The notes under the pieces: generated by a model | What the model was told of the DNA's origin: nothing | Database searches by the model: none | Seen by the model: the letters and a program-made list of their open reading frames with translations, nothing else | Shown here: piece by piece, positions 1-64,000 of the stretch | Position numbering within the stretch: position 1 is the first letter of the stretch | How the letters are laid out: every line of letters begins with the position of its first letter | Translations under genes and position numbers: made by a program | Assembly: GCF_036924525.1 (NCBI RefSeq) | Contig: NZ_JAZHRU010000001.1 | Location: forward strand, 3,997,001 to 4,061,000 | Length of the DNA: 64,000 nt | Direction: 5' to 3' | From: Bradyrhizobium sp. AZCC 1719 | GTDB taxonomy: Bacteria > Pseudomonadota > Alphaproteobacteria > Rhizobiales > Xanthobacteraceae

Positions 1-145
1 CCAGCGCGACGCGCTGGTCCGCCGGCGGCGTTTGCATGCCGTTGCGGATGTCGACGTTCGGGGCTTCGGCCAACGCTGCACCGGCGAAGCCGAGCAGGCC
101 TGCCAGCAGGCCGGCACCCAATAGCGATGACTTAAAACGGGACAT
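1..145 (-). CDS. Secreted protein, N-terminal part only
   Basis: Only the first 48 residues are in the window; the gene runs off the left edge. Reading on the minus strand from the ATG at 145, the product begins with a clear signal peptide: a basic start (MSRFKSS), a Leu/Gly/Ala-rich core and an Ala-rich end near ALAEA, followed by a polar stretch. A strong ribosome binding site (GAGGAGG) sits about 6 bases upstream of the ATG. The protein is therefore probably exported to the periplasm. Nothing seen identifies the family, and the function cannot be assigned from this fragment. Confidence 0.6.
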   Translation of the reverse strand, partial: MSRFKSSLLGAGLLAGLLGFAGAALAEAPNVDIRNGMQTPPADQRVAL

Positions 146-318
146 GGCTGCCTCCTCAGGCGCGACCTCGTTGCGAGATTTGCTGCTGGGGACGCTAAGC
201 CGGGCGCGGGCTGTCGTACGTGACCGCGATCACGGTTGCAGCGCGCGGCGCTTCCACGCTTGCCGCCGCGCGATACCGCTGACAATCTCGGGTTGCTGAA
301 CGGTCGAAGGAACCCAAA

Positions 319-1353
319 ATGGGCTTCGGGCTAAAGACCACCACAGGAATCATCGCGGGCGTGCTGGTCACGGCGGCGCTGGCTCAGGCGAGCAAGGTGT
401 TCGCGCCGCTTGCGGCGGCATTGTTCATCATTGCGATTGTGTGGCCGATCCAGAAGCAGTTGCAGTCCTGGATGCCAAAACTTGCCGCGCTGGCGATCAC
501 CATCGTCGCCACCGTGGCAATCTGCCTCGGCTTCGCCTCGCTCGCAGCCTGGGGATTTGGTCGGGTAGGGCAATCACTGCTCGCCGACCTGGCGCGCTAC
601 CAGGCCCTTTATGCAGCGACCGTCAATTGGCTGGACGGCCACGGCGTCTCGGTTGCGGGGTTGTGGGCTGAACATTTCAACGTAAGCTGGCTGCTGCGCG
701 CCACGCAATATGTCACCGGACGGGTGAACACGACGCTCAGCTTCTGGGTGATTGCGCTGGTTTACGTCATGCTCGGGCTTCTCGAAGTCGAACACATCAG
801 GCGAAACATCGAACGGCTGGATAACCGTACCGCAGCACGCGTGCTGCTCGACGGCGGCGAGGCGACCGCGGCGAAATTCCGAAAGTACCTTTTGGTGCGG
901 ACGCAGATGAGCGCGGTCACAGGCCTGCTGGTCGGCAGCTTCGCCTGGATTACCGGGCTGCCATTCGCGTTCGAATGGGGCGTGATCGCGTTCGTGCTGA
1001 ACTATATCCCGTTCATCGGCCCGTTCGTTGCGACACTGTTTCCAACCCTGTTGGCGATGACGCAGTTCGAGACCTGGCCGGCGGTGCTCGGCGTATTCGT
1101 GTGCCTGAACATCATTCAATTCGCGGTCGGCAGCTACATCGAGCCGCGGGTGGCCGGCAGCCTGTTGTCGATCTCGCCAGTGGTGGTGCTATTTGCAATC
1201 TTCTTCTGGACGTTCCTGTGGGGCCTGTTCGGGACCTTCATCGGCGTACCCATCACGCTTGCCATACTCACCTTCTGTGCCCAGCATCCGTCGAGCCGCT
1301 GGATTGCCGATCTGCTCGGCGGACCGGAGCCGGAGAAACCCGGCAAGCTCTAG
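319..1353 (+). CDS. AI-2E/PerM family membrane transporter
   Basis: This is a 344-residue multi-pass inner-membrane protein of the AI-2E exporter/PerM family (PF01594). Hydrophobic helices alternate with a polar central section at about residues 150-190, as is usual for the family. The conserved NYIPFIGP motif is at about residue 228, and the C-terminal part has the typical pattern YIEPRVAG, then GLFGTFIGVPI. Length fits the family (about 340-370). The ATG at 319 is preceded by GAAGGA. Members export small molecules, and some act as Na+/H+ antiporters, so the substrate cannot be predicted here. It stands alone: a divergent gene lies on its left and a convergent metallophosphoesterase on its right, separated by a palindromic repeat. 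Confidence 0.85.
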   Translation: MGFGLKTTTGIIAGVLVTAALAQASKVFAPLAAALFIIAIVWPIQKQLQSWMPKLAALAITIVATVAICLGFASLAAWGFGRVGQSLLADLARYQALYAATVNWLDGHGVSVAGLWAEHFNVSWLLRATQYVTGRVNTTLSFWVIALVYVMLGLLEVEHIRRNIERLDNRTAARVLLDGGEATAAKFRKYLLVRTQMSAVTGLLVGSFAWITGLPFAFEWGVIAFVLNYIPFIGPFVATLFPTLLAMTQFETWPAVLGVFVCLNIIQFAVGSYIEPRVAGSLLSISPVVVLFAIFFWTFLWGLFGTFIGVPITLAILTFCAQHPSSRWIADLLGGPEPEKPGKL

Positions 1354-1370
1354 TCTTGCTGTGTCATAAG

Positions 1371-1473
1371 CCCCTCATGGTGAGGAGCGCGAAGCGCGTC
1401 TCGAACCATGAGGCCCTGTCTGTGGCCTACATCCTTCGAGACGCCCGCTCTGCCGGCTCCTCAGGATGAGGGG
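1371..1473. repeat. Palindromic intergenic repeat element
   Basis: Between two convergent genes lies a composite palindrome. The outer arms CCCCTCAT (1371) and ATGAGGGG (1466-1473) pair. Inside are two smaller hairpins, CCTCATGGT/ACCATGAGG and CATCCT/AGGATG. It resembles the short interspersed palindromes found widely between genes in Bradyrhizobium. It may also act as a bidirectional terminator for the two convergent genes; this is inference. Confidence 0.65.
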
Positions 1474-1482
1474 TTGAGAAAG

Positions 1483-3261
1483 TTAGTCGTCGATGTCGCC
1501 CTCGATCTCTACCCGCTCGGGCGGCAACAGGCCCAGCCGGCCATCCTGGCCGGCCGTCAGTGAATGAATGTAGAAGTACGTCGCTGCAGCGTCGGTCGCA
1601 CCCATCACGGGCGAGGGAGCGGAGATGATTTTTAACCCGCCGCATGCGCCGATCCAGTCGATATGACGGTGGCCATGCATCACGACGGCGCGATCTCCCA
1701 GCGCTTCCAATCTGCGGACGAACCAACTGCCGTTTATCAGCGCCGTTCCGATGCGCTCGGAAAATGCTTTTACCGGCATGGGATATTCCGCCAGGTGGTG
1801 GTGCAATGCGACGATCCAGCGCGCCCGCGGAAAACATCCGATCGCTGCCTCGAGGCGATGCGCCTGTTCGACGGATACCAGTCCAAGCGCGTTGGTGAAG
1901 GAAAAATGGGTCTTTGCATTCGAGTTCAGGATCGCGATTCCGAGGCCATCTTCCGGTTCCGGCGGCAGGATCATCGGAAACTGGTCGTCGAACAGGCTGC
2001 GCAGCGCGGCGACACGGCGCAAACCTCCAAACTCAGCAACGGCCACGATCGCGTCGCGGTAGAGCGCCAGCGCCTGTTGCAGCGTAGCGGCCGGTCTTCC
2101 CTTGGCATCGACGACGTGTACCCGTTCGCCTTGCACGGCCGCCATCGCCGACAGCGTCCGGATTTGCCGCAGCCGCTTGCCGGTGCTGAACGGCAGGTCG
2201 AGCCGGGCCGGATTGGCGCGGTCGACGATGTTGACGTCGTGATTGCCCGGCAACAGGATCGTGCGCGCGGCAAGCTCCGGGTGGCGCGCCAGCGCTTCGA
2301 GGACTAATGCCCATTCGCTGGCGCGACCGGCGTCGGTCATGTCGCCCGTGACCAGAACGTGATCGAGCGGATTGCTGGCATGGATGGCGGCCAGCCGCGC
2401 GAAGATTCGATTGAGCCGGCCATTGCCGCGCGGGCCAGCCCGTCCGCTTTCGATGCGAAAACCATATTGCTCGGCGATCACATGAAGATCCGACAGATGC
2501 GCAACGCGCCAGATCCGGCCTTCGGACGGGGCGGCATCGAACATGGCAAGATCGTGCGGTTGAGGCATGCTGGCATCGGCAAAACCCCAAACCAGCGATG
2601 CGATCGCCAGATAGCCTGCCATCAGTACAACAGCATTCGCAAGCGTGGGCATGGCGAGCCGATGCAGCAAGAGCAGATCGCTCCAGTTACCAGCCCAACG
2701 CGAGGCAGGCCAGGCGAGTATCGCGATCACCGCCGCGCATGCGGACAACATGATACCGGCGCCAACCGAATTGGCGCTGCGCAAGCGCGCCCGGCCGGCA
2801 GGAGTGAAGTTTTTTCCTACGATCAGTTCCGTCAGATGACGCAAGGCTTCGCGCGAAAACGCATAGCCCGGCTGCACCGCGAGTGCATTGAGCGACCAGA
2901 AATTGATCTCGGCGATCCGAAGCAGCGGGCGCCATCCGATCCATCCCACCGCGACGATCGCGGCCAGCAACAGCGCGGTGCCGATTTCGGTCAGCTCTGC
3001 AAGCTGTTCCGACAAGGTGGAAAACCAGGCCGAAGCCAGCAACGGCGCCAGACCGAGCAGCACCGACGGCAACAACAGCAAGACCGTCCAGGCGAACAAG
3101 AGCTTCGGCAAACTGATTTCGACCAGCAGGCTTCCGGCGATTGCCAGCAGCGACCGCTGTCCCGGACTGGCGGCATCATCCTCAATATCGCCGTTCCGCG
3201 GATCGACCAGCATATTCTCTGCGGCTTTGGTGGCGTGTCGCTCGGAGATCGGCTTCGTCAT
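1483..3261 (-). CDS. Membrane-anchored metallophosphoesterase
   Basis: This 592-residue protein has two parts. Residues about 45-240 contain several hydrophobic helices (for example around 54-72, 95-110 and 165-230) and probably anchor it in the inner membrane. Residues about 250-560 form a calcineurin-like metallophosphatase. All metal-binding motifs are visible in order: HLSDLHV (about 254-260), GDMTDAG, GNHDVN, LHHHLAE and GHRHID. The catalytic face is probably cytoplasmic, but orientation was not determined. The family hydrolyses phosphomonoesters or phosphodiesters, including cyclic nucleotides and lipids such as UDP-diacylglucosamine; the substrate here is unknown. The gene lies 38 bases downstream of the AbgT-type transporter on the same strand, so the two may be cotranscribed. 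Confidence 0.8.
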   Translation of the reverse strand: MTKPISERHATKAAENMLVDPRNGDIEDDAASPGQRSLLAIAGSLLVEISLPKLLFAWTVLLLLPSVLLGLAPLLASAWFSTLSEQLAELTEIGTALLLAAIVAVGWIGWRPLLRIAEINFWSLNALAVQPGYAFSREALRHLTELIVGKNFTPAGRARLRSANSVGAGIMLSACAAVIAILAWPASRWAGNWSDLLLLHRLAMPTLANAVVLMAGYLAIASLVWGFADASMPQPHDLAMFDAAPSEGRIWRVAHLSDLHVIAEQYGFRIESGRAGPRGNGRLNRIFARLAAIHASNPLDHVLVTGDMTDAGRASEWALVLEALARHPELAARTILLPGNHDVNIVDRANPARLDLPFSTGKRLRQIRTLSAMAAVQGERVHVVDAKGRPAATLQQALALYRDAIVAVAEFGGLRRVAALRSLFDDQFPMILPPEPEDGLGIAILNSNAKTHFSFTNALGLVSVEQAHRLEAAIGCFPRARWIVALHHHLAEYPMPVKAFSERIGTALINGSWFVRRLEALGDRAVVMHGHRHIDWIGACGGLKIISAPSPVMGATDAAATYFYIHSLTAGQDGRLGLLPPERVEIEGDIDD

Positions 3262-3299
3262 TGCTCAATACCGCATCCTGCCGCTCGCGCCGTCTTCGG

Positions 3300-4862
3300 C
3301 TAAACGCCCCAGGGGAGGCCCATCAGGTACCACGCGACAAAAAGAAGTGTCCAAAGCGCGGCCATCCAGAGCACATAGGGCAGCATCAGCGCGATGACGG
3401 TGCCGACGCCTGCCTTGCGGTCGTACTTCTGGGCAAAGCCGACAACGAGCGCGAAGTAAGGATTGAGCGGAGTGATCGAGTTCATCGGCCCGTCTCCGAC
3501 CCGGTATGCAGCCAGCACCGCCGCCGGATCGACGGCCAACTGCACGAACAGCGGGACGAACACCGGCGCAAAGATCGCCCATGTGGCGATAGCCGGCGTG
3601 AAGACCAGATCGAGTATGGCAACCACCGCAATGAGTCCCAGCAACAGCCATAGCGGGCCGATGCTCGCGTCCTTCAGGGTATCGGCCATCTTGACCGCGA
3701 GCAGCGTCGGAATGTTGCTGTAGGTGAAGTAATCCACGAACTGGCTGATGACCAGGAACAGCAAGATCGTGCCGCCCATTCCGGAGACCGCCTTGGTCAT
3801 AGCATCGACGACGTCGGTAGCGTGCCTGATTGTTCCTGCGCCGATGCCATAGGCGATGCCGGTCACCAGGAACAAGATCATGACGAGGCCGATCAGCCCG
3901 TTCATGAAGGGTGAATTGCCGACCAGCGCTCCGGTCGCGGGATCGCGGAGAGGGGCCCATGGCGGCAGCGCCAGCAGGCAGAAGACGAGCGTGACGGCCA
4001 GTAGTCCTGCGGCGGCATACCTCAAGCCGCGCGTCTCTCGTGCGGAGAGTTGTCCGCCCTCGTGCGGGGGCAGCATTGCGCTGGCCTGATCCTCGCGATA
4101 CGCGCCAAGGCGCGGTTCGATGATCCGCTCCGTGATCAGGGCAATCACGATCGTCAATACGACGACAGACACAATCGAAAACCATAAATTGGCGGTCACT
4201 TCGATCGAGAGTGACGGGTTGACGATGTGAATGGCGTCGTTGGTCAGTTCGGTGAGGACGGCATCGAGCGGTTTGATCAGCATGTTCACGCTGAAGGCGC
4301 TGGCCACGCCTGCGAAGCCGAGCGCCAGACCCGCCAGCGGATGCCGGCCGACGCTCATCAGCGCCGTGCCGGCCAGCGGGATCAGCACGAGGTAACCCGC
4401 ATCGGAGGCCACGCTCGAGAGGATCCCGACGAAGGCAAGAATGTAGGAAAGCGTCCAGCGCGGTGAGGCGGCGACGAGCTTGCGGATGCAGGCGTTGACC
4501 AGGCCCGATTCCTCGGCGACGCCGACGCCGATCATGGCGACGATCAGCAGTCCGACCGCGCTGAAGCCCATGAAATTGGGCACCAGCCGCGTATAGATGT
4601 GCCTGATACCTTCCGTCGTCAGCAGGCTGTTGGCGCGGGCTGTCACGGTCTCCGTGCCGTGGGTCGCCGGATTGATGATTTGGTAGGAAATCGACGCGTC
4701 GAGCAAATAGAGCAGGTGCGATGCGATCACCGCAATGGCGATCAGAATCAGGAAGATCAGAACCGGGTGGGGAACGCTGTTGCCGATCCGCTCGATCGCG
4801 TCGAGCATGGCCGGCGTGGTTGCCCTGGCCGTCTCAGTGCTTGCTTCGCTTGCGCGGCGCAT
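3300..4862 (-). CDS. abgT: AbgT family transporter
   Basis: This 520-residue polytopic membrane protein matches the AbgT family (E. coli AbgT, about 508 residues, takes up p-aminobenzoyl-glutamate; other members have been reported as sulfonamide exporters). The N terminus carries the usual IERIGNSVPHPVLIF leader into the first helix, and near the C terminus is the conserved stretch ITPLNPYFALVVGF. The start is the ATG at 4862, preceded by AAGGA. No abgA/abgB hydrolase genes lie next to it, so folate-fragment use is not supported by context. A glutaminase gene is divergent on the far side of a 390-base gap. The substrate is inferred only from the family. Confidence 0.8.
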   Translation of the reverse strand: MRRASEASTETARATTPAMLDAIERIGNSVPHPVLIFLILIAIAVIASHLLYLLDASISYQIINPATHGTETVTARANSLLTTEGIRHIYTRLVPNFMGFSAVGLLIVAMIGVGVAEESGLVNACIRKLVAASPRWTLSYILAFVGILSSVASDAGYLVLIPLAGTALMSVGRHPLAGLALGFAGVASAFSVNMLIKPLDAVLTELTNDAIHIVNPSLSIEVTANLWFSIVSVVVLTIVIALITERIIEPRLGAYREDQASAMLPPHEGGQLSARETRGLRYAAAGLLAVTLVFCLLALPPWAPLRDPATGALVGNSPFMNGLIGLVMILFLVTGIAYGIGAGTIRHATDVVDAMTKAVSGMGGTILLFLVISQFVDYFTYSNIPTLLAVKMADTLKDASIGPLWLLLGLIAVVAILDLVFTPAIATWAIFAPVFVPLFVQLAVDPAAVLAAYRVGDGPMNSITPLNPYFALVVGFAQKYDRKAGVGTVIALMLPYVLWMAALWTLLFVAWYLMGLPWGV

Positions 4863-5252
4863 GAAAGCCGTCCTTACCGAGCGCCTCCTTCGAAGGCGCT
4901 CGGCATGGTTTTGACCGTATCACAACCTGCGAGCGAGCGGATCACGGTTCGCTGATCGCTCTCACCAAACCATGACAGCGCTCGGTCAAATTGGTCGCTA
5001 ATTTGCGGAGGTTTTTCCATGCGATGCCATCGGCGTTCTCGTGATCTTTCACAAAGTTGTGTAGCGGAACACACCCGACGCAAACGTACTTTAAGGTTGT
5101 GTGATTGACTCGATGCACTTTCGAGCGTTACGGTGCGTGGAAGTCAAACGAAGCTGAGACGGTCAACGCAGACCGTCTATCAGCATGTAACTCGTGTTGC
5201 CGAACGGCTTGATCATCTGCGCGCAGCATGTCGGGCCGGATGGAGGAGTCCG
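4863..5252. other. Intergenic region between abgT-like gene and glutaminase
   Basis: This 390-base divergent region holds the leaders of both flanking genes. Apart from the hairpin at 4877-4903 and the glutaminase ribosome binding site (TGGAGGAG just before 5253), I see no convincing gene or named promoter. The reading frame of the glutaminase stays open back to 5133, but that extension is arginine-rich, lacks a good ribosome binding site and does not look like protein. Confidence 0.4.
4877..4903 (-). promoter_or_regulatory. Leader hairpin upstream of abgT-like gene
   Basis: A perfect 10-bp inverted repeat (CCGAGCGCCT/AGGCGCTCGG, 7-base loop) lies in the 5' leader of the transporter gene, immediately upstream of its AAGGA ribosome binding site and 15 bases from the ATG. 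On the mRNA the loop and distal stem contain AAGGAGG. It could be a translational control element or an operator. No regulator is identified. Confidence 0.35.
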
Positions 5253-6251
5253 ATGGACTCACCTTCGATTTCGGAACTTATAGAGCGCCCTTACATCTCG
5301 ACAGGACACCTGCCAGAACCCGAGCTGGTGCAAGAGTTGGTGTCGGACGCGCACCGGCGCTTCAAGTCGAACGGAGACGGACAGAATTCACAGGTCTATC
5401 CGGCCCTTGCCAGGGTTCCCCGCGAACTGTTCGGGATTTGCGTTGCCGGCACCAGCGGACGCATCTACGAGGCGGGAGACACCGGCTACGAATTCTCGAT
5501 CATGAGCGTATCGAAGCCGTTCGTGTTCGCGCTTGTTTGCGAGACGATCGGCCCGGAAGAGGCGCGCAGAAGACTTGGGGCGAACGCCACCGGATTGCCC
5601 TTCAATTCTCTCGCGGCCATCGAGCAGGGCGGTGGCCGCACCAACCCGATGGTCAACGCGGGCGCGATCGCGACCACCAGCCTCGTGCCGGGCCTGACGG
5701 CTGAAGGCCAATGGCAATTCATTCATGACGGGTTGTCGCGGTTTGCGGGGCGCAAGCTCACGCTCAATGAAGAGGTGTACGCCTCGGCGTCGCAAACCAA
5801 CTATCGCAATCGCAGTATCGCCCGGCTGCTGCAGAGCTACGACCGCATCTATTGCGACGCCAAGCAGGCGACCGATCTCTATACCAAGCAGTGCTCGCTG
5901 AATGTGAGTGCGCGGGATCTGGCGGTCATGGGCGCGACGCTGGCGGACGGCGGCGTCAATCCGGTTACCCGGCAGCGCGTAGTGGATGCTGCGGTCTGCC
6001 ACTACGCGCTCACCGTGATGATTACCGCTGGCCTATACGAGACCTCGGGCGACTGGCTCTACGACATCGGCCTGCCGGGCAAGAGTGGGATCGGCGGCGG
6101 CATCGTCGCGGTCTCTCCCGGGAAAGGCGGCTTCGGTACATTCGCGCCGCCGCTCGACGCGGCCGGCAACAGCGTGAAGGGGCAACTCGCGGCAAAATTC
6201 CTGTCGCAGCGGCTGGGAATGGATCTGTTCGTATCGCAACCGGAAAACTGA
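5253..6251 (+). CDS. glsA: Glutaminase A
   Basis: This 332-residue enzyme hydrolyses L-glutamine to glutamate and ammonia in the cytoplasm. It belongs to the serine-dependent beta-lactamase-like glutaminase family. The SxxK catalytic pair is visible as SVSK at residues 85-88, followed by NPMVNAGA, TNYRNRS and the C-terminal stretch with DIGLPGKSGIGGG. Length matches the family (about 308-335). The ATG at 5253 is chosen over an upstream in-frame start at 5133 because it has a strong TGGAGGAG ribosome binding site and gives a normal N terminus. An MFS exporter follows after 73 bases on the same strand. In E. coli a GlsA enzyme contributes to glutamine-dependent acid resistance; an HdeD-like gene 2.2 kb downstream makes a similar role worth testing. 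Confidence 0.92.
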   Translation: MDSPSISELIERPYISTGHLPEPELVQELVSDAHRRFKSNGDGQNSQVYPALARVPRELFGICVAGTSGRIYEAGDTGYEFSIMSVSKPFVFALVCETIGPEEARRRLGANATGLPFNSLAAIEQGGGRTNPMVNAGAIATTSLVPGLTAEGQWQFIHDGLSRFAGRKLTLNEEVYASASQTNYRNRSIARLLQSYDRIYCDAKQATDLYTKQCSLNVSARDLAVMGATLADGGVNPVTRQRVVDAAVCHYALTVMITAGLYETSGDWLYDIGLPGKSGIGGGIVAVSPGKGGFGTFAPPLDAAGNSVKGQLAAKFLSQRLGMDLFVSQPEN

Positions 6252-6324
6252 AGCAGATGCAAAGAGTGGCTCGATCGAGCCGATAGCTCGATCAATCCGG
6301 AACCGAGCCGCTCGGGAGGACACC

Positions 6325-7977
6325 ATGGCGACGCACTCGATGTCGATCGGAGCAATCCGGGAAGAGGCGCGGGAATCATGGGTACCGATGATCGCCATCG
6401 CGCTCGGCCAGATGATCATGTCCTACAACGTCGCCTCGCTACCGGTGGCGCTCGGCGGGATGGTGAAGAGTTTTGGCGTCCCGCCGACGACGGTTGCGAC
6501 CGGTATCGTGGCCTATTCCATGCTGGTGGCCGGCTTCGTGATGCTTGGCGCAAAACTCGCGCAGCGGTTCGGCGCGCTGCAGGTGTTTCGCTTCGCCGTC
6601 ATCCTGTTCTGCGCGTCGCAGATATTGATGACATTCAGTCCCACGGCGACGTTGATGATCACAGCGCAAGCGCTTTGCGGCGCGGCCGGCGCCGTGATCG
6701 TGCCGTCGCTGGTGGCGCTGATTGCCGAGAATTACACGGGACGGCAGCAGGCGACGGCGGTGGGCGCACTCGGCTCCGCGCGCGCGGCGGCCGGCGTGCT
6801 GGCGTTCATCATCGGCGGCGTGCTCGGCACCTATATCGGCTGGCGGCCTGCATTCGGTATCCTGATCGCGGTTTCTGCGATTGTTTTCCTGTTGAGTTTC
6901 CGTCTCAAGCGAGACTATGGCCGCCCGGATGTGCATATCGATCTCTTCGGCGTGGTCCTGGCGGCATCGGCGATCGTTCTCATCAGTTTCGGCTTCAACA
7001 ACCTGAACGGATGGGGGCTGGCGCTGGCCACCGCCAATGCGCCGTTCGATCTGCTTGGCCTTTCGCCGGCGCCGATCATGATCGTTCTCGGCGTCGTGCT
7101 CGGGCAGGCATTCCTGATGTGGACGCATCGGCGTCAGGCCGCCGGGAAGACCCCGCTATTGGCGCTCGAGGTGATCGACTCGCCGGAAGAGCGTTGCGCG
7201 GTCTATGCGCTGTTTGCCGTGGTCGCGCTGGAGGCGGCGCTTAATTTCTCGGTGCCGCTGTACATTCAGATCGTGCAGGGCCGCTCGCCGCTTGCGACTG
7301 CGATCGCGATGATGCCGTTCAATCTGACCGTGTTCTTCACGGCGATGCTGATCGTCAATGTCTACGACCGGCTGACGCCGCGGCAGATCGGCCGCTACGG
7401 CTTCCTGCTGTGTACGGTTGGCCTGGTGTGGCTGGCCGTTGTCGTGCGCAACGACTGGAGCGAGATTCCTGTGCTGATCGGCCTGGTTCTGTTCGGGATC
7501 GGGCAGGGCTCGCTGGTGACGCTGTTGTTCAACGTGCTGGTCACCGCCTCGCCCAAGGAACTCGCAGGCGACGTCGGGTCGCTGCGCGGCACCACGCAAA
7601 ATCTTGCCGCTGCGGTTGGAACGGCGGTGGCGGGTGCGCTTCTGGTCGGTCTGTTGAGTGCGATCGCGCTCAGCAGTATCGCGGCCAGCCCCGAACTGCC
7701 GAAGGAGATCCAGAGCCAGGTCGATCTCGACAACATCACTTTCGTCAGCAACGACCGGCTGCGGAGCGTGATGGAAAGCACGACCGCGACGCCGCAGCAG
7801 GTCGAGGAAGCGGTGCGCGTGAATACCGAAGCGCGGCTGCGTGCGCTGAAGATCGGACTGCTGATCATGGCCGGTCTTGCGCTGCTGGCGATCATCCCGG
7901 CGGGCCGGCTTCCGAATTATCTGCCGGGCGAGATACCGAGCGATGCGTCGGCTGCCGAGCGCCCGAGATCAGCCTGA
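6325..7977 (+). CDS. MFS drug/solute exporter (probably 14-helix type)
   Basis: This is a 550-residue major facilitator transporter. The length and helix pattern fit the 14-helix DHA2 (EmrB/QacA-like) group better than 12-helix permeases. After a polar N terminus, the first helices include MIAIALGQMIMSYNV and a segment rich in Gly/Ala with AAGAVIVPSLVALIAE, followed by GWRPAFGI typical of the fifth helix boundary. A polar loop at about residues 450-500 separates the last helices. The start codon ATG at 6325 has GGGAGGA upstream. It lies 73 bases after glsA and may be cotranscribed. The substrate is unknown; export of an amino acid or a drug are both possible. Confidence 0.8.
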   Translation: MATHSMSIGAIREEARESWVPMIAIALGQMIMSYNVASLPVALGGMVKSFGVPPTTVATGIVAYSMLVAGFVMLGAKLAQRFGALQVFRFAVILFCASQILMTFSPTATLMITAQALCGAAGAVIVPSLVALIAENYTGRQQATAVGALGSARAAAGVLAFIIGGVLGTYIGWRPAFGILIAVSAIVFLLSFRLKRDYGRPDVHIDLFGVVLAASAIVLISFGFNNLNGWGLALATANAPFDLLGLSPAPIMIVLGVVLGQAFLMWTHRRQAAGKTPLLALEVIDSPEERCAVYALFAVVALEAALNFSVPLYIQIVQGRSPLATAIAMMPFNLTVFFTAMLIVNVYDRLTPRQIGRYGFLLCTVGLVWLAVVVRNDWSEIPVLIGLVLFGIGQGSLVTLLFNVLVTASPKELAGDVGSLRGTTQNLAAAVGTAVAGALLVGLLSAIALSSIAASPELPKEIQSQVDLDNITFVSNDRLRSVMESTTATPQQVEEAVRVNTEARLRALKIGLLIMAGLALLAIIPAGRLPNYLPGEIPSDASAAERPRSA

Positions 7978-8033
7978 TGTGAAACAAGAGCTTCGGAGCT
8001 GGGCAAAGGGACATCCGGAAAGGAGACCAGGTA

Positions 8034-8321
8034 ATGGATGCAATCGATCGCCGCACGGCGCTGCTTAGCCTTTTTGGTGGTGTGGTCGCCGCAGGATTGG
8101 GCGCGGACATATTGGGCGGTTCGGCCGAGGCGATGCCACTCGCGATGCAGAAGGATCCCGGAAAGAAGTCGGGTGATTTCAAGGAAGAAGCTCAGGCCGT
8201 GGTGACCCGGCCGCCACGGCGGCCTCCTCCTCACTGGCGCCGGCGTCCTCACTGGCGCCGGCGTCGCCCGCGCCGCGTCTGCTATTGGCGTCGCGGCCGG
8301 CGTGTCTGCGTCTGGCGATGA
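8034..8321 (+). CDS. Small exported arginine-rich (protamine-like) protein
   Basis: The 95-residue product starts with DRRTALLSLFGG, a twin-arginine-like signal, followed by a hydrophobic stretch ending near AEA. The mature part changes to a highly basic tail: residues 60-95 are almost only Arg, Pro, Trp and His, with a PHWRRR unit repeated. The repeat comes from an exact 18-bp tandem duplication at 8229-8246 and 8247-8264. Similar proteins are automatically named protamine-like in Bradyrhizobium genomes. I do not recognise a function. The tail could bind nucleic acid, LPS or other polyanions outside the cytoplasm. The start has a good GGAGACC ribosome binding site and follows the MFS gene by 56 bases. 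Confidence 0.65.
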   Translation: MDAIDRRTALLSLFGGVVAAGLGADILGGSAEAMPLAMQKDPGKKSGDFKEEAQAVVTRPPRRPPPHWRRRPHWRRRRPRRVCYWRRGRRVCVWR

Positions 8322-8426
8322 CGATCATTGAGCCGGCGGGCGCGGCGGCGGCCGAACTTCGCGCGAACGCGCTAGCCACGACTCTCGCCGGCTTCGCTCC
8401 AAATAGACCAAATAGAGGAGGCTGAC

Positions 8427-8990
8427 ATGACCACAGTTGACAACAGCTCGCCGATGGGCGTCACCAACCTGCCTGCGCCGCCGTTCTGGATCTGTGTTCT
8501 GCTTGGTCTCGCCTTGATCCTGGCCGGCTTCCTGGTTCTCGGCGACGTCATGCTCGTCACCGTGATCAGCACCATCTTCATCGGCTGGGTTTCGATCATC
8601 GCGGGCGCCTTCGAGATCGTCCATGCATTCTGGACCAAGGGGTGGGGAGGTTTCGTATGGCAGGTGCTTCTCGGCATCCTGTACATCGCCTTTGGCGTCG
8701 TGCTGGTGGGCCAGCCGGTCGCCAGCGCCTTGATTCTCACCTACGTCCTGGGCCTGGTGTTGGTGATTTCCGGTTTCGTCCGCATCCTGATCGGCATCAG
8801 TCATTGGCGAGACGCAGGCTGGATCATGCTGCTGTCCGGCGCGTTTGGTGTAGTGGCTGGCCTCATCATTCTGACCGGATTTCCGATGACCGGCCTGTGG
8901 GTCCTCGGATTGCTGCTCGGCGTCGATCTGATTTCCCATGGCATCGGATGGTTGGCTTACGCGTGGCAGCCTACCACCCGAAGCGCGTAG
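8427..8990 (+). CDS. HdeD-like acid-resistance membrane protein (DUF308)
   Basis: This 187-residue protein is almost entirely hydrophobic, with about six predicted helices and short polar loops, as in the HdeD/DUF308 family. The internal duplication typical of the family is visible: three-helix blocks around IFIGWVSIIAGAFEIVHAFW and LGLVLVISGFVRILIGISHW. E. coli HdeD is an inner-membrane protein linked to acid resistance at high cell density. The gene starts at an ATG preceded by GAGGAGG and ends before a clear terminator at 9008-9049, so it is probably the last gene of the transcript that begins upstream. Function in this organism is inferred from the family only. Confidence 0.85.
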   Translation: MTTVDNSSPMGVTNLPAPPFWICVLLGLALILAGFLVLGDVMLVTVISTIFIGWVSIIAGAFEIVHAFWTKGWGGFVWQVLLGILYIAFGVVLVGQPVASALILTYVLGLVLVISGFVRILIGISHWRDAGWIMLLSGAFGVVAGLIILTGFPMTGLWVLGLLLGVDLISHGIGWLAYAWQPTTRSA

Positions 8991-9007
8991 CTCCTCCCTG
9001 CCTACTA

Positions 9008-9049
9008 GAGCGAGATGGCTTTCTTCAAATCGCTATCTCGCTCCTTTTT
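9008..9049 (+). terminator. Rho-independent terminator after hdeD-like gene
   Basis: A 12-bp stem (9008-9019 with 9032-9043, one G-T pair), a 12-base loop and a run of five T residues follow 18 bases after the stop codon. The shape and position fit intrinsic termination of the upstream transcript. Confidence 0.7.
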
Positions 9050-9080
9050 CTGTTTGAGCATGATCTCCAGGCAAACACCT
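9048..9080. repeat. Copy of an interspersed repeat (GTTTGAGCATGATCT type)
   Basis: The stretch contains GTTTGAGCATGATCT followed by AGGCAAAC, the core of a short sequence scattered between genes in Bradyrhizobium. A second, inverted relative is at 17256-17308 (AGATCGTGCTCAAAC). It may overlap the promoter region of the amidohydrolase gene. Confidence 0.45.
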
Positions 9081-9154
9081 CCCAACATCGCTCGTTACGG
9101 TCGCGATGTTTCTGGTCCTTGCCGAACCCCTGCGTTATTCAGCCGAGGTCTTCC

Positions 9155-10546
9155 ATGTCTTGGCATCGAGTCGTCAAAATTCTTGCAGTCGTTGCGTCGA
9201 CGGCATTGAGCCTCACGGCGGGTTTACTTCCTGCACAAGCTCAGCAAGGCGCGGCTGTGCTATTTCAGAACGTTCGTATCTTCGATGGAAGAAGTGACAC
9301 GCTTTCAGCATCGTCCAATGTGCTGATCAGGGACAACAAGATCGAGAAGATCTCGCCCGCAGCGATCACCGCAGACGCCGCGCCAACGGCCGTCATTGAC
9401 GGCGGAGGACGCGTGCTGATGCCGGGACTGATCGACGCGCATTGGCACGCGATGTTGATCCGCCCAACGCCGGCGGCCGCCATAGCGGGCGACGTCGGCT
9501 ACAACAATCTTCTTGCGGCTGCGGAAGCGACGGACACGCTCATGCGGGGCTTCACCACTGTTCGTGACGTGGGCGGGCCGGCCTTTGGACTCAAGCAAGC
9601 CATCGATGAGGGCGTCGTCGCCGGCCCGCGCATTTACCCGTCCGGCGCAATGATTACGGTCACCAGCGGCCATGGCGACTTCCGGCAACTTTCCGATCTG
9701 CCTCGAACGATCGGCGGCGTGCTCACCCGCATGGAGCAGATCGGCGGTGCCATGGTCGCCGATAGTCCCGATGAGGTGCGCGTGCGCGTGCGCGAGCAAC
9801 TCATGCAGGGAGCGTCGCAGATCAAGCTGACGGCGGGCGGCGGGGTGTCATCGCCCTTCAGCCCGATCGATGCCGTCACCTTCACCGGGCCCGAGATGCG
9901 CGCCGCGGTGGAAGCGGCCGAGAATTGGGGCACATACGTTGCCGCGCATGCCTTTACGTCGGCTGCAATCCAACAGGCTATTGCCGCCGGCGTGAAGTGT
10001 ATCGAACATGGGTTCCTGATGGACGATGCAACCGCCAAGCTGATCGCCGAGAAGGGCGTTTGGCTGAGCTTGCAGCCGCTCCCCGAAGAGATGAGGACAG
10101 GCCTTCCCGAGGGTTCGGTTCAGCGAGCCAAGGCCGATGAGGTGTGGCCGGGCATTGGCAGGACTTACGAGTTTGCGAAGAAGTACAAGCTCAAGACGGC
10201 GTGGGGCACCGATGTTCTCTTCTCCCGCGCGCTGGCCCAGCGCCAGGGGGCCATTCTGGCCTCGCTTGTCCGTTGGTACACCCCCGCCGAAGCACTCGCC
10301 ATGGCGACTGCGACGAACGGCGAATTGCTGGCGCTATCCGGCAAGCGCAATCCCTATCCGGGAAAGCTCGGCGTGGTGGAGGAAGGGGCGTTGGCTGACC
10401 TGCTGCTGGTTGACGGCAATCCAATCGAGAACATCAAGCTGATTGAGGATCCGGCCAAGAATTTCCTGGTCATCATGAAGGACGGGAAAATTCACAAGAA
10501 CCTCGTCGGGGATGACAAGGCTAAGCCAGAACAGACGTCTCGGTGA
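9155..10546 (+). CDS. Exported metal-dependent amidohydrolase (Xaa-Pro dipeptidase-like)
   Basis: The 463-residue product has a signal peptide (MSWHRVVKILAVVAS ending near QAQQ) and is probably periplasmic. The rest is an amidohydrolase of the imidazolonepropionase/prolidase-like group. The first metal motif HWHAM, the carboxylated Lys in IKLTAGG, the His residues in AHAFTS and IEHGFL, and the late Asp in GTDVLF are all present, so the active site looks intact. Relatives cleave C-terminal Arg, Lys or Pro dipeptides. The start at 9155 was chosen for the signal peptide; the frame stays open much further upstream across the hdeD-like gene. It stands alone after a terminator. The substrate is not known. 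Confidence 0.8.
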   Translation: MSWHRVVKILAVVASTALSLTAGLLPAQAQQGAAVLFQNVRIFDGRSDTLSASSNVLIRDNKIEKISPAAITADAAPTAVIDGGGRVLMPGLIDAHWHAMLIRPTPAAAIAGDVGYNNLLAAAEATDTLMRGFTTVRDVGGPAFGLKQAIDEGVVAGPRIYPSGAMITVTSGHGDFRQLSDLPRTIGGVLTRMEQIGGAMVADSPDEVRVRVREQLMQGASQIKLTAGGGVSSPFSPIDAVTFTGPEMRAAVEAAENWGTYVAAHAFTSAAIQQAIAAGVKCIEHGFLMDDATAKLIAEKGVWLSLQPLPEEMRTGLPEGSVQRAKADEVWPGIGRTYEFAKKYKLKTAWGTDVLFSRALAQRQGAILASLVRWYTPAEALAMATATNGELLALSGKRNPYPGKLGVVEEGALADLLLVDGNPIENIKLIEDPAKNFLVIMKDGKIHKNLVGDDKAKPEQTSR

Positions 10547-10574
10547 GCGCGAAGTCGCAGGAGGCGAATTCGGG

Positions 10575-11516
10575 TTAGATTCGATTGATCGCCGCCACCT
10601 TCAAATGGAACGGCAACATCGTCACCGACATCGGCAGTTGTCCGATGCTTTCGCCGTCGACGTCGGCGCGGACCATACGGTCGCTGTCGATGGTGATCCG
10701 CGTCGCGTGGCGCCGCGAGACCTTCGGATGCGCCAGATAGCTGCCGTCGCCGAGGTTAGGGACGATCTTGGTCAGGGTCTCCCAATGTCCGATGTCGCCG
10801 ACCATGATCAGATCGAGCTTGCGGTCGCCGGGGTCGGCGCCCGGCGCGAGCATCAGGCCTTCGCCTGCACCGTCGAAACTACAGAGCATCAGGGACCACA
10901 TCGCCAGGTTCTGTTCGTCCTCGTCGTCGATCCTGAGGCGGTAGGGGCGCGGGCTGTAGGTTAGCGACGTGAACGCCGTCATCAGCACGTAGCTGATCGG
11001 GCCGAGCCGCTTCAAAAGCGGCACGCGTTGCGCGCGCCAGGAAATCGTGGCGGCGGCGCCGACGATGGCGAGCACGAAGCCGTAGCGCGTCACTTGGTCG
11101 CCTGCATAGCCCTTGGCATCAGCGCGGAATACGTCGATGTCTCGCGTGTGTCCCATGGCGATGGCCTTGCTGGCCTGGTCGAGCGAGAGTTGTCCGAACG
11201 AGCGGGAGAGTTCGTTCGAGGTGCCGCCCGGCAGTTGCGCCAGCACGAGGTCGGGCGCGATCGGCCGATCGTCCGAGATCAGGCCATTCATCATCTCGCT
11301 GAAGGTGCCATCGCCGCCGACGGAGATCAGGCGCTGGTAACCGGAAGCGACGGCTTCCTGCGCCAGCTTCGTTGCGTGGTTGCGCGCGCAGGTCATCGCA
11401 ATGTGGTCGCTATCGATCGGGCCGAGATGCTTTTCGAGTTCGGCACGTATCTGCGGCCAACGCTTGCCGCAGTTACCCTTGTTGGCCATTGGATTGACAA
11501 TGATCCTGGTTTTCAC
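10575..11516 (-). CDS. Diacylglycerol/lipid kinase family protein
   Basis: This is a 313-residue enzyme of the diacylglycerol kinase/sphingosine kinase/YegS family (DAGK catalytic domain, PF00781). The nucleotide-binding signature GGDGTFSEMMNGL is at about residues 70-82, and PGGTSNELSRSFG follows at about 105-117. The N terminus VKTRIIVNPMANKG is the typical first beta strand of the family. A GTG at 11516 with a GGAGA ribosome binding site is preferred over an upstream start at 11606, whose extension looks non-coding. The enzyme probably phosphorylates a membrane lipid at the cytoplasmic face; the acceptor is not predictable. It is convergent with the amidohydrolase and is followed upstream by another minus-strand gene, so grouping is unclear. 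Confidence 0.85.
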   Translation of the reverse strand: MKTRIIVNPMANKGNCGKRWPQIRAELEKHLGPIDSDHIAMTCARNHATKLAQEAVASGYQRLISVGGDGTFSEMMNGLISDDRPIAPDLVLAQLPGGTSNELSRSFGQLSLDQASKAIAMGHTRDIDVFRADAKGYAGDQVTRYGFVLAIVGAAATISWRAQRVPLLKRLGPISYVLMTAFTSLTYSPRPYRLRIDDEDEQNLAMWSLMLCSFDGAGEGLMLAPGADPGDRKLDLIMVGDIGHWETLTKIVPNLGDGSYLAHPKVSRRHATRITIDSDRMVRADVDGESIGQLPMSVTMLPFHLKVAAINRI

Positions 11517-11654
11517 GGCTATCTCCGCAGGGAAGACAATCGTGCCAGCTTGATCTCGGCGGTGAGGCGAATCAACCGGAAAGCGAACTATTCGCAGGTG
11601 CAACAAATGCTGCGGGCGCGTCGTCGATGCCGGCGAGCTTCAGGCGGCAGCGCT

Positions 11655-12968
11655 TTACGAGAAGAACGCGATCTTCTCGGCTTGGCTCATGCGCCGGATC
11701 GGCGCCAGCGGGTCGTTGGCCGCCGTGACCGGCTTTCGCAGCATCCCGCTCGCAATGAGGGTCGAGCCGAGCGACACTTCCACCGCTGGCGTGGGCGCCG
11801 GCGCGGCGGCGGGCGGTGGCGACGGTTGAACCGGCTGCGGCGACGCCGTGGCGACCGGTTCGGGCGCCTTAGCGACGATCTTGGGAGCAATCGGCGCAGG
11901 CTCCGCCAGACGGACCTGCTCGGCTATCGCTTCGGCGATCTCCTCGTCGCTGATCGGATCCGGTGCACCCATCTCCATCGCGATCATGTCGAGGATCGCC
12001 TCGTCTTGCGCATCAGCGTCCTGGGCATCAGCGTCTTGGGCGTCGGCGTTCCGGACGGAGTTGTCTTGGGCGGCTGCGTGCTGGGCGGTCGCGTCCTGCA
12101 CAGCGGTATCTTGGACCGAGGCCTCTGGAGCCGTGGCGCTTTCGGCGGACAGCGGCGTTTCCGCTTCCGTCAGCACGGCTTCCGCCGCCGCAAGCACGGC
12201 CTCCGCGGATGCGGCCATCGAAGCGAACGGCGTCTCGGCAGTTTCCGGTGCTTCCTGCGCGAAGGTTGTCTCCGCTGCCGGCGGCATTTCCTGCGCGGCC
12301 GGGGAAGGCGCCGCCGCCTCGGACTCGGCAGCCGGCACTGGCGCGCCGTCCTCGTCCCCGAATTCCACAAGCCGGCCTTGGAGGGCGGCAAAGGCCGCAC
12401 GCAGCGCTGCTCGCGCCTCCTCGGAGGAGAACTGTTCGGTGCCCTTTTCGATGACGGTGACCTGTGAATCGATCAGGTCGCAAATTCGCCCGTCATTGCC
12501 GATTTCGCGCAGCCGCCAGGCGATTTCGCGCAGCACCCGCGCGCCCTTACGGACCGGGGCCAGCCGCTGCTCCAGCGCGAGGCTGTCGAGCGCCTCGACC
12601 GCCGATTCCTCGGCCGCCTCGACCGCGCCGCGGATAGCGGCAAGCGCCTCGGTCAGGCGCTCTTGCGCCGCGGCAGCCGCGGCGACGGCCTCGGCCGCCT
12701 GCTGCGCCGAAAGGCCTTCCTCCCGCTGGAGGCTTGCTTCCCGCTGAAGGGTCTCTTCCCGCTGGGCGGTGAGGCTTTGCTCGATCCGCGCCACTGCGTC
12801 CAGCACCATGCGGGTGTCGGCATTGCGGTTGCGCTTGGCGTATTCGGTCAGGAACCAGCGGCCCCGCGAAGTCTCCATGAAGGCTTCGGCGATTGCAGCA
12901 TAGTCCTCCTCGCTCGGCAGCGCGGCGCGTGCTGAGATCGGCGAAAGGGCGAATGCTTCGTCGGCCAT
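11655..12968 (-). CDS. Alanine-rich low-complexity protein of unknown function
   Basis: A 437-residue protein very rich in Ala, Glu and Pro. The N-terminal 70 residues are normal in composition (SEEDYAAIAEAFMETSRGRWF and a following basic helix) and look folded. A long, probably helical section (residues about 65-200) follows, then a disordered acidic region that includes an AQDAD repeat at DNA 12001-12090, then a Pro/Ala linker. The last 45 residues become ordered again and end in PIRRMSQAEKIAFFS, probably a conserved short motif. I do not recognise the family. The ATG at 12968 is chosen because the ordered segment starts there; upstream in-frame starts exist. The gene is divergent from the MFS gene at 13045. 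Confidence 0.65.
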   Translation of the reverse strand: MADEAFALSPISARAALPSEEDYAAIAEAFMETSRGRWFLTEYAKRNRNADTRMVLDAVARIEQSLTAQREETLQREASLQREEGLSAQQAAEAVAAAAAAQERLTEALAAIRGAVEAAEESAVEALDSLALEQRLAPVRKGARVLREIAWRLREIGNDGRICDLIDSQVTVIEKGTEQFSSEEARAALRAAFAALQGRLVEFGDEDGAPVPAAESEAAAPSPAAQEMPPAAETTFAQEAPETAETPFASMAASAEAVLAAAEAVLTEAETPLSAESATAPEASVQDTAVQDATAQHAAAQDNSVRNADAQDADAQDADAQDEAILDMIAMEMGAPDPISDEEIAEAIAEQVRLAEPAPIAPKIVAKAPEPVATASPQPVQPSPPPAAAPAPTPAVEVSLGSTLIASGMLRKPVTAANDPLAPIRRMSQAEKIAFFS

Positions 12969-13044
12969 GTCAAACTCTTCGCGCAAATCGGCGCGCATTG
13001 CGATAACGAAACAACACGATATTGACCGAATCGCAATTGAATTG

Positions 13045-14244
13045 ATGCCAAGCGAATCACAAATCCCCATCGCTTCTCAAGGTGCATCGAAGCGATTCGC
13101 GACCCGGGTGGCGCTGTTTTACGGCACGCTGTTCGGCATGACCGGCACCCATCTGCCGTTTTTCACGGTATGGTTGAAGGCGGTCGGGATCGATGCGTTT
13201 TGGATAGGGCTGATCACGGCCGTGCCGCCGGTGAGCCGATTTACCGTCCTTCCGGTGGTGACGGGCCTTGCGGAACGGCGGCAGGCCTTGCGCGGCGGCA
13301 TCATCTTGACCGCCTTCGCCACCGCTTTGGGCTTTTTCGTGCTGGGCACCCAGCATTTGCCGGTGCTGGTGTTCCTGATCTACGCGCTGACCTGCTGCCT
13401 GTGGACGCCTATGGTGCCGCTCACGGATGCCTATGCGTTACGGGGAGTGAAGCGCTACGGCCTCAACTACGGACCGTTGCGACTGTGGGGCTCGGCCGCC
13501 TTCGTCTTGGGCGCGCTGGTCTGCGGAATGTTGCTCGACCTCATCGCCGCCCGAAACCTGATCTGGATCATCGCCGGCTCGGCGGCGCTCGGGGCGCTGG
13601 CCAGCCTTGCGCTGGAGCCGCTGGACGAAGTCAAGAGCACACGCCCGGCCGCCGGCGGCGCGCGTGCATTGCTGCGCGACGGCGGCTTTCTCGCGATCAT
13701 CGTGGCGTCGGCGCTGATCCAGGGCAGCCATGCCGCCTACTACATTTTCGCGTCGATAGCCTGGCAGCAAGCCGGGTTCGACGGGCTGACGATTGCAGTT
13801 CTGTGGGTGCTCGGCGTGATCGCCGAGATCGTGCTGTTCGCCCTGTCGCCGCGGTTCACCCTGCAGCCGTCGATGCTGGTGGTGATCGCGGCGCTGAGCG
13901 CGGCCACACGCTGGGTGTTGACGGCGCAGGACCTGCCGCTCGCTGTTCTCGCGATCGTCCAGCTCGCGCATGCGCTGAGTTTCGGGCTGACGCAGGTCGG
14001 CATCATGGGATTGATGCTGCATCACGTGCCCGGCCACGTGATGGCGCGCGCACAGGGCTATCTGACCGCCTGCGGCGGCATCGTCGCCGGCCTCGCCTCG
14101 GTCGCGTCAGGCACGATCTACGAGACCTTTGGGCAGGGCATCTATTACGTGATGGCGGCGATGGCCGCTCTCGGCGGGCTGGTGGTCTGGCTGGCGCGGG
14201 ACCGGCTCGCGCATCAGCCCCACAAGGCGGCTTCCGGCGGATAG
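13045..14244 (+). CDS. MFS transporter (HcaT/MFS_1-like)
   Basis: This 399-residue, roughly 12-helix permease resembles the MFS_1-like group that includes E. coli HcaT (3-phenylpropionate). Family-like features are the short first loop LFYGTLFGMTGTHLPFFTVWL, with WIGLITAVPPVSRF in helix 2 and the segment RYGLNYGPLRLWGSAAF around residue 135. The start at 13045 gives a normal N terminus; a longer in-frame ORF begins at 12967. The last 31 bases overlap the 3' end of the convergent dipeptide epimerase gene. The substrate is unknown; the neighbour suggests a peptide or muropeptide fragment, which is inference. Confidence 0.75.
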   Translation: MPSESQIPIASQGASKRFATRVALFYGTLFGMTGTHLPFFTVWLKAVGIDAFWIGLITAVPPVSRFTVLPVVTGLAERRQALRGGIILTAFATALGFFVLGTQHLPVLVFLIYALTCCLWTPMVPLTDAYALRGVKRYGLNYGPLRLWGSAAFVLGALVCGMLLDLIAARNLIWIIAGSAALGALASLALEPLDEVKSTRPAAGGARALLRDGGFLAIIVASALIQGSHAAYYIFASIAWQQAGFDGLTIAVLWVLGVIAEIVLFALSPRFTLQPSMLVVIAALSAATRWVLTAQDLPLAVLAIVQLAHALSFGLTQVGIMGLMLHHVPGHVMARAQGYLTACGGIVAGLASVASGTIYETFGQGIYYVMAAMAALGGLVVWLARDRLAHQPHKAASGG

Positions 14245-15209
14245 ACCAGGCTGCCGTCGTAGCGCAGGCCGCCGTCGCGGTCGCGCGCCAGCAACAGGGG
14301 GCCATCGAGATCGACGAATCTCGCTTGCTGCGCGAGCAGCATGGCCGGCGCCATCGCCAGCGAGGTCGCGACCATGCAGCCGATCATGATCTCGAAGCCG
14401 AGCGCCTGGGCGGCATCCGCCATCGCGAGCGCCTCTGTCAGCCCGCCGGTCTTGTCGAGCTTGATGTTGACGGCATCGTAGCGCGCGCGCAGGCCTTCCA
14501 GCGAGGCGCGGTCATGCACGCTTTCGTCGGCGCAGACCGCGACCGGGCGCTTGATGCGGGCCAACGCCTCGTCGCGCCCGGCCGGCAGCGGCTGCTCGAC
14601 CAGCGTGACCCCGGCGTTGGCGCAGGCGGCGAGGTGGTATTCGAGGTTGTCCGGCGTCCAGGCTTCGTTGGCATCGACGATCAATTCGGATTGGGGGGCC
14701 GCCTTGCGGACCGCCGCAATCCGCTCGTCATCGCCGTCGCCGCCGAGCTTGATCTTAAGGAGCGGCCGATGCGCGGCCTTGGCGGTTGCCGACGCCATAG
14801 CCTCCGGCGTGCCCAGCGAAATCGTGAAGGCGGTGGTGCAGGGGCCCGGCGCCGGCCGTCCGAGCAGTGTCCAGACTCGTTGGCCGGAGCTCTTGGCCTC
14901 AAAATCCAATAGCGCGCAATCCAGCGCGTTACGGGCGGCGCCGGCCGGCATCGCCGCCTGCAGGGCCGCTCGGTCCAGTCCCTTGGCAAGGGGCTTCTGC
15001 ATCGCATTAAGTGCTTCAAGCGTCGCCTCCGCCGTCTCGCCGTAACGCGGGTAGGGCACGCATTCGCCGCGCCCGCTACAGTCCCCCTGGCTCACGATGG
15101 CGACGACGGTGACGGCCTCGGTTTTGGCGCCGCGGCTGATGGTGAACGCGCCTGCAATGGGCCAGCGTTCGATGCTGACGGCAAGCTTTCGAGATAGGCT
15201 GGAAGTCAT
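14214..15209 (-). CDS. L-Ala-D/L-Glu (dipeptide) epimerase
   Basis: This 331-residue protein belongs to the enolase superfamily, dipeptide epimerase group (YcjG/YkfB). The catalytic Lys pair is visible: the KxK in LKIKLGG (about residue 155) and the Lys in VNIKLDKTGG (about residue 255). Metal ligands are in VDANEAW, VEQPLP and CADESVHD. Such enzymes epimerise L-Ala-D-Glu from peptidoglycan turnover so that the product can be degraded. The start at 15209 is supported by the MTSSLSRKLAVSIERW N terminus; an upstream TTG at 15239 is less likely. The gene overlaps the MFS permease tail to tail by 31 bases, a close arrangement that suggests, but does not prove, a shared role. Confidence 0.85.
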   Translation of the reverse strand: MTSSLSRKLAVSIERWPIAGAFTISRGAKTEAVTVVAIVSQGDCSGRGECVPYPRYGETAEATLEALNAMQKPLAKGLDRAALQAAMPAGAARNALDCALLDFEAKSSGQRVWTLLGRPAPGPCTTAFTISLGTPEAMASATAKAAHRPLLKIKLGGDGDDERIAAVRKAAPQSELIVDANEAWTPDNLEYHLAACANAGVTLVEQPLPAGRDEALARIKRPVAVCADESVHDRASLEGLRARYDAVNIKLDKTGGLTEALAMADAAQALGFEIMIGCMVATSLAMAPAMLLAQQARFVDLDGPLLLARDRDGGLRYDGSLVYPPEAALWG

Positions 15210-15347
15210 TTTAAAATCTGGCAATTTCCTGAACCGCAAGCTTGCCCGCCGCTACCAACTATGGCTGGTTAGGGGCAGATTCGACAAGGCAATACGGCGC
15301 GCGGAACCCAAGGGATTCGCATCGGTATCGGCCGAGGGGTGGGCATT

Positions 15348-16481
15348 GTGAGCGGCGACCCGACATTGGAGCGGATAGCCAGGGGCAACGGGCTGGCGCT
15401 GTGCGCGGCCGGCTCGTGGACGGCGCGCTTTGCCCCGGTGCTGGAACGGATGGTCGCCGACGCCGAGAAGCTCGGCGGCACCCGGCCCAACATCTCCATC
15501 GACGTCTCGCAGGTGTCGAAGCTCGACACTTTCGGCGCCTGGCTGATCGAGCGGCTGCGCCGCAGCCTGACCCATGGCGGCGTCGAGGCGCAGATCGCCG
15601 GGCTCTCGGCCAATTATTCCAGCCTTGTCGACGAGGTGCGGCGGGTGAAGGCCGAGCCAATCGTTGAGACCGACCGACTGACGATCACGGGCATGCTGGA
15701 GCAGATCGGCCGCGCCGTGGCCGGCATCGGCGGCACCTTGATCGGGCTGATCGATATGCTTGGCGCGGTGCTCGCCGCGGCCGCCCGTGTCCTGATTCGT
15801 CCCCGCCACTTCCGCCTGACCTCGACCATCCATCACCTGGAGCAGGTGTGCTGGCGCGCGGTGCCGATCGTGGTGCTGATCACGTTCCTGATTGGCTGTA
15901 TCATTTCGCAACAGGGCATTTTCCATTTCCGCAAATTCGGCGCCGACATCTTTGTGGTGGACATGCTGGGTGTGCTGGTGCTGCGCGAGATCGGCGTGCT
16001 CCTGGTGGCGATCATGGTAGCGGGACGCTCGGGCTCGGCCTACACCGCCGAACTCGGCTCGATGAAGATGCGGGAAGAGATCGACGCGCTGCGCACCATG
16101 GGCTTCGATCCGATCGAGGTTTTGATCTTGCCGCGGATGCTGGCGCTGGTGCTGGCATTGCCGATATTGGCGTTCCTTGGCGCGATGGCGGCGCTTTACG
16201 GCGGCGGGCTGGTGGCGTGGCTCTATGGCGGGGTCGAGCCCGAGGCTTTCCTGCTGCGGCTTCGCGACGCCATCTCGATCGACCATTTCGTCGTTGGCCT
16301 CATCAAGGCGCCGGTGATGGCGGCTGTCATCGGCATCGTCGCCTGCGTCGAGGGACTGGCCGTGCAGGGCAGTGCCGAGTCGCTCGGGCAGCACACGACG
16401 TCCTCGGTGGTGAAGGGAATCTTCTTCGTGATCGTGATGGACGGCGTGTTCGCCATCTTCTTCGCGTCGATCGGAATGTGA
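15348..16481 (+). CDS. mlaE: MlaE-type ABC permease fused to a STAS domain
   Basis: The 377-residue product joins two parts. Residues about 1-105 form a STAS-like domain (stretch ISIDVSQVSKLDTFGAWLIERL), the role played in E. coli by the separate MlaB. Residues about 120-377 form the MlaE permease, with the family motif around LREIGVLLVAIMVAGRSGSAYTAELGSMK. MlaE works with an MlaF ATPase and an MCE protein in lipid movement between inner and outer membrane. The GTG at 15348, with GAGGGG eight bases upstream, is preferred to a GTG at 15339. Two bases separate its stop codon from mlaF, so the two are translationally linked. Confidence 0.88.
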   Translation: MSGDPTLERIARGNGLALCAAGSWTARFAPVLERMVADAEKLGGTRPNISIDVSQVSKLDTFGAWLIERLRRSLTHGGVEAQIAGLSANYSSLVDEVRRVKAEPIVETDRLTITGMLEQIGRAVAGIGGTLIGLIDMLGAVLAAAARVLIRPRHFRLTSTIHHLEQVCWRAVPIVVLITFLIGCIISQQGIFHFRKFGADIFVVDMLGVLVLREIGVLLVAIMVAGRSGSAYTAELGSMKMREEIDALRTMGFDPIEVLILPRMLALVLALPILAFLGAMAALYGGGLVAWLYGGVEPEAFLLRLRDAISIDHFVVGLIKAPVMAAVIGIVACVEGLAVQGSAESLGQHTTSSVVKGIFFVIVMDGVFAIFFASIGM

Positions 16482-16483
16482 CC

Positions 16484-17254
16484 ATGGTGGGTGAGATTTC
16501 CGACGCGATCATCCGGGTCCGCGACATCACCGTGCAGTTCGGCAAGACGCGGGTGCTCGATGGACTCAACCTCGACGTCAAGCGCGGCGAGATCTTGGGG
16601 TTTGTCGGCCCGTCGGGCGCCGGAAAATCGGTGCTGACGCGCACCATCATCGGTCTGGTGCCCAAGCTCAGTGGACGCATCGAGGTGTTCGGCGTCGATC
16701 TCGATGCAGCGAGCGCCTCCGAGCGCCGCGGCGTCGAGCGCCGCTGGGGCATCCTGTTTCAGCAAGGCGCGCTGTTTTCTTCTCTCACCGTGCGGCAGAA
16801 CATCCAGTTTCCAGTGCGCGAATATCTCAACGTCTCGCAGCGGCTGCTCGACGAGATCATGGTGGCCAAGCTCGGCATGGTGGGCCTGCGGCCCGAAGTC
16901 GCCGACCGCTATCCGTCCGAACTGTCGGGCGGCATGATCAAGCGCGTGGCGCTGGCGCGCGCGCTGGCGCTCGACCCCGAGCTGGTGTTCCTGGACGAGC
17001 CGACCTCGGGGCTCGATCCGATCGGCGCCGGGGACTTCGACGAGCTGGTGCGCACCCTGCAGCGTACTTTGGGCCTGACGGTTTTCATGGTAACCCATGA
17101 TCTCGACAGCCTTTATACGGCCTGCGACCGCATCGCGGTTTTAGGGAACGGTAAGATCATTGCCGCAGGATCGATTGCCGACATGCAGGCCTCGCAGCAT
17201 CCCTGGCTGAGGCAATATTTTCACGGCAAGCGCGCCCGCGCGGTCATGGGCTAG
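16484..17254 (+). CDS. mlaF: MlaF-type ABC ATP-binding protein
   Basis: The 256-residue ATPase of a phospholipid ABC transporter. Walker A (GPSGAGKS) is at about residues 42-49, the signature LSGGM around 147, Walker B LVFLDEPTSGLDP around 167-179, and the switch His in VTHDLD. The C-terminal sequence SQHPWLRQYFHG is typical of MlaF/Ttg2A. The start at 16484 follows mlaE directly; the frame is open far upstream but that part is antisense to other logic and has no support. With mlaE and the MCE gene it forms the core of an Mla-type system. MlaB is fused to MlaE here; MlaC and the outer-membrane MlaA are not in this window. Confidence 0.92.
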   Translation: MVGEISDAIIRVRDITVQFGKTRVLDGLNLDVKRGEILGFVGPSGAGKSVLTRTIIGLVPKLSGRIEVFGVDLDAASASERRGVERRWGILFQQGALFSSLTVRQNIQFPVREYLNVSQRLLDEIMVAKLGMVGLRPEVADRYPSELSGGMIKRVALARALALDPELVFLDEPTSGLDPIGAGDFDELVRTLQRTLGLTVFMVTHDLDSLYTACDRIAVLGNGKIIAAGSIADMQASQHPWLRQYFHGKRARAVMG

Positions 17255-17255
17255 G

Positions 17256-17308
17256 GCCCCCAAAAGTGTGATCGGTTTTTCGGATCAGATCGTGCTCAAA
17301 CATGAGAT
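17256..17308. repeat. Interspersed repeat inside the mla gene set
   Basis: The sequence CCCCAAAAGTGTGATCGG followed by AGATCGTGCTCAAAC matches the short repeat seen in inverted form near 9048. It sits in the 110-base gap between mlaF and the MCE gene and may affect coordination of the two. Confidence 0.5.
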
Positions 17309-17364
17309 AAATGACGGGTCTATCGGCGACGCTGGATAGATCTGATTTCGGAGTACCTTGAATT

Positions 17365-18249
17365 ATGGAAACGCGGGCGAATTACGTCCTGATCGGAGCC
17401 TTCACGCTGGCGGTGATCGCCGCCGCATTCGGCTTCGTGCTGTGGTTTCAGAGCCTGCACACCACCAAGCAGCGCAGCCCGATACGTATTGTATTCGAAG
17501 GCCCGGCGTCCGGGTTGCGCAACGGCGGCAGCGTCAACTTTAACGGTATTAGAATAGGGGAAGTTGTCTCGGTCAAACTCGACAACCCGCGGCGCGTGGT
17601 CGCACTGGCGATGGTCGAGAACAATGCCCCGATCCGGAAAGACACCCTCGTCGGTCTCGAATTCCAGGGGCTGACCGGCGTCGCGGCGATCTCGCTGAAG
17701 GGCGGCGAGGAGACCGCGCCTGCCGTGCCGCTCGATGAGGACGGCGTGCCGATGCTGACCGCCGACCCGGGCGCGCTCCAGGATGTCACGGAGTCGATCC
17801 GCGCCACGCTGCAGAACGTCAACCGGCTTGTCGCCGACAATCAGGAATCGGTGAAGAACTCGCTGCGAAACCTCGAGACCTTTACGGCTGCGCTCGCGCG
17901 CAACTCCGAGAAGATCGACAACGTCATGCTCAGGGTCGATGGCGTCATGGGCAAGGCCGACAGTCTCATGCTCGGGCTTAACACCATCGCTGGCGGCGCC
18001 GCCGGCGGCGAACTGAATCTCATGGTCAAGTCGATCCGCGAACTGGCCGAGGATTTCGACAAGCGGTCGGGCGCGCTGATGGCCGATGGCCGCCGCACAC
18101 TCTCCGACATCAGCCGCGCCGTGAACAATTTCGACCGCAACCCGACCCGGGTGATCTTCGGGGGAGGCAGCAGCAACAGCCAGGCGGCGGCGCCGCCACC
18201 AGCGCCGGCGGCACCGGCGAGGGCACCGAGCGGGCAGAAGCGGCAGTAG
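17365..18249 (+). CDS. mlaD: MlaD-type MCE substrate-binding protein
   Basis: This 294-residue protein has one N-terminal transmembrane helix (about residues 8-30, YVLIGAFTLAVIAAAFGFV) that anchors it in the inner membrane. The periplasmic MCE domain follows at about residues 38-120, with GPASGLRNGGSVNFNGI and the typical LVGLEFQGLTGVAAISLKGG. The C-terminal half is helical and polar and ends in a Pro/Ala-rich tail. In the Mla system this protein forms a ring that passes lipids between the permease and periplasmic partners. It lies 110 bases after mlaF, separated by a repeat. Rhizobial MCE proteins are usually longer than E. coli MlaD (183 residues), as here. Confidence 0.88.
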   Translation: METRANYVLIGAFTLAVIAAAFGFVLWFQSLHTTKQRSPIRIVFEGPASGLRNGGSVNFNGIRIGEVVSVKLDNPRRVVALAMVENNAPIRKDTLVGLEFQGLTGVAAISLKGGEETAPAVPLDEDGVPMLTADPGALQDVTESIRATLQNVNRLVADNQESVKNSLRNLETFTAALARNSEKIDNVMLRVDGVMGKADSLMLGLNTIAGGAAGGELNLMVKSIRELAEDFDKRSGALMADGRRTLSDISRAVNNFDRNPTRVIFGGGSSNSQAAAPPPAPAAPARAPSGQKRQ

Positions 18250-18303
18250 GCAACGAATGGCTTGCCTCACTTTGTCACCGCCCGCGAAGCTGCGCTTTCG
18301 CCG

Positions 18304-18422
18304 CGTTATTGCGAGCCAACGGGTCGCACGAACGCGCGCCCGATGACAGGCTCCGCGAAGCAATCCATGCCTTCACGTAAGAAAGAATGGATTGCTTCGT
18401 CGCTTTGCGCCTCGCAATGACG
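18304..18422. repeat. Large palindromic intergenic repeat
   Basis: The arms CGTTATTGCGAG (18304) and CTCGCAATGACG (18411-18422) form an outer stem with one mismatch. Inner arms GCGAAGCAATCCAT (18355) and ATGGATTGCTTCGTCGC (18387) form a second. This is the familiar Bradyrhizobium-type interspersed palindrome. It lies between the convergent mlaD and the giant pole-protein gene. Confidence 0.7.
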
Positions 18423-18444
18423 AACATATCCGCATCTTGAACGA

Positions 18445-18472
18445 AAAACGGAGGCCGCGAGGCCTCCGTTTT
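18445..18472 (-). terminator. Terminator of the giant coiled-coil gene
   Basis: A perfect 12-bp stem (18445-18456 with 18461-18472) with the four-base loop GCGA. Read on the minus strand it ends in TTTTTCG, right after the stop codon region of the 1799-residue gene. On the plus strand it also has a T run, so it may serve both directions. Confidence 0.75.
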
Positions 18473-18504
18473 CCATTCGCAATTTGCCACTCGCTATTCG
18501 CTGC

Positions 18505-21500
18505 TTACCCCAGCCGTCCCGCTGCGTGCGCGAGCAGGGTGTAGACCAGCCCGGTCTCCGAGGTGAGGTGGCCGCGCAGCGCCTGTGGTCCGCGATCCTC
18601 GCGTGCAACTTCGTCCAAGAGCCGTTCGAACTCGGCGATATAGCGGTCGACCGTCTGCTTGAAGCTGCGGTCGGCGCGATATTTGCGGGCGACCTCATCG
18701 AACGCCTTCTGGCCGGCCGGCGTGTAGAGGCGTTTGCTGAACGCCTTGCTCTCGCCGCGCTGGTAGCGATCCCACATTTCGGCGGCGAGATTGCGATCCA
18801 TCAGCCGGCCGATGTCGAGCGACAGCGACTCCAGCGGATTGGCCGGGGTCTGCGGCGAGCGGCCACGGGGAGCCTCGCGTCCCGTACCTGCGTCGGTGCG
18901 GTGGAGCAGGTCGGACAGCCATCCGTCGCCGCGTCCGGCATCCTGGCTCACCGGACTGACCGGCGGGGCTTCGGCGCGGCGCGGGGCGGGCATGCCGAGA
19001 TCCGGCGGCGGCAGCGTCGACGCGCTGCCGGCGTCGCGCATCCGCACTTCGTTGCGGCCGCCGGCGGCCGCTGCCATCACGGGCTCTTCCTGGCGTTGCA
19101 CGCTGGCGCGGCCGGAAGTCACGACGTCGAGACCGCGGCCATGATGCGCGACAATCCGGTTGAGCTCGGCAAGCGCCTCGATCTGGTCGACGATCACCTT
19201 GCGCATCTGCGCGGTGTTGTCGGCCGCCTCCTGCGGCATCTCGAGCACGCCGCGGCGCAGCTCGTTGCGTGTCGCCTCGAGCTCCTGATGCATTTCGGCG
19301 GCCATCTGCTTCATGGACTGCACCATTGTAGCGAACTTCTCGGTCGATTGCTTGAACATCGCATCGGTTTCATGCGTGCTCTGCTGGTACAGATCGTTCA
19401 TGGCGTCGAGGGTCTGCTGCCGCTCGTTTTCGGCCGCAGCGCGCACGGCTTCGAACTGGCGGCTAATCGCGGCCGATCCTGCGCCGGCAGTTTCCGCCAC
19501 GACGCGCGCGATATCGCGGGCGCGTTCTTCCGCCGCGGCAAGCGATTCGTCGAGCAGGCCGGTGAAGCGCGACAGCCGCTGGTCGAGGTCGGTTGTGCGC
19601 AGGTCTATGGTAGTCACCAGCGATTCGAGCTGCGACTTGCGGTCGGCGACCGACGTCGAGGTGGAGCGGTTGGCCTGTTCGACCACGCCGGCTGCTTCGA
19701 CCAGCTCCTTGCCGTGCTTTTCGAACTCGATCGACAGCGCGCCGAGATCCTCCAGCGCCTTCGTCGTCTTGGAGTTGAACACGGTCAACTGGTCTTCCAG
19801 CGTCTGGGTCGCGACGCCGTTGCGCGCGGTGACGTCGTTCATCGCGGATACGAAGTCGGCCACGCGGGTCACCAGCGCGCGTTCCAGCGAGTTGAGATTG
19901 TCGTGGGCGCCGGTGAGCACTTCCTGCAGCAGGATGTTGCCTTCACGCAGCCGCTCGAACAGCGCCACCGTGTCGGTGCGCAGGATCTTGCTGGTCTCCT
20001 GCATTTCGGTGACGGCGGCGATCGATACCTGGCGCGACTGGTCGATGGCCGAGCGCGACGCCTGTTCGAGGTCCTTCAGCGACTTGGCCACCGCGCCGGT
20101 GGCGAGGTCGCCTGCGGTGGTAATCGTGCGCGCGACTTCCGAACCGTGGGTCGACATCGATTGCGAGAACGCCTGGCCGCGTATTTCGATCGATTTCAGG
20201 GCGTCGCCGGTGACACGGTCGATGTCTGTCGTCAGTTGCGTGGTCCTGGCGCTGAGCGCCTCGACCAACGAACCGCGGCGGCTGTCGACGATCTGCGCCA
20301 GACGGTCGGTCTGCTGCTGGACGTAGGTCACGATTTCGTCGGTCTTGCCGGTCATCGTCGAGCCGAAATTGCTGCTCGCGGCGAGCACCGAACGTTCGAT
20401 ATCGGCCGAGGTCGATTTGACCTTGGAGCTGACCTCGTTCGTTGCGGCGACCAGCACGCTCTGCGCGTTCTGCGCCGTGGTCTGGATGGTATCGGTCGTG
20501 CTGGCGGTGACGGTGCCGAGCGAACGCTCCATGTCGGCGGCGATCGCCTTGATCTGATTGGCGGCCTCGGCAGAGGTCGCAGAGAACGAGTTCTGGGCTT
20601 CGCGCGCGGTGCCGAGGATGGAGGCCGCGGTGTCGGTGCCGACGGAAGTCAGCGTGCGTTCGACGTCGATCGCCAGCGACTTGACGTGGTTGGCGGCCTC
20701 CGTGGACGCCGTGATCAACGCGTTCTGGGCTTCGCGTGCGCCCGACGTGATCGATTCGGCGGTGGCATTGCCGGCCATCGAGAGCGAACGCTCCATGTCG
20801 GCGGCGAGCGCCTTGACCTGGGTCGATGCGTCGGCTGACGCGTTCATCAGGGTATTCTGGGCCTCGCGGGCGCCTGCCGTGATCGCCTCGGCGGTCGCCG
20901 TTCCGGCGATCGTGAGCGAACGCTGTACGTCGGCCGCAAGCGACTTAACCTGATTGGCGGCCTCGGTGGAGGCGGCAACCAGCGTGCTCTGCGCCTCGCG
21001 GGCACCTGCGGTGACAGCCTCGGCGGTCGCCGTGCCGGCGATCGTGAGCGAACGCTCGACGTCGGCTGCAAGCGACTTGACCTGATTGGCGGCCTCGGTA
21101 GAGGCGGTGACCAACGTGCTCTGTGCTTCACGGGCACCTGCGGTAACGGCTTCAGCGGTTGCCGTCCCGGCGGCCGACAGCGAGCGCTCGACGTCGATGG
21201 CGAGCGACTTGACGTGGCTTGCGGCCTCAGTGGACGCGGTCACCAGCGTGGTCTGCGCCTCGCGCGCGCCGGCGAGAACCGATGCGGCCGTGGCGTCGCC
21301 TGCGGCCGAGAGGGTGCGCTCCACGTCGGCGGCGAGAGATTTGATTTGGGCGGCAGCCTCGGAGGACGCGGACACCAGCGAGGTCTGAGCATCTTTGGCG
21401 CTGGTCAGGATCGAATTGGCCGCGCCGGTGCCCACCGCGGTGAGGGCGGCCTCGACCTCGGCCGAGGTCAGCTTGAGTTGCGCGCCGACATCGGAGGAAA

Positions 21501-23904
21501 CCGTCAGCAGCGCCTGCTGCGCGCTGCGTGCACCGGTCTGGATGGTCTCGGAGGTATTGACCACGAGGTTGGTCAGAGAACGCTCGGCGTCCTCGACATG
21601 CGACTTGATGCCGGAGGACAGCATTTCGGCGCGCGACATCATATCTTCGCTTGCCTGGCGGCCGCTGCTTTCGATCCGGCCGGCCACAGCCTCGATGCGC
21701 GAACCGAGCAGATCCTCAAACTGCGCCACGCGGGTGTCGATGTCGCTGGCGATGGCGCCGACCCTGGTCTCGACGCCGTTGGCAATGTCGCCGACGCGGG
21801 TTTCGATGCCCTGATGAATGTCCTGGAACCGCGCCTGGATGGTGTCGGTCAAATGGGCGCTGCGGCCGTCGATGGTCTCGGTGACGTTGGCAATGCGATG
21901 GTCGACCGCGGCAATCGCCTGTGCGGTGCCCTCGGTCAGCGAGGAGGTGAGCAGGGTGAGCCGCTGGTCGATCGACTGGATCGCCTGCGTCGCGCCATCG
22001 GTCAACGAGGTTGCCAGCGTATTGAGGCGGCCGTCGATGGTTTCGGTGACGGATTTGGCGCGGGTGTCGAAGGTGGTTTCCAGCGATTTCAGGCGGCCGT
22101 CGATGGTCTCGTCGAACGACTTGATCTTGTTGTCGAGCGAAGCGTCGAGACTGTTGACCCGGGTGCCGAGCTGGGTTTCGAACTGCAGCAGCCGCTGATC
22201 GAGCGAAGCGGTGATCTCGCCGCTGTTCGAGACCAGGCGGGTGTCGAAGGTGTCGACATAGTTCTTCAGGTTGTCTGATATCTCCTGGGTCCGCTGGCCC
22301 ATGCGCTCGACGATGTCGCCGCCAAAGGTCTTGACGGTGCGATCGAACTCGGAGATGTGCCGCGTGATCAGCGCGCCCAGCGTGCCGCTGTCACGGGCGA
22401 ACTTTTCCGAAAGCTCCGAGCCCTGGTTCTTCACCAGCTCGTCGAAGGCGCTCATCTGCAGGGCGAGGCTGTCGTGCGCGTTCTCGGTCTGGCTGATCAC
22501 CTTGGCGACCAGCGTGTTCACGGTCACGTCCAGCGCGTCACTGGCCTTGTCGCCGGAGGTGAGAATGCGGCTCGCGAGGCGGTTGCCGGCGTCGTCGATC
22601 TTGCTGACGAGATCACCTGAGCGCAGCTCGAGTTCGAGCAAGAGCGAATCGGAGGAATTCTTCAGGGAGTCGTGGACCTGCTCGGTGCGGTCCGAGATGC
22701 CGTCGACGATGGTCGAGGAGCGCTGCTCGAATTCGCTGGTGATGCGATCGAGGCGCTCGTTCAGCATCTCATGGACGCGATCGGCCAGATCGACGAACTC
22801 GTCATGGACGTGCCCGGTCTTGAAGTTGAGGCTGGTGGTCAGCCGCTCGGAAGCGTCGAGCACGGCACGCGTGGTCTCGGCGCTGGCTTCTTCCAGACGA
22901 TCGAGCAGGTCGCCGCCGCGCTCGCCAAGCGCGAGGATCATGTTGTCGCCGGCATGGCTCAACGCGCTCGTGATGTGCTGGCCGCGCTCTTCCAGTGCGC
23001 CGGTGATGCTTTTTGCGACCTCGTCGACGCGTGAGGCGATCGCGTCCGAGATCAGCGCGATGTCGTGGCGCAAGTCGATCTGGACGCCGGAGATGGCGCT
23101 GCGAACCTGCTCGGCCTGGCCGACCAGATTGTCGCGCTGATGGGCGATGTCCTGCAGCAGCGCGCGAATGCGCACTTCGTTATCGCTATAGGCGCGCTCC
23201 AGCGCTGCGACTTCATTGGCGACCAGCGTTTCCAGCTCGCCGGCGCGCGCGATCGCGCGCTCGACGCCGTCGCCCATCGCGGCGACTTCACGGCGGATTG
23301 CCTGACCGACCGTCACCATCGAATCGGCGGCGGCCCCCTCGGGCTCGGAGAAGCGGATCGCGACCTGCGCCATCGACTGCGCGATCATCCGCATTTCCTG
23401 GCCGCGCCAGGCAAGGCTGGCGAGGAAATAGAACAAGAGCACCGGCGCAAAGAACAACGCCGCAAGCCCGGCGAGCACCAGCACGCCGCCGCTCTGTCCG
23501 ATCGCCGCCTGCAGCGAGGGCAGGAAGCTGGCGGTCAGAAGGGCGCAACCGAGCACCCAGACGCCGCCAAACACGGTGGCAAGCGTGTAGACGCTGCGGG
23601 CAGGATGGTTCTTCTGGATCGCCTGCAGAATCTGTCCGATGGTTTCGCGATCGTCGTTGGCGGCGCGACGGGGGCCGCGCGGCTCGTCGATCGAATCAAA
23701 CGCCGGCCGCTCGGCGCCGGCGCGCGTGTCGAACTGCGTTTCTGAATAGGCCGGCGCGGCGGAGGGCATGATCGGCGGCGTGAGTTCGCCGCTGATCGAA
23801 TTTCGGCTGGTATCGATGGGCGTGTCGCTGATGTTGAGCGCTTCCTGAATAGCGGAGAGCGCGACTTCAGTGGGATCTTTGACCTTCTTGGGATTGTTCG
23901 CCAT
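18505..23904 (-). CDS. Giant membrane-anchored coiled-coil protein, growth-pole-ring (GPR/RgsE)/TipN-like
   Basis: This is a 1799-residue protein. The first 100 residues are polar and probably cytoplasmic. Two hydrophobic helices follow at about 105-127 and 140-166. Nearly all the rest is helical coiled coil resembling apolipoprotein A1/A4/E repeats. Residues about 782-1175 contain nine tandem 44-residue repeats with the core AREAQ, STEAAN, VKSLAADVERSL. The final 150 residues form a distinct, more conserved-looking domain (YTPAGQKAFDEVARKY). This architecture matches the Agrobacterium growth pole ring protein GPR and S. meliloti RgsE, relatives of Caulobacter TipN, which organise polar growth. 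The assignment rests on architecture, not alignment. A CtrA-type site lies upstream, and an Hpt gene is divergent. Confidence 0.65.
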   Translation of the reverse strand: MANNPKKVKDPTEVALSAIQEALNISDTPIDTSRNSISGELTPPIMPSAAPAYSETQFDTRAGAERPAFDSIDEPRGPRRAANDDRETIGQILQAIQKNHPARSVYTLATVFGGVWVLGCALLTASFLPSLQAAIGQSGGVLVLAGLAALFFAPVLLFYFLASLAWRGQEMRMIAQSMAQVAIRFSEPEGAAADSMVTVGQAIRREVAAMGDGVERAIARAGELETLVANEVAALERAYSDNEVRIRALLQDIAHQRDNLVGQAEQVRSAISGVQIDLRHDIALISDAIASRVDEVAKSITGALEERGQHITSALSHAGDNMILALGERGGDLLDRLEEASAETTRAVLDASERLTTSLNFKTGHVHDEFVDLADRVHEMLNERLDRITSEFEQRSSTIVDGISDRTEQVHDSLKNSSDSLLLELELRSGDLVSKIDDAGNRLASRILTSGDKASDALDVTVNTLVAKVISQTENAHDSLALQMSAFDELVKNQGSELSEKFARDSGTLGALITRHISEFDRTVKTFGGDIVERMGQRTQEISDNLKNYVDTFDTRLVSNSGEITASLDQRLLQFETQLGTRVNSLDASLDNKIKSFDETIDGRLKSLETTFDTRAKSVTETIDGRLNTLATSLTDGATQAIQSIDQRLTLLTSSLTEGTAQAIAAVDHRIANVTETIDGRSAHLTDTIQARFQDIHQGIETRVGDIANGVETRVGAIASDIDTRVAQFEDLLGSRIEAVAGRIESSGRQASEDMMSRAEMLSSGIKSHVEDAERSLTNLVVNTSETIQTGARSAQQALLTVSSDVGAQLKLTSAEVEAALTAVGTGAANSILTSAKDAQTSLVSASSEAAAQIKSLAADVERTLSAAGDATAASVLAGAREAQTTLVTASTEAASHVKSLAIDVERSLSAAGTATAEAVTAGAREAQSTLVTASTEAANQVKSLAADVERSLTIAGTATAEAVTAGAREAQSTLVAASTEAANQVKSLAADVQRSLTIAGTATAEAITAGAREAQNTLMNASADASTQVKALAADMERSLSMAGNATAESITSGAREAQNALITASTEAANHVKSLAIDVERTLTSVGTDTAASILGTAREAQNSFSATSAEAANQIKAIAADMERSLGTVTASTTDTIQTTAQNAQSVLVAATNEVSSKVKSTSADIERSVLAASSNFGSTMTGKTDEIVTYVQQQTDRLAQIVDSRRGSLVEALSARTTQLTTDIDRVTGDALKSIEIRGQAFSQSMSTHGSEVARTITTAGDLATGAVAKSLKDLEQASRSAIDQSRQVSIAAVTEMQETSKILRTDTVALFERLREGNILLQEVLTGAHDNLNSLERALVTRVADFVSAMNDVTARNGVATQTLEDQLTVFNSKTTKALEDLGALSIEFEKHGKELVEAAGVVEQANRSTSTSVADRKSQLESLVTTIDLRTTDLDQRLSRFTGLLDESLAAAEERARDIARVVAETAGAGSAAISRQFEAVRAAAENERQQTLDAMNDLYQQSTHETDAMFKQSTEKFATMVQSMKQMAAEMHQELEATRNELRRGVLEMPQEAADNTAQMRKVIVDQIEALAELNRIVAHHGRGLDVVTSGRASVQRQEEPVMAAAAGGRNEVRMRDAGSASTLPPPDLGMPAPRRAEAPPVSPVSQDAGRGDGWLSDLLHRTDAGTGREAPRGRSPQTPANPLESLSLDIGRLMDRNLAAEMWDRYQRGESKAFSKRLYTPAGQKAFDEVARKYRADRSFKQTVDRYIAEFERLLDEVAREDRGPQALRGHLTSETGLVYTLLAHAAGRLG
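20380..21568 (-). repeat. Nine tandem 132-bp (44-residue) repeats within the coiled-coil gene
   Basis: Equivalent bases recur exactly every 132 bp; for example GCCTCGGCGGTCGCCGT begins at 20885 and again at 21017. Each unit encodes 44 residues, that is four 11-residue turns, as in hendecad coiled coils. Central units are almost identical and outer ones diverged, which suggests growth by recombination from the middle. Confidence 0.8.
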
Positions 23905-24289
23905 GTGCAGTCCGAGCCCTCTTAAACTTACGCATCCGGCCGCTCTGGCAAAAATGCCCCCGCAAGCTCGAAGCCGGATTCATAATCCCCCGCGGACCGC
24001 AAGCATGCCCGCCGGCAGCTTGTCCGCTCATCCGCGAACATCCTATTGGTTGAGCGATACGAATGAAATGGCCGTGATTAAGACTTTCTTAATCATCGTT
24101 AACAGCTTTGTTCCTTAAGGCCCTAAGGATACACAGTTTTTTGGAACCGAATCTGGGATCAGGGCAGATTGTCGGCAAAAACAAGGCAAAGTTGCGGCGT
24201 ATTCCGAGAACGTTCCGTTAACTCCTGTCGTGATTGGCTGGCCAAAATGCCCTCCGAGAATCACGCGGCGGGGCGATCCGGACCTTGCC
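23905..24289. other. Divergent regulatory region between pole protein and Hpt gene
   Basis: This 385-base gap carries no supported gene; a short plus-strand frame inside it (23870-24118) overlaps the coding start of the giant gene and looks like chance. It becomes markedly AT-rich around 24060-24150, where a CtrA-type box and further TTAA half sites (24099-24102, 24115-24118) occur, so both promoters probably lie there. Confidence 0.5.
24078..24092. promoter_or_regulatory. Candidate CtrA binding site (TTAA-N7-TTAA)
   Basis: TTAAGACTTTCTTAA is an exact match to the alphaproteobacterial CtrA consensus TTAA-N7-TTAA. It lies 174 bases upstream of the giant pole-protein gene and 198 bases upstream of the Hpt gene, in an AT-rich island of an otherwise GC-rich gap. 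It supports cell-cycle control of one or both genes; direction is not decided. Confidence 0.5.
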
Positions 24290-24703
24290 ATGTCGCTTCA
24301 TCTCGAACGGGTAGAATGGATGCCATCGCCACCGCTGGTTCCCGGCGACGGGCCGATCGATTTCGAACATCTCGACCGCATGACGTTCGGCGATGCTGGC
24401 CTCGAGCGGGAGGTCTTGACGATGTTCTCGGCCCAATCGGCAAGACTGCTGCACAGGCTCGCCGCCATGCCTGCTGATGCCGGCGCGCTGGCGCACACGC
24501 TCAAGGGTTCGGCCCGTGCGATCGGCGCGTTTGCGGTCGCCGACGCCGCAGCCCGGCTGGAGGCGGCAATCGGTGGTGGCTCCGACGCATCAGCGCCGCT
24601 CGCCGACCTGGGCGAGGCGGTTGAGCAGGCGCGGGCAGCGATCAAAGCGGTTCTGCATCGTTCCGGAACGGAAAGCGGTCCGGAACGGCCAAAATCCCGG
24701 TAA
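24290..24703 (+). CDS. Hpt (histidine phosphotransfer) domain protein
   Basis: This 137-residue protein is essentially one Hpt domain. The phosphoacceptor His69 lies in the conserved [13 protein letters not shown] motif, flanked by the expected helices ([20 protein letters not shown] before, [13 protein letters not shown] after). Hpt proteins relay phosphate between response-regulator receiver domains in the cytoplasm. The ATG at 24290 is chosen because an earlier in-frame start at 24230 adds an unlikely Arg/Pro-rich stretch. It is divergent from the giant pole-protein gene with a CtrA-type site between, which hints at a link to cell-cycle or polarity signalling. In alphaproteobacteria the CtrA phosphorelay uses ChpT, which is different from a simple Hpt, so the partner kinase is unknown. 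Confidence 0.85.
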
Positions 24704-24798
24704 AATGCTGCCTCAGGTTTTCGTCCCGACCGCTGGCGCTGTGCGGATCGACCCGTTATAGGACTGCCGGGACTCCTATTCCGGCAGCACGAGCGATC

Positions 24799-25119
24799 AT
24801 GGCCAAAATCCACTTTATCGACCACACGGGCGAAAAACGAACCATCGAAGTCGAGAACGGCGCGACCGTGATGGAAGCCGCGATCCGCAACGCCATTCCA
24901 GGCATCGAAGCCGAATGCGGCGGAGCCTGCGCCTGCGCAACCTGTCACGTCTATGTCGACGAAGCCTGGCGCGAGAAGGTCGGTGCACCTACTCCGATGG
25001 AAGAAGACATGCTGGATTTCGGTTTCGACGTGCGGCCGAATTCGCGCCTGTCATGCCAGATCAAGGTGAGCGACGACCTCGACGGCCTCGTGGTGTCGAC
25101 GCCGGAACGGCAAGCCTGA
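24799..25119 (+). CDS. 2Fe-2S ferredoxin (adrenodoxin/FdVI type)
   Basis: The 106-residue protein is a vertebrate-adrenodoxin-like 2Fe-2S ferredoxin. The cluster ligands are Cys40, Cys46, Cys49 and Cys86 (spacing Cx5Cx2C then a distant C in RLSCQIKV); an additional Cys44 lies inside the loop. The N terminus [21 protein letters not shown] is typical of FdxB/FdVI. Such proteins donate electrons to cytochrome P450s, oxygenases or iron-sulfur assembly. About 640 bases downstream on the same strand lies a ferredoxin-NADP reductase gene, with a thioesterase gene on the opposite strand between them, so the pair may form a short electron chain. Confidence 0.92.
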
Positions 25120-25144
25120 ACTCCGGAAGACGTCGCCGCGAGCG

Positions 25145-25600
25145 TCATGTCGGCTTTGCTCCGCGGCGAATCCAGCGCTGAAAATTGGCCAGTATGTCCG
25201 GCGTCAATGGCGTTGGCTGGCGCGTAGCTTCGTCAAGCAGCACCGAAACCGATTGCGCCGATGCAACGCATTTGCCTTCGGAGAAAACCACCTGATCGAA
25301 GGTGACCGAAGTTCGGCCGAACTTGACGACGCCCAGTCCCATTTCGATCGTACCAGGCCAGCGCAATTCAGCGCGGAAATGCATGTCGAGCCGGACCATG
25401 ATCCAGGTGACGCCGTCCGGCATCAGCCCGTAGCTGCGGTCCTTCATCAGCGTGACGCGGCCGGTTTCGAAATAGGTCGCGTAGACTGCGTTGTTGACGT
25501 GCTGGTTGGGGTCGAGGTCGGCAAATCTCACATTGTCCGACAAGCGGTACGGAAAATCCTCCAGACGCGGGGTCGCGTCGGGACGCAAGTGGGCATTCAC
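25145..25600 (-). CDS. Acyl-CoA thioesterase (hotdog fold, YbgC/4HBT type)
   Basis: The 151-residue protein is a single hotdog domain. The family signature FADLDPNQHVNNAVYATYFETGR is at about residues 26-48, with the catalytic Asp in DLDPNQHVNN. A later stretch LRWPGTIEMGLGVVKFGRTSV forms the central beta strands. The protein probably hydrolyses acyl-CoA or 4-hydroxybenzoyl-CoA-like thioesters in the cytoplasm; substrate specificity cannot be read from the sequence. The ATG at 25600 gives the MNAHLRPDATPRLEDFPYRL start. The gene is convergent with the ferredoxin and divergent from the reductase gene. Confidence 0.85.
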   Translation of the reverse strand: MNAHLRPDATPRLEDFPYRLSDNVRFADLDPNQHVNNAVYATYFETGRVTLMKDRSYGLMPDGVTWIMVRLDMHFRAELRWPGTIEMGLGVVKFGRTSVTFDQVVFSEGKCVASAQSVSVLLDEATRQPTPLTPDILANFQRWIRRGAKPT

Positions 25601-25649
25601 GGGGCCATCTCCGAAAGTCTCATTTCCTTACAGCCCACTTGTCGAGTGA

Positions 25650-26786
<1,137 letters not shown>

Positions 26787-26905
26787 TTCCCAAAAAATGA
26801 CGGTTGGGCTCGCGGAGCTTTGTCGGGGCGCGCGGCGATCATCGCTGGAGCCGTCCGCGAAATGGCCTTAGTCTGCGGCCATTCCTTTAGCGAACGGATC
26901 AGGTG

Positions 26906-27520
26906 ATGACGATGCGCAAGCTGGCCGGATTTCAACTGATACTCCCGATCGTGATCGGGCTCGCGTTTGCCGCTGAACTCGCCGCGCAGCCGGCGGAACC
27001 TTCTGCTGCCGGGCTGTGGGAGAAGGTCGAGAAGGGCAAGCCGGTCGGATGGTTTCTCGTCGTTGATCGCAATGGCGCCTTCGAGGGCGTGTTCGCCAAG
27101 CTCTTTTCCGAACCTGGCGATGCTCCCAATCCGACCTGCTCGAAATGCACCGACGATCGCAAGGATGCGCCGTGGCTCGGGCTCTCCTTCATCCGCGACA
27201 TGAAGCGCGACGGATTAAAATACGAGAACGGCAACGTGCTCGATCCGCGCGATGGCAAGATCTACAAGGCGAAGATGACGCTCAGTCCCGATGGGCAGAC
27301 GCTGACGATGCGCGGCTATCTCGGCATCTCGCTGCTCGGCAGGGATGAGATCTGGACGCGGCTGCCGGATACGGCGTTGGCGCAAGTCGATCCTGCTGTC
27401 ATCGCAAAATATCTGCCGGCGCATGCCGCGGTCACGAAGCAGCCCGCAGGTTCGGCGAAGGCCCCCGCAGCAGCCAAGAAGACCACGGCGCCAGCACCGG
27501 TTCCTGCACCTGCGCGCTAA
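26906..27520 (+). CDS. Exported DUF2147 protein
   Basis: This 204-residue protein has a signal peptide ([28 protein letters not shown]) and a DUF2147 domain starting near [15 protein letters not shown] and ending near [17 protein letters not shown]. The domain has a lipocalin-like pattern in which a small residue is repeated between beta strands; a CSKC pair sits in the middle. The C-terminal 40 residues are an Ala/Pro/Lys-rich tail. Its role is unknown; relatives are periplasmic and several are induced by stress or found with amidase or membrane genes. Two ATG codons (26906, 26912) are possible; 26906 is used. The last bases overlap the convergent SGNH hydrolase gene by four. Confidence 0.75.
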
Positions 27521-29505
27521 TTCAATCCGGTTCTGCCTGGTGGACGCGGCACATCCGGCAAAACCGGTATCGGCTGCATTGGTTGCGAGGTGACTTCAGG
27601 CACCGCCGCATCGAGCTGCAGCACGGCGGCGGCCGCCGGCACCGCGGCATCCGCCATCGCGGCGTGGCCCTCGGCGCTAGGATGCACCGCGCCGCCATAG
27701 ACCGCGGACAAGACGCCCCAGGTCGCATCGTGGATATCGGATGGCTGCTGCGATGCCGGCAGGCCCTGCGGGTAGGTCATCGCCGCGAAGTAGCTGTCGT
27801 TGGCGTCGCGAATCCAGCGCGCGCGCGGCAGATAGGCGCGGTACTCGCCGGCGCTGCGGCCGCACAGCATCGGCTGGTTGGCGGCCGTGACGAGATCGGG
27901 ATCGAAGCTGTCGCCGGTCGCCGAGAAACATTGCCGATCGAATTCGGGATCGCTTTCGGCGCGTGCGCAGAAGCCGTGGCTGGCAAAACTGGCTTGATGG
28001 TTGTCGACGAAGGTCATGCGGTCGGCGCGCGGATTGCGGCACAGGATGCCGCCCTCGCAGAGCGCCAGCGCTCGCAACTGCGGCAGGAATTCGCTCTCGA
28101 CGAAGTTCGACACGGCGGCGAGCCGCTGCGGCTGGGCGTTGAACGAGGGATGAATGTCGAAGCCGGCGCGTCCGCCGGGGCAGGGCGCGCCGCCATTCGA
28201 CAGCGTCGGATTGGCGTAGGCGGTGTAGACCACCCGCGACAGGTCGCCGCCGAGAAGCGGCTTCAGCGCCTCGCGCAGCTTGGCAAAGCCCTGCGGCAGG
28301 TCCCGCGTCATCGCACTGCGTGCGTCGTCCACCGAGGCCATCACGCCGCTGCGCCGAAACAGCGCGCGTTCGGTCGTCGTGTCCACGATGACGTCAGCGA
28401 CAAGGCCGGAAAAGTAGATGTCGTTGGCGCCGATCGACAGCAGCACCAGGTCGAGCTGGCGGTCCGACTGGCGGCGTTTCGCGGCGGCGACGGCCTCACG
28501 CAGTTCGGCCAGTTGCCCGTTGACGGTGCCCTGGCACGCACCGCCCGATTTCGACGGCAAGCAGTCGCGGGCGCGCTGCGAGCCGAACAGCCCGTCGGCA
28601 ATGGTGGCGCCCGTGCAGGCCAGCGGCAGATAGGTCACCGCGATGTGCGGATATCGTACGGCAAGGGCCAGCGCGGTCCGGGTCTGATAGCTGTAGAGCG
28701 AACGGTGGCAGGCAGGGTTGAACCAGAGCGCGCTCTGCCGCTGCCAGACCGTCAGCAAATCGGGCGCCTCGCACGCGCGCCCGCCCTTGTAGCCCGCGCG
28801 GCTCGGCCGGTAATATTGCGAGGCCGCTGTTCCGAGATAGGAGCGGAAGCAGAAGCCTTCGTCGGCGAGCGCAATTGGGCGGTCCGGATTTCCCTCGCCG
28901 GACGCGATGCTGTCGCCGAGACCCGCTATGAAGATGTCGCGTACCGCGATCTCGGTGAAAGCGCGCTGACTGCCCTCCGAACTGGATATGTCGGCGGTCA
29001 CGACTGTGGTGCGGCCATAGCGGACGCGGAGATTGACCGGTTCGGCGCAGTCGAAAGCGGAAGTTTGCGGGCCGTCACCGTCGTCGACCGTCCAGGCGCA
29101 GGTGGCGCCGACCGGCACCGGGCCCGTCAGGCGGATCACGACCGGATGATCGATCGGCGTCAGATAGCTTTCTTTGGTGTTGTCGCGCGTGCAGGGCTCG
29201 CTGACGCGGCCCGCAAGATCGATACAGAGCCGGTTCACGGTGTTGCGCGCCCAGCCGCGGCCGTCGCTCTGGATCGCCAGCACCTGCTCCGAAGCCAGCA
29301 CGCTGCGGCCGCGTCCGCTTTCGGCATGCAGCAGGAAATCCCGCTCCTCACGGAACAGGCGGAAGCGGTTACGCACCTCCCAGGAAATCTGCAGCGGCCC
29401 ATAGCCGCCGGCGGTCTGGGCTTCCGCAGCGGACGTGAATATTCCAATCAGCACGCCGGCAAGCAGCGCGGCCGACATCATCGAACGTAGGAGAATTCCA
29501 GCCAT
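27517..29505 (-). CDS. Exported SGNH/GDSL hydrolase
   Basis: The 662-residue protein has a signal peptide (about residues 1-29, ending SAAEA) and a long N-terminal section before the hydrolase domain. The SGNH blocks are visible: [12 protein letters not shown] (about residue 195), GANDIYFSG (about 357), and the C-terminal catalytic Asp/His region [12 protein letters not shown] (about 608). A GAPC-like Cys-rich stretch near 480-510 may form disulfides. Family members act as esterases, lipases or acetyl-polysaccharide esterases. The N-terminal 190 residues resemble a beta-rich accessory domain, but I cannot name it. Probably periplasmic or extracellular. Its 3' end overlaps the DUF2147 gene by four bases. 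Confidence 0.8.
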
Positions 29506-29602
29506 GGCGTCGTTTGACGTTAGTGGTAAGGCAGAAATAAGAGAATGGGGCAGCTCCGGCTCAAAACACCAGACGGCGCAGATAACGACGCCGTTACCAG
29601 CT

Positions 29603-30658
29603 TCAGGGTTGCCGGCCGTTGATCGGGTGCCGCACCCTGGCCTTGGCCGTACAGGCTTCGCTGAGCCGGCGCCGTTCCTGCCAGGGCTGCACCACGCTGA
29701 GCCAGACTTCGCGCGTTCCCATGATCGAAATCGAGATACCGAAGGGGATCAGGAAGTAGAGGATCCGGAACACCACCAGCGTCGCCAGCAATTCTTCCCT
29801 GCCGAACTGCGGCAGCGCCACCAGCATCGCCGCGTCGAACACGCCGATGCTGCCGGGCGCATGGCTGGCAAAACCGAGCAGCGTCGCCAGGATGAATACC
29901 ACCGCCAGCGAAACGAAATCGATGTGCGGCGTCATCGGCATCAACAAATACATCGCCAGCGCGCAGAAGCCGAGATCGACGACGCCGATGAGGACTTGCA
30001 GCAGCGTCAGCCGGGCGGAGGGCAACACGACCTTCCAGCCGTTCTGGCCGAGCTCACGGCGGCCTTCACCCATCAATAGCCAGACGAAATAGGCGGCGAT
30101 GCCGGCAAGACAGCCGATCGCGATCAAGCGGTTCATGGCCGGCGGCAACAGGTCCATCGCCGACGCCGCCTCGGGATGCCAGGCCATGCCGAGGCCGAGC
30201 ACGAACAGATTGCCGAGCCAGAAGGTGAGACCCGAGAGGAAGCAGATTTTTGCGACATCGATTGCCGTCAGGCCGTAGTCGGAATAGATCCGGAACCTGA
30301 TCGCGCCGCCGGTAAACACGGTGGCACCGATATTGTGACCAATGGTGTAGCTCGTGAAGCTCGACAGCGCGGCGATGCGATAGGGCACGTGCGTCTTGCC
30401 AATGGTTCGCAAGGCAAAGAAATCATAGAAGGTCAGCGTGCAAAACGCCCCCACCACGCAGAGCGCTGCCAGCGCGATGCGATGCGGTGCTATTTCAGTC
30501 AGCGCAGTTAGAATGATCCCGGTGTCGACGCCCTTGAGGGTGCGCACCAGATGGGTGATCGCAAGAGCTATGATGAGAAGACTCGCGACAATTCCCAGCC
30601 GTTTCCAGCCGATCTTCTCCTTGAAGCCACGCCTGAGCGCGGTCAGCAGCCGATGCAT
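29603..30658 (-). CDS. YbhN/lysylphosphatidylglycerol synthase-type membrane protein
   Basis: This 351-residue inner-membrane protein matches the UPF0104/YbhN group, equal to the N-terminal transmembrane part of lysylphosphatidylglycerol synthase (MprF) without the catalytic domain. About eight helices are visible, with family-like motifs FFALRTIGKTHVPYRIAALSSF and GHNIGATVFTGGAIRFRIY near residues 95-130 and the late stretch FASHAPGSIGVFDAAML. In MprF this part flips aminoacyl-lipids, and other relatives transfer or flip lipids, so a lipid substrate is plausible. The ATG at 30658 follows GGGAGG. The gene is divergent from the DUF892 gene. Confidence 0.82.
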   Translation of the reverse strand: MHRLLTALRRGFKEKIGWKRLGIVASLLIIALAITHLVRTLKGVDTGIILTALTEIAPHRIALAALCVVGAFCTLTFYDFFALRTIGKTHVPYRIAALSSFTSYTIGHNIGATVFTGGAIRFRIYSDYGLTAIDVAKICFLSGLTFWLGNLFVLGLGMAWHPEAASAMDLLPPAMNRLIAIGCLAGIAAYFVWLLMGEGRRELGQNGWKVVLPSARLTLLQVLIGVVDLGFCALAMYLLMPMTPHIDFVSLAVVFILATLLGFASHAPGSIGVFDAAMLVALPQFGREELLATLVVFRILYFLIPFGISISIMGTREVWLSVVQPWQERRRLSEACTAKARVRHPINGRQP

Positions 30659-31042
30659 TCATCCTCCCGGCGGGGCGGCAATACGTAAAGATGGGGCCTG
30701 TCACGACGGGTGACAGTCGACGGTCAGAGGCACCGTGCGCGAAACCCATAAGCCAAAACCGGGCCGTTGTGCAGCCCTTGACAAGCATGCCTTTTGGCGT
30801 CGTTCGCCGCCTTTGTCATACGCCATACATATGTCGCGGCGTTAACGAATTTGAGTCGCAACGAGGTCCGTTCCGCGGGTGCTTTTTGCCGCGCCGTTCC
30901 GTTCGTTCCATCGCGGCGCTTTCGCGGCTTTCAGGAACGTCCATCTCGCAACCAAGTTAGCCTTTAACAGCACCGAATATGAAGCGCGCCCGGCCAGCAC
31001 GGGGCCTGCGCCGTGCGTGTTCCCAAATGGAGGAGAACCGCA
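30659..31042. other. Intergenic region before DUF892 gene
   Basis: This 384-base divergent region holds no supported gene. A TTGACA at 30778-30783 has no matching -10 at the normal distance. The candidate stress-type promoter at 30934-30958 and the DUF892 ribosome binding site (GGAGGAG, about 31029-31035) are the only regulatory features I would support. Confidence 0.4.
30934..30958 (+). promoter_or_regulatory. Candidate EcfG-type general stress promoter
   Basis: GGAAC at 30934-30938, a 16-base spacer and AGTT at 30955-30958 differ by one base from the alphaproteobacterial EcfG consensus GGAAC-N16-CGTT. It lies 85 bases upstream of the DUF892 start codon. Similar ferritin-like genes are often in the general stress regulon. 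Confidence 0.35.
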
Positions 31043-31549
31043 ATGGGACTGTTCACCAAAGACATCAAGACGATGAATGACCTGTTCATCCATCAATTGC
31101 AGGATATCTACTATGCCGAGAAGCAACTCGTGAAAGCACTGCCAAAAATGGCCGAAAAGGCCACCGACAAGCAGCTCAAGCAGGGCTTCCTGAGCCATCT
31201 CGACGAAACCAAGACGCATGTGCAGCGCCTCGAAGAGATATTCCGCATGCACGGCGCCGAGGTGAAGGCGGCCGATTGCCCGGCGATCGACGGCATCATC
31301 GAGGAAGCCGACGATGTTGCGGGCGACATCGCTGATAAGGCCGTATTGGACGCGGCCCTGATCAACGCTGCCCAGGCTGCCGAGCACTATGAAATCACCC
31401 GTTACGGCAGCCTGGTCGCGTGGGCACGGCAGCTCGGCCGCAACGATTGCGCCAGCATCCTGCAGAAGACGCTCGACGAGGAAAAGACGGTCGACAAGAA
31501 GCTGACATCGCTGGCGGAAGGCAAGGTTAACCTGCGAGCCGCAAGCTGA
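31043..31549 (+). CDS. DUF892 (YciF-like) ferritin-like protein
   Basis: This 168-residue protein matches the DUF892/YciF family: a four-helix ferritin-like bundle. Conserved elements are MNDLFIHQLQDIYYAEKQLVKALPKMAEKA at the N terminus, HLDETKTHVQRLEEIF in the middle and AAEHYEITRYGSLVAWARQLG near 110-130; the Glu and His in these motifs are the potential di-metal ligands. E. coli YciF is induced by osmotic and general stress. The ATG at 31043 is chosen because GGAGGAG lies just upstream; a longer in-frame start at 31013 would add ten residues. The EcfG-like sequence upstream fits stress control. Confidence 0.88.
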   Translation: MGLFTKDIKTMNDLFIHQLQDIYYAEKQLVKALPKMAEKATDKQLKQGFLSHLDETKTHVQRLEEIFRMHGAEVKAADCPAIDGIIEEADDVAGDIADKAVLDAALINAAQAAEHYEITRYGSLVAWARQLGRNDCASILQKTLDEEKTVDKKLTSLAEGKVNLRAAS

Positions 31550-31721
31550 TCCATCGCGCCATTGAGGCAAAACGCCGCGCGGGAACGTAGCTCGCGCGGC
31601 GTTTCCGCGCCGGCATGCCTGGCATGCCAAAAAGCGTTTGTTCACCATCCGCGCAACTGCGTCGCGGCGGTTACGCCAAATATACCAATAGGGGTGCTGT
31701 TACAGGCCTTCGGGGGTCTGT

Positions 31722-34124
31722 ATGTACCGCGTCCTAACTTGCCTCACTTCCGAGCATGACTGGCGCCTGGTCGTGCTCGCCGGTGTCATTTGCTGGCTCG
31801 CCAGTGCAGTCGCCATCAGCCTGTTTCATCGTGCCAGGGCCTCGCGCGGCCGTACGCGTGCGATCTGGATCGGCCTCGACGCAGCGGTCGGCGGCTGCGG
31901 AATCTGGGCTACCCATTTCGTCGCGATGCTGGCCTACGATCCCGGCGCCGGAGCCGGATACAGCATTCCCGTTACGCTGTTGTCGCTGGTCTTCGCGATA
32001 GGCATCGTCGCCGTCGGTCTGTGCATTGCGCTGTCGAGCGCACGGTGGCCGGTGGTTGCGATTGGTGGCGCTGTGATTGGCGCGGGCGTCGCAGCGATGC
32101 ATTATACCGGCATGGCCGCACTCGAGCTTCCGGCGTTCATTGTGTGGTCGCCCGGCATCGTTGTGGCCTCGATCGTGTTTGGCAGCGTGTTTGCGGCCAT
32201 GGCGCTTCTTGTTGCCGTGCGTCGCGATCATCCCGCCTATACCATGGGCGCCACCGGGCTGCTGACGGTTGCCATCGTTTCGCATCATTTCACGGCGATG
32301 GGCGCCGTCACGCTGATTCCCGACCCCACGCTCGGGACCGACGGGCTGTCGATTTCGCCGACCGCGCTTTCCTTCCTGACAGCGGTGGCGGCGTTCGCCA
32401 TCCTCGGGCTATCGCTGCTGGCGGCCATGATCGATCGCCGCGCCAAGGGCGAGCTGCATCAGCAGAAAGTGCTGCTCGATACCGCGCTCGACAACATGTC
32501 GCAGGGACTTTGCATGTTCGATGCGGACGGCCGCATCCTGCTGTTCAACCAACGCTACGTCGAGCTGATGGACCGGTCCGGCATGCCGCTGCAAGGCCGG
32601 TTGCTGATCGACGTTCTGCGCCAACTGAAATCGGTCGGCGAATGGGACGGCGATCCCGATGAATTCTTCGCTGCGGTGGTAGCGGATGCCAAGGCCGGCA
32701 ACACCGTGACCAAGTCGATCGGCCGCAATGGACGTTCGCTCCGCGTCGTCGACCAGCCGATGAAGGGCGGTGGATGGGTCGCGACGTTCGAGGACATCAC
32801 CGAATGGCAGGCTGCCCAGGAACAGATTTCCCACATGGCGCGCCATGACGCGCTGACCAATCTGCCGAACCGGACGTTGTTCCGCGAGCAACTCGAGAAG
32901 GCGTTGCGGCTCGCCAAACGCAGCGATCAGCTTGCGGTGCTCTGCCTCGACCTCGACCACTTCAAGGATATCAATGATTCGCTCGGCCATCCGGTCGGCG
33001 ATGCGCTCTTGAAGGAAGTCGCCCGCCGTCTCGGCGAATGCATCACCGAGAATGACACGGTGGCGAGGCTGGGTGGGGACGAATTCGTGATCGTGCAGTT
33101 CTGCAACGATTGCGACCCGTCGGCCGTTTCCTTGCTCGCCAGCCACGTGGTCGAGAAGGTTTCGGCGCCCTACGAGATTGCCGGCCACCAGCTCGTCATC
33201 GGGGTCAGCATCGGCATTTCGCTGGCGCCGGAGGACGGCAAGAACCCCGACGAGCTTCTCAAGAAGGCCGACCTCGCGCTCTATCGCGCCAAGGAGGACG
33301 GCCGCGGCACCTACCGCTTCTTCGAGACCGGGATGGACGCCCGCGCGCAGGCAAGGCGGCTCTTGGAGCTCGACTTGCGCGCCGCGCTGCAGCGCGGAGA
33401 ATTCGAAGTCTATTACCAGCCGATCCGCGACGTCGCCAAAGATGTCGTCGTCGGTTTCGAAGCGCTGGTGCGGTGGAATCATGCGCTCCGCGGCATGATC
33501 TCTCCGGCCAACTTCATTCCGCTGGCGGAGGAAACCGGCCTGATCGTGCCGATCGGCGACTGGGTGTTGCGCCGAGCCTGCCTCGACGCGGCCCAGTGGT
33601 CGCAGGATGTCGGCGTCGCCGTCAATCTGTCGCCGGTGCAGTTCAAGAATCCCAATCTGGTATCGACGGTGACGGAGGCGCTGAAAGACTCGGGCCTTCC
33701 GGCGCACCGGCTCGAGCTCGAGATCACCGAATCGGTGTTACTGCAAAGCAGCGAGGCCACGCTCTCGGCTCTGCACGAGCTTCGCGCCCTTGGCGTCCGG
33801 ATTTCGCTCGACGACTTCGGAACCGGATATTCGTCCCTCAGTTACCTGCGCAGCTTCCCGTTCGACAAGATCAAGATCGATCGCTCGTTCATCACCGAAC
33901 TGGCGACACGCGATGATTCGATGGCGATCGTCCGCGCCGTGACCGGCCTGGGCAAGAGCCTGGGTATCATCACCACGGCTGAAGGCGTCGAGACCGACGC
34001 GCAGTTCGAGCTCTTGCGCCAGGAGGGCTGCACGCAGGCGCAAGGCTATCTGTTCAGCCCGCCGCGTCCCGCTGCCGAGGTGGAGACGATGCTGTCGAAG
34101 CCACGGGCGCGGGTCGTCGCTTAG
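31722..34124 (+). CDS. MHYT-PAS-GGDEF-EAL cyclic-di-GMP protein
   Basis: An 800-residue membrane signalling protein. Residues about 1-240 form the MHYT sensor with seven helices; its three motifs are THFVAM (about 66), MHYTGMAAL (about 126) and SHHFTAMGA (about 188). A PAS-like domain follows at about 250-365. The GGDEF domain (about 375-535) has intact LGGDEFVIV, so cyclase activity is possible, but the inhibitory RxxD site just upstream reads TEND, losing the Arg. The EAL domain (about 550-795) has an intact EAL (FEALVRWNH) and DDFGTGYSS. The MHYT domain is thought to sense a diatomic gas. The protein could make or degrade c-di-GMP. The gene stands alone, 173 bases after DUF892. Confidence 0.92.
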   Translation: MYRVLTCLTSEHDWRLVVLAGVICWLASAVAISLFHRARASRGRTRAIWIGLDAAVGGCGIWATHFVAMLAYDPGAGAGYSIPVTLLSLVFAIGIVAVGLCIALSSARWPVVAIGGAVIGAGVAAMHYTGMAALELPAFIVWSPGIVVASIVFGSVFAAMALLVAVRRDHPAYTMGATGLLTVAIVSHHFTAMGAVTLIPDPTLGTDGLSISPTALSFLTAVAAFAILGLSLLAAMIDRRAKGELHQQKVLLDTALDNMSQGLCMFDADGRILLFNQRYVELMDRSGMPLQGRLLIDVLRQLKSVGEWDGDPDEFFAAVVADAKAGNTVTKSIGRNGRSLRVVDQPMKGGGWVATFEDITEWQAAQEQISHMARHDALTNLPNRTLFREQLEKALRLAKRSDQLAVLCLDLDHFKDINDSLGHPVGDALLKEVARRLGECITENDTVARLGGDEFVIVQFCNDCDPSAVSLLASHVVEKVSAPYEIAGHQLVIGVSIGISLAPEDGKNPDELLKKADLALYRAKEDGRGTYRFFETGMDARAQARRLLELDLRAALQRGEFEVYYQPIRDVAKDVVVGFEALVRWNHALRGMISPANFIPLAEETGLIVPIGDWVLRRACLDAAQWSQDVGVAVNLSPVQFKNPNLVSTVTEALKDSGLPAHRLELEITESVLLQSSEATLSALHELRALGVRISLDDFGTGYSSLSYLRSFPFDKIKIDRSFITELATRDDSMAIVRAVTGLGKSLGIITTAEGVETDAQFELLRQEGCTQAQGYLFSPPRPAAEVETMLSKPRARVVA

Positions 34125-34133
34125 TTTCTCTCT

Positions 34134-34568
34134 TTAAGCCTCGCGCAACGCGAAATGCGCGCCGCAGAATGCCATCACGGCGCCGAGGCATAAGGCCGCA
34201 AGGCCGGCGAGCACGCCCGACACCGTCGGGACCGGGCTCGGCGACGAGGCGGCCTGTCCGGCGCCGGCAAGGATCAGCACGCCGACCGCGATCAGGAACT
34301 GTCGCATCCGCTGCGGAATTTGGCCCGAGGCCGCGCTGTGCATCAGGTTGGCGGTAAAATAGCCGCCGGAAAAGCCCACGGTCGCGATCAGCCACCACGC
34401 GATTGCCGCGCCCGCGGGCATGAATTCGCTTGTGTCTGTTCGCCACAGGCCGCCGAGATCGAGCCCGTAACGTGCGCCCAACATGTGCACGGCCAGCGCC
34501 AGCAGCACTCCGGAAACAATCGCGCCGGCCAGGATCAGGCGACGCGGAAAATAAGTCGTATCGGCCAT
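34134..34568 (-). CDS. Small four-helix membrane protein of unknown function
   Basis: This 144-residue hydrophobic protein has four predicted helices: near residues 10-28, 53-75, 87-107 and 118-140. The start MADTTYFPRRLILAGAIVSGV at 34568 is preferred to an upstream in-frame start at 34715, whose extension is Cys/Arg-rich and unlikely. I do not recognise the family. It is convergent with the MHYT gene (10-base gap) and divergent from the next plus-strand membrane protein. Confidence 0.6.
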   Translation of the reverse strand: MADTTYFPRRLILAGAIVSGVLLALAVHMLGARYGLDLGGLWRTDTSEFMPAGAAIAWWLIATVGFSGGYFTANLMHSAASGQIPQRMRQFLIAVGVLILAGAGQAASSPSPVPTVSGVLAGLAALCLGAVMAFCGAHFALREA

Positions 34569-34639
34569 GGCCCGCTTGTAAGGTAAAGCCAGCTCGCCGC
34601 GCAAGCAGGCCGCGTTCAACTCACAACGGGATTTTTGGA

Positions 34640-35272
34640 TTGTCCACCGCACGACCGGAACAGACAGCGACAGCAGGCGAGAGCACGCTCGGGACCCGCT
34701 ACGCCTACAAGGCATCGCTGATCGGATCAGCGCATGAATTTGAACTGACGGAACAAGGCCTGTCGTGGGAGGCGAGGGGAAAATCCGGGATGTGGCCCTA
34801 TGCCGATATCGCCGCCGTGCGCCTGTCCTATCGGCCGATGTCGATGCAGTCGCGCCGCTTCCGCGCCGATATCGAGCACAAGAGCGGCCAGAGCATTTCG
34901 GTTTTTTCGACGACTTGGCAGACGGTTGCGCTGATGGCGCCGCAGGACCGCGACTACCGCGCCTTCATCGAACTGTTGCACGCGCGCCTGAAGGCCGCAG
35001 GCGGCAGGGTCGCGCTGGTCGGCGGCATCGGGCCGATGACCTATGCCGGCGGCTGTCTGCTGCTGGCGCTGGTTGCGATCGCGATCGCAGGATTGCTCGC
35101 GCGCGCAGTCGCTACGGGTGAATTCGCCGGCGCCTTGTTCCTGGTCGGGTTCGCCGCCCTGTTCGGATGGCAGATGGGCGGCTTCATCCGGCGCAACAAG
35201 CCGCGGCTGTACACGTTCGATGAGCTGCCCGAGACGTTGCTGCCGCCGGCGCCTCGCAATCCGGCGAAATGA
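34640..35272 (+). CDS. Membrane protein of unknown function with soluble N-terminal domain
   Basis: The product has about 210 residues. The N-terminal half is soluble and rich in beta strands (GSAHEFELTEQGLSWEAR, WPYADIAAVRLSYRPM). Two hydrophobic helices follow at about residues 137-160 and 163-185, and the C terminus is polar, ending APRNPAK. The TTG at 34640 is the best start, since the longer frame (to 34430) encodes an unlikely basic stretch. I do not recognise the family with confidence; a PH-like beta domain with membrane anchor is one possibility. It is divergent from the four-helix gene at 34568. Confidence 0.55.
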   Translation: MSTARPEQTATAGESTLGTRYAYKASLIGSAHEFELTEQGLSWEARGKSGMWPYADIAAVRLSYRPMSMQSRRFRADIEHKSGQSISVFSTTWQTVALMAPQDRDYRAFIELLHARLKAAGGRVALVGGIGPMTYAGGCLLLALVAIAIAGLLARAVATGEFAGALFLVGFAALFGWQMGGFIRRNKPRLYTFDELPETLLPPAPRNPAK

Positions 35273-35342
35273 AATGTGACTTCGCCCGACGCAGGACGCG
35301 CGGCATCATGATCGGATCGTTTTCGTTATCAGACGAACTGCC

Positions 35343-35952
35343 GTGACGGATCGAAACAGGCGATCGCCAACCGAGGCCGAAATTGCCGCGATCAACACGC
35401 GGCATCTGATCGAGACGCCGTTACGGCCGGCCGACCTGCTGTTCGTATTCGGAACGCGCGAGGATGTCGAGGAGCGCGTCGATGAAGCCTGCAGGCTGTG
35501 GCGCGACGGATATTTTCGCTGGGCGATCGTGAGCGGCGGGCGTGACGCCGGGATCGGATCTGTCGGAATGCGAGGTCATTGCGGGTGCCATGATCGCGCG
35601 GGGCGTTCCGGCCGACATCATCCTGAGAGAGGAGCGCGCGATGAACACCGGCGAAAACGTGATCCTTTCGCTGCCGATCATCGACGCTGCCCTCGGCCTC
35701 GCCAACATCCGCAGCGTGATCTGTCTCGGCAATACTTGGACCGCGCGCCGCTATCCGATGACGCTGCACCGACACTGGCCGGAAGTGGAGAAGATGCTGG
35801 TCATGGTCGACAGCTTCACAACGCCGCGGGCGCTCTGGCACACCGACGCCGAATTCAGCCGCCGCATGCTCCGCGAATGGGACAAGATCGAGCCGTACAA
35901 GGCGAGGGGCTTCATCGCGGAATGGCCGGCAAGCCGGGCAGGCGACCGATAG
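35343..35952 (+). pseudogene. DUF218/YdcF-family gene broken by a frameshift
   Basis: Two plus-strand frames together encode one DUF218/YdcF protein. The first (from GTG at 35343) gives TEAEIAAINTRHLIETPLRPADLLFVFGTREDVEER and ends in SGG. The second (from about 35542) continues VTPGSDLSECEVIAGAMIARGVPADIILREERAMNTGENV through the typical C terminus. One extra G in the GGG run at 35538-35540 shifts the frame; removing it gives a continuous product of about 202 residues. YdcF-type proteins are cytoplasmic or membrane-linked with unknown enzymatic role. The break may be real or a sequencing error. It lies after the membrane protein gene at 34640, on the same strand. Confidence 0.8.
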
Positions 35953-35954
35953 TT

Positions 35955-37295
35955 CTACTCGGTCGTATCGACGTCTTCTTTCGCAGTCAGCATTCCCGAC
36001 AACGTGCGTAGCGCCAGATCGAGCTGTTCGGTGCTGGGGGCGCCGAGCGCCAGGCGGACAGCGTTGGGGGCGTGTCCCGGACTTACGGCGAAGGTGGTCG
36101 AAGGGGTCAACGCGATGTCGCGTCGGGCCGCGGCCGCGACGAATGTCTGCGAGCGCCAATGCTGGGGCAGGGTCAGCCAGAGATGGTAGGATTTGACGTT
36201 GGCCTGAACATCGAATCCGGCGAGGTATTTGGCCGCCATCTGCTGACGTCGTGCCGCATCGATCCGTTTCAGGCGTGACAGCTCGCTAACGGTGCCATCT
36301 GCCATCAGCCGCTGTCCGGCGGCAAACGCAAATCCCGAAGCCGTCCACCCACCCGATCGAACCGCGGACATGACGCGTTCGCGCAGCCGCGGCGGCGAAA
36401 CGATGAAGCCGAGGGCAAGGCCGGGCGCCACCTTCTTCGACAGGCTGTCGAGCGTGATGCAGCTATCCGGCGCGAGCGCGGCCATCGGAGTTTCTTCGTC
36501 AAGAAAGCCGTAGACCGTATCCTCGATGACGGTGAGGCCGAGCTTCTCGACCACGCGCAGCAAATCGGCCCGACGCGCCGCTGGCATGGTCATGCCGAGC
36601 GGATTTTGAATCGTCGGCTGAACGTACAGCGCCGACAAATGCGCTTCGCGGTGAGCCTTCTGCACCGCGTCGGGGCGAACGCCGTACTCATCCATCGCAA
36701 GCGGCACCAGCGTCACGCCAAGCCGGACGGCGATGTCCTTGATGAACGGATAAGTCAGCGCCTCGACGCCGCAGCGGCCGCCGCTCGGCACCACCGCCGC
36801 TAGCGCCGCGGCGATGCATTGCCGCCCGTTCGCGGTGAAGACGAGTTGGTCGGGGGCAGGAGACCAGTCCTCGCGAGAGAGAAACTCGGCGGAAATGGTC
36901 CGTGCGGCAAGAGTGCCTGCCGTGGTCGAGTGCCGCAACGCGAGGTCGAGCACCTCGGGGCGTTCCAGCCCTGCAAGGCTTCTCGCGATCATCGCCGATT
37001 GTGTCGGCAGTATCGGATAGTTCACTTCCAGATCGATGCGCGCGCCGCGCGGTTCTGCCGGCATGGCGATGCCGCGGCGCGTCTCGCCAGACACGAACGT
37101 GCCGCGCCCGACTTCGCCGACCACCAGGCCGCGGCGCAACAACTCGGTATAGACGCGGCTCGCGGTCGAGACCGCGATCTTGCGCTGATAGGCGAAACTG
37201 CGTTGCGGCGGCAGGCGATCGCCGGGCTTGAGCGCGCCATTGGCGATCTCGGCGGCGACGGTATCGGCAAGCTTTAAGTACTCGAACTTCGACAT
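35955..37295 (-). CDS. MocR-type transcriptional regulator (GntR-aminotransferase fusion)
   Basis: The 446-residue protein joins an N-terminal GntR winged helix (residues about 1-70; motif LPPQRSFAYQRKIAVSTASRVYTELLRRG) to a PLP-dependent aminotransferase-like domain (about 95-440). The PLP-binding Lys is in TLDSLSKKVAPGLALGF, and upstream motifs VFTANGRQCIAAAL and SALYVQPTIQNPLG are present. MocR proteins use PLP as a sensor rather than for catalysis, and the domain can be inactive. The start MSKFEYLKLADTVA at 37295 is chosen; the frame is open upstream to 37463 but that part overlaps the operator array. Divergent from a DUF1127 gene, with shared repeats TTGCACC between. Confidence 0.9.
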   Translation of the reverse strand: MSKFEYLKLADTVAAEIANGALKPGDRLPPQRSFAYQRKIAVSTASRVYTELLRRGLVVGEVGRGTFVSGETRRGIAMPAEPRGARIDLEVNYPILPTQSAMIARSLAGLERPEVLDLALRHSTTAGTLAARTISAEFLSREDWSPAPDQLVFTANGRQCIAAALAAVVPSGGRCGVEALTYPFIKDIAVRLGVTLVPLAMDEYGVRPDAVQKAHREAHLSALYVQPTIQNPLGMTMPAARRADLLRVVEKLGLTVIEDTVYGFLDEETPMAALAPDSCITLDSLSKKVAPGLALGFIVSPPRLRERVMSAVRSGGWTASGFAFAAGQRLMADGTVSELSRLKRIDAARRQQMAAKYLAGFDVQANVKSYHLWLTLPQHWRSQTFVAAAARRDIALTPSTTFAVSPGHAPNAVRLALGAPSTEQLDLALRTLSGMLTAKEDVDTTE

Positions 37296-37297
37296 TA

Positions 37298-37414
37298 TTG
37301 CACCGAGAGCAATGTTTTCCTTGCACCGAGAAATGTATCGGATCATTTTGAACCCATCAAGCCCGTGATTGCACTGAGAGGGGTGCAAGCAATCAGAACT
37401 CAATAGGTGCAAGC
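37298..37414. promoter_or_regulatory. Operator array with TTGCACC/GGTGCAA repeats
   Basis: The region between the MocR gene and the DUF1127 gene holds five copies of one motif: TTGCACCGAGA at 37298-37308 and 37321-37331, TTGCACTGAGAG at 37369-37380, and the inverted form GGTGCAAGC at 37382-37390 and 37406-37414. Copies three and four face each other head to head. MocR-type regulators typically bind such direct and inverted repeats in the gap shared with the divergent gene. Confidence 0.6.
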
Positions 37415-37474
37415 GCTTAGGCGGCGTTTGCGCCGGCGGCAGCGCTTTGCCGCTCGCAAGCAAGGAGAAAGGCG

Positions 37475-37711
37475 ATGACGACGATATCCCAGACGGCAGG
37501 TCAGCCTGCTTCCCGAAACGTGCGGACCGGATTTTTCGGCCTGCTCGGACGCTGGGTGAACGGCATCGTCACCTATTTTGCGCACCGCGAAGCGGTCAAA
37601 ACGCTGAGCGAACTGGACGATCGCGCGCTCCGCGACATCGGCGTCGAGCGCAGCCAGATCGAGGTGGCCGTGCGCGGCATGATCGATCCGATGTACGGAC
37701 GGATGATGTGA
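37475..37711 (+). CDS. DUF1127 small protein
   Basis: The 78-residue product ends with the DUF1127 motif: EAVKTLSELDDRALRDIGVERSQIEVAVRG (about residues 41-70), which has the usual conserved Leu-x-x-Leu-Ser/Asp-Asp-x-x-Leu-x-Asp-Ile-Gly pattern. Proteins of this type are small, basic and abundant in rhizobia; some bind RNA and affect phosphate or carbon metabolism, but the role here is unknown. The ATG at 37475 has a very strong AAGGAGAAAGG ribosome binding site. It is divergent from the MocR regulator, whose binding motif fills the gap, and is followed by a terminator at 37742-37772. Confidence 0.85.
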   Translation: MTTISQTAGQPASRNVRTGFFGLLGRWVNGIVTYFAHREAVKTLSELDDRALRDIGVERSQIEVAVRGMIDPMYGRMM

Positions 37712-37741
37712 GGCGTCTGAATTAATCGCCAGTAGATCAAA

Positions 37742-37772
37742 CGGCCCGGTCGATCGATCGGGCCGCTTTTTT
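37742..37772 (+). terminator. Rho-independent terminator after DUF1127 gene
   Basis: A palindrome from 37742 to 37765 (CGGCCCGGTCGA with TCGATCGGGCCG, one mismatch) is followed by a run of six T at 37767-37772, 31 bases after the stop codon. Confidence 0.75.
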
Positions 37773-37940
37773 GTCGGTCACATGCCGCGCCACGCTCGAT
37801 CACGTAGCGTGGCTAAAATATCCCACCACCCAGAATAGAATGGAAGCGAACAGACGTCTCATAGGTTCGTAGGACGCAGATTTCGCGCGCGATCGGTACG
37901 CAAACGATCAGCGCGGAATCAAACGAATCTGGAGATGAAG

Positions 37941-40900
37941 ATGAGATTGTTAGCCCAACGTCATTCTTTGCTGCTGCAGGCGACCGCGCTAGCGCCGTTG
38001 ATTGCGCTGGTCGCTCCGATCGGCCGCGCAGAGGCGGCATGCGACGCGGCGTCGCCGGTCAACAACACCGTCATCACCTGCACGGGGGCCACGGTCGATG
38101 CCAACGGGACCACCGGCTTCGGCAGCAGTTCGGATACCGGCAACACATACAATATCGTCCCGGGCGCTTCGGTGACGGGAAGGCGCGAGGGCCTCGCCTT
38201 TAGCCGCGGAACCGTGAACAATTCGGGCACCATCTCGGCCGGGGGCGTCGCAGTCCTCGGCAACGACGATACCGTCGTCAACAATTCGGGCACCATCTCG
38301 GCGAATGACTTCAACGGCAGGGGCGTCACGGGCTCTTCCTTCCACGTCACCAACTCCGGAAGGATCGAGGCGAACGGCTTGGAAGGCACGGCCATCAGGG
38401 GCGGCGGCGTCAACGACCTAACTAACACCGGCACCATCTCGGCGAACGGCGTGAGCGGCGTTGCCGTTCTGTCCAACGATGTCCTCAATGCGAACAACTC
38501 TGGAAACATTACCGCAAGCGGCGCGAATGGCGCGGCGGTCATTTCCGATGGGGTGAACATGTTCAATTCCGGCTTCATCGGCGGGACCAAAATTGGCATC
38601 AGGGGGGACGTTTTTGCCAATGTCACAAACACCAGCGGCGGCTCCATTGTCGCGGCTGGTCCAAACGGCATCGCCATCATCGGCAACAGCGCCGTGACAG
38701 ACAACGCTGGTCAAATTTCGGCCGCTGACGCGACAGGCATCGCCATCAAAGCCCTTAGGGTCGATTTGATAAACCGAGGCACCGGGACCATCTCGGGCGG
38801 ATTCGCTGGCATCGAAGCCACAACGCTTGCGAATGTAGCGAATGCCGGCACCATCTCAGGCGGCAACTTTGGCCTTGTCGGCGTCATTAACGGCGACATC
38901 AACGTGACCAGCAATACGGGTACCATCACAGGCGTCAATCGAGGTATTGGTACCGTCGGTTCCGTTACCGTAGACAACGCTGGTACCATCTCAGGGACAG
39001 GCGCGAGCGGCGTTGGCATTGATGGCGATACCGCCGTCACCCTGAACAACGCTGGCTTCGTCTCGGGCGGGGCATTCGGCATCAGAGCTTTGGGCGTCGC
39101 GAACGTGGCGAACGCCGGCATCATCTCGGGTGGCAGCTTTGGCATTTTCGGCTTCACGAGCGGCAACATCACCGTGACGAGCAATACCGGCACTATCTCC
39201 GGCGGCAATGCCGGCGTTGGTAGCGGCGCCGCCGTGACAGTGAACAACGCCGGCGCGATTTTCGGGGTGAACGGCGTTGCCATCGAGGGCGACACCGCCA
39301 CCGTGAACAACGTGCATCCCGGCATTATCTCGGGCCGGCAATTCGGCATTTTCGCCCGCGTCGCCAGCGTAGAGAACGCAGGCATCATCCAGGGGACGGC
39401 TGCAGACAGCACCGGCATTCGGGGAGTCGACATCGCCAACATTGTGAATTCCGGCACCATCGCGGGCGGAAACAGCGGCATCACTGCCTTCACGCGCGCG
39501 ACCGTGAACAACGGCGGCATCATCTCCGGCGGCGTGTTCGGCATCGCCGCCGGTAACGGTGGTAATGGCACGATCGACCTCACCAATTCCGGGGGCATCA
39601 CCTCGCGCGACATCGCGCTCTCGGCCGGCACCGTCAACGTCAACAATTCCGGCAACATCTCCGGTAGCAACAGAGCGATCAGCGCGAACAATATCGATCT
39701 CGTCAATTCTGGCGCAATGTCTGGCGGCGAATCGGCTGTTTCCGGCGACAACGTCAAGGCCATCAATTCTGGTTCGATTGCGGGAGGTAGGTTCGGTGTC
39801 GCAGCAGACACAGGGACCATCTCCAATTCCGGCAGCATTTCGGGAGGGATCAGCGGCATCCTTGTTGGTGGCGGCACGATAGCCAATTCCGGTACCGTGT
39901 CCGGCGACATTGGCGTGCTCTCCTCGTTTAACGGCGTCACCATCGACAATTCTGGGACCATCGCTGGCACCGGCGGCACCGCCATCAAGTTTACCTCCGC
40001 CGCCGACACACTCACGCTACGAACCGGTTCGCAGATCATCGGCGTGGTCGACATGGGTTTTGGCGACGACGTCGTCAATGTGGCGGTCAGCGCGCCCAAT
40101 ACGCGGGTGTCGTCACTGACGTCAGTGGCGCTTCCGACTTTCATCAATTTCACCGGCGTCCTCAACACCAGCTTCTCGACGGGCAACAGCAATCCGGCGG
40201 TCTCGGCCGGGACCACGCTCGCCACGCTGGATTCCACTGCGCTCGCACTGGCCGACCGCGCGCTGATGGATTTCACCGGCGGCGTGTCGTCGCTGGTGCA
40301 GGGCCGTCTCAACGGGGTGCCGCCCTCGGCAAACGGGTCGATGATGGCGATGGCTTACGCAGCGGACAGCAGCGATACCGGGCGCTTCGTCAAGGCGCCC
40401 CGCGCTTCCGGCTGGAGCAATGCCGCGCCGATCACGGTATGGGCCAATAGTTTCGGCGGTCAGCGCACCCAGGACGAAACGGCGGCCACCTTGCGCGCCA
40501 CCAACACCGCCTGGAGCAGCGCCATGGGCATCGACCGCAGGATACGGCCGGACTGGCTGGTCGGCGCCTTCATCGGTGGCGGCTCGGGACGGCTCGCAGT
40601 CGATCTCGGCTCGCAGCGCGTCGATACGGATTATTTGTTCGCCGGCGGCTACAGCCGCTTCGAATGGGTCTCGCAGTTCCTCGATTTCACCGTGCAGGGC
40701 GGCAGCTCGACCAACAAGTCGGATCGGCTGGTGCTGAACAACGGTGCTGCGGAGACGGCAAGAGCGACGTATGACGGCTGGTTCATCAGTCCGGAACTGG
40801 CCTATGGCATGCGCTATCAGATCGGCAATGGCTATGTGCTGACGCCTACGGCACGCGTGCGCTATATCGCCGGCTTCTTCGACGGTTACTCCGAGACAGG

Positions 40901-41261
40901 TTCAGCCCAGGGGCTGACGGTCGGCAGCCGCACGCTGCAGAATTTCGAGGAGCGCGGCCAACTCGAAGTGTCGAAGACGACGAACTTCTTCGGCGGCGAC
41001 CACACGCTGAAGACCAGCGTGCATGGCGGCATAATCGCACAGCAACGCGTCGGCGATACCACCGTCAACACGGTGCTGATCGGCCAGAACCTTTCCTTCG
41101 CGACGCCCGGCAAGGGCAGCACTGTAGGCGCGGTGTTTGGCGCGGGCTTCGACTACCATACCGCCAGGAACGTCGCTGTGTTCGGCGCGGTGGAAGGGGT
41201 TGCGATGTCCGACCAGAGCCGCATCGGGACCGCCAGAGGCGGCATTCGCGTCGCATTCTGA
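37941..41261 (+). CDS. Autotransporter with Gly/Asn-rich repeat passenger
   Basis: A 1106-residue secreted protein. Residues 1-31 are a signal peptide ([22 protein letters not shown] ending near RAEAA). The passenger (about 40-800) consists of many degenerate repeats around NNSGTISGG and NAGTISG, the pattern of a beta-helix. The last 277 residues (about 829-1106) form the autotransporter beta-barrel, starting [14 protein letters not shown] and ending in the typical aromatic terminus IRVAF. The passenger is displayed on or released from the surface, probably for adhesion; no protease motif was seen. The ATG at 37941 is chosen because GGAG lies six bases upstream; ATG 37935 is also possible. 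It is followed by a hairpin and then a LuxR-type regulator. Confidence 0.88.
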
Positions 41262-41317
41262 CGGGGCGCCGGACACCTCGCACCGACAAGGCGTGATCTT
41301 GATGCGCCGCAGCACCG

Positions 41318-41349
41318 AACAGCCATCCTCCAATCGGAGGATGGCTGTT
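41318..41349 (+). terminator. Hairpin after autotransporter gene
   Basis: A perfect 14-bp stem (AACAGCCATCCTCC with its complement) with the loop AATC, 57 bases after the stop codon. The T run that follows is short (TTATTC), so termination may be partial, allowing some reading into the LuxR-type gene 105 bases further on. Confidence 0.6.
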
Positions 41350-41453
41350 ATTCCCGGCGACCGGATCAATATAATTTGAGGCGACGATGAGCCCGGATCA
41401 TCGCAAGTACGCAAGCGCGTCATCATGACGCCTGCACCGGGAAGCGTTTCGGA

Positions 41454-42620
41454 ATGAACACAGTGTCACATCTGCGGTCGGTCTCCGAAGGCGCTTTCCA
41501 TAATCAGCAACAGCTCAGTGACCTGATTGGCATCGTTTATGATGCCGCCATTGATCCATCGCTTTGGCAGCGCACCCTCGAAAGGGTCGCCCTTTTTGTC
41601 GGCGGCTCCGGCGCCGGACTTTTCTGCAAGGACGTCGGAGTGCCGCACGCCGCGATTCCGCACAGCGTGGGCTTTGAGCGGCCGTTGCCCGTTGCCCTCT
41701 TTCGACAGATCTACTCGGCTGCGGAGGGGCACTTTCTCGGCGATCTCGAAGTGCCGATTGCGACCACCGACCTGATGCCTTTCGCAGACTATGCCCAGAC
41801 CGACTTTTATCGACAATGGGCCGAGCCTCAGGGCCTGGTTGATTTCCTGAGCGCGGTCCTCGACAGGACGGTAATCAGCTCAGCCATCTTCGGAGTGTTC
41901 CGCCACAAGCGAAACGGCATGGTCGACGACTACGCGCGCCGGCAGATGAGGCTGATCGCTCCGCATATCAGGCGCGCCGTGTTGATCGGGCGGCTGTTCG
42001 AGTTCAAGGCGGCGGAAGTGGCGACGTTCGTCGATACGCTCGATGGGCTTGGTGCGGGCATGTATCTCGTCGATGCGGCAGGGCGCCTCATTCACGCCAA
42101 TGCCGCCGGCGACGCCATTCTTGGCACCAGCGACATTCTGAGTTCGGTGGGCGGGCGGCTGGCAGCCAATGATGCGCAGGTCGACCGCGCCTTGCGAGAC
42201 GTCTTTGCGGCTGCAGGGCAGGGCGATGCGGCGCTCGGCAACAAGGGGATCGCCGTCCCTCTGATCGGAAGCGATGGCGAGCGCTATGTCGCCCATGCGC
42301 TGCCGCTGACTTCGGGCGCGCGCCGCCGCGCCGGTGTTGTCTATACCGCTGCCGCGGCTTTGTTCGTTCGCAAGGCGACCCTGGCGGTCTCGTCCGCGCC
42401 TCAAGCCATCGGCAGCGCGTTCAAGCTGACGCCGACCGAACTTCGCGTCTTGCTGGCGATCGTCGAAGTCGGCGGCATTCCGGAAGTCGCGATCGCATTC
42501 GGCGTTGCCGACACCACGATCAGGACGCATGTCAGCCGCCTGTTTGAAAAGACGGGCACCGCGCGGCAGGCCGATCTCGTCAAGCTCGTCGCGGGATATG
42601 CGACACCGCTGGCTGACTGA
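41454..42620 (+). CDS. LuxR-family transcriptional regulator with PAS-like domain
   Basis: This 388-residue DNA-binding protein has a C-terminal LuxR-type helix-turn-helix at about residues 320-385 (LTPTELRVLLAIVEVGGIPEVAIAFG, then TTIRTHVSRLFEKTGTARQADLVKL). The middle part (about 195-310) resembles a PAS domain (VDTLDGLGAGMYLVDAAGRLIHANAAGD). No acyl-homoserine-lactone pocket motif was seen. The regulated genes are not identified. The gene follows the autotransporter on the same strand after an incomplete terminator and may control it or be cotranscribed. The start MNTVSHLRSVSEGAF at 41454 is the first ATG. Confidence 0.82.
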   Translation: MNTVSHLRSVSEGAFHNQQQLSDLIGIVYDAAIDPSLWQRTLERVALFVGGSGAGLFCKDVGVPHAAIPHSVGFERPLPVALFRQIYSAAEGHFLGDLEVPIATTDLMPFADYAQTDFYRQWAEPQGLVDFLSAVLDRTVISSAIFGVFRHKRNGMVDDYARRQMRLIAPHIRRAVLIGRLFEFKAAEVATFVDTLDGLGAGMYLVDAAGRLIHANAAGDAILGTSDILSSVGGRLAANDAQVDRALRDVFAAAGQGDAALGNKGIAVPLIGSDGERYVAHALPLTSGARRRAGVVYTAAAALFVRKATLAVSSAPQAIGSAFKLTPTELRVLLAIVEVGGIPEVAIAFGVADTTIRTHVSRLFEKTGTARQADLVKLVAGYATPLAD

Positions 42621-42850
42621 GCGCGACCGGGATCGTCACGCTACATCGCCTCTTCGATCTGGGTTGTCGCGCTAACGGGCATGCGTAACGCCGCGATGCT
42701 GACGAATCAACAATTCCTCCCGTATTCGTAGGACGACAGCCGAACGGCAATTGTTCAGGATCGCAAGCGCCCGGACGGAAGCGCTGTGGCAACGCAGGCG
42801 ATCAGATATTCGATCCTTCTGCGTTCCATCAAGCTCGGGAACGCAAAGCA

Positions 42851-44089
42851 ATGAGCATTGAAGCCATTCCGAGCAAGGCGTCGGCAACAGAACCCAGGCA
42901 GCGAACAGCGACAGCCCGCAGAGCGGTGATTTGCGCGTTCGCGGCGACGGGAGGCCTGGCAACCAACATCTTTCTACCCTCGCTGCCGGCAATCGCGGCC
43001 GATCTGCGTGTCTCCAGCGCTGCCGTCACTTCGAGCATAACGGTTTTTCTGGCGATCTTTGCCGTGGGACAATTGATCGTCGGCCCGGTGTCGGACCGGT
43101 TGGGACGACAAATGCCGATCCTGATCGGGCTCTGCATTTTCGTGCAGGGAACGATATGGTGCGCTCTCGCAGGCGATCTGTTGGGTCTGCTGATCGGCCG
43201 ATCGATACAAGCTGCCGGAGCATGTGCGGTCGCCGTGCTGTCGCGCGCTATTGCGCGGGATCTGTTCGACGGCCAGGCGCTCGGAAAGGTCATGGCGTCG
43301 ATCACGATCGCCACCGCGGCTGCGCCGGGATTCTCGCCCCTTGTCGGCAGTGCGCTCGATCAACTTTTCGGCTGGCGCTATGAATTTGCTTTTGTCGCGG
43401 TTTTCGCCATCTGCGCCGGAGCGGCGTATGTTGTCTTCGTCGGCGAAACCAAGGCAGCCGCCGAGAATTCGCTGCATCCGCTCAAGATTGCCAGTTGCTA
43501 TCTCGGCCTGATCCGAGACGCGCGGTTTGCTGCGCCTGCCAGAACCGCAAGCCTTCTGATGGCCGGCGTGTTCGCTGTCTTCTCGGGCGCGCCGCGCGTG
43601 CTTCTCGAAGGTTTCGGCTTGTCGCCGATCACGATCGGCTCGCTGTTTGCCAGCGTTGTCGTTCTGGTGTTCGGTGCCGGCATGCTGGCGCCAAGACTAT
43701 CGGCGCGGTTCGGTTCCCGTCTTGCGACGTTGGCTGGGTTGGCATTGGCGGCCATCGGAGCTCTCTTGCTGCTTGCCGTGGTGCTGACCGGGAACGACGC
43801 GCTGCTGCCGTTTCTCGCCACCGCTTCGCTCTTCCTGTTCGGGATGGGAATCGCGAGCCCGCTGTCAAGCGCGGCCGCGCTATCGCCATTTGGCGACAGG
43901 GCCGGCCTCGCGGCAGCCTTGTTCGGCTTCTCGCAGATGGCGGGGGCGGCATGCGGCGTGTCGCTCGCGGCGATTCTCTCCAGCGACCCGGCCATCGGGC
44001 TTGGAGCCGTGTTGGCCCTGACATCTCTTGTCGCGCTGGTCCTGCACGGGTGGGAAGGGCAACTGAAACAATCGCACCTTCAATTATAG
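42851..44089 (+). CDS. Bcr/CflA-type MFS drug exporter
   Basis: The 412-residue permease matches the Bcr/CflA group of drug:H+ antiporters (12 helices). The conserved motif between helices 2 and 3 is SDRLGRQMPILIG, and the second helix pair contains LIGRSIQAAGACAVAVLSRAIARDLFDG, the family signature around residue 110. The N-terminal 30 residues are polar. Bcr-like proteins export bicyclomycin, chloramphenicol or other compounds; the substrate here is unknown. It lies 230 bases after the LuxR-type gene on the same strand, so it is a possible target of that regulator. Confidence 0.87.
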   Translation: MSIEAIPSKASATEPRQRTATARRAVICAFAATGGLATNIFLPSLPAIAADLRVSSAAVTSSITVFLAIFAVGQLIVGPVSDRLGRQMPILIGLCIFVQGTIWCALAGDLLGLLIGRSIQAAGACAVAVLSRAIARDLFDGQALGKVMASITIATAAAPGFSPLVGSALDQLFGWRYEFAFVAVFAICAGAAYVVFVGETKAAAENSLHPLKIASCYLGLIRDARFAAPARTASLLMAGVFAVFSGAPRVLLEGFGLSPITIGSLFASVVVLVFGAGMLAPRLSARFGSRLATLAGLALAAIGALLLLAVVLTGNDALLPFLATASLFLFGMGIASPLSSAAALSPFGDRAGLAAALFGFSQMAGAACGVSLAAILSSDPAIGLGAVLALTSLVALVLHGWEGQLKQSHLQL

Positions 44090-44231
44090 CGAACGAAGTC
44101 GAATGCGGTTGCGCTGCACGACTAAACAGTGACGCAAGCGGGGTGAGTGCGAGCCGGGGGGGCCCATTCTACTTTGCATGGGGTTGTTTTCGCGTTTTTG
44201 TGTCTGGACCCTGCGGTGTGAAGGACCACAT

Positions 44232-44657
44232 CTAGTGCCGGACCACCAGCACCGAGCACTTGGCATAGCGCACCACATGGCCGGCATTGGAGCCGAGAAA
44301 ATAGGTCCGCATCGCCGGCCGGTGCGAGGTCATCACGATCAGGTCGGCCTTGACCGCCGCCGCCTCTTCAAGGATCTCGTGATAGATGCCGCCTTTCCGC
44401 ACTGCGGTGGAAATGCGCGGCGCCTCGATGCCGGATTCCTGCGCCACGATCGCGAGCGCTTCCTCCGAGGTCGCGCGCTGCTGGGCGTCGAAATCGGCCG
44501 GCACGTATTCCGCCAGCATCACCGGCGTCATCGGCAACACATTGAGCAATCGTACCGAGCCGCTCCAGGTTTGCGACAGCGTTGCGGCGGTCGCGATCGC
44601 GGGCTTGGCCAGATCGGTATCAGCCAGATCGATCGGCACGAGAATCGACTTGAACAT
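44232..44657 (-). CDS. Universal stress protein (UspA family)
   Basis: The 141-residue protein is a single UspA domain. It starts MFKSILVPIDLADTDLAKPAIATAATL and ends with the ATP-binding loop near the C terminus: MTSHRPAMRTYFLGSNAGHVVRYAKCSVLVVR, in which the GxxG-x9-G(S) pattern of ATP-binding members is visible. Such proteins respond to starvation, low oxygen or other stress in the cytoplasm. The ATG at 44657 follows a strong GGAGG site. A palindrome at 44682-44701 lies in its leader. The neighbours (Bcr/CflA convergent, SixA upstream on the same strand) do not show its job. Confidence 0.9.
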   Translation of the reverse strand: MFKSILVPIDLADTDLAKPAIATAATLSQTWSGSVRLLNVLPMTPVMLAEYVPADFDAQQRATSEEALAIVAQESGIEAPRISTAVRKGGIYHEILEEAAAVKADLIVMTSHRPAMRTYFLGSNAGHVVRYAKCSVLVVRH

Positions 44658-44681
44658 CGGAGCCTCCCGCTGCAGCCATCC

Positions 44682-44701
44682 GGTTCTGATTTGTCAGAAC
44701 C
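44682..44701 (-). promoter_or_regulatory. Palindrome in universal stress protein leader
   Basis: GGTTCTGA at 44682-44689 and TCAGAACC at 44694-44701 are a perfect 8-bp inverted repeat with a TTTG loop, 24 bases upstream of the start codon. It could be an operator or an mRNA stem near the ribosome binding site. It does not match the FNR/FixK box. Confidence 0.3.
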
Positions 44702-44814
44702 CGACTCCAGCCCTTTGTTTTGACGCGCTTTCTTTTACGCAAACTTGTTCTTAATTCGCTCGAAAGCTGCGTCGTGGCGAGCTTAGCACGGGAGAGCCTG
44801 GATGTCCGCGCGCC

Positions 44815-45369
44815 TCAATCGTCCAGCGCCTGCTTCAGCAATTTCGGGCTGGTGAAGCGCACGAGCTTGCCGCGGCGGAACGCCACCTCGCTCCAGTCCT
44901 CGGTGGCAAAGTCGAGGATCGCCAGTCCCGCGGTCGGCAGATTGTCCTCGAGCGCCTTCTTCGCCGCCGCGTCGCCGCTGCCGGCGAGCATCAGCGCCAG
45001 CTCATGCATGCCGGGATTGTGGCCGATCAGCATCAGGCGCGCGGGGTCGGTGGCCTCGGCCATGCGGATGATCCGCAGGAGTTGCGTCGGCTCGGCGCCG
45101 TAGAGTTCATCGAGCAGTTCGACCTCCGGCTTCGGCGGCCGTTCCCGCACTGCATCCTTTATCGCATCGCGTGCGATTTCCCAGGTCTGCCGCGCCCGCA
45201 CCGCGGTCGAAACCAGAACGGCGTCGGGAAAAGGCGGATGCCGGCCGATCCAGGTTCCGATAGCGACGGCGTCCCGCCGGCCGCGCTCGTCGAGTCGGCG
45301 GTCGTGGTCATGGCCCGAAGGCGCGTCGTGTTCGGTCTTGGCGTGGCGCAGCAGCATCAAACGGAGCAT
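44815..45369 (-). CDS. SixA-type phosphohistidine phosphatase
   Basis: The 184-residue protein is of the histidine phosphatase superfamily, SixA branch. The phospho-acceptor His9 is in MLRLMLLRHAKTEHD, and the later conserved parts are DRRLDERGRRDAVAIG, the Arg of VSTAVRARQTWE and the second His in LIGHNPGMHELAL. SixA removes phosphate from phosphohistidine in Hpt or phosphotransferase proteins. The first ATG at 45369 is used. The gene is divergent from the FAD oxidoreductase and separated from the universal stress protein by about 157 bases. An Hpt protein is encoded 20 kb away, a possible but unsupported substrate. Confidence 0.88.
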   Translation of the reverse strand: MLRLMLLRHAKTEHDAPSGHDHDRRLDERGRRDAVAIGTWIGRHPPFPDAVLVSTAVRARQTWEIARDAIKDAVRERPPKPEVELLDELYGAEPTQLLRIIRMAEATDPARLMLIGHNPGMHELALMLAGSGDAAAKKALEDNLPTAGLAILDFATEDWSEVAFRRGKLVRFTSPKLLKQALDD

Positions 45370-45463
45370 TGGCGCGATCTCGATTCGGTCTTAGTCTGGA
45401 CTAATCTACAAGCTCATGTCTGGGACGAGGTGACAAGCGCTGCAGCCGGCCGTAAGAAACGCC

Positions 45464-46948
45464 ATGCCCGAGACTTTCTCAAGTGCGACCAACAGCCCCG
45501 ACGACGGCCCTTTTCGCTCGCGTCTTTCGTTCGACCTGGATGTCGACATTTGCGTGGTGGGAGCCGGACTTGCCGGTCTTACGGTAGCGCTGGAGGCCGC
45601 GCGCCGCGGCGCCAGCGTGGCCGTACTCGAAGGCCGGCATGTCGGCTGGAACGCGTCCGGCCATCAGCTCGGTACGGTCATGCCAGGCTACAGTCTTCCG
45701 ATCGGGGACCTGATCGAGCGCGTGGGCATCGAAGACGCGCGCGAATTGTGGGCGCTGTCGAAGGAGGGCGCCGATTACGTTCGCGCCGCCGCAACCGACG
45801 AGGCGATGCCGGGAATTGCGCTTACTGAAGGCGCGCTGGAGGTCTCCAACGTCGATGCTGGCGAGACGCTGATCAGCCGGCTGCAGACGCTGAGCGAGGA
45901 TTTCGAGACCGAAGTCGAGGGATGGCAGGTCGATCGCGTTCGCGATCAGCTCGGGACGGCACGCTATTTCCACGGCATCTATTATCCGCGCGCATTCCAG
46001 ATCGACGGCCGCAAATACATCCATGGCCTTGCCGCGCAGGCAAGGCGGGCGGGCGCGCGCATTTTCGAAGATACCCCGGTTGTCAGCATCGATCCGTCGG
46101 GCATTCGCAAGCGCATCGTGACGCCGTCGGCGCGGCTGCGCGCCTCTCATATCGTGCTTGCCGGCAACGTTCATCTCGGCGCCCCGTTACGCCGCCTGTC
46201 GGAGACGCTGCTGCCGGTCTGGCGCTATGCCGCGGTGACGGAGCCGCTCGGCGAACGGCTCGGCGAGGTGATCGCCTTCAGGGGCTCGGTGGCCGACAGC
46301 GACGGCATCGATCATTTCCGAATCATCGACGGCGACCGGCTGATGTGGGCGAGCCCGGAAACCACCTGGGAAGCGCGGCCGCGCCGCTTTGCCCCCCTCA
46401 TTCAGCGTCGCATTGCCACCATCTTCCCAAGGCTCGGCAAAGTCCCGATATCAGACGTGTTCGGCGGCGCGGTCGGGGTGACCGTGCACGGCATGCCGCA
46501 GATCGGCCAGTTGCGCAAAGGGCTGTGGGTTGCCAGCGGCTTCGGACGCCACGGCCTGAACACTTCGGCGATGGCGGGGCAGGTCATCGCGCGCAGCATC
46601 CTGTGGGGGGAGGACCGCTGGAAACTGTTCTCGCCATTCGAACTGGTCTGGGCGGGCGGCGCCACCGGCCGCGTAGCCGGCCATTTGATCGGCCTGTGGG
46701 GGCGGGGCCATTCCGCGGCGGCGGGCGCGCTGGCCCGTTACCGCGAAGGCGCCCGCGCCCGGGAACGGGTGCGCGAGGCGCGGTTGGCGGAGGCCAACCG
46801 GCAGGCCGGAACCAGGCCGCCGCGCCGTCCGCCGGTCGCGCCGCGCCCCGTGCGTCCACCGCCGCCACGGCCGGCAGAGGCCCGGGACGGCGGGATGCCG
46901 GTCGCTCCCTCGCAGGAAAGTGAGAAAGTCCGGGACGGATCGGTGTAA
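45464..46948 (+). CDS. FAD-dependent oxidoreductase (DAO type) with Pro-rich tail
   Basis: The 494-residue flavoprotein has the N-terminal FAD motif VDICVVGAGLAGLTVALEAARRG at about residues 27-50 and the DAO-family stretch VLEGRHVGWNASGHQLGTVMPGY at about 58-80, as in PuuB/gamma-glutamylputrescine oxidases and sarcosine/glycine oxidases. The C-terminal FAD contact near VASGFGRHGLNTSAMAGQ is present. The last 55 residues are a Pro/Arg-rich tail (RPPRRPPVAPRPVRPPPPRP), which is unusual and probably disordered. The substrate is probably an amine or imino acid. It is divergent from SixA and is followed by msrB with a 63-base gap. Confidence 0.82.
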   Translation: MPETFSSATNSPDDGPFRSRLSFDLDVDICVVGAGLAGLTVALEAARRGASVAVLEGRHVGWNASGHQLGTVMPGYSLPIGDLIERVGIEDARELWALSKEGADYVRAAATDEAMPGIALTEGALEVSNVDAGETLISRLQTLSEDFETEVEGWQVDRVRDQLGTARYFHGIYYPRAFQIDGRKYIHGLAAQARRAGARIFEDTPVVSIDPSGIRKRIVTPSARLRASHIVLAGNVHLGAPLRRLSETLLPVWRYAAVTEPLGERLGEVIAFRGSVADSDGIDHFRIIDGDRLMWASPETTWEARPRRFAPLIQRRIATIFPRLGKVPISDVFGGAVGVTVHGMPQIGQLRKGLWVASGFGRHGLNTSAMAGQVIARSILWGEDRWKLFSPFELVWAGGATGRVAGHLIGLWGRGHSAAAGALARYREGARARERVREARLAEANRQAGTRPPRRPPVAPRPVRPPPPRPAEARDGGMPVAPSQESEKVRDGSV

Positions 46949-47011
46949 CTTCGGCGCTTCCGGGCCGTACTTGATGGCGAACCGTTAGGCCCGCCTCGCA
47001 CGGAGAATTCC

Positions 47012-47512
47012 ATGTTCGACCGCCGTATCCTGCTCGCATCCGTAGCCGGCCTGTTTGGCTTGGCCGCTTTCCGCTGGCTGCGCACCACGCCGGCGCAGGC
47101 TGCCGGGAAATTCGAGGTGGAAAAGACCGACGCCGAATGGCGCGCCCAGCTCACGCCGCAGCAGTATGAAATCCTGCGCAAGCACGGCACCGAGCGGCCG
47201 GGCTCGAGCCCGCTCCTGAAAGAAAAACGCAAGGGCATCTTCGCCTGCGCCGGTTGCGATCTGCCGCTGTTCTCCTCGGATACCAAATATGACAGCGGCA
47301 CCGGTTGGCCGAGCTTCTGGCAGCCGCTCGACAACGCCCTGGGCAAGACCGAGGACCGCACTTACGGCATACTGCGCACCGAGGTGCATTGCCGCCGCTG
47401 CGGCGGCCACCTCGGACACGTCTTCGATGACGGGCCAAAACCGACCGGCTTGCGCTATTGCATCGATGGGTTTGGGCTGGTGTTCCACCCGGCGGGGCCG
47501 TCGGCATCATAG
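47012..47512 (+). CDS. msrB: Exported peptide-methionine (R)-S-oxide reductase
   Basis: This 166-residue enzyme reduces Met-R-sulfoxide. Zinc Cys79, Cys82, Cys127 and Cys130 are present, in two CxxC pairs, and the catalytic Cys150 is in GLRYCID. Residues 1-31 form a signal sequence that starts with an Arg pair (MFDRRILLASVAGLFG), possibly twin-arginine dependent, so the enzyme probably works in the periplasm to repair oxidised proteins. Length without the signal (about 135) is that of single MsrB domains. The recycling Cys typical of some MsrB is not obvious. A very clear terminator follows at 47552-47579. Confidence 0.9.
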   Translation: MFDRRILLASVAGLFGLAAFRWLRTTPAQAAGKFEVEKTDAEWRAQLTPQQYEILRKHGTERPGSSPLLKEKRKGIFACAGCDLPLFSSDTKYDSGTGWPSFWQPLDNALGKTEDRTYGILRTEVHCRRCGGHLGHVFDDGPKPTGLRYCIDGFGLVFHPAGPSAS

Positions 47513-47551
47513 CGGCCACGGCTCGGCAATTGTTGCCCGCCCGGCAAATGT

Positions 47552-47579
47552 GCCCCGGTCTTTGGACCGGGGCTTTTTT
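47552..47579 (+). terminator. Rho-independent terminator after msrB
   Basis: A perfect 9-bp stem, GCCCCGGTC (47552-47560) with GACCGGGGC (47565-47573), a TTTG loop and six T residues follow the msrB stop codon by 40 bases. It separates msrB from the flagellar operon. Confidence 0.85.
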
Positions 47580-47612
47580 CTTAAAGCATTGATTTATATT
47601 GGTTTTGCTGTT

Positions 47613-47627
47613 TGGCACAACGCTTGC
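47613..47627 (+). promoter_or_regulatory. Sigma-54 promoter of flgE
   Basis: TGGCAC at 47613-47618 and TTGC at 47624-47627 match the sigma-54 consensus (TGGCACG-N4-TTGC) with the exact GG-N10-GC spacing. It lies 64 bases upstream of the flgE start codon in an otherwise AT-richer gap. In Caulobacter, late flagellar hook genes use such promoters with the activator FlbD. Confidence 0.75.
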
Positions 47628-47690
47628 GACATCTTCTCCCGACGCGGCCTGCACCGGCGAGCCGCCCGGATCGAATTTGGAGAAAATGTC

Positions 47691-49502
47691 ATGGGTATCT
47701 TCGGCGCTCTCACCACCGCGGTCGGCGGCCTCCGCGCCAACTCCTACGCGCTGGAAAACGTCTCGGGCAACATCGCCAACTCACAGACCACGGCGTTCAA
47801 GCGCGTCGACACCTCCTTCCTCGATCTGATTCCGCAGACCTCAGCGACCGCACAACTCGCGGGCGGCGTCACCACGCAATCCCGCTCCACCAACTCGGTG
47901 CAGGGCGACGTGCAGACGGCCTCGGTCGCGACCTTCATGGCGATCAACGGCAACGGCTTTTTTGCGGTGCAAAAGCCTGGCAACTTCACCGACGGCACGC
48001 CGGTGTTCGACGGCGTCGACCGCTATACCCGCCGCGGCGACTTCCAGCTCGACAAAAGCGGCTATCTCGTCAACGGCGCCGGCTATTACCTGCAGGGTGT
48101 GCCGATCGACCCGACCACCGGCAACCCATCCGGCAGCTCGCCGCAGGTCCTCCGATTCCAGAACGACTTTTTGCCGGCGCAGCAAACCACCAGGATCGAC
48201 TATCGCGCCAACCTCGCCAGCTATCCGCTGACCACCAAGCATGACGTTTCCGTTCCCGGATCGGAATTGATCGTGCCGGGATCATACAGCGCCGGACGTA
48301 ACCCGCTGGCGCTCGGCACGCCTGCGGCGCCCTATACCGACGCCTCCAGGAGTGGCACCAGCCAGAACAACAAAGCGACGCCGTCGGTGGCGAATACCGC
48401 CGCGACCCTGCTCAGCGGCGCGGCCGGCACCAACTCGATCTCCACCAACTTCGTCGCGGGCGACACCATCACGGTCAACGGCCAAACCCTCACCTTCATG
48501 GCGTCGGGCACCGCCGCCGGCCCCAACCAGATCGACGTCGACGCCAGCATCGGCACCTTGCTGGGCAAGATCGACGTGCTCCAGGGAACGTCAGTCGCAT
48601 CCACAATCAGCGGCGGCTCGATCACGCTGCATTCCGGCACCTCCTTCAATCTCTCGATCTCAAGTTCGAACACCGCAGCCTGGGCTGCGCTCGGCTTTAC
48701 CGGCACCGTGACGGCAACGCGCGGTGGCGGTGGTGGCGTCGGCACCGGTCAGGTCGTCGGCAACGACAATTCGACGTTCCTCGCCGAGTCGATCGCGGGT
48801 GGTGCGGTTACGACCTACGACGTCTCGGGCGCTCCGGTGAACCTGCAGTTCCGTTGGGCCAAGGTCGACAGCGCCTCGCTCGGTGCCGGCCATACCGACA
48901 CCTGGAACCTGTTCTACCAGGTCAATCCCAACGCAACCGGCACTCAGGTCGCGTGGCAAAACGTCAACACCAATTTCACCTTCTCTGCCTCAGGCCAGAT
49001 GACGCCGGCGATTCCGTCCGTGGAGCTCACCAATGCCGTCGTCAACGGCGTCGCGCTGGGTAGTCCCGTCATCAACTTCGGCACCGGCGGCGTCACCCAG
49101 TTCGCGGACGCCAACGGCAACGTGCAGGTCAACCAGATCCAGCAGGACGGCTTCCCGGCCGGCCAGTTGCAATCCGTCGGCGTCGGCACCAATGGCCGCA
49201 TCGTCGGCAACTATTCAAACGGCCGCAACCTCGACCTCGCCGAAATCTCGGTCGCGACCTTCAACGGCACCAACTTCCTCAAGCGCGTTAACGGCGGCGC
49301 ATTCGAAGTCACCGACGCATCCGGACAGGCGCTGTTCGGCAAGGCCGGAACCATTGTCGGCTCGTCGCTGGAAGGATCCAACACCGACATCGCCGACGAG
49401 TTTACCAAGCTGATCGTCACTCAGCAGGCGTACTCGGCCAACACCAAGGTGATCACGACTTCCAACACGATGGTGCAGGATCTCCTGAACGTGCTGCGAT
49501 AG
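47691..49502 (+). CDS. flgE: Flagellar hook protein FlgE
   Basis: The 603-residue hook protein begins MGIFGALTTAVGGLRANSYALENVSGNIAN, the rod/hook family N terminus, and ends TKLIVTQQAYSANTKVITTSNTMVQDLLNVLR, the matching C terminus. These two ends form the coiled D0 part of the hook. Residues about 239-337 are an insertion that closely resembles part of FlgL in this cluster (a DUF1522-like module). E. coli FlgE is about 400 residues, so the hook is long in this family. The ATG at 47691 has a GGAGAAA site. It opens the flgE-flgK-flgL operon (44-base gap to flgK) under a sigma-54 promoter. Confidence 0.92.
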   Translation: MGIFGALTTAVGGLRANSYALENVSGNIANSQTTAFKRVDTSFLDLIPQTSATAQLAGGVTTQSRSTNSVQGDVQTASVATFMAINGNGFFAVQKPGNFTDGTPVFDGVDRYTRRGDFQLDKSGYLVNGAGYYLQGVPIDPTTGNPSGSSPQVLRFQNDFLPAQQTTRIDYRANLASYPLTTKHDVSVPGSELIVPGSYSAGRNPLALGTPAAPYTDASRSGTSQNNKATPSVANTAATLLSGAAGTNSISTNFVAGDTITVNGQTLTFMASGTAAGPNQIDVDASIGTLLGKIDVLQGTSVASTISGGSITLHSGTSFNLSISSSNTAAWAALGFTGTVTATRGGGGGVGTGQVVGNDNSTFLAESIAGGAVTTYDVSGAPVNLQFRWAKVDSASLGAGHTDTWNLFYQVNPNATGTQVAWQNVNTNFTFSASGQMTPAIPSVELTNAVVNGVALGSPVINFGTGGVTQFADANGNVQVNQIQQDGFPAGQLQSVGVGTNGRIVGNYSNGRNLDLAEISVATFNGTNFLKRVNGGAFEVTDASGQALFGKAGTIVGSSLEGSNTDIADEFTKLIVTQQAYSANTKVITTSNTMVQDLLNVLR

Positions 49503-49546
49503 TTTGCCGCGACGCTCACGATGCGATTTGAGATGGGCAATTAGTC

Positions 49547-51427
49547 ATGGGTTTGAGTCAAGCTCTCTCCACCGCAATGTCCGGCCTGCGCGCGACGCAA
49601 GCCGCGATCTCGCTGGTCGGATCGAACGTCGCCAACGCGGAAACGCCCGGTTACGTCAGGAAAACGATCATCCAGTCCGCCGGCGTGACCGGCGATTACG
49701 GCTCGAGCGTTCTGCTCCACGGCGTCGACCGTCAGCTCGACCAGTATTTGCAGACGCAACTGCGCACGGAAACCTCCGGCGCAGCCTATGCCGATATTCG
49801 TTCGACCTACCTCCAAAATTTGCAGAACGTCTACGGAAACCCGTCCGAAACCGGCACGATCGAGGATGCATTCAACAAGCTGCTGACCGCATTTCAGGGC
49901 CTGTCCACCAGCCCGGACTCGCAGTCGGCGCGGATCGGCGCCGTCAGCGCCGCGCAGACGATGGCGCAAACGCTCAATGCGGCGACACAGGGAATCCAGG
50001 CTCTGCGCGCCAACGCCGAGATGGGCATCAACGATTCCATCATCACGGCGAACAACGCGATGGCCCAGATCGCGTTCATCAACAATCAGCTCCAGAACAA
50101 CGGCAAGACGGACGCGGCGACGGCATCGCTGCTGGACCAGCGCGACCAGTACATCACCCAGTTGTCGAGCCTGATGGACATCAGAACCGTCGTCAACGAC
50201 CTCAACCAGGTGACCGTGTTCACGAATTCCGGCGTGCAACTGGTCGGCACCGAGGCGGCGCAGCTTTCGTTCAATCCCCAGGGCACGGTGACGCCCAACA
50301 CGCTGTACAATCCCGACCCGACCAAGAACAACGTCGGCACCATCACCATCAACTTCCCGCACGGCGGCAGCTACGATCTGGTGTCGACCAACTCGATTCG
50401 TTCGGGCAAGATCGCTGCCTATCTCGAGCTGCGCGACAACACGCTGGTGAAGGCGCAGGCGCAGATCGACCAGTTCGCGGCGTCGATGGCGAGCGCACTG
50501 TCGGACAAGACGACGGCCGGTTCCGCTGCTCCGGCGTCCGTGCTGCCGCAGGCCGGCTACGATCTCGATCTCACGGGCCTGCAATCCGGCAACGTCATCC
50601 ACGTCACCTACAAGGACAACACCACCGGTGTTACGCACAATCTGTCGATCGTGCGCGTCGACGATCCGAGCGTGCTGCCGCTGAGCAATACTACGACCCT
50701 CGATCCCAACGATGAGGTGCTCGGCATCAATTTCGCCGGCGGCATGGCGTCGGTGGTCTCCCAGCTCAACGCCGCACTCGGGTCGAGTGATCTGCAGTTC
50801 TCAAACCCGTCGGGATCGACCCTGCGCGTGCTGGATGATGGCGCGCCAAACCGCTCCGACGTCCTGGCGGCGTCGGTCACAACGACCATGTCGTCGCTCA
50901 CCAGCGGCAACCCTCAGCTTCCACTGTTCACCGATAATGGCGGCCTGTTTTCCGGTGCGATCACCGCCAATGGTTCGCAGCAGACCGGCCTTGCCGGCCG
51001 CATCAGCGTCAATCTCGGGCTGCTCGGCGATCCCTCGCGCACCATCGTGTTTTCCACCAGCCCGCTGACGCCTTCGGGCGACACCACGCGTTCCGATTTC
51101 ATTCTCACGCAACTGCAGTCGGGGAACTATCGCTATTCGCCGCAGACCGGCATCGGGACCACCGGCGCTCCGTTCACCGGCACGCTGGTCAACTTCGCCA
51201 AGCAGTTCATCAGCCAGCAGGGCGAAGCCGCAACCGCCGCGAAGCAACTCGCCGACGGTCAGTCTGTAGTGCTGAACACCCTGCAGAAGAAGGTGACCGA
51301 TGCCTCAGGCGTCAATATCGACGACGAGATGGCGCATCTGCTCGCGCTGCAGAACGCCTATTCCGCCAACGCGCGCGTAATGTCGTCCATCAAGCAGATG
51401 TACGACACGCTGATCCAGGCTATGTGA
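49547..51427 (+). CDS. flgK: Flagellar hook-associated protein FlgK
   Basis: The 626-residue protein begins MGLSQALSTAMSGLRATQAAISLVGSNVANAETPGYVRK, the typical HAP1 N terminus, and ends with LLALQNAYSANARVMSSIKQMYDTLIQAM. These end helices join the hook-filament junction. The central region varies between species and is longer than in E. coli FlgK (547 residues). It follows flgE by 44 bases and precedes flgL by seven, so the three are one operon. Secreted through the flagellar export apparatus; no cleaved signal. Confidence 0.92.
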   Translation: MGLSQALSTAMSGLRATQAAISLVGSNVANAETPGYVRKTIIQSAGVTGDYGSSVLLHGVDRQLDQYLQTQLRTETSGAAYADIRSTYLQNLQNVYGNPSETGTIEDAFNKLLTAFQGLSTSPDSQSARIGAVSAAQTMAQTLNAATQGIQALRANAEMGINDSIITANNAMAQIAFINNQLQNNGKTDAATASLLDQRDQYITQLSSLMDIRTVVNDLNQVTVFTNSGVQLVGTEAAQLSFNPQGTVTPNTLYNPDPTKNNVGTITINFPHGGSYDLVSTNSIRSGKIAAYLELRDNTLVKAQAQIDQFAASMASALSDKTTAGSAAPASVLPQAGYDLDLTGLQSGNVIHVTYKDNTTGVTHNLSIVRVDDPSVLPLSNTTTLDPNDEVLGINFAGGMASVVSQLNAALGSSDLQFSNPSGSTLRVLDDGAPNRSDVLAASVTTTMSSLTSGNPQLPLFTDNGGLFSGAITANGSQQTGLAGRISVNLGLLGDPSRTIVFSTSPLTPSGDTTRSDFILTQLQSGNYRYSPQTGIGTTGAPFTGTLVNFAKQFISQQGEAATAAKQLADGQSVVLNTLQKKVTDASGVNIDDEMAHLLALQNAYSANARVMSSIKQMYDTLIQAM

Positions 51428-51434
51428 GGGTATC

Positions 51435-53312
51435 ATGTCGATCGATGGCGTTAACGGCAGGACGTCCTATATCGGGACCTCGATCCTCAATATCCGCAAG
51501 CAACTCGATGATCTGACGCAGCAGCTTGCCAGCGGCCGGGTCTCGACGACCTATGCAGGGCAGGGCGCCAATCGCGGCTTTGCGCTTAGTTTGCGCGCGC
51601 AGGTCAGCAGCATCGACGCGTTCAAGGACACCGCAACCAACGTCAACACGAGACTCAACGTCGTCAACCTTGCGCTGCAGGGATTGGCCGATATCGGCAC
51701 GTCGGTAAAGAAAGCGGCCAGCACTTCGACCATCGTGCTCAACGACAACGGTCAAACCTCCGGCCAGATCACGGCGCAGGCGGCGTTCTCGAATGCGGTG
51801 TCGCTGCTCAACAGCCAGACCGGTGACCGCTATCTGTTTTCCGGCCGCACCACCGACACATCAGCGACGGTGCCGGCCGACGTCATGCTTGACGGTGTGG
51901 GAACCCAGGCCGGGTTGAAGCAACTTATCAACGAACGCCGCCAGGCCGATCAGGGCGTCAGCAACATGGCGCATCTGACGGTCTCGTCGCCGCCGTTGAT
52001 GACCACCGTGACCAGCCTGGCCGAGGATGGTTCATCGTTCGGGTTGAAGCTCGGTTCAATCAGCTCATCGCTGACGGGAGCGACCGTGACGCAGCCGGCC
52101 GGCGCGCCGCCGGCGGCCACCGTCGCTCTCGGCGCCGTCAATCCGAACAATGGCGACAAGATCACGTTCAACTTCAACCTGCCCGACGGCACCACGGAGT
52201 CGATCGCGCTGACCGCGACGACCACCGATCCACCGCCTACCGGCTCGTTTCTGATCGGTGTCGGTCCCGTCGAGACGACTACGAACCTCCAGGCTGCGTT
52301 GACGTCTTCGATCAAGACGCTGAGTGACACTGCGCTGGTCGCCGCGTCGGCGATCGAGGCTTCCAACAATTTCTTCAATCCATCGGCGACGGTCGTTGGA
52401 GGTACGGCCAACAACAAGGACACGGTGCCGGCGCCGATTACTGGCGCCACGCTGCTTTACGGCGCTGCGAATACGGATTCGCTGGCCGTAAACTTTGCAG
52501 CGGGCGATACCATTACCGTCAACGGCACGCCGATTACCTTCGTCGCTGCCGGCGCGACCGGCAACCAGCTCAATATCACCGACAGCGTTCAGACCCTGCT
52601 GGCCAAGATCGATTCGATCACCGGCACCGGTACCCCGTCGACCGTCACCGGCGGCGTGATCGCGCTGCATGGCGGTGACGGCGCGAGCCTGACTGTTTCC
52701 AGTTCGAACGCGGCCGCATTCGCGGCGCTGGGCTTCAGCGCCCCGACGAGCGCAAATCCGGCGCCGCTGCGCGTGAACGGTCCGCCGTTTGCCACCGCCA
52801 CCAATCTGATCGGCGGCACAACCGCCAACACCGTCTCGTGGTACACCGGCGAAGTCGGCACCGATCCGCCGCGCGGCACGGCGATCGCGCGCATCGACCA
52901 ATCCATCACGGTGCAATACGGCGCGCGCGCCAACGAGCAGGCGCTGCGCTACGAGTTGCAGAACATCGCGGTGTATGCCGCGGTCACGACCAATGCCGCC
53001 AACCCAAATTCGAAAGCGCAGGTGAACGCGCTGCAACAGCGGATTTCGGCAAACCTGGCGCCGCAGACCGGCCAGCAATCGATTCAGGATATGCAGGCGG
53101 AGTTCGCCGGCGCGCAGAATGCCATCAAGGCTTCGACCGATCGCCAGACCCAACTCAAGGGAATGGCGCAGACCATGCTGGACCAGATCGAGGGCATCAA
53201 CCAGGACGAAGTGGCGACCAAGATCCTGGCGCTGCAGACAAGTCTGCAGGCCTCGTATCAAACGACATCGATGCTCTACCAGACCACGCTGACCAAGTTC
53301 CTGCCGATCTGA
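51435..53312 (+). CDS. flgL: Flagellar hook-associated protein FlgL, enlarged
   Basis: The 625-residue protein has the flagellin-like N terminus ISILNIRKQLDDLTQQLASGRVSTTYAGQG and a flagellin-like C terminus with QQRISANLAPQTGQQSIQ and ILALQTSLQASYQTTSMLYQTTLTKF. It is about twice the length of E. coli FlgL (317). The extra mass includes residues about 337-436, which are clearly related to FlgE 239-337. FlgL joins the hook to the filament. The gene follows flgK by seven bases and ends before a strong terminator at 53337-53360. Confidence 0.9.
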   Translation: MSIDGVNGRTSYIGTSILNIRKQLDDLTQQLASGRVSTTYAGQGANRGFALSLRAQVSSIDAFKDTATNVNTRLNVVNLALQGLADIGTSVKKAASTSTIVLNDNGQTSGQITAQAAFSNAVSLLNSQTGDRYLFSGRTTDTSATVPADVMLDGVGTQAGLKQLINERRQADQGVSNMAHLTVSSPPLMTTVTSLAEDGSSFGLKLGSISSSLTGATVTQPAGAPPAATVALGAVNPNNGDKITFNFNLPDGTTESIALTATTTDPPPTGSFLIGVGPVETTTNLQAALTSSIKTLSDTALVAASAIEASNNFFNPSATVVGGTANNKDTVPAPITGATLLYGAANTDSLAVNFAAGDTITVNGTPITFVAAGATGNQLNITDSVQTLLAKIDSITGTGTPSTVTGGVIALHGGDGASLTVSSSNAAAFAALGFSAPTSANPAPLRVNGPPFATATNLIGGTTANTVSWYTGEVGTDPPRGTAIARIDQSITVQYGARANEQALRYELQNIAVYAAVTTNAANPNSKAQVNALQQRISANLAPQTGQQSIQDMQAEFAGAQNAIKASTDRQTQLKGMAQTMLDQIEGINQDEVATKILALQTSLQASYQTTSMLYQTTLTKFLPI

Positions 53313-53336
53313 AGAAAACTTGTTCGCTTCAAAGCA

Positions 53337-53360
53337 AAAGGCCTCCTTGCGGAGGCCTTT
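53337..53360. terminator. Bidirectional terminator between flgL and flbT
   Basis: A perfect 10-bp stem, AAAGGCCTCC (53337-53346) with GGAGGCCTTT (53351-53360), loop TTGC, lies between the convergent flgL and flbT stop codons (53312 and 53383). T or A runs flank both sides. Confidence 0.8.
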
Positions 53361-53382
53361 CCATTTTTGAGCGATGCGATGG

Positions 53383-53823
53383 CTATGCGGATTTACGATC
53401 GGGCTCTTCGTGTGATTGCTCGTGTGATTGCAATTTCCGGGCGCTTTCCAGGATCTGCTCTTCATGGCTGATCAGTTTCTTCGATTCCTTCAGCGCGTGG
53501 TAGAGATCGCCATTCAGAATGAAGTTGTTGATCCCTTCGATGAAGGGCCAGGCACTCGGCATCGCGGTCAGGATGTCGCGCACGAGGCTGAAATAGGTCG
53601 GATGGTGCGCCATCGGATCCGGTGACAGGTACATGAGCTGTACAGCGAGATAGACGAGCTTGGCCGGCGTGTCGGCGCTCCCGGGTGTGAGAATGTCTTT
53701 CTCGCGCAGGATCGGAATCCTGTCGCCGTCGATCAACAGCCTGGCGCGCTGATCGGTATTGGTGACTACGCAGGCACCGATGATGATTCGCTCGTGCGGT
53801 TTGAGCTCGACTTTCAAGGCCAT
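53383..53823 (-). CDS. flbT: Flagellin translation repressor FlbT
   Basis: The 146-residue protein matches FlbT, which in Caulobacter binds the 5' leader of flagellin mRNA and lowers its stability until assembly. The conserved beginning MALKVELKPHERIIIGACVVTNTD and the block AKLVYLAVQLMYLSPDPMAHHPTYFSLVRDI are present. The C-terminal part is more polar, with the repeat QSHEQSHEE, longer than some homologues. The start is the ATG at 53823. Its normal partner FlaF is encoded 580 bases away on the other strand, and a flagellin remnant lies between them. Confidence 0.93.
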   Translation of the reverse strand: MALKVELKPHERIIIGACVVTNTDQRARLLIDGDRIPILREKDILTPGSADTPAKLVYLAVQLMYLSPDPMAHHPTYFSLVRDILTAMPSAWPFIEGINNFILNGDLYHALKESKKLISHEEQILESARKLQSHEQSHEEPDRKSA

Positions 53824-53990
53824 GCCTGTTCTCCGTTTGACGCTTTTCGCGCGTTGTCGATTGCCCGCCGGCAGATTCGCATCCTTCCCGATGATGGTTA
53901 ACCAATGGTGAACATACCAATAGTGCCCATTTGGCGGGGCTTTCTTGCGCCTGACCAGTAGGAATACGGAGCAGATTCCGACCCGACGAA

Positions 53991-54168
53991 TTAATTGCAC
54001 AGGCGTCAACTTCAACGCGGCCGGTGTCGGTCTCGCCAACTTCATCGACAACGCAGCGACTAACAATGTCGTTGCCAACCTGGCCAGCGCTTCGACGTTG
54101 CTGCGCACGGAGGCGTCAGCCTTGGGTTCGAACCTGTCGATCGTGCAGATCCGTCACGAAACTTTTCC
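53991..54168 (+). pseudogene. Remnant of a flagellin gene (C-terminal part)
   Basis: The frame encodes VNFNAAGVGLANFIDNAAT, then NLASASTLLRTEASALGSNLSIVQIRHE. The second half closely resembles the C-terminal end of rhizobial flagellins, where a run of TLRSQAAAFGSNLSIVQTRQDF leads to the final helix. The typical continuation (DFTKNMINTLQTG and so on) is missing and there is no N-terminal flagellin domain or start codon with a ribosome site. In Bradyrhizobium intact flagellin genes often lie near flaF and flbT. This is therefore best read as a decayed flagellin, deleted at both ends. Confidence 0.6.
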
Positions 54169-54349
54169 GCTCGAGAAGAAAAATCTCGGCATGAAGAAAA
54201 GTACCGAAGGTGAGAATTTGGGCTTCGATGTTAATTCCATCAGAACCTGATGGCCGGCATGCTGACGAAAATGTGGATTTCTGCCGGACTACCGACACAA
54301 TCGGTAACACTTGCTAACCATATTTAAAGGCGCAACCTGTATGAAAGTT

Positions 54350-54364
54350 GGGCAGTTTTTCTGC
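54350..54364 (+). promoter_or_regulatory. Weak sigma-54-like promoter of flaF
   Basis: GGGCAG and CTGC with exact GG-N10-GC spacing (GG 54351-54352, GC 54363-54364) lie 37 bases upstream of flaF. The match to TGGCAC/TTGC is only partial, so this is a weaker candidate than those before flgE and flgI. Confidence 0.3.
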
Positions 54365-54400
54365 AGTCCCGCGGTCAACCGCTCCCATCGAGGTTAGTGA

Positions 54401-54766
54401 ATGTCTAATGCAGCCCAAGCCTACGCGCGTACATCGCAAACGACGACGTCTCCCCGTGAAATCGAAGCGCAGGCGCTGCTGAAGGCCGCACGGCAACTTC
54501 AGGAAGTTCAGTCGAACTGGAACGGCCCCGACAAAGCGATGCACAATGCATTGCTGTTCAACCGTCGGCTATGGTCGATCTTCATGAGCGCCGTTGAGGC
54601 GAACGAGAACCCTCAATCGATCGAAGTGCGGCAGAACATCGCGAACATCGGCGTCTTCGTGATGAAGCAGACTGTCGACATGCAATTGAACCCGGATCCG
54701 GCCAAGCTGAAGTCGCTGATCGACATCAATTGCAATCTCGCCGCCGGCCTTTCGGGCCGCGGCTAA
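54401..54766 (+). CDS. flaF: Flagellar biosynthesis regulator FlaF
   Basis: The 121-residue protein matches FlaF, which in Caulobacter and other alphaproteobacteria is needed for flagellin secretion and works opposite FlbT. The family pattern is seen in SPREIEAQALLKAARQLQEVQ, ALLFNRRLWSIFMSAVE and the C-terminal LIDINCNLAAGLSG. The ATG at 54401 is the natural start. It precedes a small unknown gene by 23 bases, probably in the same transcript. Confidence 0.92.
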   Translation: MSNAAQAYARTSQTTTSPREIEAQALLKAARQLQEVQSNWNGPDKAMHNALLFNRRLWSIFMSAVEANENPQSIEVRQNIANIGVFVMKQTVDMQLNPDPAKLKSLIDINCNLAAGLSGRG

Positions 54767-54789
54767 CCGGTTCGAGGAAGCGGGCCAAG

Positions 54790-55155
54790 ATGGCTGACCT
54801 TTGGAGCATCATATCGGCCAACTACAAGGCGGTGGGATTGACCGTTCCGTCCAAGACTCCGTACGTGGCGGTCGATCCCAAGCTCTACGAAGGCACCTGG
54901 ACCGGGAAATATGCCGATAACAAGACGTTCAAGTTCACGGTCTCGAACGTCACCGGCTTTCGCGCCAAGGTGCAGTACCAGAGCGGCGGCACAAACAAGT
55001 TCCAGGAAGTTCTGATCAAGGATCTTTCGTTCCGGATCGGCGACACCAAGTTCACGCTATCCGCCCTCGGGAAAGCGGAGATCAAGAACGTCGTCACCGA
55101 TCCGTCGAGCGGGCAGACCTATCTCGACCAGGCCTACGCCTCACGCTCCGGCTGA
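54790..55155 (+). CDS. Unknown protein of the flagellar cluster
   Basis: This 121-residue protein has no signal peptide or transmembrane segment; it looks like a compact beta-rich domain (EGTWTGKYADNKTFKFTVSNV, VQYQSGGTNKFQEVLIKD, FRIGDTKFTLS). I do not recognise the family. The start at 54790 has GAGGAAG upstream; an earlier in-frame start at 54730 overlaps flaF. It lies 23 bases after flaF and is convergent with the FlaG-like gene (seven-base gap), so it may be a flagellar accessory factor. The function is not known. Confidence 0.65.
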   Translation: MADLWSIISANYKAVGLTVPSKTPYVAVDPKLYEGTWTGKYADNKTFKFTVSNVTGFRAKVQYQSGGTNKFQEVLIKDLSFRIGDTKFTLSALGKAEIKNVVTDPSSGQTYLDQAYASRSG

Positions 55156-55162
55156 AATCGGC

Positions 55163-55543
55163 TCAGGCCTTGCGGTCGGTTGCGCGAAGCCGCGTCGGCG
55201 CGTCCTTGGTCAGGTCGAGCGTGTGGAAATAGGCCCGCCGGCGCAGCACGGCTTCCTCCGGAAACTGCTTCACGACCTGGCTCGTCTTGACGTCGACTAC
55301 CTGATAGACGACGGCGCGCGCATCGCGGTCGATCACGACCTGGTTCGATACTGCAGGACTTGAAATGGAGACGCGGACCGCAGCGGAATCCGTGCTGGCG
55401 CGCGCGCTTGAGTCGACTGCCGAGACGCTCTGGCTCGCCGGCAGTTCGGTTGCGACCGCATGTTGTGCCGCCTCGCTCACGTGCTGAACGATCGGCGCGG
55501 CAACCGGTGCCCCCACCGGTTTGATGTTGAAATCTGTACTCAT
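55163..55543 (-). CDS. FlaG-like flagellar protein
   Basis: The 126-residue protein has a variable, Ala/Ser-rich N-terminal 70 residues and an ordered C-terminal part: DARAVVYQVVDVKTSQVVKQFPEEAVLRRRAYFHTLD. This pattern of two strands with Q-V-P-x-E resembles FlaG, a protein involved in flagellar filament length and cap function. The fit is to the general FlaG shape and is not proven. The start MSTDFNIKPVGAPV at 55543 is the first ATG. It sits between a small unknown gene and the flgI-flgJ operon. Confidence 0.6.
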   Translation of the reverse strand: MSTDFNIKPVGAPVAAPIVQHVSEAAQHAVATELPASQSVSAVDSSARASTDSAAVRVSISSPAVSNQVVIDRDARAVVYQVVDVKTSQVVKQFPEEAVLRRRAYFHTLDLTKDAPTRLRATDRKA

Positions 55544-55702
55544 GGCAGCCTCCAGGCTTGCTGCGAGTCAAATCCCAACCCCTCGTCGGTTGCAATATAG
55601 CCCTCTACATCTCAACGTGATGTTAGGGAACACGCTGAATTCCGCTCTGACGCGAGCGCGCAAATTTAATGAAAATTGTAGATAGTCGAAAACGGCGATC
55701 GC

Positions 55703-56200
55703 TTACAGCGAACGGCTGACCGAGAGCGGGGTGATGTTGCGTGGTCCCGGCGCGGCCCGTTGTCCCGAAGCCGTATAGGTATTCGGAATGTTCTTGCGCT
55801 GGATCTCGGCGTTGACGCCGCGCACGATGCCCTCCGACACCGCGTGCGCGGTCGCAAGCACGGTGAGATTGATCTGCAGCATCGCGCGGAAGGTGTCGTG
55901 ATGGCGGCGCAACGTCGTCAGCAATTCCGGCGATACCTGCGCCAGATATTTTTGCGCGTTCTTCAGATTCTCGACCGCGACCATGTAGCGGCGTGACAGC
56001 TCGCCCTTTTGCTCTTCCAGCCGTATCGCCTCGCGCACGTTGCCGGCGCGAACCAGTTCGGTTTCGCGCTCGATGATGCCGAGCAGGCCGCTCATCACGT
56101 CCATCAGTTCTTCCGCGAGCTTGCGCGCCTCGGTCGGCGTGGAGATCGCTCTTGCTGGCGCGGGGGCCGGTGCGGGCCTGGCCTGAGGATGCTGATTCAT
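55703..56200 (-). CDS. FlgN-like flagellar protein
   Basis: This 165-residue helical protein starts with a short Pro/Ala-rich segment, then helices TEARKLAEELMDVMSGLLGIIERETELVRAGNVREAIRLEEQKGELSRRYM, which resemble FlgN chaperones for FlgK and FlgL. The hook-associated genes flgK and flgL are in the same cluster, and the gene directly follows flgJ with a 19-base gap in the flgI-flgJ operon. The chaperone identification is from fold pattern and context. A ribosome binding site AAGGAA lies just upstream of the ATG at 56200. Confidence 0.65.
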   Translation of the reverse strand: MNQHPQARPAPAPAPARAISTPTEARKLAEELMDVMSGLLGIIERETELVRAGNVREAIRLEEQKGELSRRYMVAVENLKNAQKYLAQVSPELLTTLRRHHDTFRAMLQINLTVLATAHAVSEGIVRGVNAEIQRKNIPNTYTASGQRAAPGPRNITPLSVSRSL

Positions 56201-56219
56201 GTCGGGGGGTTCCTTTGGA

Positions 56220-56558
56220 TCAGCCGACGCGGTTGGCTTGCTGGAGGATCAAGGTGCGGAAGACATCGTTGGAGATACCGATGCCGCCGGACTTGGCGAA
56301 GGATTTCGAATACTCATCCGTCAGCATCGAGCGCCAGACGCCGGTGCCGGTCGTGTCACCGAACGGCCCTTCGCCTTTGACGCCGGTGGTCATCTGCGAA
56401 AACATCGTGTTGAGGAACATCGCCTCGAACTCCTCGGCCTTGGCGCGCGTCTTTTTCTGCGCTTCCGGCGAAATCTTGGTCAGGGCGTCGGCAAGCAGCG
56501 GGTCCTTGCGGCCGTTGATCAGCGAGGTCTTGTCGTAGGGATTGGCGATGCCGTTCAT
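56220..56558 (-). CDS. flgJ: FlgJ-like rod-binding protein, N-terminal domain only
   Basis: The 112-residue protein matches the rod-capping part of FlgJ (motif KAEEFEAMFLNTMFSQMTTGV and the C-terminal SKSFAKSGGIGISNDVFRTLIL). The muramidase domain found in E. coli FlgJ is absent, which is usual in alphaproteobacteria; a separate lytic enzyme is expected elsewhere. Its ATG (56558-56556) overlaps the flgI stop codon (TGATG), so the two are translationally coupled. It helps rod assembly in the periplasm. Confidence 0.85.
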   Translation of the reverse strand: MNGIANPYDKTSLINGRKDPLLADALTKISPEAQKKTRAKAEEFEAMFLNTMFSQMTTGVKGEGPFGDTTGTGVWRSMLTDEYSKSFAKSGGIGISNDVFRTLILQQANRVG

Positions 56559-57682
56559 CACATCACCTCGATATCGGCCTGGATCGCGCCGGCGGCCTTG
56601 ATCGCCTGCAGGATGCCGATCAGGTCGCGTGGGCCGATGCCGAGACCATTTAGGCCGTCGACGAGTTGCTGCAGCGAGACGCCGTCCTTCACGACCGCGA
56701 ATTTCTTGCCGTCCTCGGAGACGCTGACGCCGGTGCGCGGCGTGACGACAGTTCGGCCGCGCGACAGCGGATTGGGCTGGCTGACCTGCGGGCTTTCGGA
56801 AATTGTCACGGTAAGATTGCCTTGCGCCACCGCCACGGTGGCGACGCGAACGTCCCGCCCCATCACGATGATGCCGGAACGTTCGTCTATGACGATCTTG
56901 GCGGCGAGATCGGGGTCGACCTGCAATTGCTCGATCTCGGTAAGAAAGGCGACGACGTTGCCCTTGAATTCGGCGGGGATCGCCAACTGCACCGTGGAGG
57001 GGTCGATCGGCTCGGCAGTCTTGACGCCGAGGAAGTCGTTGACGGCCGCCGCGATGCGTTTGGCGGTGGTGAAGTCGGCGTTGCGCAGCGCGAGCCGCAC
57101 ATTCGGCAGGCGATTGAGCGCGAATTCGATCTCGCGCTCGATGATGGCGCCGTTGGCGATGCGGCCGACGGTGGGCACGCCGCGCACGATCTTGGCGGCT
57201 TCGCCTTCGGCCTGGAAACCCGAGATCGCCAGCGAGCCCTGGGCTACCGCATAGACGTTGCCGTCGGCGCCGAGCAGGGGGGTGACGAGCAGGGTGCCGC
57301 CCTGCAGATTCTTGGCGTCGCCGAGCGCGGAGACCGTGACGTCCATCCGCGTGCCCTGGGTGCCGAAGGCCGGCAGATTGCCGGTGACCATGACGGCGGC
57401 GACGTTGCCGGTGCGGATGGTGGCGCCGCGGATGTTGACGCCCATGCGCTCCAGCATCGCCTGCAGCGACTGCTTGGTGAAGGGGATGTTGTTCAGCGTG
57501 TCGCCGGTGCCGTTGAGGCCGACGACGAGGCCGTAACCGATCAACTGGTTCTGTCGCACGCCTTCGATATTGGCGAGATCCTTGATCCGCGACGTCGCGC
57601 CCGCGGACGAGGGCGATAGCGCCAGCGCCAGCAGCGCGGCGCAGGCCACCCAAATTACTCTTGCCGAACGGATGCCGGGCAT
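56558..57682 (-). CDS. flgI: Flagellar P-ring protein FlgI
   Basis: This 374-residue periplasmic protein has a signal peptide (MPGIRSARVIWVACAALLALALSPSSAGA) and the full FlgI sequence: RIKDLANIEGVRQNQLIGYGLVVGLNGTGD, the middle LLVTPLLGADGNVYAVAQG and the late RVATVAVAQGNLTVTI. It forms the P ring around the flagellar rod in the peptidoglycan. The ATG at 57682 follows GAGGGGAG; the frame stays open upstream to 57898 without support. It heads the flgI-flgJ-flgN-like operon and is divergent from fliX, with a good sigma-54 promoter between. Confidence 0.95.
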   Translation of the reverse strand: MPGIRSARVIWVACAALLALALSPSSAGATSRIKDLANIEGVRQNQLIGYGLVVGLNGTGDTLNNIPFTKQSLQAMLERMGVNIRGATIRTGNVAAVMVTGNLPAFGTQGTRMDVTVSALGDAKNLQGGTLLVTPLLGADGNVYAVAQGSLAISGFQAEGEAAKIVRGVPTVGRIANGAIIEREIEFALNRLPNVRLALRNADFTTAKRIAAAVNDFLGVKTAEPIDPSTVQLAIPAEFKGNVVAFLTEIEQLQVDPDLAAKIVIDERSGIIVMGRDVRVATVAVAQGNLTVTISESPQVSQPNPLSRGRTVVTPRTGVSVSEDGKKFAVVKDGVSLQQLVDGLNGLGIGPRDLIGILQAIKAAGAIQADIEVM

Positions 57683-57753
57683 CCTGTGCTCCCCTCGAGG
57701 TCTTCCACCGGACCGCAGGCGCCACTCCCATGACGACGGTCCGGCATTAACTA

Positions 57754-57769
57754 TGCGAGCGCCGTGCCA
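57754..57769 (-). promoter_or_regulatory. Sigma-54 promoter of flgI
   Basis: On the minus strand TGGCACGGCGCTCGCA gives GG-N10-GC spacing and a perfect TGGCACG -24 element; the -12 differs by one base (TCGC for TTGC). It lies about 72 bases upstream of the flgI ATG. With the site before flgE it indicates RpoN control of this flagellar set. Confidence 0.65.
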
Positions 57770-57897
57770 CACCGCATTTCCGATGCAATGCATTGATATT
57801 GCTGGGTCTTCGTCGGAGGCGCGAGGTCGCGGCGGCTTCACCACGATGGGCGAAACTGCCGCATGTCGGCAGATTTTGCCGGGCCGTTTACGCGTCA

Positions 57898-57905
57898 TTA
57901 ACCAT
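57898..57905 (+). promoter_or_regulatory. Candidate CtrA 8-mer (TTAACCAT) before fliX
   Basis: TTAACCAT is the short CtrA motif described for Caulobacter promoters. It lies 43 bases upstream of the fliX start codon. In Caulobacter fliX is a CtrA-dependent class II gene, so position and gene agree. Confidence 0.45.
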
Positions 57906-57948
57906 AAGAAGGCGAAGGTCGCTCTATTCTCAGGGCGAGATCACCACG

Positions 57949-58362
57949 ATGCGCATCTACGGACCGAACGGCACCACGCTTGGATCGCCCGCAAGTCATA
58001 CGCGGCGAACCAGTTCGACCGGCTTCTCGCTGCCGGAGACGCCGACCACGCCCGAGGAGCCGCGCGCGGCTGTGGCGCCCAAAGCCGCCGGCAACATCGA
58101 CGCGCTGCTCGCCCTGCAAGGTGTCGAGGATCCGACGGAGCGCCGCAAGCGTTCGGTAGCACGGGGCAGGGGCGCGCTCGACGTGCTCGACGAGCTCAAG
58201 ATCGGCTTGCTCTCCGGCAATCTCGATGCTTCTACGGTGAACCGGCTGCGCGATGCCGCTGCCAATCTGAAGTCGTCCTCCGGCGATCCCGGCCTCGATG
58301 CGGTGCTGGCCGAGATCGAGCTGCGCGTTGAAGTCGAACTGGCGAAGGCCGGGCGGTTCTAG
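57949..58362 (+). CDS. fliX: Flagellar assembly regulator FliX
   Basis: The 137-residue protein matches FliX, which in Caulobacter links early flagellar assembly to the sigma-54 activator FlbD. The N terminus MRIYGPNGTTLGSPASHTRR and the C-terminal helix pattern LDVLDELKIGLLSGNLDASTVNRL and LDAVLAEIELRVEVELAK are characteristic. The start at 57949 is the first good ATG; an open frame goes back to 57793 but overlaps the CtrA motif. The sigma-54 promoters at flgE and flgI agree with the role of FliX. Confidence 0.9.
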   Translation: MRIYGPNGTTLGSPASHTRRTSSTGFSLPETPTTPEEPRAAVAPKAAGNIDALLALQGVEDPTERRKRSVARGRGALDVLDELKIGLLSGNLDASTVNRLRDAAANLKSSSGDPGLDAVLAEIELRVEVELAKAGRF

Positions 58363-58365
58363 CTC

Positions 58366-58482
58366 CTGATGTCATTTCCGGGCTGGCCGGGCAACCCATT
58401 ATTCCAGAGACGTTCGTGCTCGACCGAAAGGCCGCGACGTATTGGATGCCCCGCTTGAAGCGAGGCATGACGGCGGTGGATT
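58366..58482. repeat. Degenerate interspersed repeat after fliX
   Basis: The sequence contains GTCATTTCCGGGCT near the left end, and near the right end GGATGCCCCGCTTGAAGCG followed by AGGCATGACGG, the arms of a common palindrome in Bradyrhizobium gaps. The copy is poor, and the hairpin not well formed. Confidence 0.35.
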
Positions 58483-58485
58483 GAT

Positions 58486-58872
58486 TCACGCCGCCATATC
58501 CTTGCGCGCCGCGTCGTAACGGCGCTGCGCGTTCAGCACCTCCTTCAGGTTCTTCTCCGCCCAGTCCCGCAACGGATCGACCGCGTCGGCGAGCGTCGCG
58601 CCGAGCGGTGTGATCGAATACTCCACCGTGACCGGCACGGTCGCGATCGCGCGGCGTTTGATTAATCCGTCGCGTTCGAGCGATTTGAGAACCTGGCTCA
58701 GCATCTTCTGCGAGATGCCTTCAATGGTGCGGCGTAACGCATTGAAACGCATCGGCTCGTGCCTGATGAGAAGCAGGATGAGTACGGCCCATTTGTCACC
58801 GACGCGATCGAGAATCTGCCGCGTCGGGCATTGAGCCGAATAGGCGTTCGGGGTTTTGGCGCTGGCTTTCAC
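58486..58872 (-). CDS. HxlR-type transcriptional regulator
   Basis: The 128-residue winged-helix protein matches HxlR. The N-terminal Cys in QCPTRQILDRVGDKWAVLILLLI (Cys at residue 15, typical of redox or aldehyde-sensing members), the middle RFNALRRTIEGISQKMLSQVLKSLERDGLI and VEYSITPLGATLADAV are present. HxlR-type proteins bind as dimers, often to a palindromic site next to their own gene. It is divergent from an NAD(P)-binding oxidoreductase gene, so that gene is the expected target. The first ATG at 58872 is used. Confidence 0.9.
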   Translation of the reverse strand: MKASAKTPNAYSAQCPTRQILDRVGDKWAVLILLLIRHEPMRFNALRRTIEGISQKMLSQVLKSLERDGLIKRRAIATVPVTVEYSITPLGATLADAVDPLRDWAEKNLKEVLNAQRRYDAARKDMAA

Positions 58873-58893
58873 GGCGGTTACTCCGGCGTAATC

Positions 58894-58948
58894 AGGTGAC
58901 CCAAAAGTGCTCTCTTAACACTTACATTCATTTCGCTATCTAGTCACC
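58894..58948. promoter_or_regulatory. Candidate HxlR operator (nested inverted repeats)
   Basis: In the divergent gap, GGTGAC (about 58895-58900) and GTCACC (58943-58948) form an outer inverted pair, and AAGTG (58905-58909) with CACTT (58919-58923) an inner pair. The two pairs are not concentric. HxlR family regulators commonly act from such dyads between divergent genes. Confidence 0.35.
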
Positions 58949-58986
58949 ATTGGATACCATATCCATCAACTCGCAGGGAGACCTCC

Positions 58987-59598
58987 ATGAAAATCGCCGT
59001 CATCGGGGCGTCCGGCAATGCCGGTTCGCGCATCACAGCCGAACTCGCCCGCCGCGGCCACACTGTGACCGCCATCGCTCGCCATCCCGAAAAGATCGCC
59101 GCCCAGGCCAACGTGACGCCCACCGCGGGCGATGCCATGGACCAAGCGGAACTGGCCCGGCTGCTCGCCGGTCATGATGCCGCGATCAGCTCGATCCACT
59201 TTCTCGCCAGCGACCCGGCCAAGCTGATCGGCGCTGCCAAGGATTCGAAGGTCGGCCGTTACCTCGTGGTCGGGGGCGCCGGCAGTCTTGAAGTGGCCCC
59301 GGGCGTTCGGCTGGTCACCACCCCGGGTTTTCCCGTGGCATACAAGGCGGAAGCCGAGAAGGGCGCCGCCTTCCTCGATCTGCTCCGAGCCGAGAAGGAA
59401 CTCAACTGGACCTTCCTGTCGCCCTCCGCCCTATTCACCGCCGGCGAGCGAACTGGCAAGTTCCGTCTCGGGACCGACCAGCTTTTGACCGCTGCCGACG
59501 GCAAAAGTTCGATTTCCTTCGAGGATTTCGCAGTTGCACTCGCCGACGAGATCGAGCGTCCCGCCCATATCCGCCAGCGCTTCACGGTCGGCTACTAG
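58987..59598 (+). CDS. NAD(P)-binding oxidoreductase (YwnB/atypical SDR-like)
   Basis: The 203-residue protein has the Rossmann motif MKIAVIGASGNAGSRITAELARRG and the segment LVVGGAGSLEVAPGVRLV, typical of the NAD(P)H-binding SDR-atypical family that includes YwnB and NmrA-like proteins. The C-terminal half with ISFEDFAVALADEIERPAHIRQRFTVGY is the usual end. The enzyme is likely a small reductase of unknown substrate, often controlled by an HxlR regulator as here. The ATG at 58987 follows GGGAGA. Confidence 0.85.
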   Translation: MKIAVIGASGNAGSRITAELARRGHTVTAIARHPEKIAAQANVTPTAGDAMDQAELARLLAGHDAAISSIHFLASDPAKLIGAAKDSKVGRYLVVGGAGSLEVAPGVRLVTTPGFPVAYKAEAEKGAAFLDLLRAEKELNWTFLSPSALFTAGERTGKFRLGTDQLLTAADGKSSISFEDFAVALADEIERPAHIRQRFTVGY

Positions 59599-59634
59599 GC
59601 GCTAGGTGGTCCCGATAACTTTGCCTGTGCAAGG

Positions 59635-59657
59635 CCTTGGGGGAGGTACCCCCAAGG
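59635..59657 (+). promoter_or_regulatory. Hairpin upstream of dksA
   Basis: CCTTGGGGG (59635-59643) and CCCCCAAGG (59649-59657) form a perfect 9-bp stem with an AGGTA loop, 37 bases after the reductase stop codon. It has no T run, so it may be a partial terminator or a regulatory stem. Confidence 0.4.
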
Positions 59658-59669
59658 AGACGGCCTATA

Positions 59670-59698
59670 TTGTCTGTCACAACCCGCCGCTATATAAG
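59670..59698 (+). promoter_or_regulatory. Candidate sigma-70 promoter of dksA
   Basis: TTGTCT at 59670-59675 and TATAAG at 59693-59698 with a 17-base spacer would place a start site near 59705, about 50 bases upstream of the dksA start codon. The region is AT-richer than the surroundings. Confidence 0.35.
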
Positions 59699-59753
59699 GC
59701 CCGCGCGGACGGACAATTTTCCGCCCCGCCTTGCACGTGAAGATGGGCTGGCC

Positions 59754-60164
59754 TTGGAAAAGTTGAAGAATTATCGACCCTCCGAAAAAGAGCCTTTCAT
59801 GAACGACCGCCAGCGCGAGTATTTTCGCGCCAAGCTGCTGGCGTGGAAGGACGAGATCCTGAGGGAATCGAAGATCACTCTGCAGACCCTTCAGGAAGAG
59901 AACGTCAATCATCCGGATCTCGCTGATCGCGCCTCTTCCGAAACCGATCGCGCCATCGAACTGCGCGCCCGCGACCGCCAGCGCAAATTGATCTCCAAGA
60001 TCGACGCGGCGCTGCAACGCATCGAGGACAACACCTACGGCTATTGCGAGGAGACCGGTGAACCGATCTCGCTCAAGCGGCTGGAGGCTCGCCCCATTGC
60101 AACGCTGTCGGTGGAAGCGCAGGAACGTCACGAGAAGCGCGAGAAGGTTTATCGGGACGAGTAG
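59754..60164 (+). CDS. dksA: RNA polymerase-binding protein DksA (low-cysteine type)
   Basis: The product matches alphaproteobacterial DksA, which binds the RNA polymerase secondary channel and acts with ppGpp. The coiled-coil tip region HPDLADRASSETDRAIELRARDRQRKLISKID contains the acidic tip pattern, and the C-terminal part has DNTYGYCEETGEPISLKRLEARPIATLSVEAQERHEKRE. Only one Cys of the canonical four remains, so a classic zinc finger cannot form. The TTG at 59754 (136 residues) is preferred because KNYRPSEKEPFMNDRQREYF matches conserved upstream sequence in DksA; the ATG at 59799 (121 residues) is the alternative. The following gene is a hydratase after 69 bases. Confidence 0.85.
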   Translation: MEKLKNYRPSEKEPFMNDRQREYFRAKLLAWKDEILRESKITLQTLQEENVNHPDLADRASSETDRAIELRARDRQRKLISKIDAALQRIEDNTYGYCEETGEPISLKRLEARPIATLSVEAQERHEKREKVYRDE

Positions 60165-60178
60165 GACAGGGCCTGGCG

Positions 60179-60201
60179 GCTGACCGCGACGGGCGGTCAG
60201 C
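60179..60201 (+). terminator. Weak hairpin after dksA
   Basis: A 9-bp stem, GCTGACCGC (60179-60187) with GCGGTCAGC (60193-60201), follows the dksA stop by 14 bases. There is no T run, so if it ends transcription it does so poorly. Confidence 0.35.
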
Positions 60202-60233
60202 GCTGCAGGCTGCAACCATGAAAGCCGCCGCTG

Positions 60234-61019
60234 ATGGACAAGATTCTCGCGGCCGCACAGAACATCGCTACCGCCCGCCGCAATCGCGCGCCGCTGGCCG
60301 CGCTGCCGCCTGAGCTAGCGCCTGCCGATGAAGCCGAAGGCTATCAGATCCAACGCGCCGTCCACGATCTGCTGCTGCCGCAGACCGGCGCGCTGGTCGG
60401 CTACAAGATCGGCTGCACCAGTCCGGTGATGCAGGAATATCTCGACATTCCCCATCCTTGCGGCGGTGGCGTGTTCGCCAAGGGCGTGCATGACTCCGGC
60501 GCCAAGCTGCGCTTCGGCGATTACGTCCGCGTCGGCGTCGAATGCGAGATCGCGGTGCGGCTGGCACGTAGCCTCGCGCCGTCAGAAGCCCCGTTCACCG
60601 CGGAGTGGGTGATGGAGGCAATCGAGGCGTATCACCCAGCAATCGAGATCGTCGACGACCGGTACGTCAAATGGGAGACGATGGGCGCGCCGACGCTGGT
60701 CGCGGACGATTTCTTCGCCGCCGGCTGCGTGCTCGGCAAAGCGGTGGCGCGCACCAAGGCGCCGGACCTGCTCAAGGCCAAGGGCCGTGCCGTTGTCAAC
60801 GGCAAGGAGGCCGGCCGCGGCACCGGCGCCGACGTGCTCGGCGACCCCCACAACGCGCTGGCCTGGCTTGCCAACCATCTCGCCGAAGAGGGCGTGGGGC
60901 TGCATGCCGGGCAGATCGTTCTCACCGGCAGCCTCGTGAAAACCGTGTGGCTCGACCAGGGCGACGCCGTCAAAATGGAGCTCGACGGTTTGGGCATAGC
61001 GGAAGCCAAATTCACATGA
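60234..61019 (+). CDS. 2-keto-4-pentenoate hydratase-like protein (MhpD/FAH family)
   Basis: The 261-residue enzyme belongs to the fumarylacetoacetate hydrolase superfamily, hydratase branch (MhpD, HpcG). The motif GYKIGCTSPVMQEYLDI is near residues 56-72, the metal-binding stretch VECEIAVRLARSL near 103, and IEAYHPAIEIVDDRY near 128. Hydratases add water to 2-hydroxypenta-2,4-dienoate in aromatic ring degradation. No ring-cleavage genes are nearby, so the substrate is open. The next gene starts one base after the stop region (TGA at 61017-61019, ATG at 61021), so the two are probably cotranslated. Confidence 0.85.
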   Translation: MDKILAAAQNIATARRNRAPLAALPPELAPADEAEGYQIQRAVHDLLLPQTGALVGYKIGCTSPVMQEYLDIPHPCGGGVFAKGVHDSGAKLRFGDYVRVGVECEIAVRLARSLAPSEAPFTAEWVMEAIEAYHPAIEIVDDRYVKWETMGAPTLVADDFFAAGCVLGKAVARTKAPDLLKAKGRAVVNGKEAGRGTGADVLGDPHNALAWLANHLAEEGVGLHAGQIVLTGSLVKTVWLDQGDAVKMELDGLGIAEAKFT

Positions 61020-61020
61020 A

Positions 61021-61842
61021 ATGACAGCAATGGCTGAGAGCGTTCCGTCGGTTCTCGAATCCGAAGCGAGAGGCGAAATCGCAGACATCTATGCCGACAT
61101 CCGCAAGGTGCTCGGCACCAGCGTGGTCAACCTGATCTGGCGCAACCTCGCGACCATGCCGGGTGCGCTGGAATGGACGTGGGCGACCGTGCGACCGCTC
61201 TATCTCGGTGACGCGCCATTGCACGCCGAAGCCGTCAGGCGAACGATCGCGCTGCCGGATTGGCCTGGCTTCTCCATCGACACCTTGCTTGCCGCCGGTG
61301 TGGACGAGGCCGAACGCGCACTGATTCGTGACGTGCTCGACAGCTATCAATATACCAATGCGCTCGCGCTCGTCGTGCTCTCGGCGTTGCTGGCGCATTA
61401 CGAGCCGCCCCCGGCCGATGCTGTGACGGCCGTCGATATGGCGCCAACGGCGCCCGGCACAAAAATTCCGGAGCTGCCGCCGATGGAGGCGCTGGACCCC
61501 GAGGTGGCGGCGCTGGTCGCCGAATTGAATTCCTTTGGAGAGGACACCGAACCGCAACTGATTGCGAGTATGTACCGGCACCTGGCGTACTGGCCGTCCT
61601 ATCTGGCGCTGGTGCGAACAATGCTGGCGCCACTGCAGTGGGAAGGGCGGCTGAACGCGCTGACGCTTTCGACTCGCGCGCTCGGGCGCGCGCATGGTGC
61701 GACTCTCGCAAAGCAACTGAAGCCGGCGCCGCCGCCGGATACGCTCAAACCCGCACTCGTCTCCTGCCGCCTGTTCGTCGAACATCCGATCGCGCGGATG
61801 ACAGGGCTCTGCGCCCTGATCCGGCGCGCGACGCCGGAGTGA
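61021..61842 (+). CDS. DehI-like (haloacid dehalogenase type I) family protein
   Basis: The 273-residue protein consists of two similar halves. In the first half VVNLIWRNLATMPGALEWTWATVRPLY and in the second LIASMYRHLAYWPSYLALVRTMLAPL share the pattern YRHLAxxPxxLxxxxxxxxPL. This pseudo-dimer arrangement is that of group I 2-haloacid dehalogenases (DehI). Many relatives without known dehalogenase activity occur in Bradyrhizobium. The active-site Asp of DehI cannot be identified with certainty here. It starts one base after the hydratase stop, so it probably acts with that enzyme. An alternative ATG exists at 61030. Confidence 0.6.
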   Translation: MTAMAESVPSVLESEARGEIADIYADIRKVLGTSVVNLIWRNLATMPGALEWTWATVRPLYLGDAPLHAEAVRRTIALPDWPGFSIDTLLAAGVDEAERALIRDVLDSYQYTNALALVVLSALLAHYEPPPADAVTAVDMAPTAPGTKIPELPPMEALDPEVAALVAELNSFGEDTEPQLIASMYRHLAYWPSYLALVRTMLAPLQWEGRLNALTLSTRALGRAHGATLAKQLKPAPPPDTLKPALVSCRLFVEHPIARMTGLCALIRRATPE

Positions 61843-61846
61843 GGCA

Positions 61847-62275
61847 TCAGCCGTCGGAGCACTTCAACTCGGACTTATCCCAGAATGATTTGATTGCATT
61901 GAAGGGGACGGTGACCCGTTCCCGAGCCCCCCGCAATCGCAGCAGGACATCGAAGCGGTCATCCTTTACGTTCAACTGCTCGAAGTCACTCTGCAGGATG
62001 ATGGTCATATCGTCGGGATATTTCGTCTTGAGGCCGATCGATAGTTTCACGCCGTCGGCGCCAGTGCGAAACGTGAGATTGACAGGCCGCTGCTCCGAGG
62101 CGAGGCGGAGCGTCTCGGCAATCTTGGAGCGCGCCGTCGGCTTGCTGCACGGCTCGGCGAATGCAGGCGAGGCCGGAATCAGGATCACGAGGAAGAGAAG
62201 CAGCATGGCCCCACAAGAAATGGTCACACCCCGCACTTGCGGGGTAGCCACTACGCCGCGACCTGTCGTTTCCAT
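61847..62275 (-). CDS. Exported SspB-fold protein
   Basis: The 142-residue protein has a signal peptide: basic and polar residues 1-24, then LLLFLVILIPASPAFA, with cleavage expected before EPC. The mature part follows the pattern of the ClpXP adaptor SspB: VNLTFRTGADGVKLSIGLKTKYPDDMTI and the block RFDVLLRLRGARERVTVPFNAIKSFWD, which match the SspB substrate-binding fold. The ClpX-tethering tail of SspB is missing, replaced by a short end LKCSDG. Two Cys (one right after the signal, one near the C terminus) could form a disulfide, as expected in the periplasm. The ATG at 62275 is chosen because the shorter start at 62206 would lack positive charges. It is convergent with the DehI-like gene (four-base gap). 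Confidence 0.6.
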   Translation of the reverse strand: METTGRGVVATPQVRGVTISCGAMLLLFLVILIPASPAFAEPCSKPTARSKIAETLRLASEQRPVNLTFRTGADGVKLSIGLKTKYPDDMTIILQSDFEQLNVKDDRFDVLLRLRGARERVTVPFNAIKSFWDKSELKCSDG

Positions 62276-63033
62276 CACTGCGGTCTCTGGAATACTCGAG
62301 CGCCTGCTTCTCGGGCGAATGACAAATGGGTGTATGCTCGCGTCCCCGCGGCTTGCCGGGTCATGCTAACGGGTTCCCTCAAAAAAGAAAGAGGGCGCGG
62401 GAGCGCCAGATGCCCGCAGCACCCGCCGTCCGTGTGTATTGGTAGTAAGGATACGGTAATCATCGCAGTTGTGCCTATCACCGGCGGTGCGCTGCGCAAT
62501 GAGCCTAACGGCTTATATCGGGTTTTCCTCGGCCGTCTCCCCGGCCATGAATCCATCTTGCCATCGTCGTCGGCGAATTAATGGTTAATTGAAAACCTTG
62601 CCGGGCTCGAAGAACCGTCACCGCTCGTCCGCGCGGTTGCTCGCTCAGTTGATGCCGCCCTGCGACAAACTTGCGCACCCGAGGTGCCGCTACCGGCGGA
62701 GTCGCCATGAAGAACGGCGCAACGGGCAACACGACCAGCAATTCCAGGTCTTCATCCAGGACGCCAGCACGCAGGGCGCGGGGACTGCAGGCGCCGTGGA
62801 CAAGAAGGGCGATGCTACTTTCTCCCGCAGGAACCATGAAGAAGTAACGTTCGGGCGGGGAACGATTCTTGGTCGGGAAAATTATGCAATCGTGTTTTTG
62901 AACACGCGGCTACCCTTCAGGCTCTGGCGCGATCTTGCCCCCGAGAGGCGCCGGGGCCTGCTTTTTGGCTGACCAGTGGCCGATTCCACGCCGGGCGCTG
63001 TTTGATCGAACTGTTTGGCAAGCCGTATCGCTG
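62276..63033. other. 758-base region without a supported gene
   Basis: Overlapping open frames occur here on both strands (62237-62581 plus, 62505-62837 minus, 62589-62972 plus), but none has a good start site, sensible composition or recognisable family. A TTAACCAT sequence on the minus strand near 62577-62584 resembles the CtrA 8-mer but no gene is well placed for it. GC content is lower around 62440-62600. It may be old, decayed DNA. Confidence 0.4.
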
Positions 63034-63114
63034 TCACAGGCTGATGACGTATGCACTCATCGCCAGCAAAACGGCGACGCTGACAGCGATAATGATCAAG
63101 AAGAATTTTCCCAT
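63034..63114 (-). CDS. 26-residue single-helix membrane peptide
   Basis: The minus strand encodes a short peptide starting MGKFFLIIIAVSVAVLL and ending YVISL: a Lys near the N terminus followed by one continuous hydrophobic helix, typical of small inner-membrane proteins. GGCGGAGC lies just upstream of the ATG, and an EcfG-like promoter (63137-63161) is well placed. It is too short for standard gene finding. The function is not known; small membrane peptides of this sort often attach to larger membrane proteins during stress. Confidence 0.55.
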   Translation of the reverse strand: MGKFFLIIIAVSVAVLLAMSAYVISL

Positions 63115-63136
63115 TGCTCCGCCTTTCGCAGATCAC

Positions 63137-63161
63137 AACGCAAGGCAGCAGGAATAGTTCT
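63137..63161 (-). promoter_or_regulatory. EcfG-type promoter of the 26-residue peptide
   Basis: On the minus strand AGAAC, a 16-base spacer and CGTT match GGAAC-N16-CGTT except for the first base. The start site would be near 63130, leaving a leader of about 16 bases to the start codon with the ribosome binding site inside. Confidence 0.45.
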
Positions 63162-63250
63162 CTGCTGACAGGCGAACGCAGGCCCTGCGTTCGCGCCTGC
63201 CAGGCAAAGAAAAGCCCGCCACTGCGGCGGACCCCAAGGAGCTACCACGA

Positions 63251-63610
63251 TCAGATCGCGATGCCGTAGTAGTCGTTGATGGCGCGGGTCCGGGTCGGAT
63301 CGCTCCAGTTCCAGGCGTTGTCGTTGCCGTAATGCGGTGCGCTCTTGAGCTGCGCTTCCGTCACGCCGGTGACGTAGCCACCGAGCGAGGTATCGTATTT
63401 CAGCGATTGCCAGGGTAGCGGATAGTGGTCGTCGCCGATGCCGAGAAAGCCGCCGAAGGAGAGCACGGCGTAGGACACCCTACCGCTCTTCTTGTCGATC
63501 ATGACGCGCTCAATCGAGCCGATCTTGTTGCGATCGGCGCCATAGACGGCAGTTCCCTCAACCTTGTCGCTGCCGATCAGGTTGCCGGTTTCGTTTGCGT
63601 CTAGTGCCAT
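63251..63610 (-). CDS. PRC-barrel domain protein
   Basis: The 119-residue cytoplasmic protein is a single PRC-barrel: GSDKVEGTAVYGADRNKIGSIERVMIDKKSGRVSYAVLSFGGFLGIGDDHYPLPWQSL is the conserved core, as in photosynthetic reaction centre H subunits and RimM. Stand-alone PRC-barrel proteins in rhizobia are often induced by general stress. The C-terminal part ends PTRTRAINDYYGIAI. The ATG at 63610 follows AGGAGGAGAAT. An EcfG-type promoter lies upstream. It faces the same direction as the small membrane peptide gene downstream, with its own promoter between. Confidence 0.88.
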   Translation of the reverse strand: MALDANETGNLIGSDKVEGTAVYGADRNKIGSIERVMIDKKSGRVSYAVLSFGGFLGIGDDHYPLPWQSLKYDTSLGGYVTGVTEAQLKSAPHYGNDNAWNWSDPTRTRAINDYYGIAI

Positions 63611-64000
63611 GGGATTCTCCTCCTGCTAGATGGATGAACGAAAACAAGGGGCGGGGGGAGACGTTCCGGAGTGTGGCAGCTACCCATCGACGCATCGATG
63701 TGGATGTGGCGCGTCCAGCCGCATGTCGGTTTGCCCACGATACCGACAACAGTTGGTCTGGTAGACATGTCCGCTAAAAGCCACTGACATCCGAGGCTTG
63801 GCCGGCACACCAGCGGAGGGCCGTTCCTAAAGCCGATGCTAAGCCTCGATGAGCCCTCCGCCTGGTTGTTCCCGGGAATGCAACATGCGGGCTTGATGGC
63901 TCTCGGACGGGCGCAGCAACATTCGCCGAGGCCAGCGCTGCGCTTGTGCGGGTGGCGAAAAACCTGAATAATTTCTGTCGCTCCGACGCACGGATCGGAG
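63611..64000. other. Right-end region upstream of PRC-barrel gene
   Basis: The 390 bases to the window end contain the PRC-barrel leader and the promoter candidate at 63643-63667. Beyond about 63700 I see no supported gene on either strand; short open frames here are unlikely to be real. Confidence 0.35.
63643..63667 (-). promoter_or_regulatory. EcfG-type promoter of the PRC-barrel gene
   Basis: On the minus strand GGAAC, a 16-base spacer and TGTT match GGAAC-N16-CGTT with one difference in the -10. The start site would be near 63636, leaving about 25 bases of leader before the ATG. Confidence 0.45.

Follow-up and report, generated by a model that had tools for sequence, protein, structure and literature searches.

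SspB is familiar from textbooks as an adaptor by which tagged proteins are tethered to ClpX. The window analysed here, the whole stretch of 64,000 nucleotides from Bradyrhizobium sp. AZCC 1719, raises the question of what such a domain might do behind an apparent signal peptide. The gene concerned has the following features ("exported form" denotes below the predicted exported protein and the members of its group, "canonical" the ordinary SspB):

61847..62278, minus strand: gene of the putatively exported SspB-like protein, an open reading frame of 143 codons with its stop codon at 61847-61849
62156..62275, minus strand: predicted signal peptide, residues 1-40 from the ATG at 62275, with cleavage after ASPAFA
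61850..62155, minus strand: predicted mature protein of 102 residues with the SspB fold, beginning EPC
61871..62080, minus strand: segment matched by Pfam SspB (PF04386) in a profile search
62147..62149, minus strand: codon of Cys43, residue 3 of the predicted mature protein (Cys in 77/77 exported forms; 97% of the 86 canonical SspBs have Leu there)
61859..61861, minus strand: codon of Cys139, just past the last predicted strand (Cys in 77/77 exported forms)

Family, copies and descent

The earlier note, made from the letters of the window, had placed the mature part in the SspB substrate-binding domain, and profile and structure agree with it. PF04386 matches with an E value of 3.9e-19 and 69.6 bits (cut-off 27), aligning residues 67-136 of the ORF with positions 30-99 of the 156-position profile, and the eight further exported members scanned all exceed the same cut-off (64.2 to 103.5 bits); a scan of the exported protein against NCBIfam returns no family. 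The nearest solved relatives by sequence are an Agrobacterium protein (2nys_A, E 4.7e-13) and Caulobacter SspB (2qaz_A, 4.8e-10; 2qas_A, 8.1e-10). The predicted structure has a TM-score of 0.80 to alphaproteobacterial SspB at 33% identity over 96 columns, with both protein ends below a pLDDT of 50; its first helix falls at residues 9-17 of the mature part, where several residues fixed in canonical proteins differ. A first protein search gives 404 relatives (the best 120 listed, 25 fetched), and chance resemblance is ruled out by profile, fold and these relatives. That the window protein is an SspB paralogue with the SspB fold is practically certain.

The comparison with the genome's own cytoplasmic SspB, which the earlier note had proposed, can indeed be made. 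A canonical sspB is present (167.7 bits, C1:130560-131015), the window gene being a second copy that is 44% identical to it over the domain. The canonical gene is preceded at a short distance by a tmRNA gene (G000 C1:130025-130382; loci L182, L001), whose tag according to ARAGORN is ANDNYAPVAQAA.

A profile built from 18 exported proteins matches 261 of 265 Bradyrhizobium genomes and gives no match in 4. The exported copy occurs in at least 59 of them, 30 being close to the window's, at 238 bits or above, and 29 diverged, at 95-169 bits, and all of these loci were read; the next rows score 86.6 bits or less. The canonical copy also matches in 57 of the 59, while in two incomplete assemblies (G290, G291) the exported copy alone does. 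In 200 of the 265 genomes there is one match alone, regarded as the canonical gene from its score and span and read in part of the cases; this indicates that the exported gene is dispensable. Partial matches stand at contig ends in G001 and G117, and an additional SspB-like match in G213 and G318 (Bradyrhizobium) and in G565 (order search) belongs to the matches counted but not listed.

In Tardiphaga, 4 of 18 genomes have an exported copy, one with an internal stop, and a fifth holds an apparently truncated remnant. The damaged copies are those at L048 (G088) and L180 (G423), one with an internal TAA and the other apparently truncated; some lines may therefore be losing the gene. A search with the Tardiphaga copy returns 38 matches, including a third exported group, P0130-P0133. 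Outside Bradyrhizobium and Tardiphaga, no exported copy appears among the rows for 246 family, 297 order and 289 class genomes, in searches whose profile favours the known clade and could miss an independent export elsewhere. A wider spread beyond the two genera was accordingly dropped, the order and class rows holding no further exported form.

The exported forms share one origin. In a tree of 127 columns their 33 rows form one clade (support 99/95), and in a tree from the 112 columns between the cysteines, with signal and cysteine columns left out, 32 rows again do so (94/92, unstarred); both trees rest on few columns. E_L096 and E_L108 have long branches in both, E_L122 in the 127-column tree. 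Independent exports in several lines were considered and set aside, as the trees, few as their columns are, give a single clade.

Start codon, predicted export signal and genomic setting

The ATG at 62275, from which the earlier note had read the protein, is a valid start codon but not the sole candidate, as a GTG at 62278 directly adjoins it. Comparison of close copies finds a clear coding signature only from about residue 25 and little of it in residues 1-16, and the 30 bases preceding the ATG (window 62276-62305) are conserved as DNA at every position in 26 copies. Taken together, the weak signature of residues 1-16 and the conserved DNA before the ATG suggest that translation may begin further downstream in some members. 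The GTG of the VTIS codon is a possible later start; the VTIS/MTIS place is without a start codon in 7 of 30 close copies. The early coding part also holds, by eye, a perfect short inverted repeat on the minus strand (CCCCGC-AAGT-GCGGGG, window 62229-62244), and this repeat and the conserved bases before the ATG possibly form a leader element.

Some 116 bases upstream of the gene, a terminator-like hairpin with a T-rich tail stands on the minus strand (window 62394-62407), where it would terminate an unannotated upstream transcript. The stretch that follows it, at about -120 to -106, is strongly conserved as DNA in 26 close loci. Searches found no sigma-70-like promoter in 61800-63300, no Rfam match at gathering score in 58000-64000 and no tRNA gene in the window.

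The signal peptide claimed in the earlier note can be read directly from the protein, as a hydrophobic core followed by ASPAFA/EPC, and a rule-based control agrees. The home-made rule, a hydrophobic 11-mer followed by small residues at -3 and -1, picks out 76 of 77 exported forms, all but P0109, whose annotated start is extended. It picks out 0 of 86 canonical SspBs, and the 23 that it accepts among the 185 window ORFs may include genuine exported or membrane proteins. Median dN/dS is 0.60, 0.63 and 0.49 before the cleavage site and 0.20, 0.11 and 0.21 in the mature part (groups of 30, 5 and 15 sequences), as expected for a cleaved signal and a constrained domain. Canonical SspB is cytoplasmic; the window protein is predicted to be elsewhere. 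On the evidence of its sequence it is very probably exported, and there is good reason to expect that it is cleaved and soluble. A lipoprotein is ruled out for the window copy, its cysteine lying at +3 (AFA/EPC) and not at the lipobox +1; among the 77 exported forms, lipobox-like letters occur in P0130-P0133 only.

In Bradyrhizobium the exported gene is convergent, directly or with genes between, to a FAA-hydrolase-domain gene (window 60234-61019, PF01557), which we take to be a 2-keto-4-pentenoate hydratase. The intervening gene in the window (61021-61842) matches no Pfam family and is presumably DehI-like. The pairing with the hydratase-type gene is found in 13/13 close and 27/29 diverged loci, the exceptions being L083, with the DehI-like gene only, and L101, with neither; one ancestral locus therefore explains nearly all of them. 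The exported gene diverges faster than this neighbour, as its identity to the window copy in the diverged loci is 38-62%, against 76-86% for the hydratase-type gene. In 15 chosen single-match genomes, the 1.5 kb flanking the hydratase-type gene on each side contain no remnant of the exported gene, and 11 of these genomes have flgH about 150-370 bases from the hydratase-type gene. At two loci (L109, L110), flgH is followed on the same strand by the exported gene, about 185 bases away.

A beta-carbonic anhydrase gene (Pro_CA) lies upstream on the same strand, ending within 80 bases, in 17 of 29 diverged loci (L089, L091-L095, L097-L107), and downstream in 1 of 29 diverged and 3 of 30 close loci (L053, L054, L058 and L083). 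The product at L102 scores 132.7 bits with Pro_CA and has, by eye, a Tat-like N-terminus. As a fixed operon partner the enzyme is not upheld, being near (within 1.5 kb) only 3 of the 30 close copies and occurring without the exported gene elsewhere (G138, L194). None of the neighbours looked for adjoins the exported gene in every locus, and none of the Bradyrhizobium neighbours appears in the Tardiphaga stretches searched.

Cysteines, lost tail and possible function

The residues kept and lost were compared between 77 non-redundant exported and 86 canonical proteins, a sample counted as sequences and not as genomes. What the earlier note had called a possible Cys pair is fixed: both positions are Cys in all exported forms, each of which has exactly two cysteines in its mature part, even among members with as little as 32% pairwise identity. 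Of the 86 canonical proteins, 84 are without Cys in this stretch and the other two contain one each. From this pattern, Cys43 and Cys139 probably form a disulfide; the model says nothing on it, because confidence is low at the model ends. The picture of an SspB paralogue that is exported and probably carries a disulfide has good support.

The loss of the ClpX-binding (XB) tail, likewise suggested before, holds in 77/77 exported forms. The tail pattern is present in 74 of 86 canonical SspBs, and the remaining 12 likewise end in FRKK. Other residues fixed in canonical proteins are lost as well: the GLPGEHH loop (its GLPG deleted in 86% of exported forms), W72-D73 of QFWDL, S86, P91 and P107 (numbering of the own canonical copy), together with the VQFGLQF stretch and several first-helix positions. 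Around Cys139, both the VQFGLQF stretch and the tail are missing. The contacts of groove and dimer may be gone with these residues, whose loss argues that ssrA binding is not kept in its usual form. Beyond the Cys pair, the comparison brings out no conserved polar residue that is new with respect to canonical SspB, as would suit a binder more than an enzyme. More of the canonical loop and end is retained in the Tardiphaga and P0130-P0133 groups (e.g., GLRGKHHFSITF; DPSVN) than in Bradyrhizobium, in what looks like a graded departure from SspB.

The explanation that we prefer would begin with a duplication of sspB in the Bradyrhizobium/Tardiphaga line. One copy would have acquired a Sec-type signal peptide and a cysteine near each domain end and lost its C-terminal ClpX-docking tail. 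Its product would be exported, cleaved after AFA and folded as an SspB barrel in the periplasm, where the Cys43-Cys139 disulfide would close the barrel. There it may serve as a binding module of changed specificity that holds an exposed peptide or a partner protein within or close to the former tag groove and passes nothing on to ClpXP. The fold and the descent are established computationally; the export, the disulfide and the binding are inferences. We give this whole chain an even chance, and its activity as binding of peptides or tails a little less than that. Among putative ligands, a periplasmic peptide or tail ranks as most likely and a folded partner next, a role as a true degron adaptor being possible.

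The folded partner comes to the fore if the domain binds no peptide and is instead a small disulfide-closed scaffold on one envelope protein, for example that of a neighbouring gene (the carbonic anhydrase, a component of the flagellar ring). The lost loop and other canonical-fixed residues suit such a scaffold, as do the anhydrase with a Tat-like N-terminus upstream in more than half of the diverged loci and the two loci where the gene follows flgH. However, the anhydrase is scarce beside close copies and is found alone in G138, its only relatives in the genome of the window are at 38% and 30%, located elsewhere, and the flgH adjacency may be plain synteny; we consider the scaffold unlikely, although it ranks next after the preferred reading. 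An adaptor for degrons in the periplasm would bind C-terminal tails, perhaps of ssrA-tagged exported proteins, and deliver them to a periplasmic protease, for instance Prc/Tsp or one of the Deg family. Tag binding is the known activity of the family (PMC8138137). The genome has tmRNA and its tag, and the Tardiphaga and P0130-P0133 groups retain more of the canonical loop and end. In E. coli, periplasmic proteins bearing the ssrA tag are degraded by Tsp. The Bradyrhizobium branch has nevertheless lost the same features; binding is putative, and such delivery appears improbable.

The remaining alternatives concern location. The hydrophobic start might be an uncleaved anchor that tethers the SspB domain to the inner membrane on its periplasmic side, and the n-region from the ATG at 62275 is indeed long (about 22 residues) and conserved in 18 close relatives; yet diverged members whose n-regions are short again show small residues at -3 and -1 ahead of the mature start, and we hold an anchor to be very improbable. 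Marginally less credible still is a protein that is not exported at all, either cytoplasmic with a misassigned start or the product of a decaying duplicate. The weak coding signature of residues 1-16 and the damaged Tardiphaga copies would suit it, but the hydrophobic core lies largely inside the clearly coding part, the mature dN/dS is about 0.2 and the Cys pair is fixed throughout; such a pair would be unusual in the cytoplasm.

Comparison with known SspB systems

A literature search, mostly at the level of titles and abstracts, found no prior report of an exported SspB. An exported branch of single origin with a fixed Cys pair and no tether would show that the recognition domain can be of use where no AAA+ machine is involved. 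Such a branch further suggests that the name 'ClpXP protease specificity-enhancing factor SspB' is wrong for several Bradyrhizobium/Tardiphaga entries. Were the protein the first known periplasmic degron adaptor, its disulfide-locked SspB domain would work apart from the ATP-driven Clp system, binding tags or tails and marking exported proteins that have certain C-termini for a periplasmic protease that needs no ATP; this is a long shot.

The gammaproteobacterial SspBs 1OU8, 1OX9 and 8ET3, tag-binding proteins by their entry titles and from E. coli and Haemophilus, are only 13-15% identical to the exported form in the aligned part. SspB of this class is dimeric and carries a ClpX-docking tail (PMC8138137). 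In Legionella, SspB is a co-immunoprecipitation partner of Mip (PMC10017501); that protein is taken as canonical and not as evidence for the exported one. Closest are the alphaproteobacterial SspBs (2QAS, 2QAZ, 2NYS), which share the PF04386 domain and the fold, and core positions of the own canonical copy are kept in the exported form (F42, G48-V49, Y59-P60, L67-Q68, F71, V83, P97-F98, A100 and D106). In contrast to them, the exported form has a predicted signal peptide and two fixed cysteines and lacks the ClpX-binding tail, the VQFGLQF stretch and the W and D of QFWDL.
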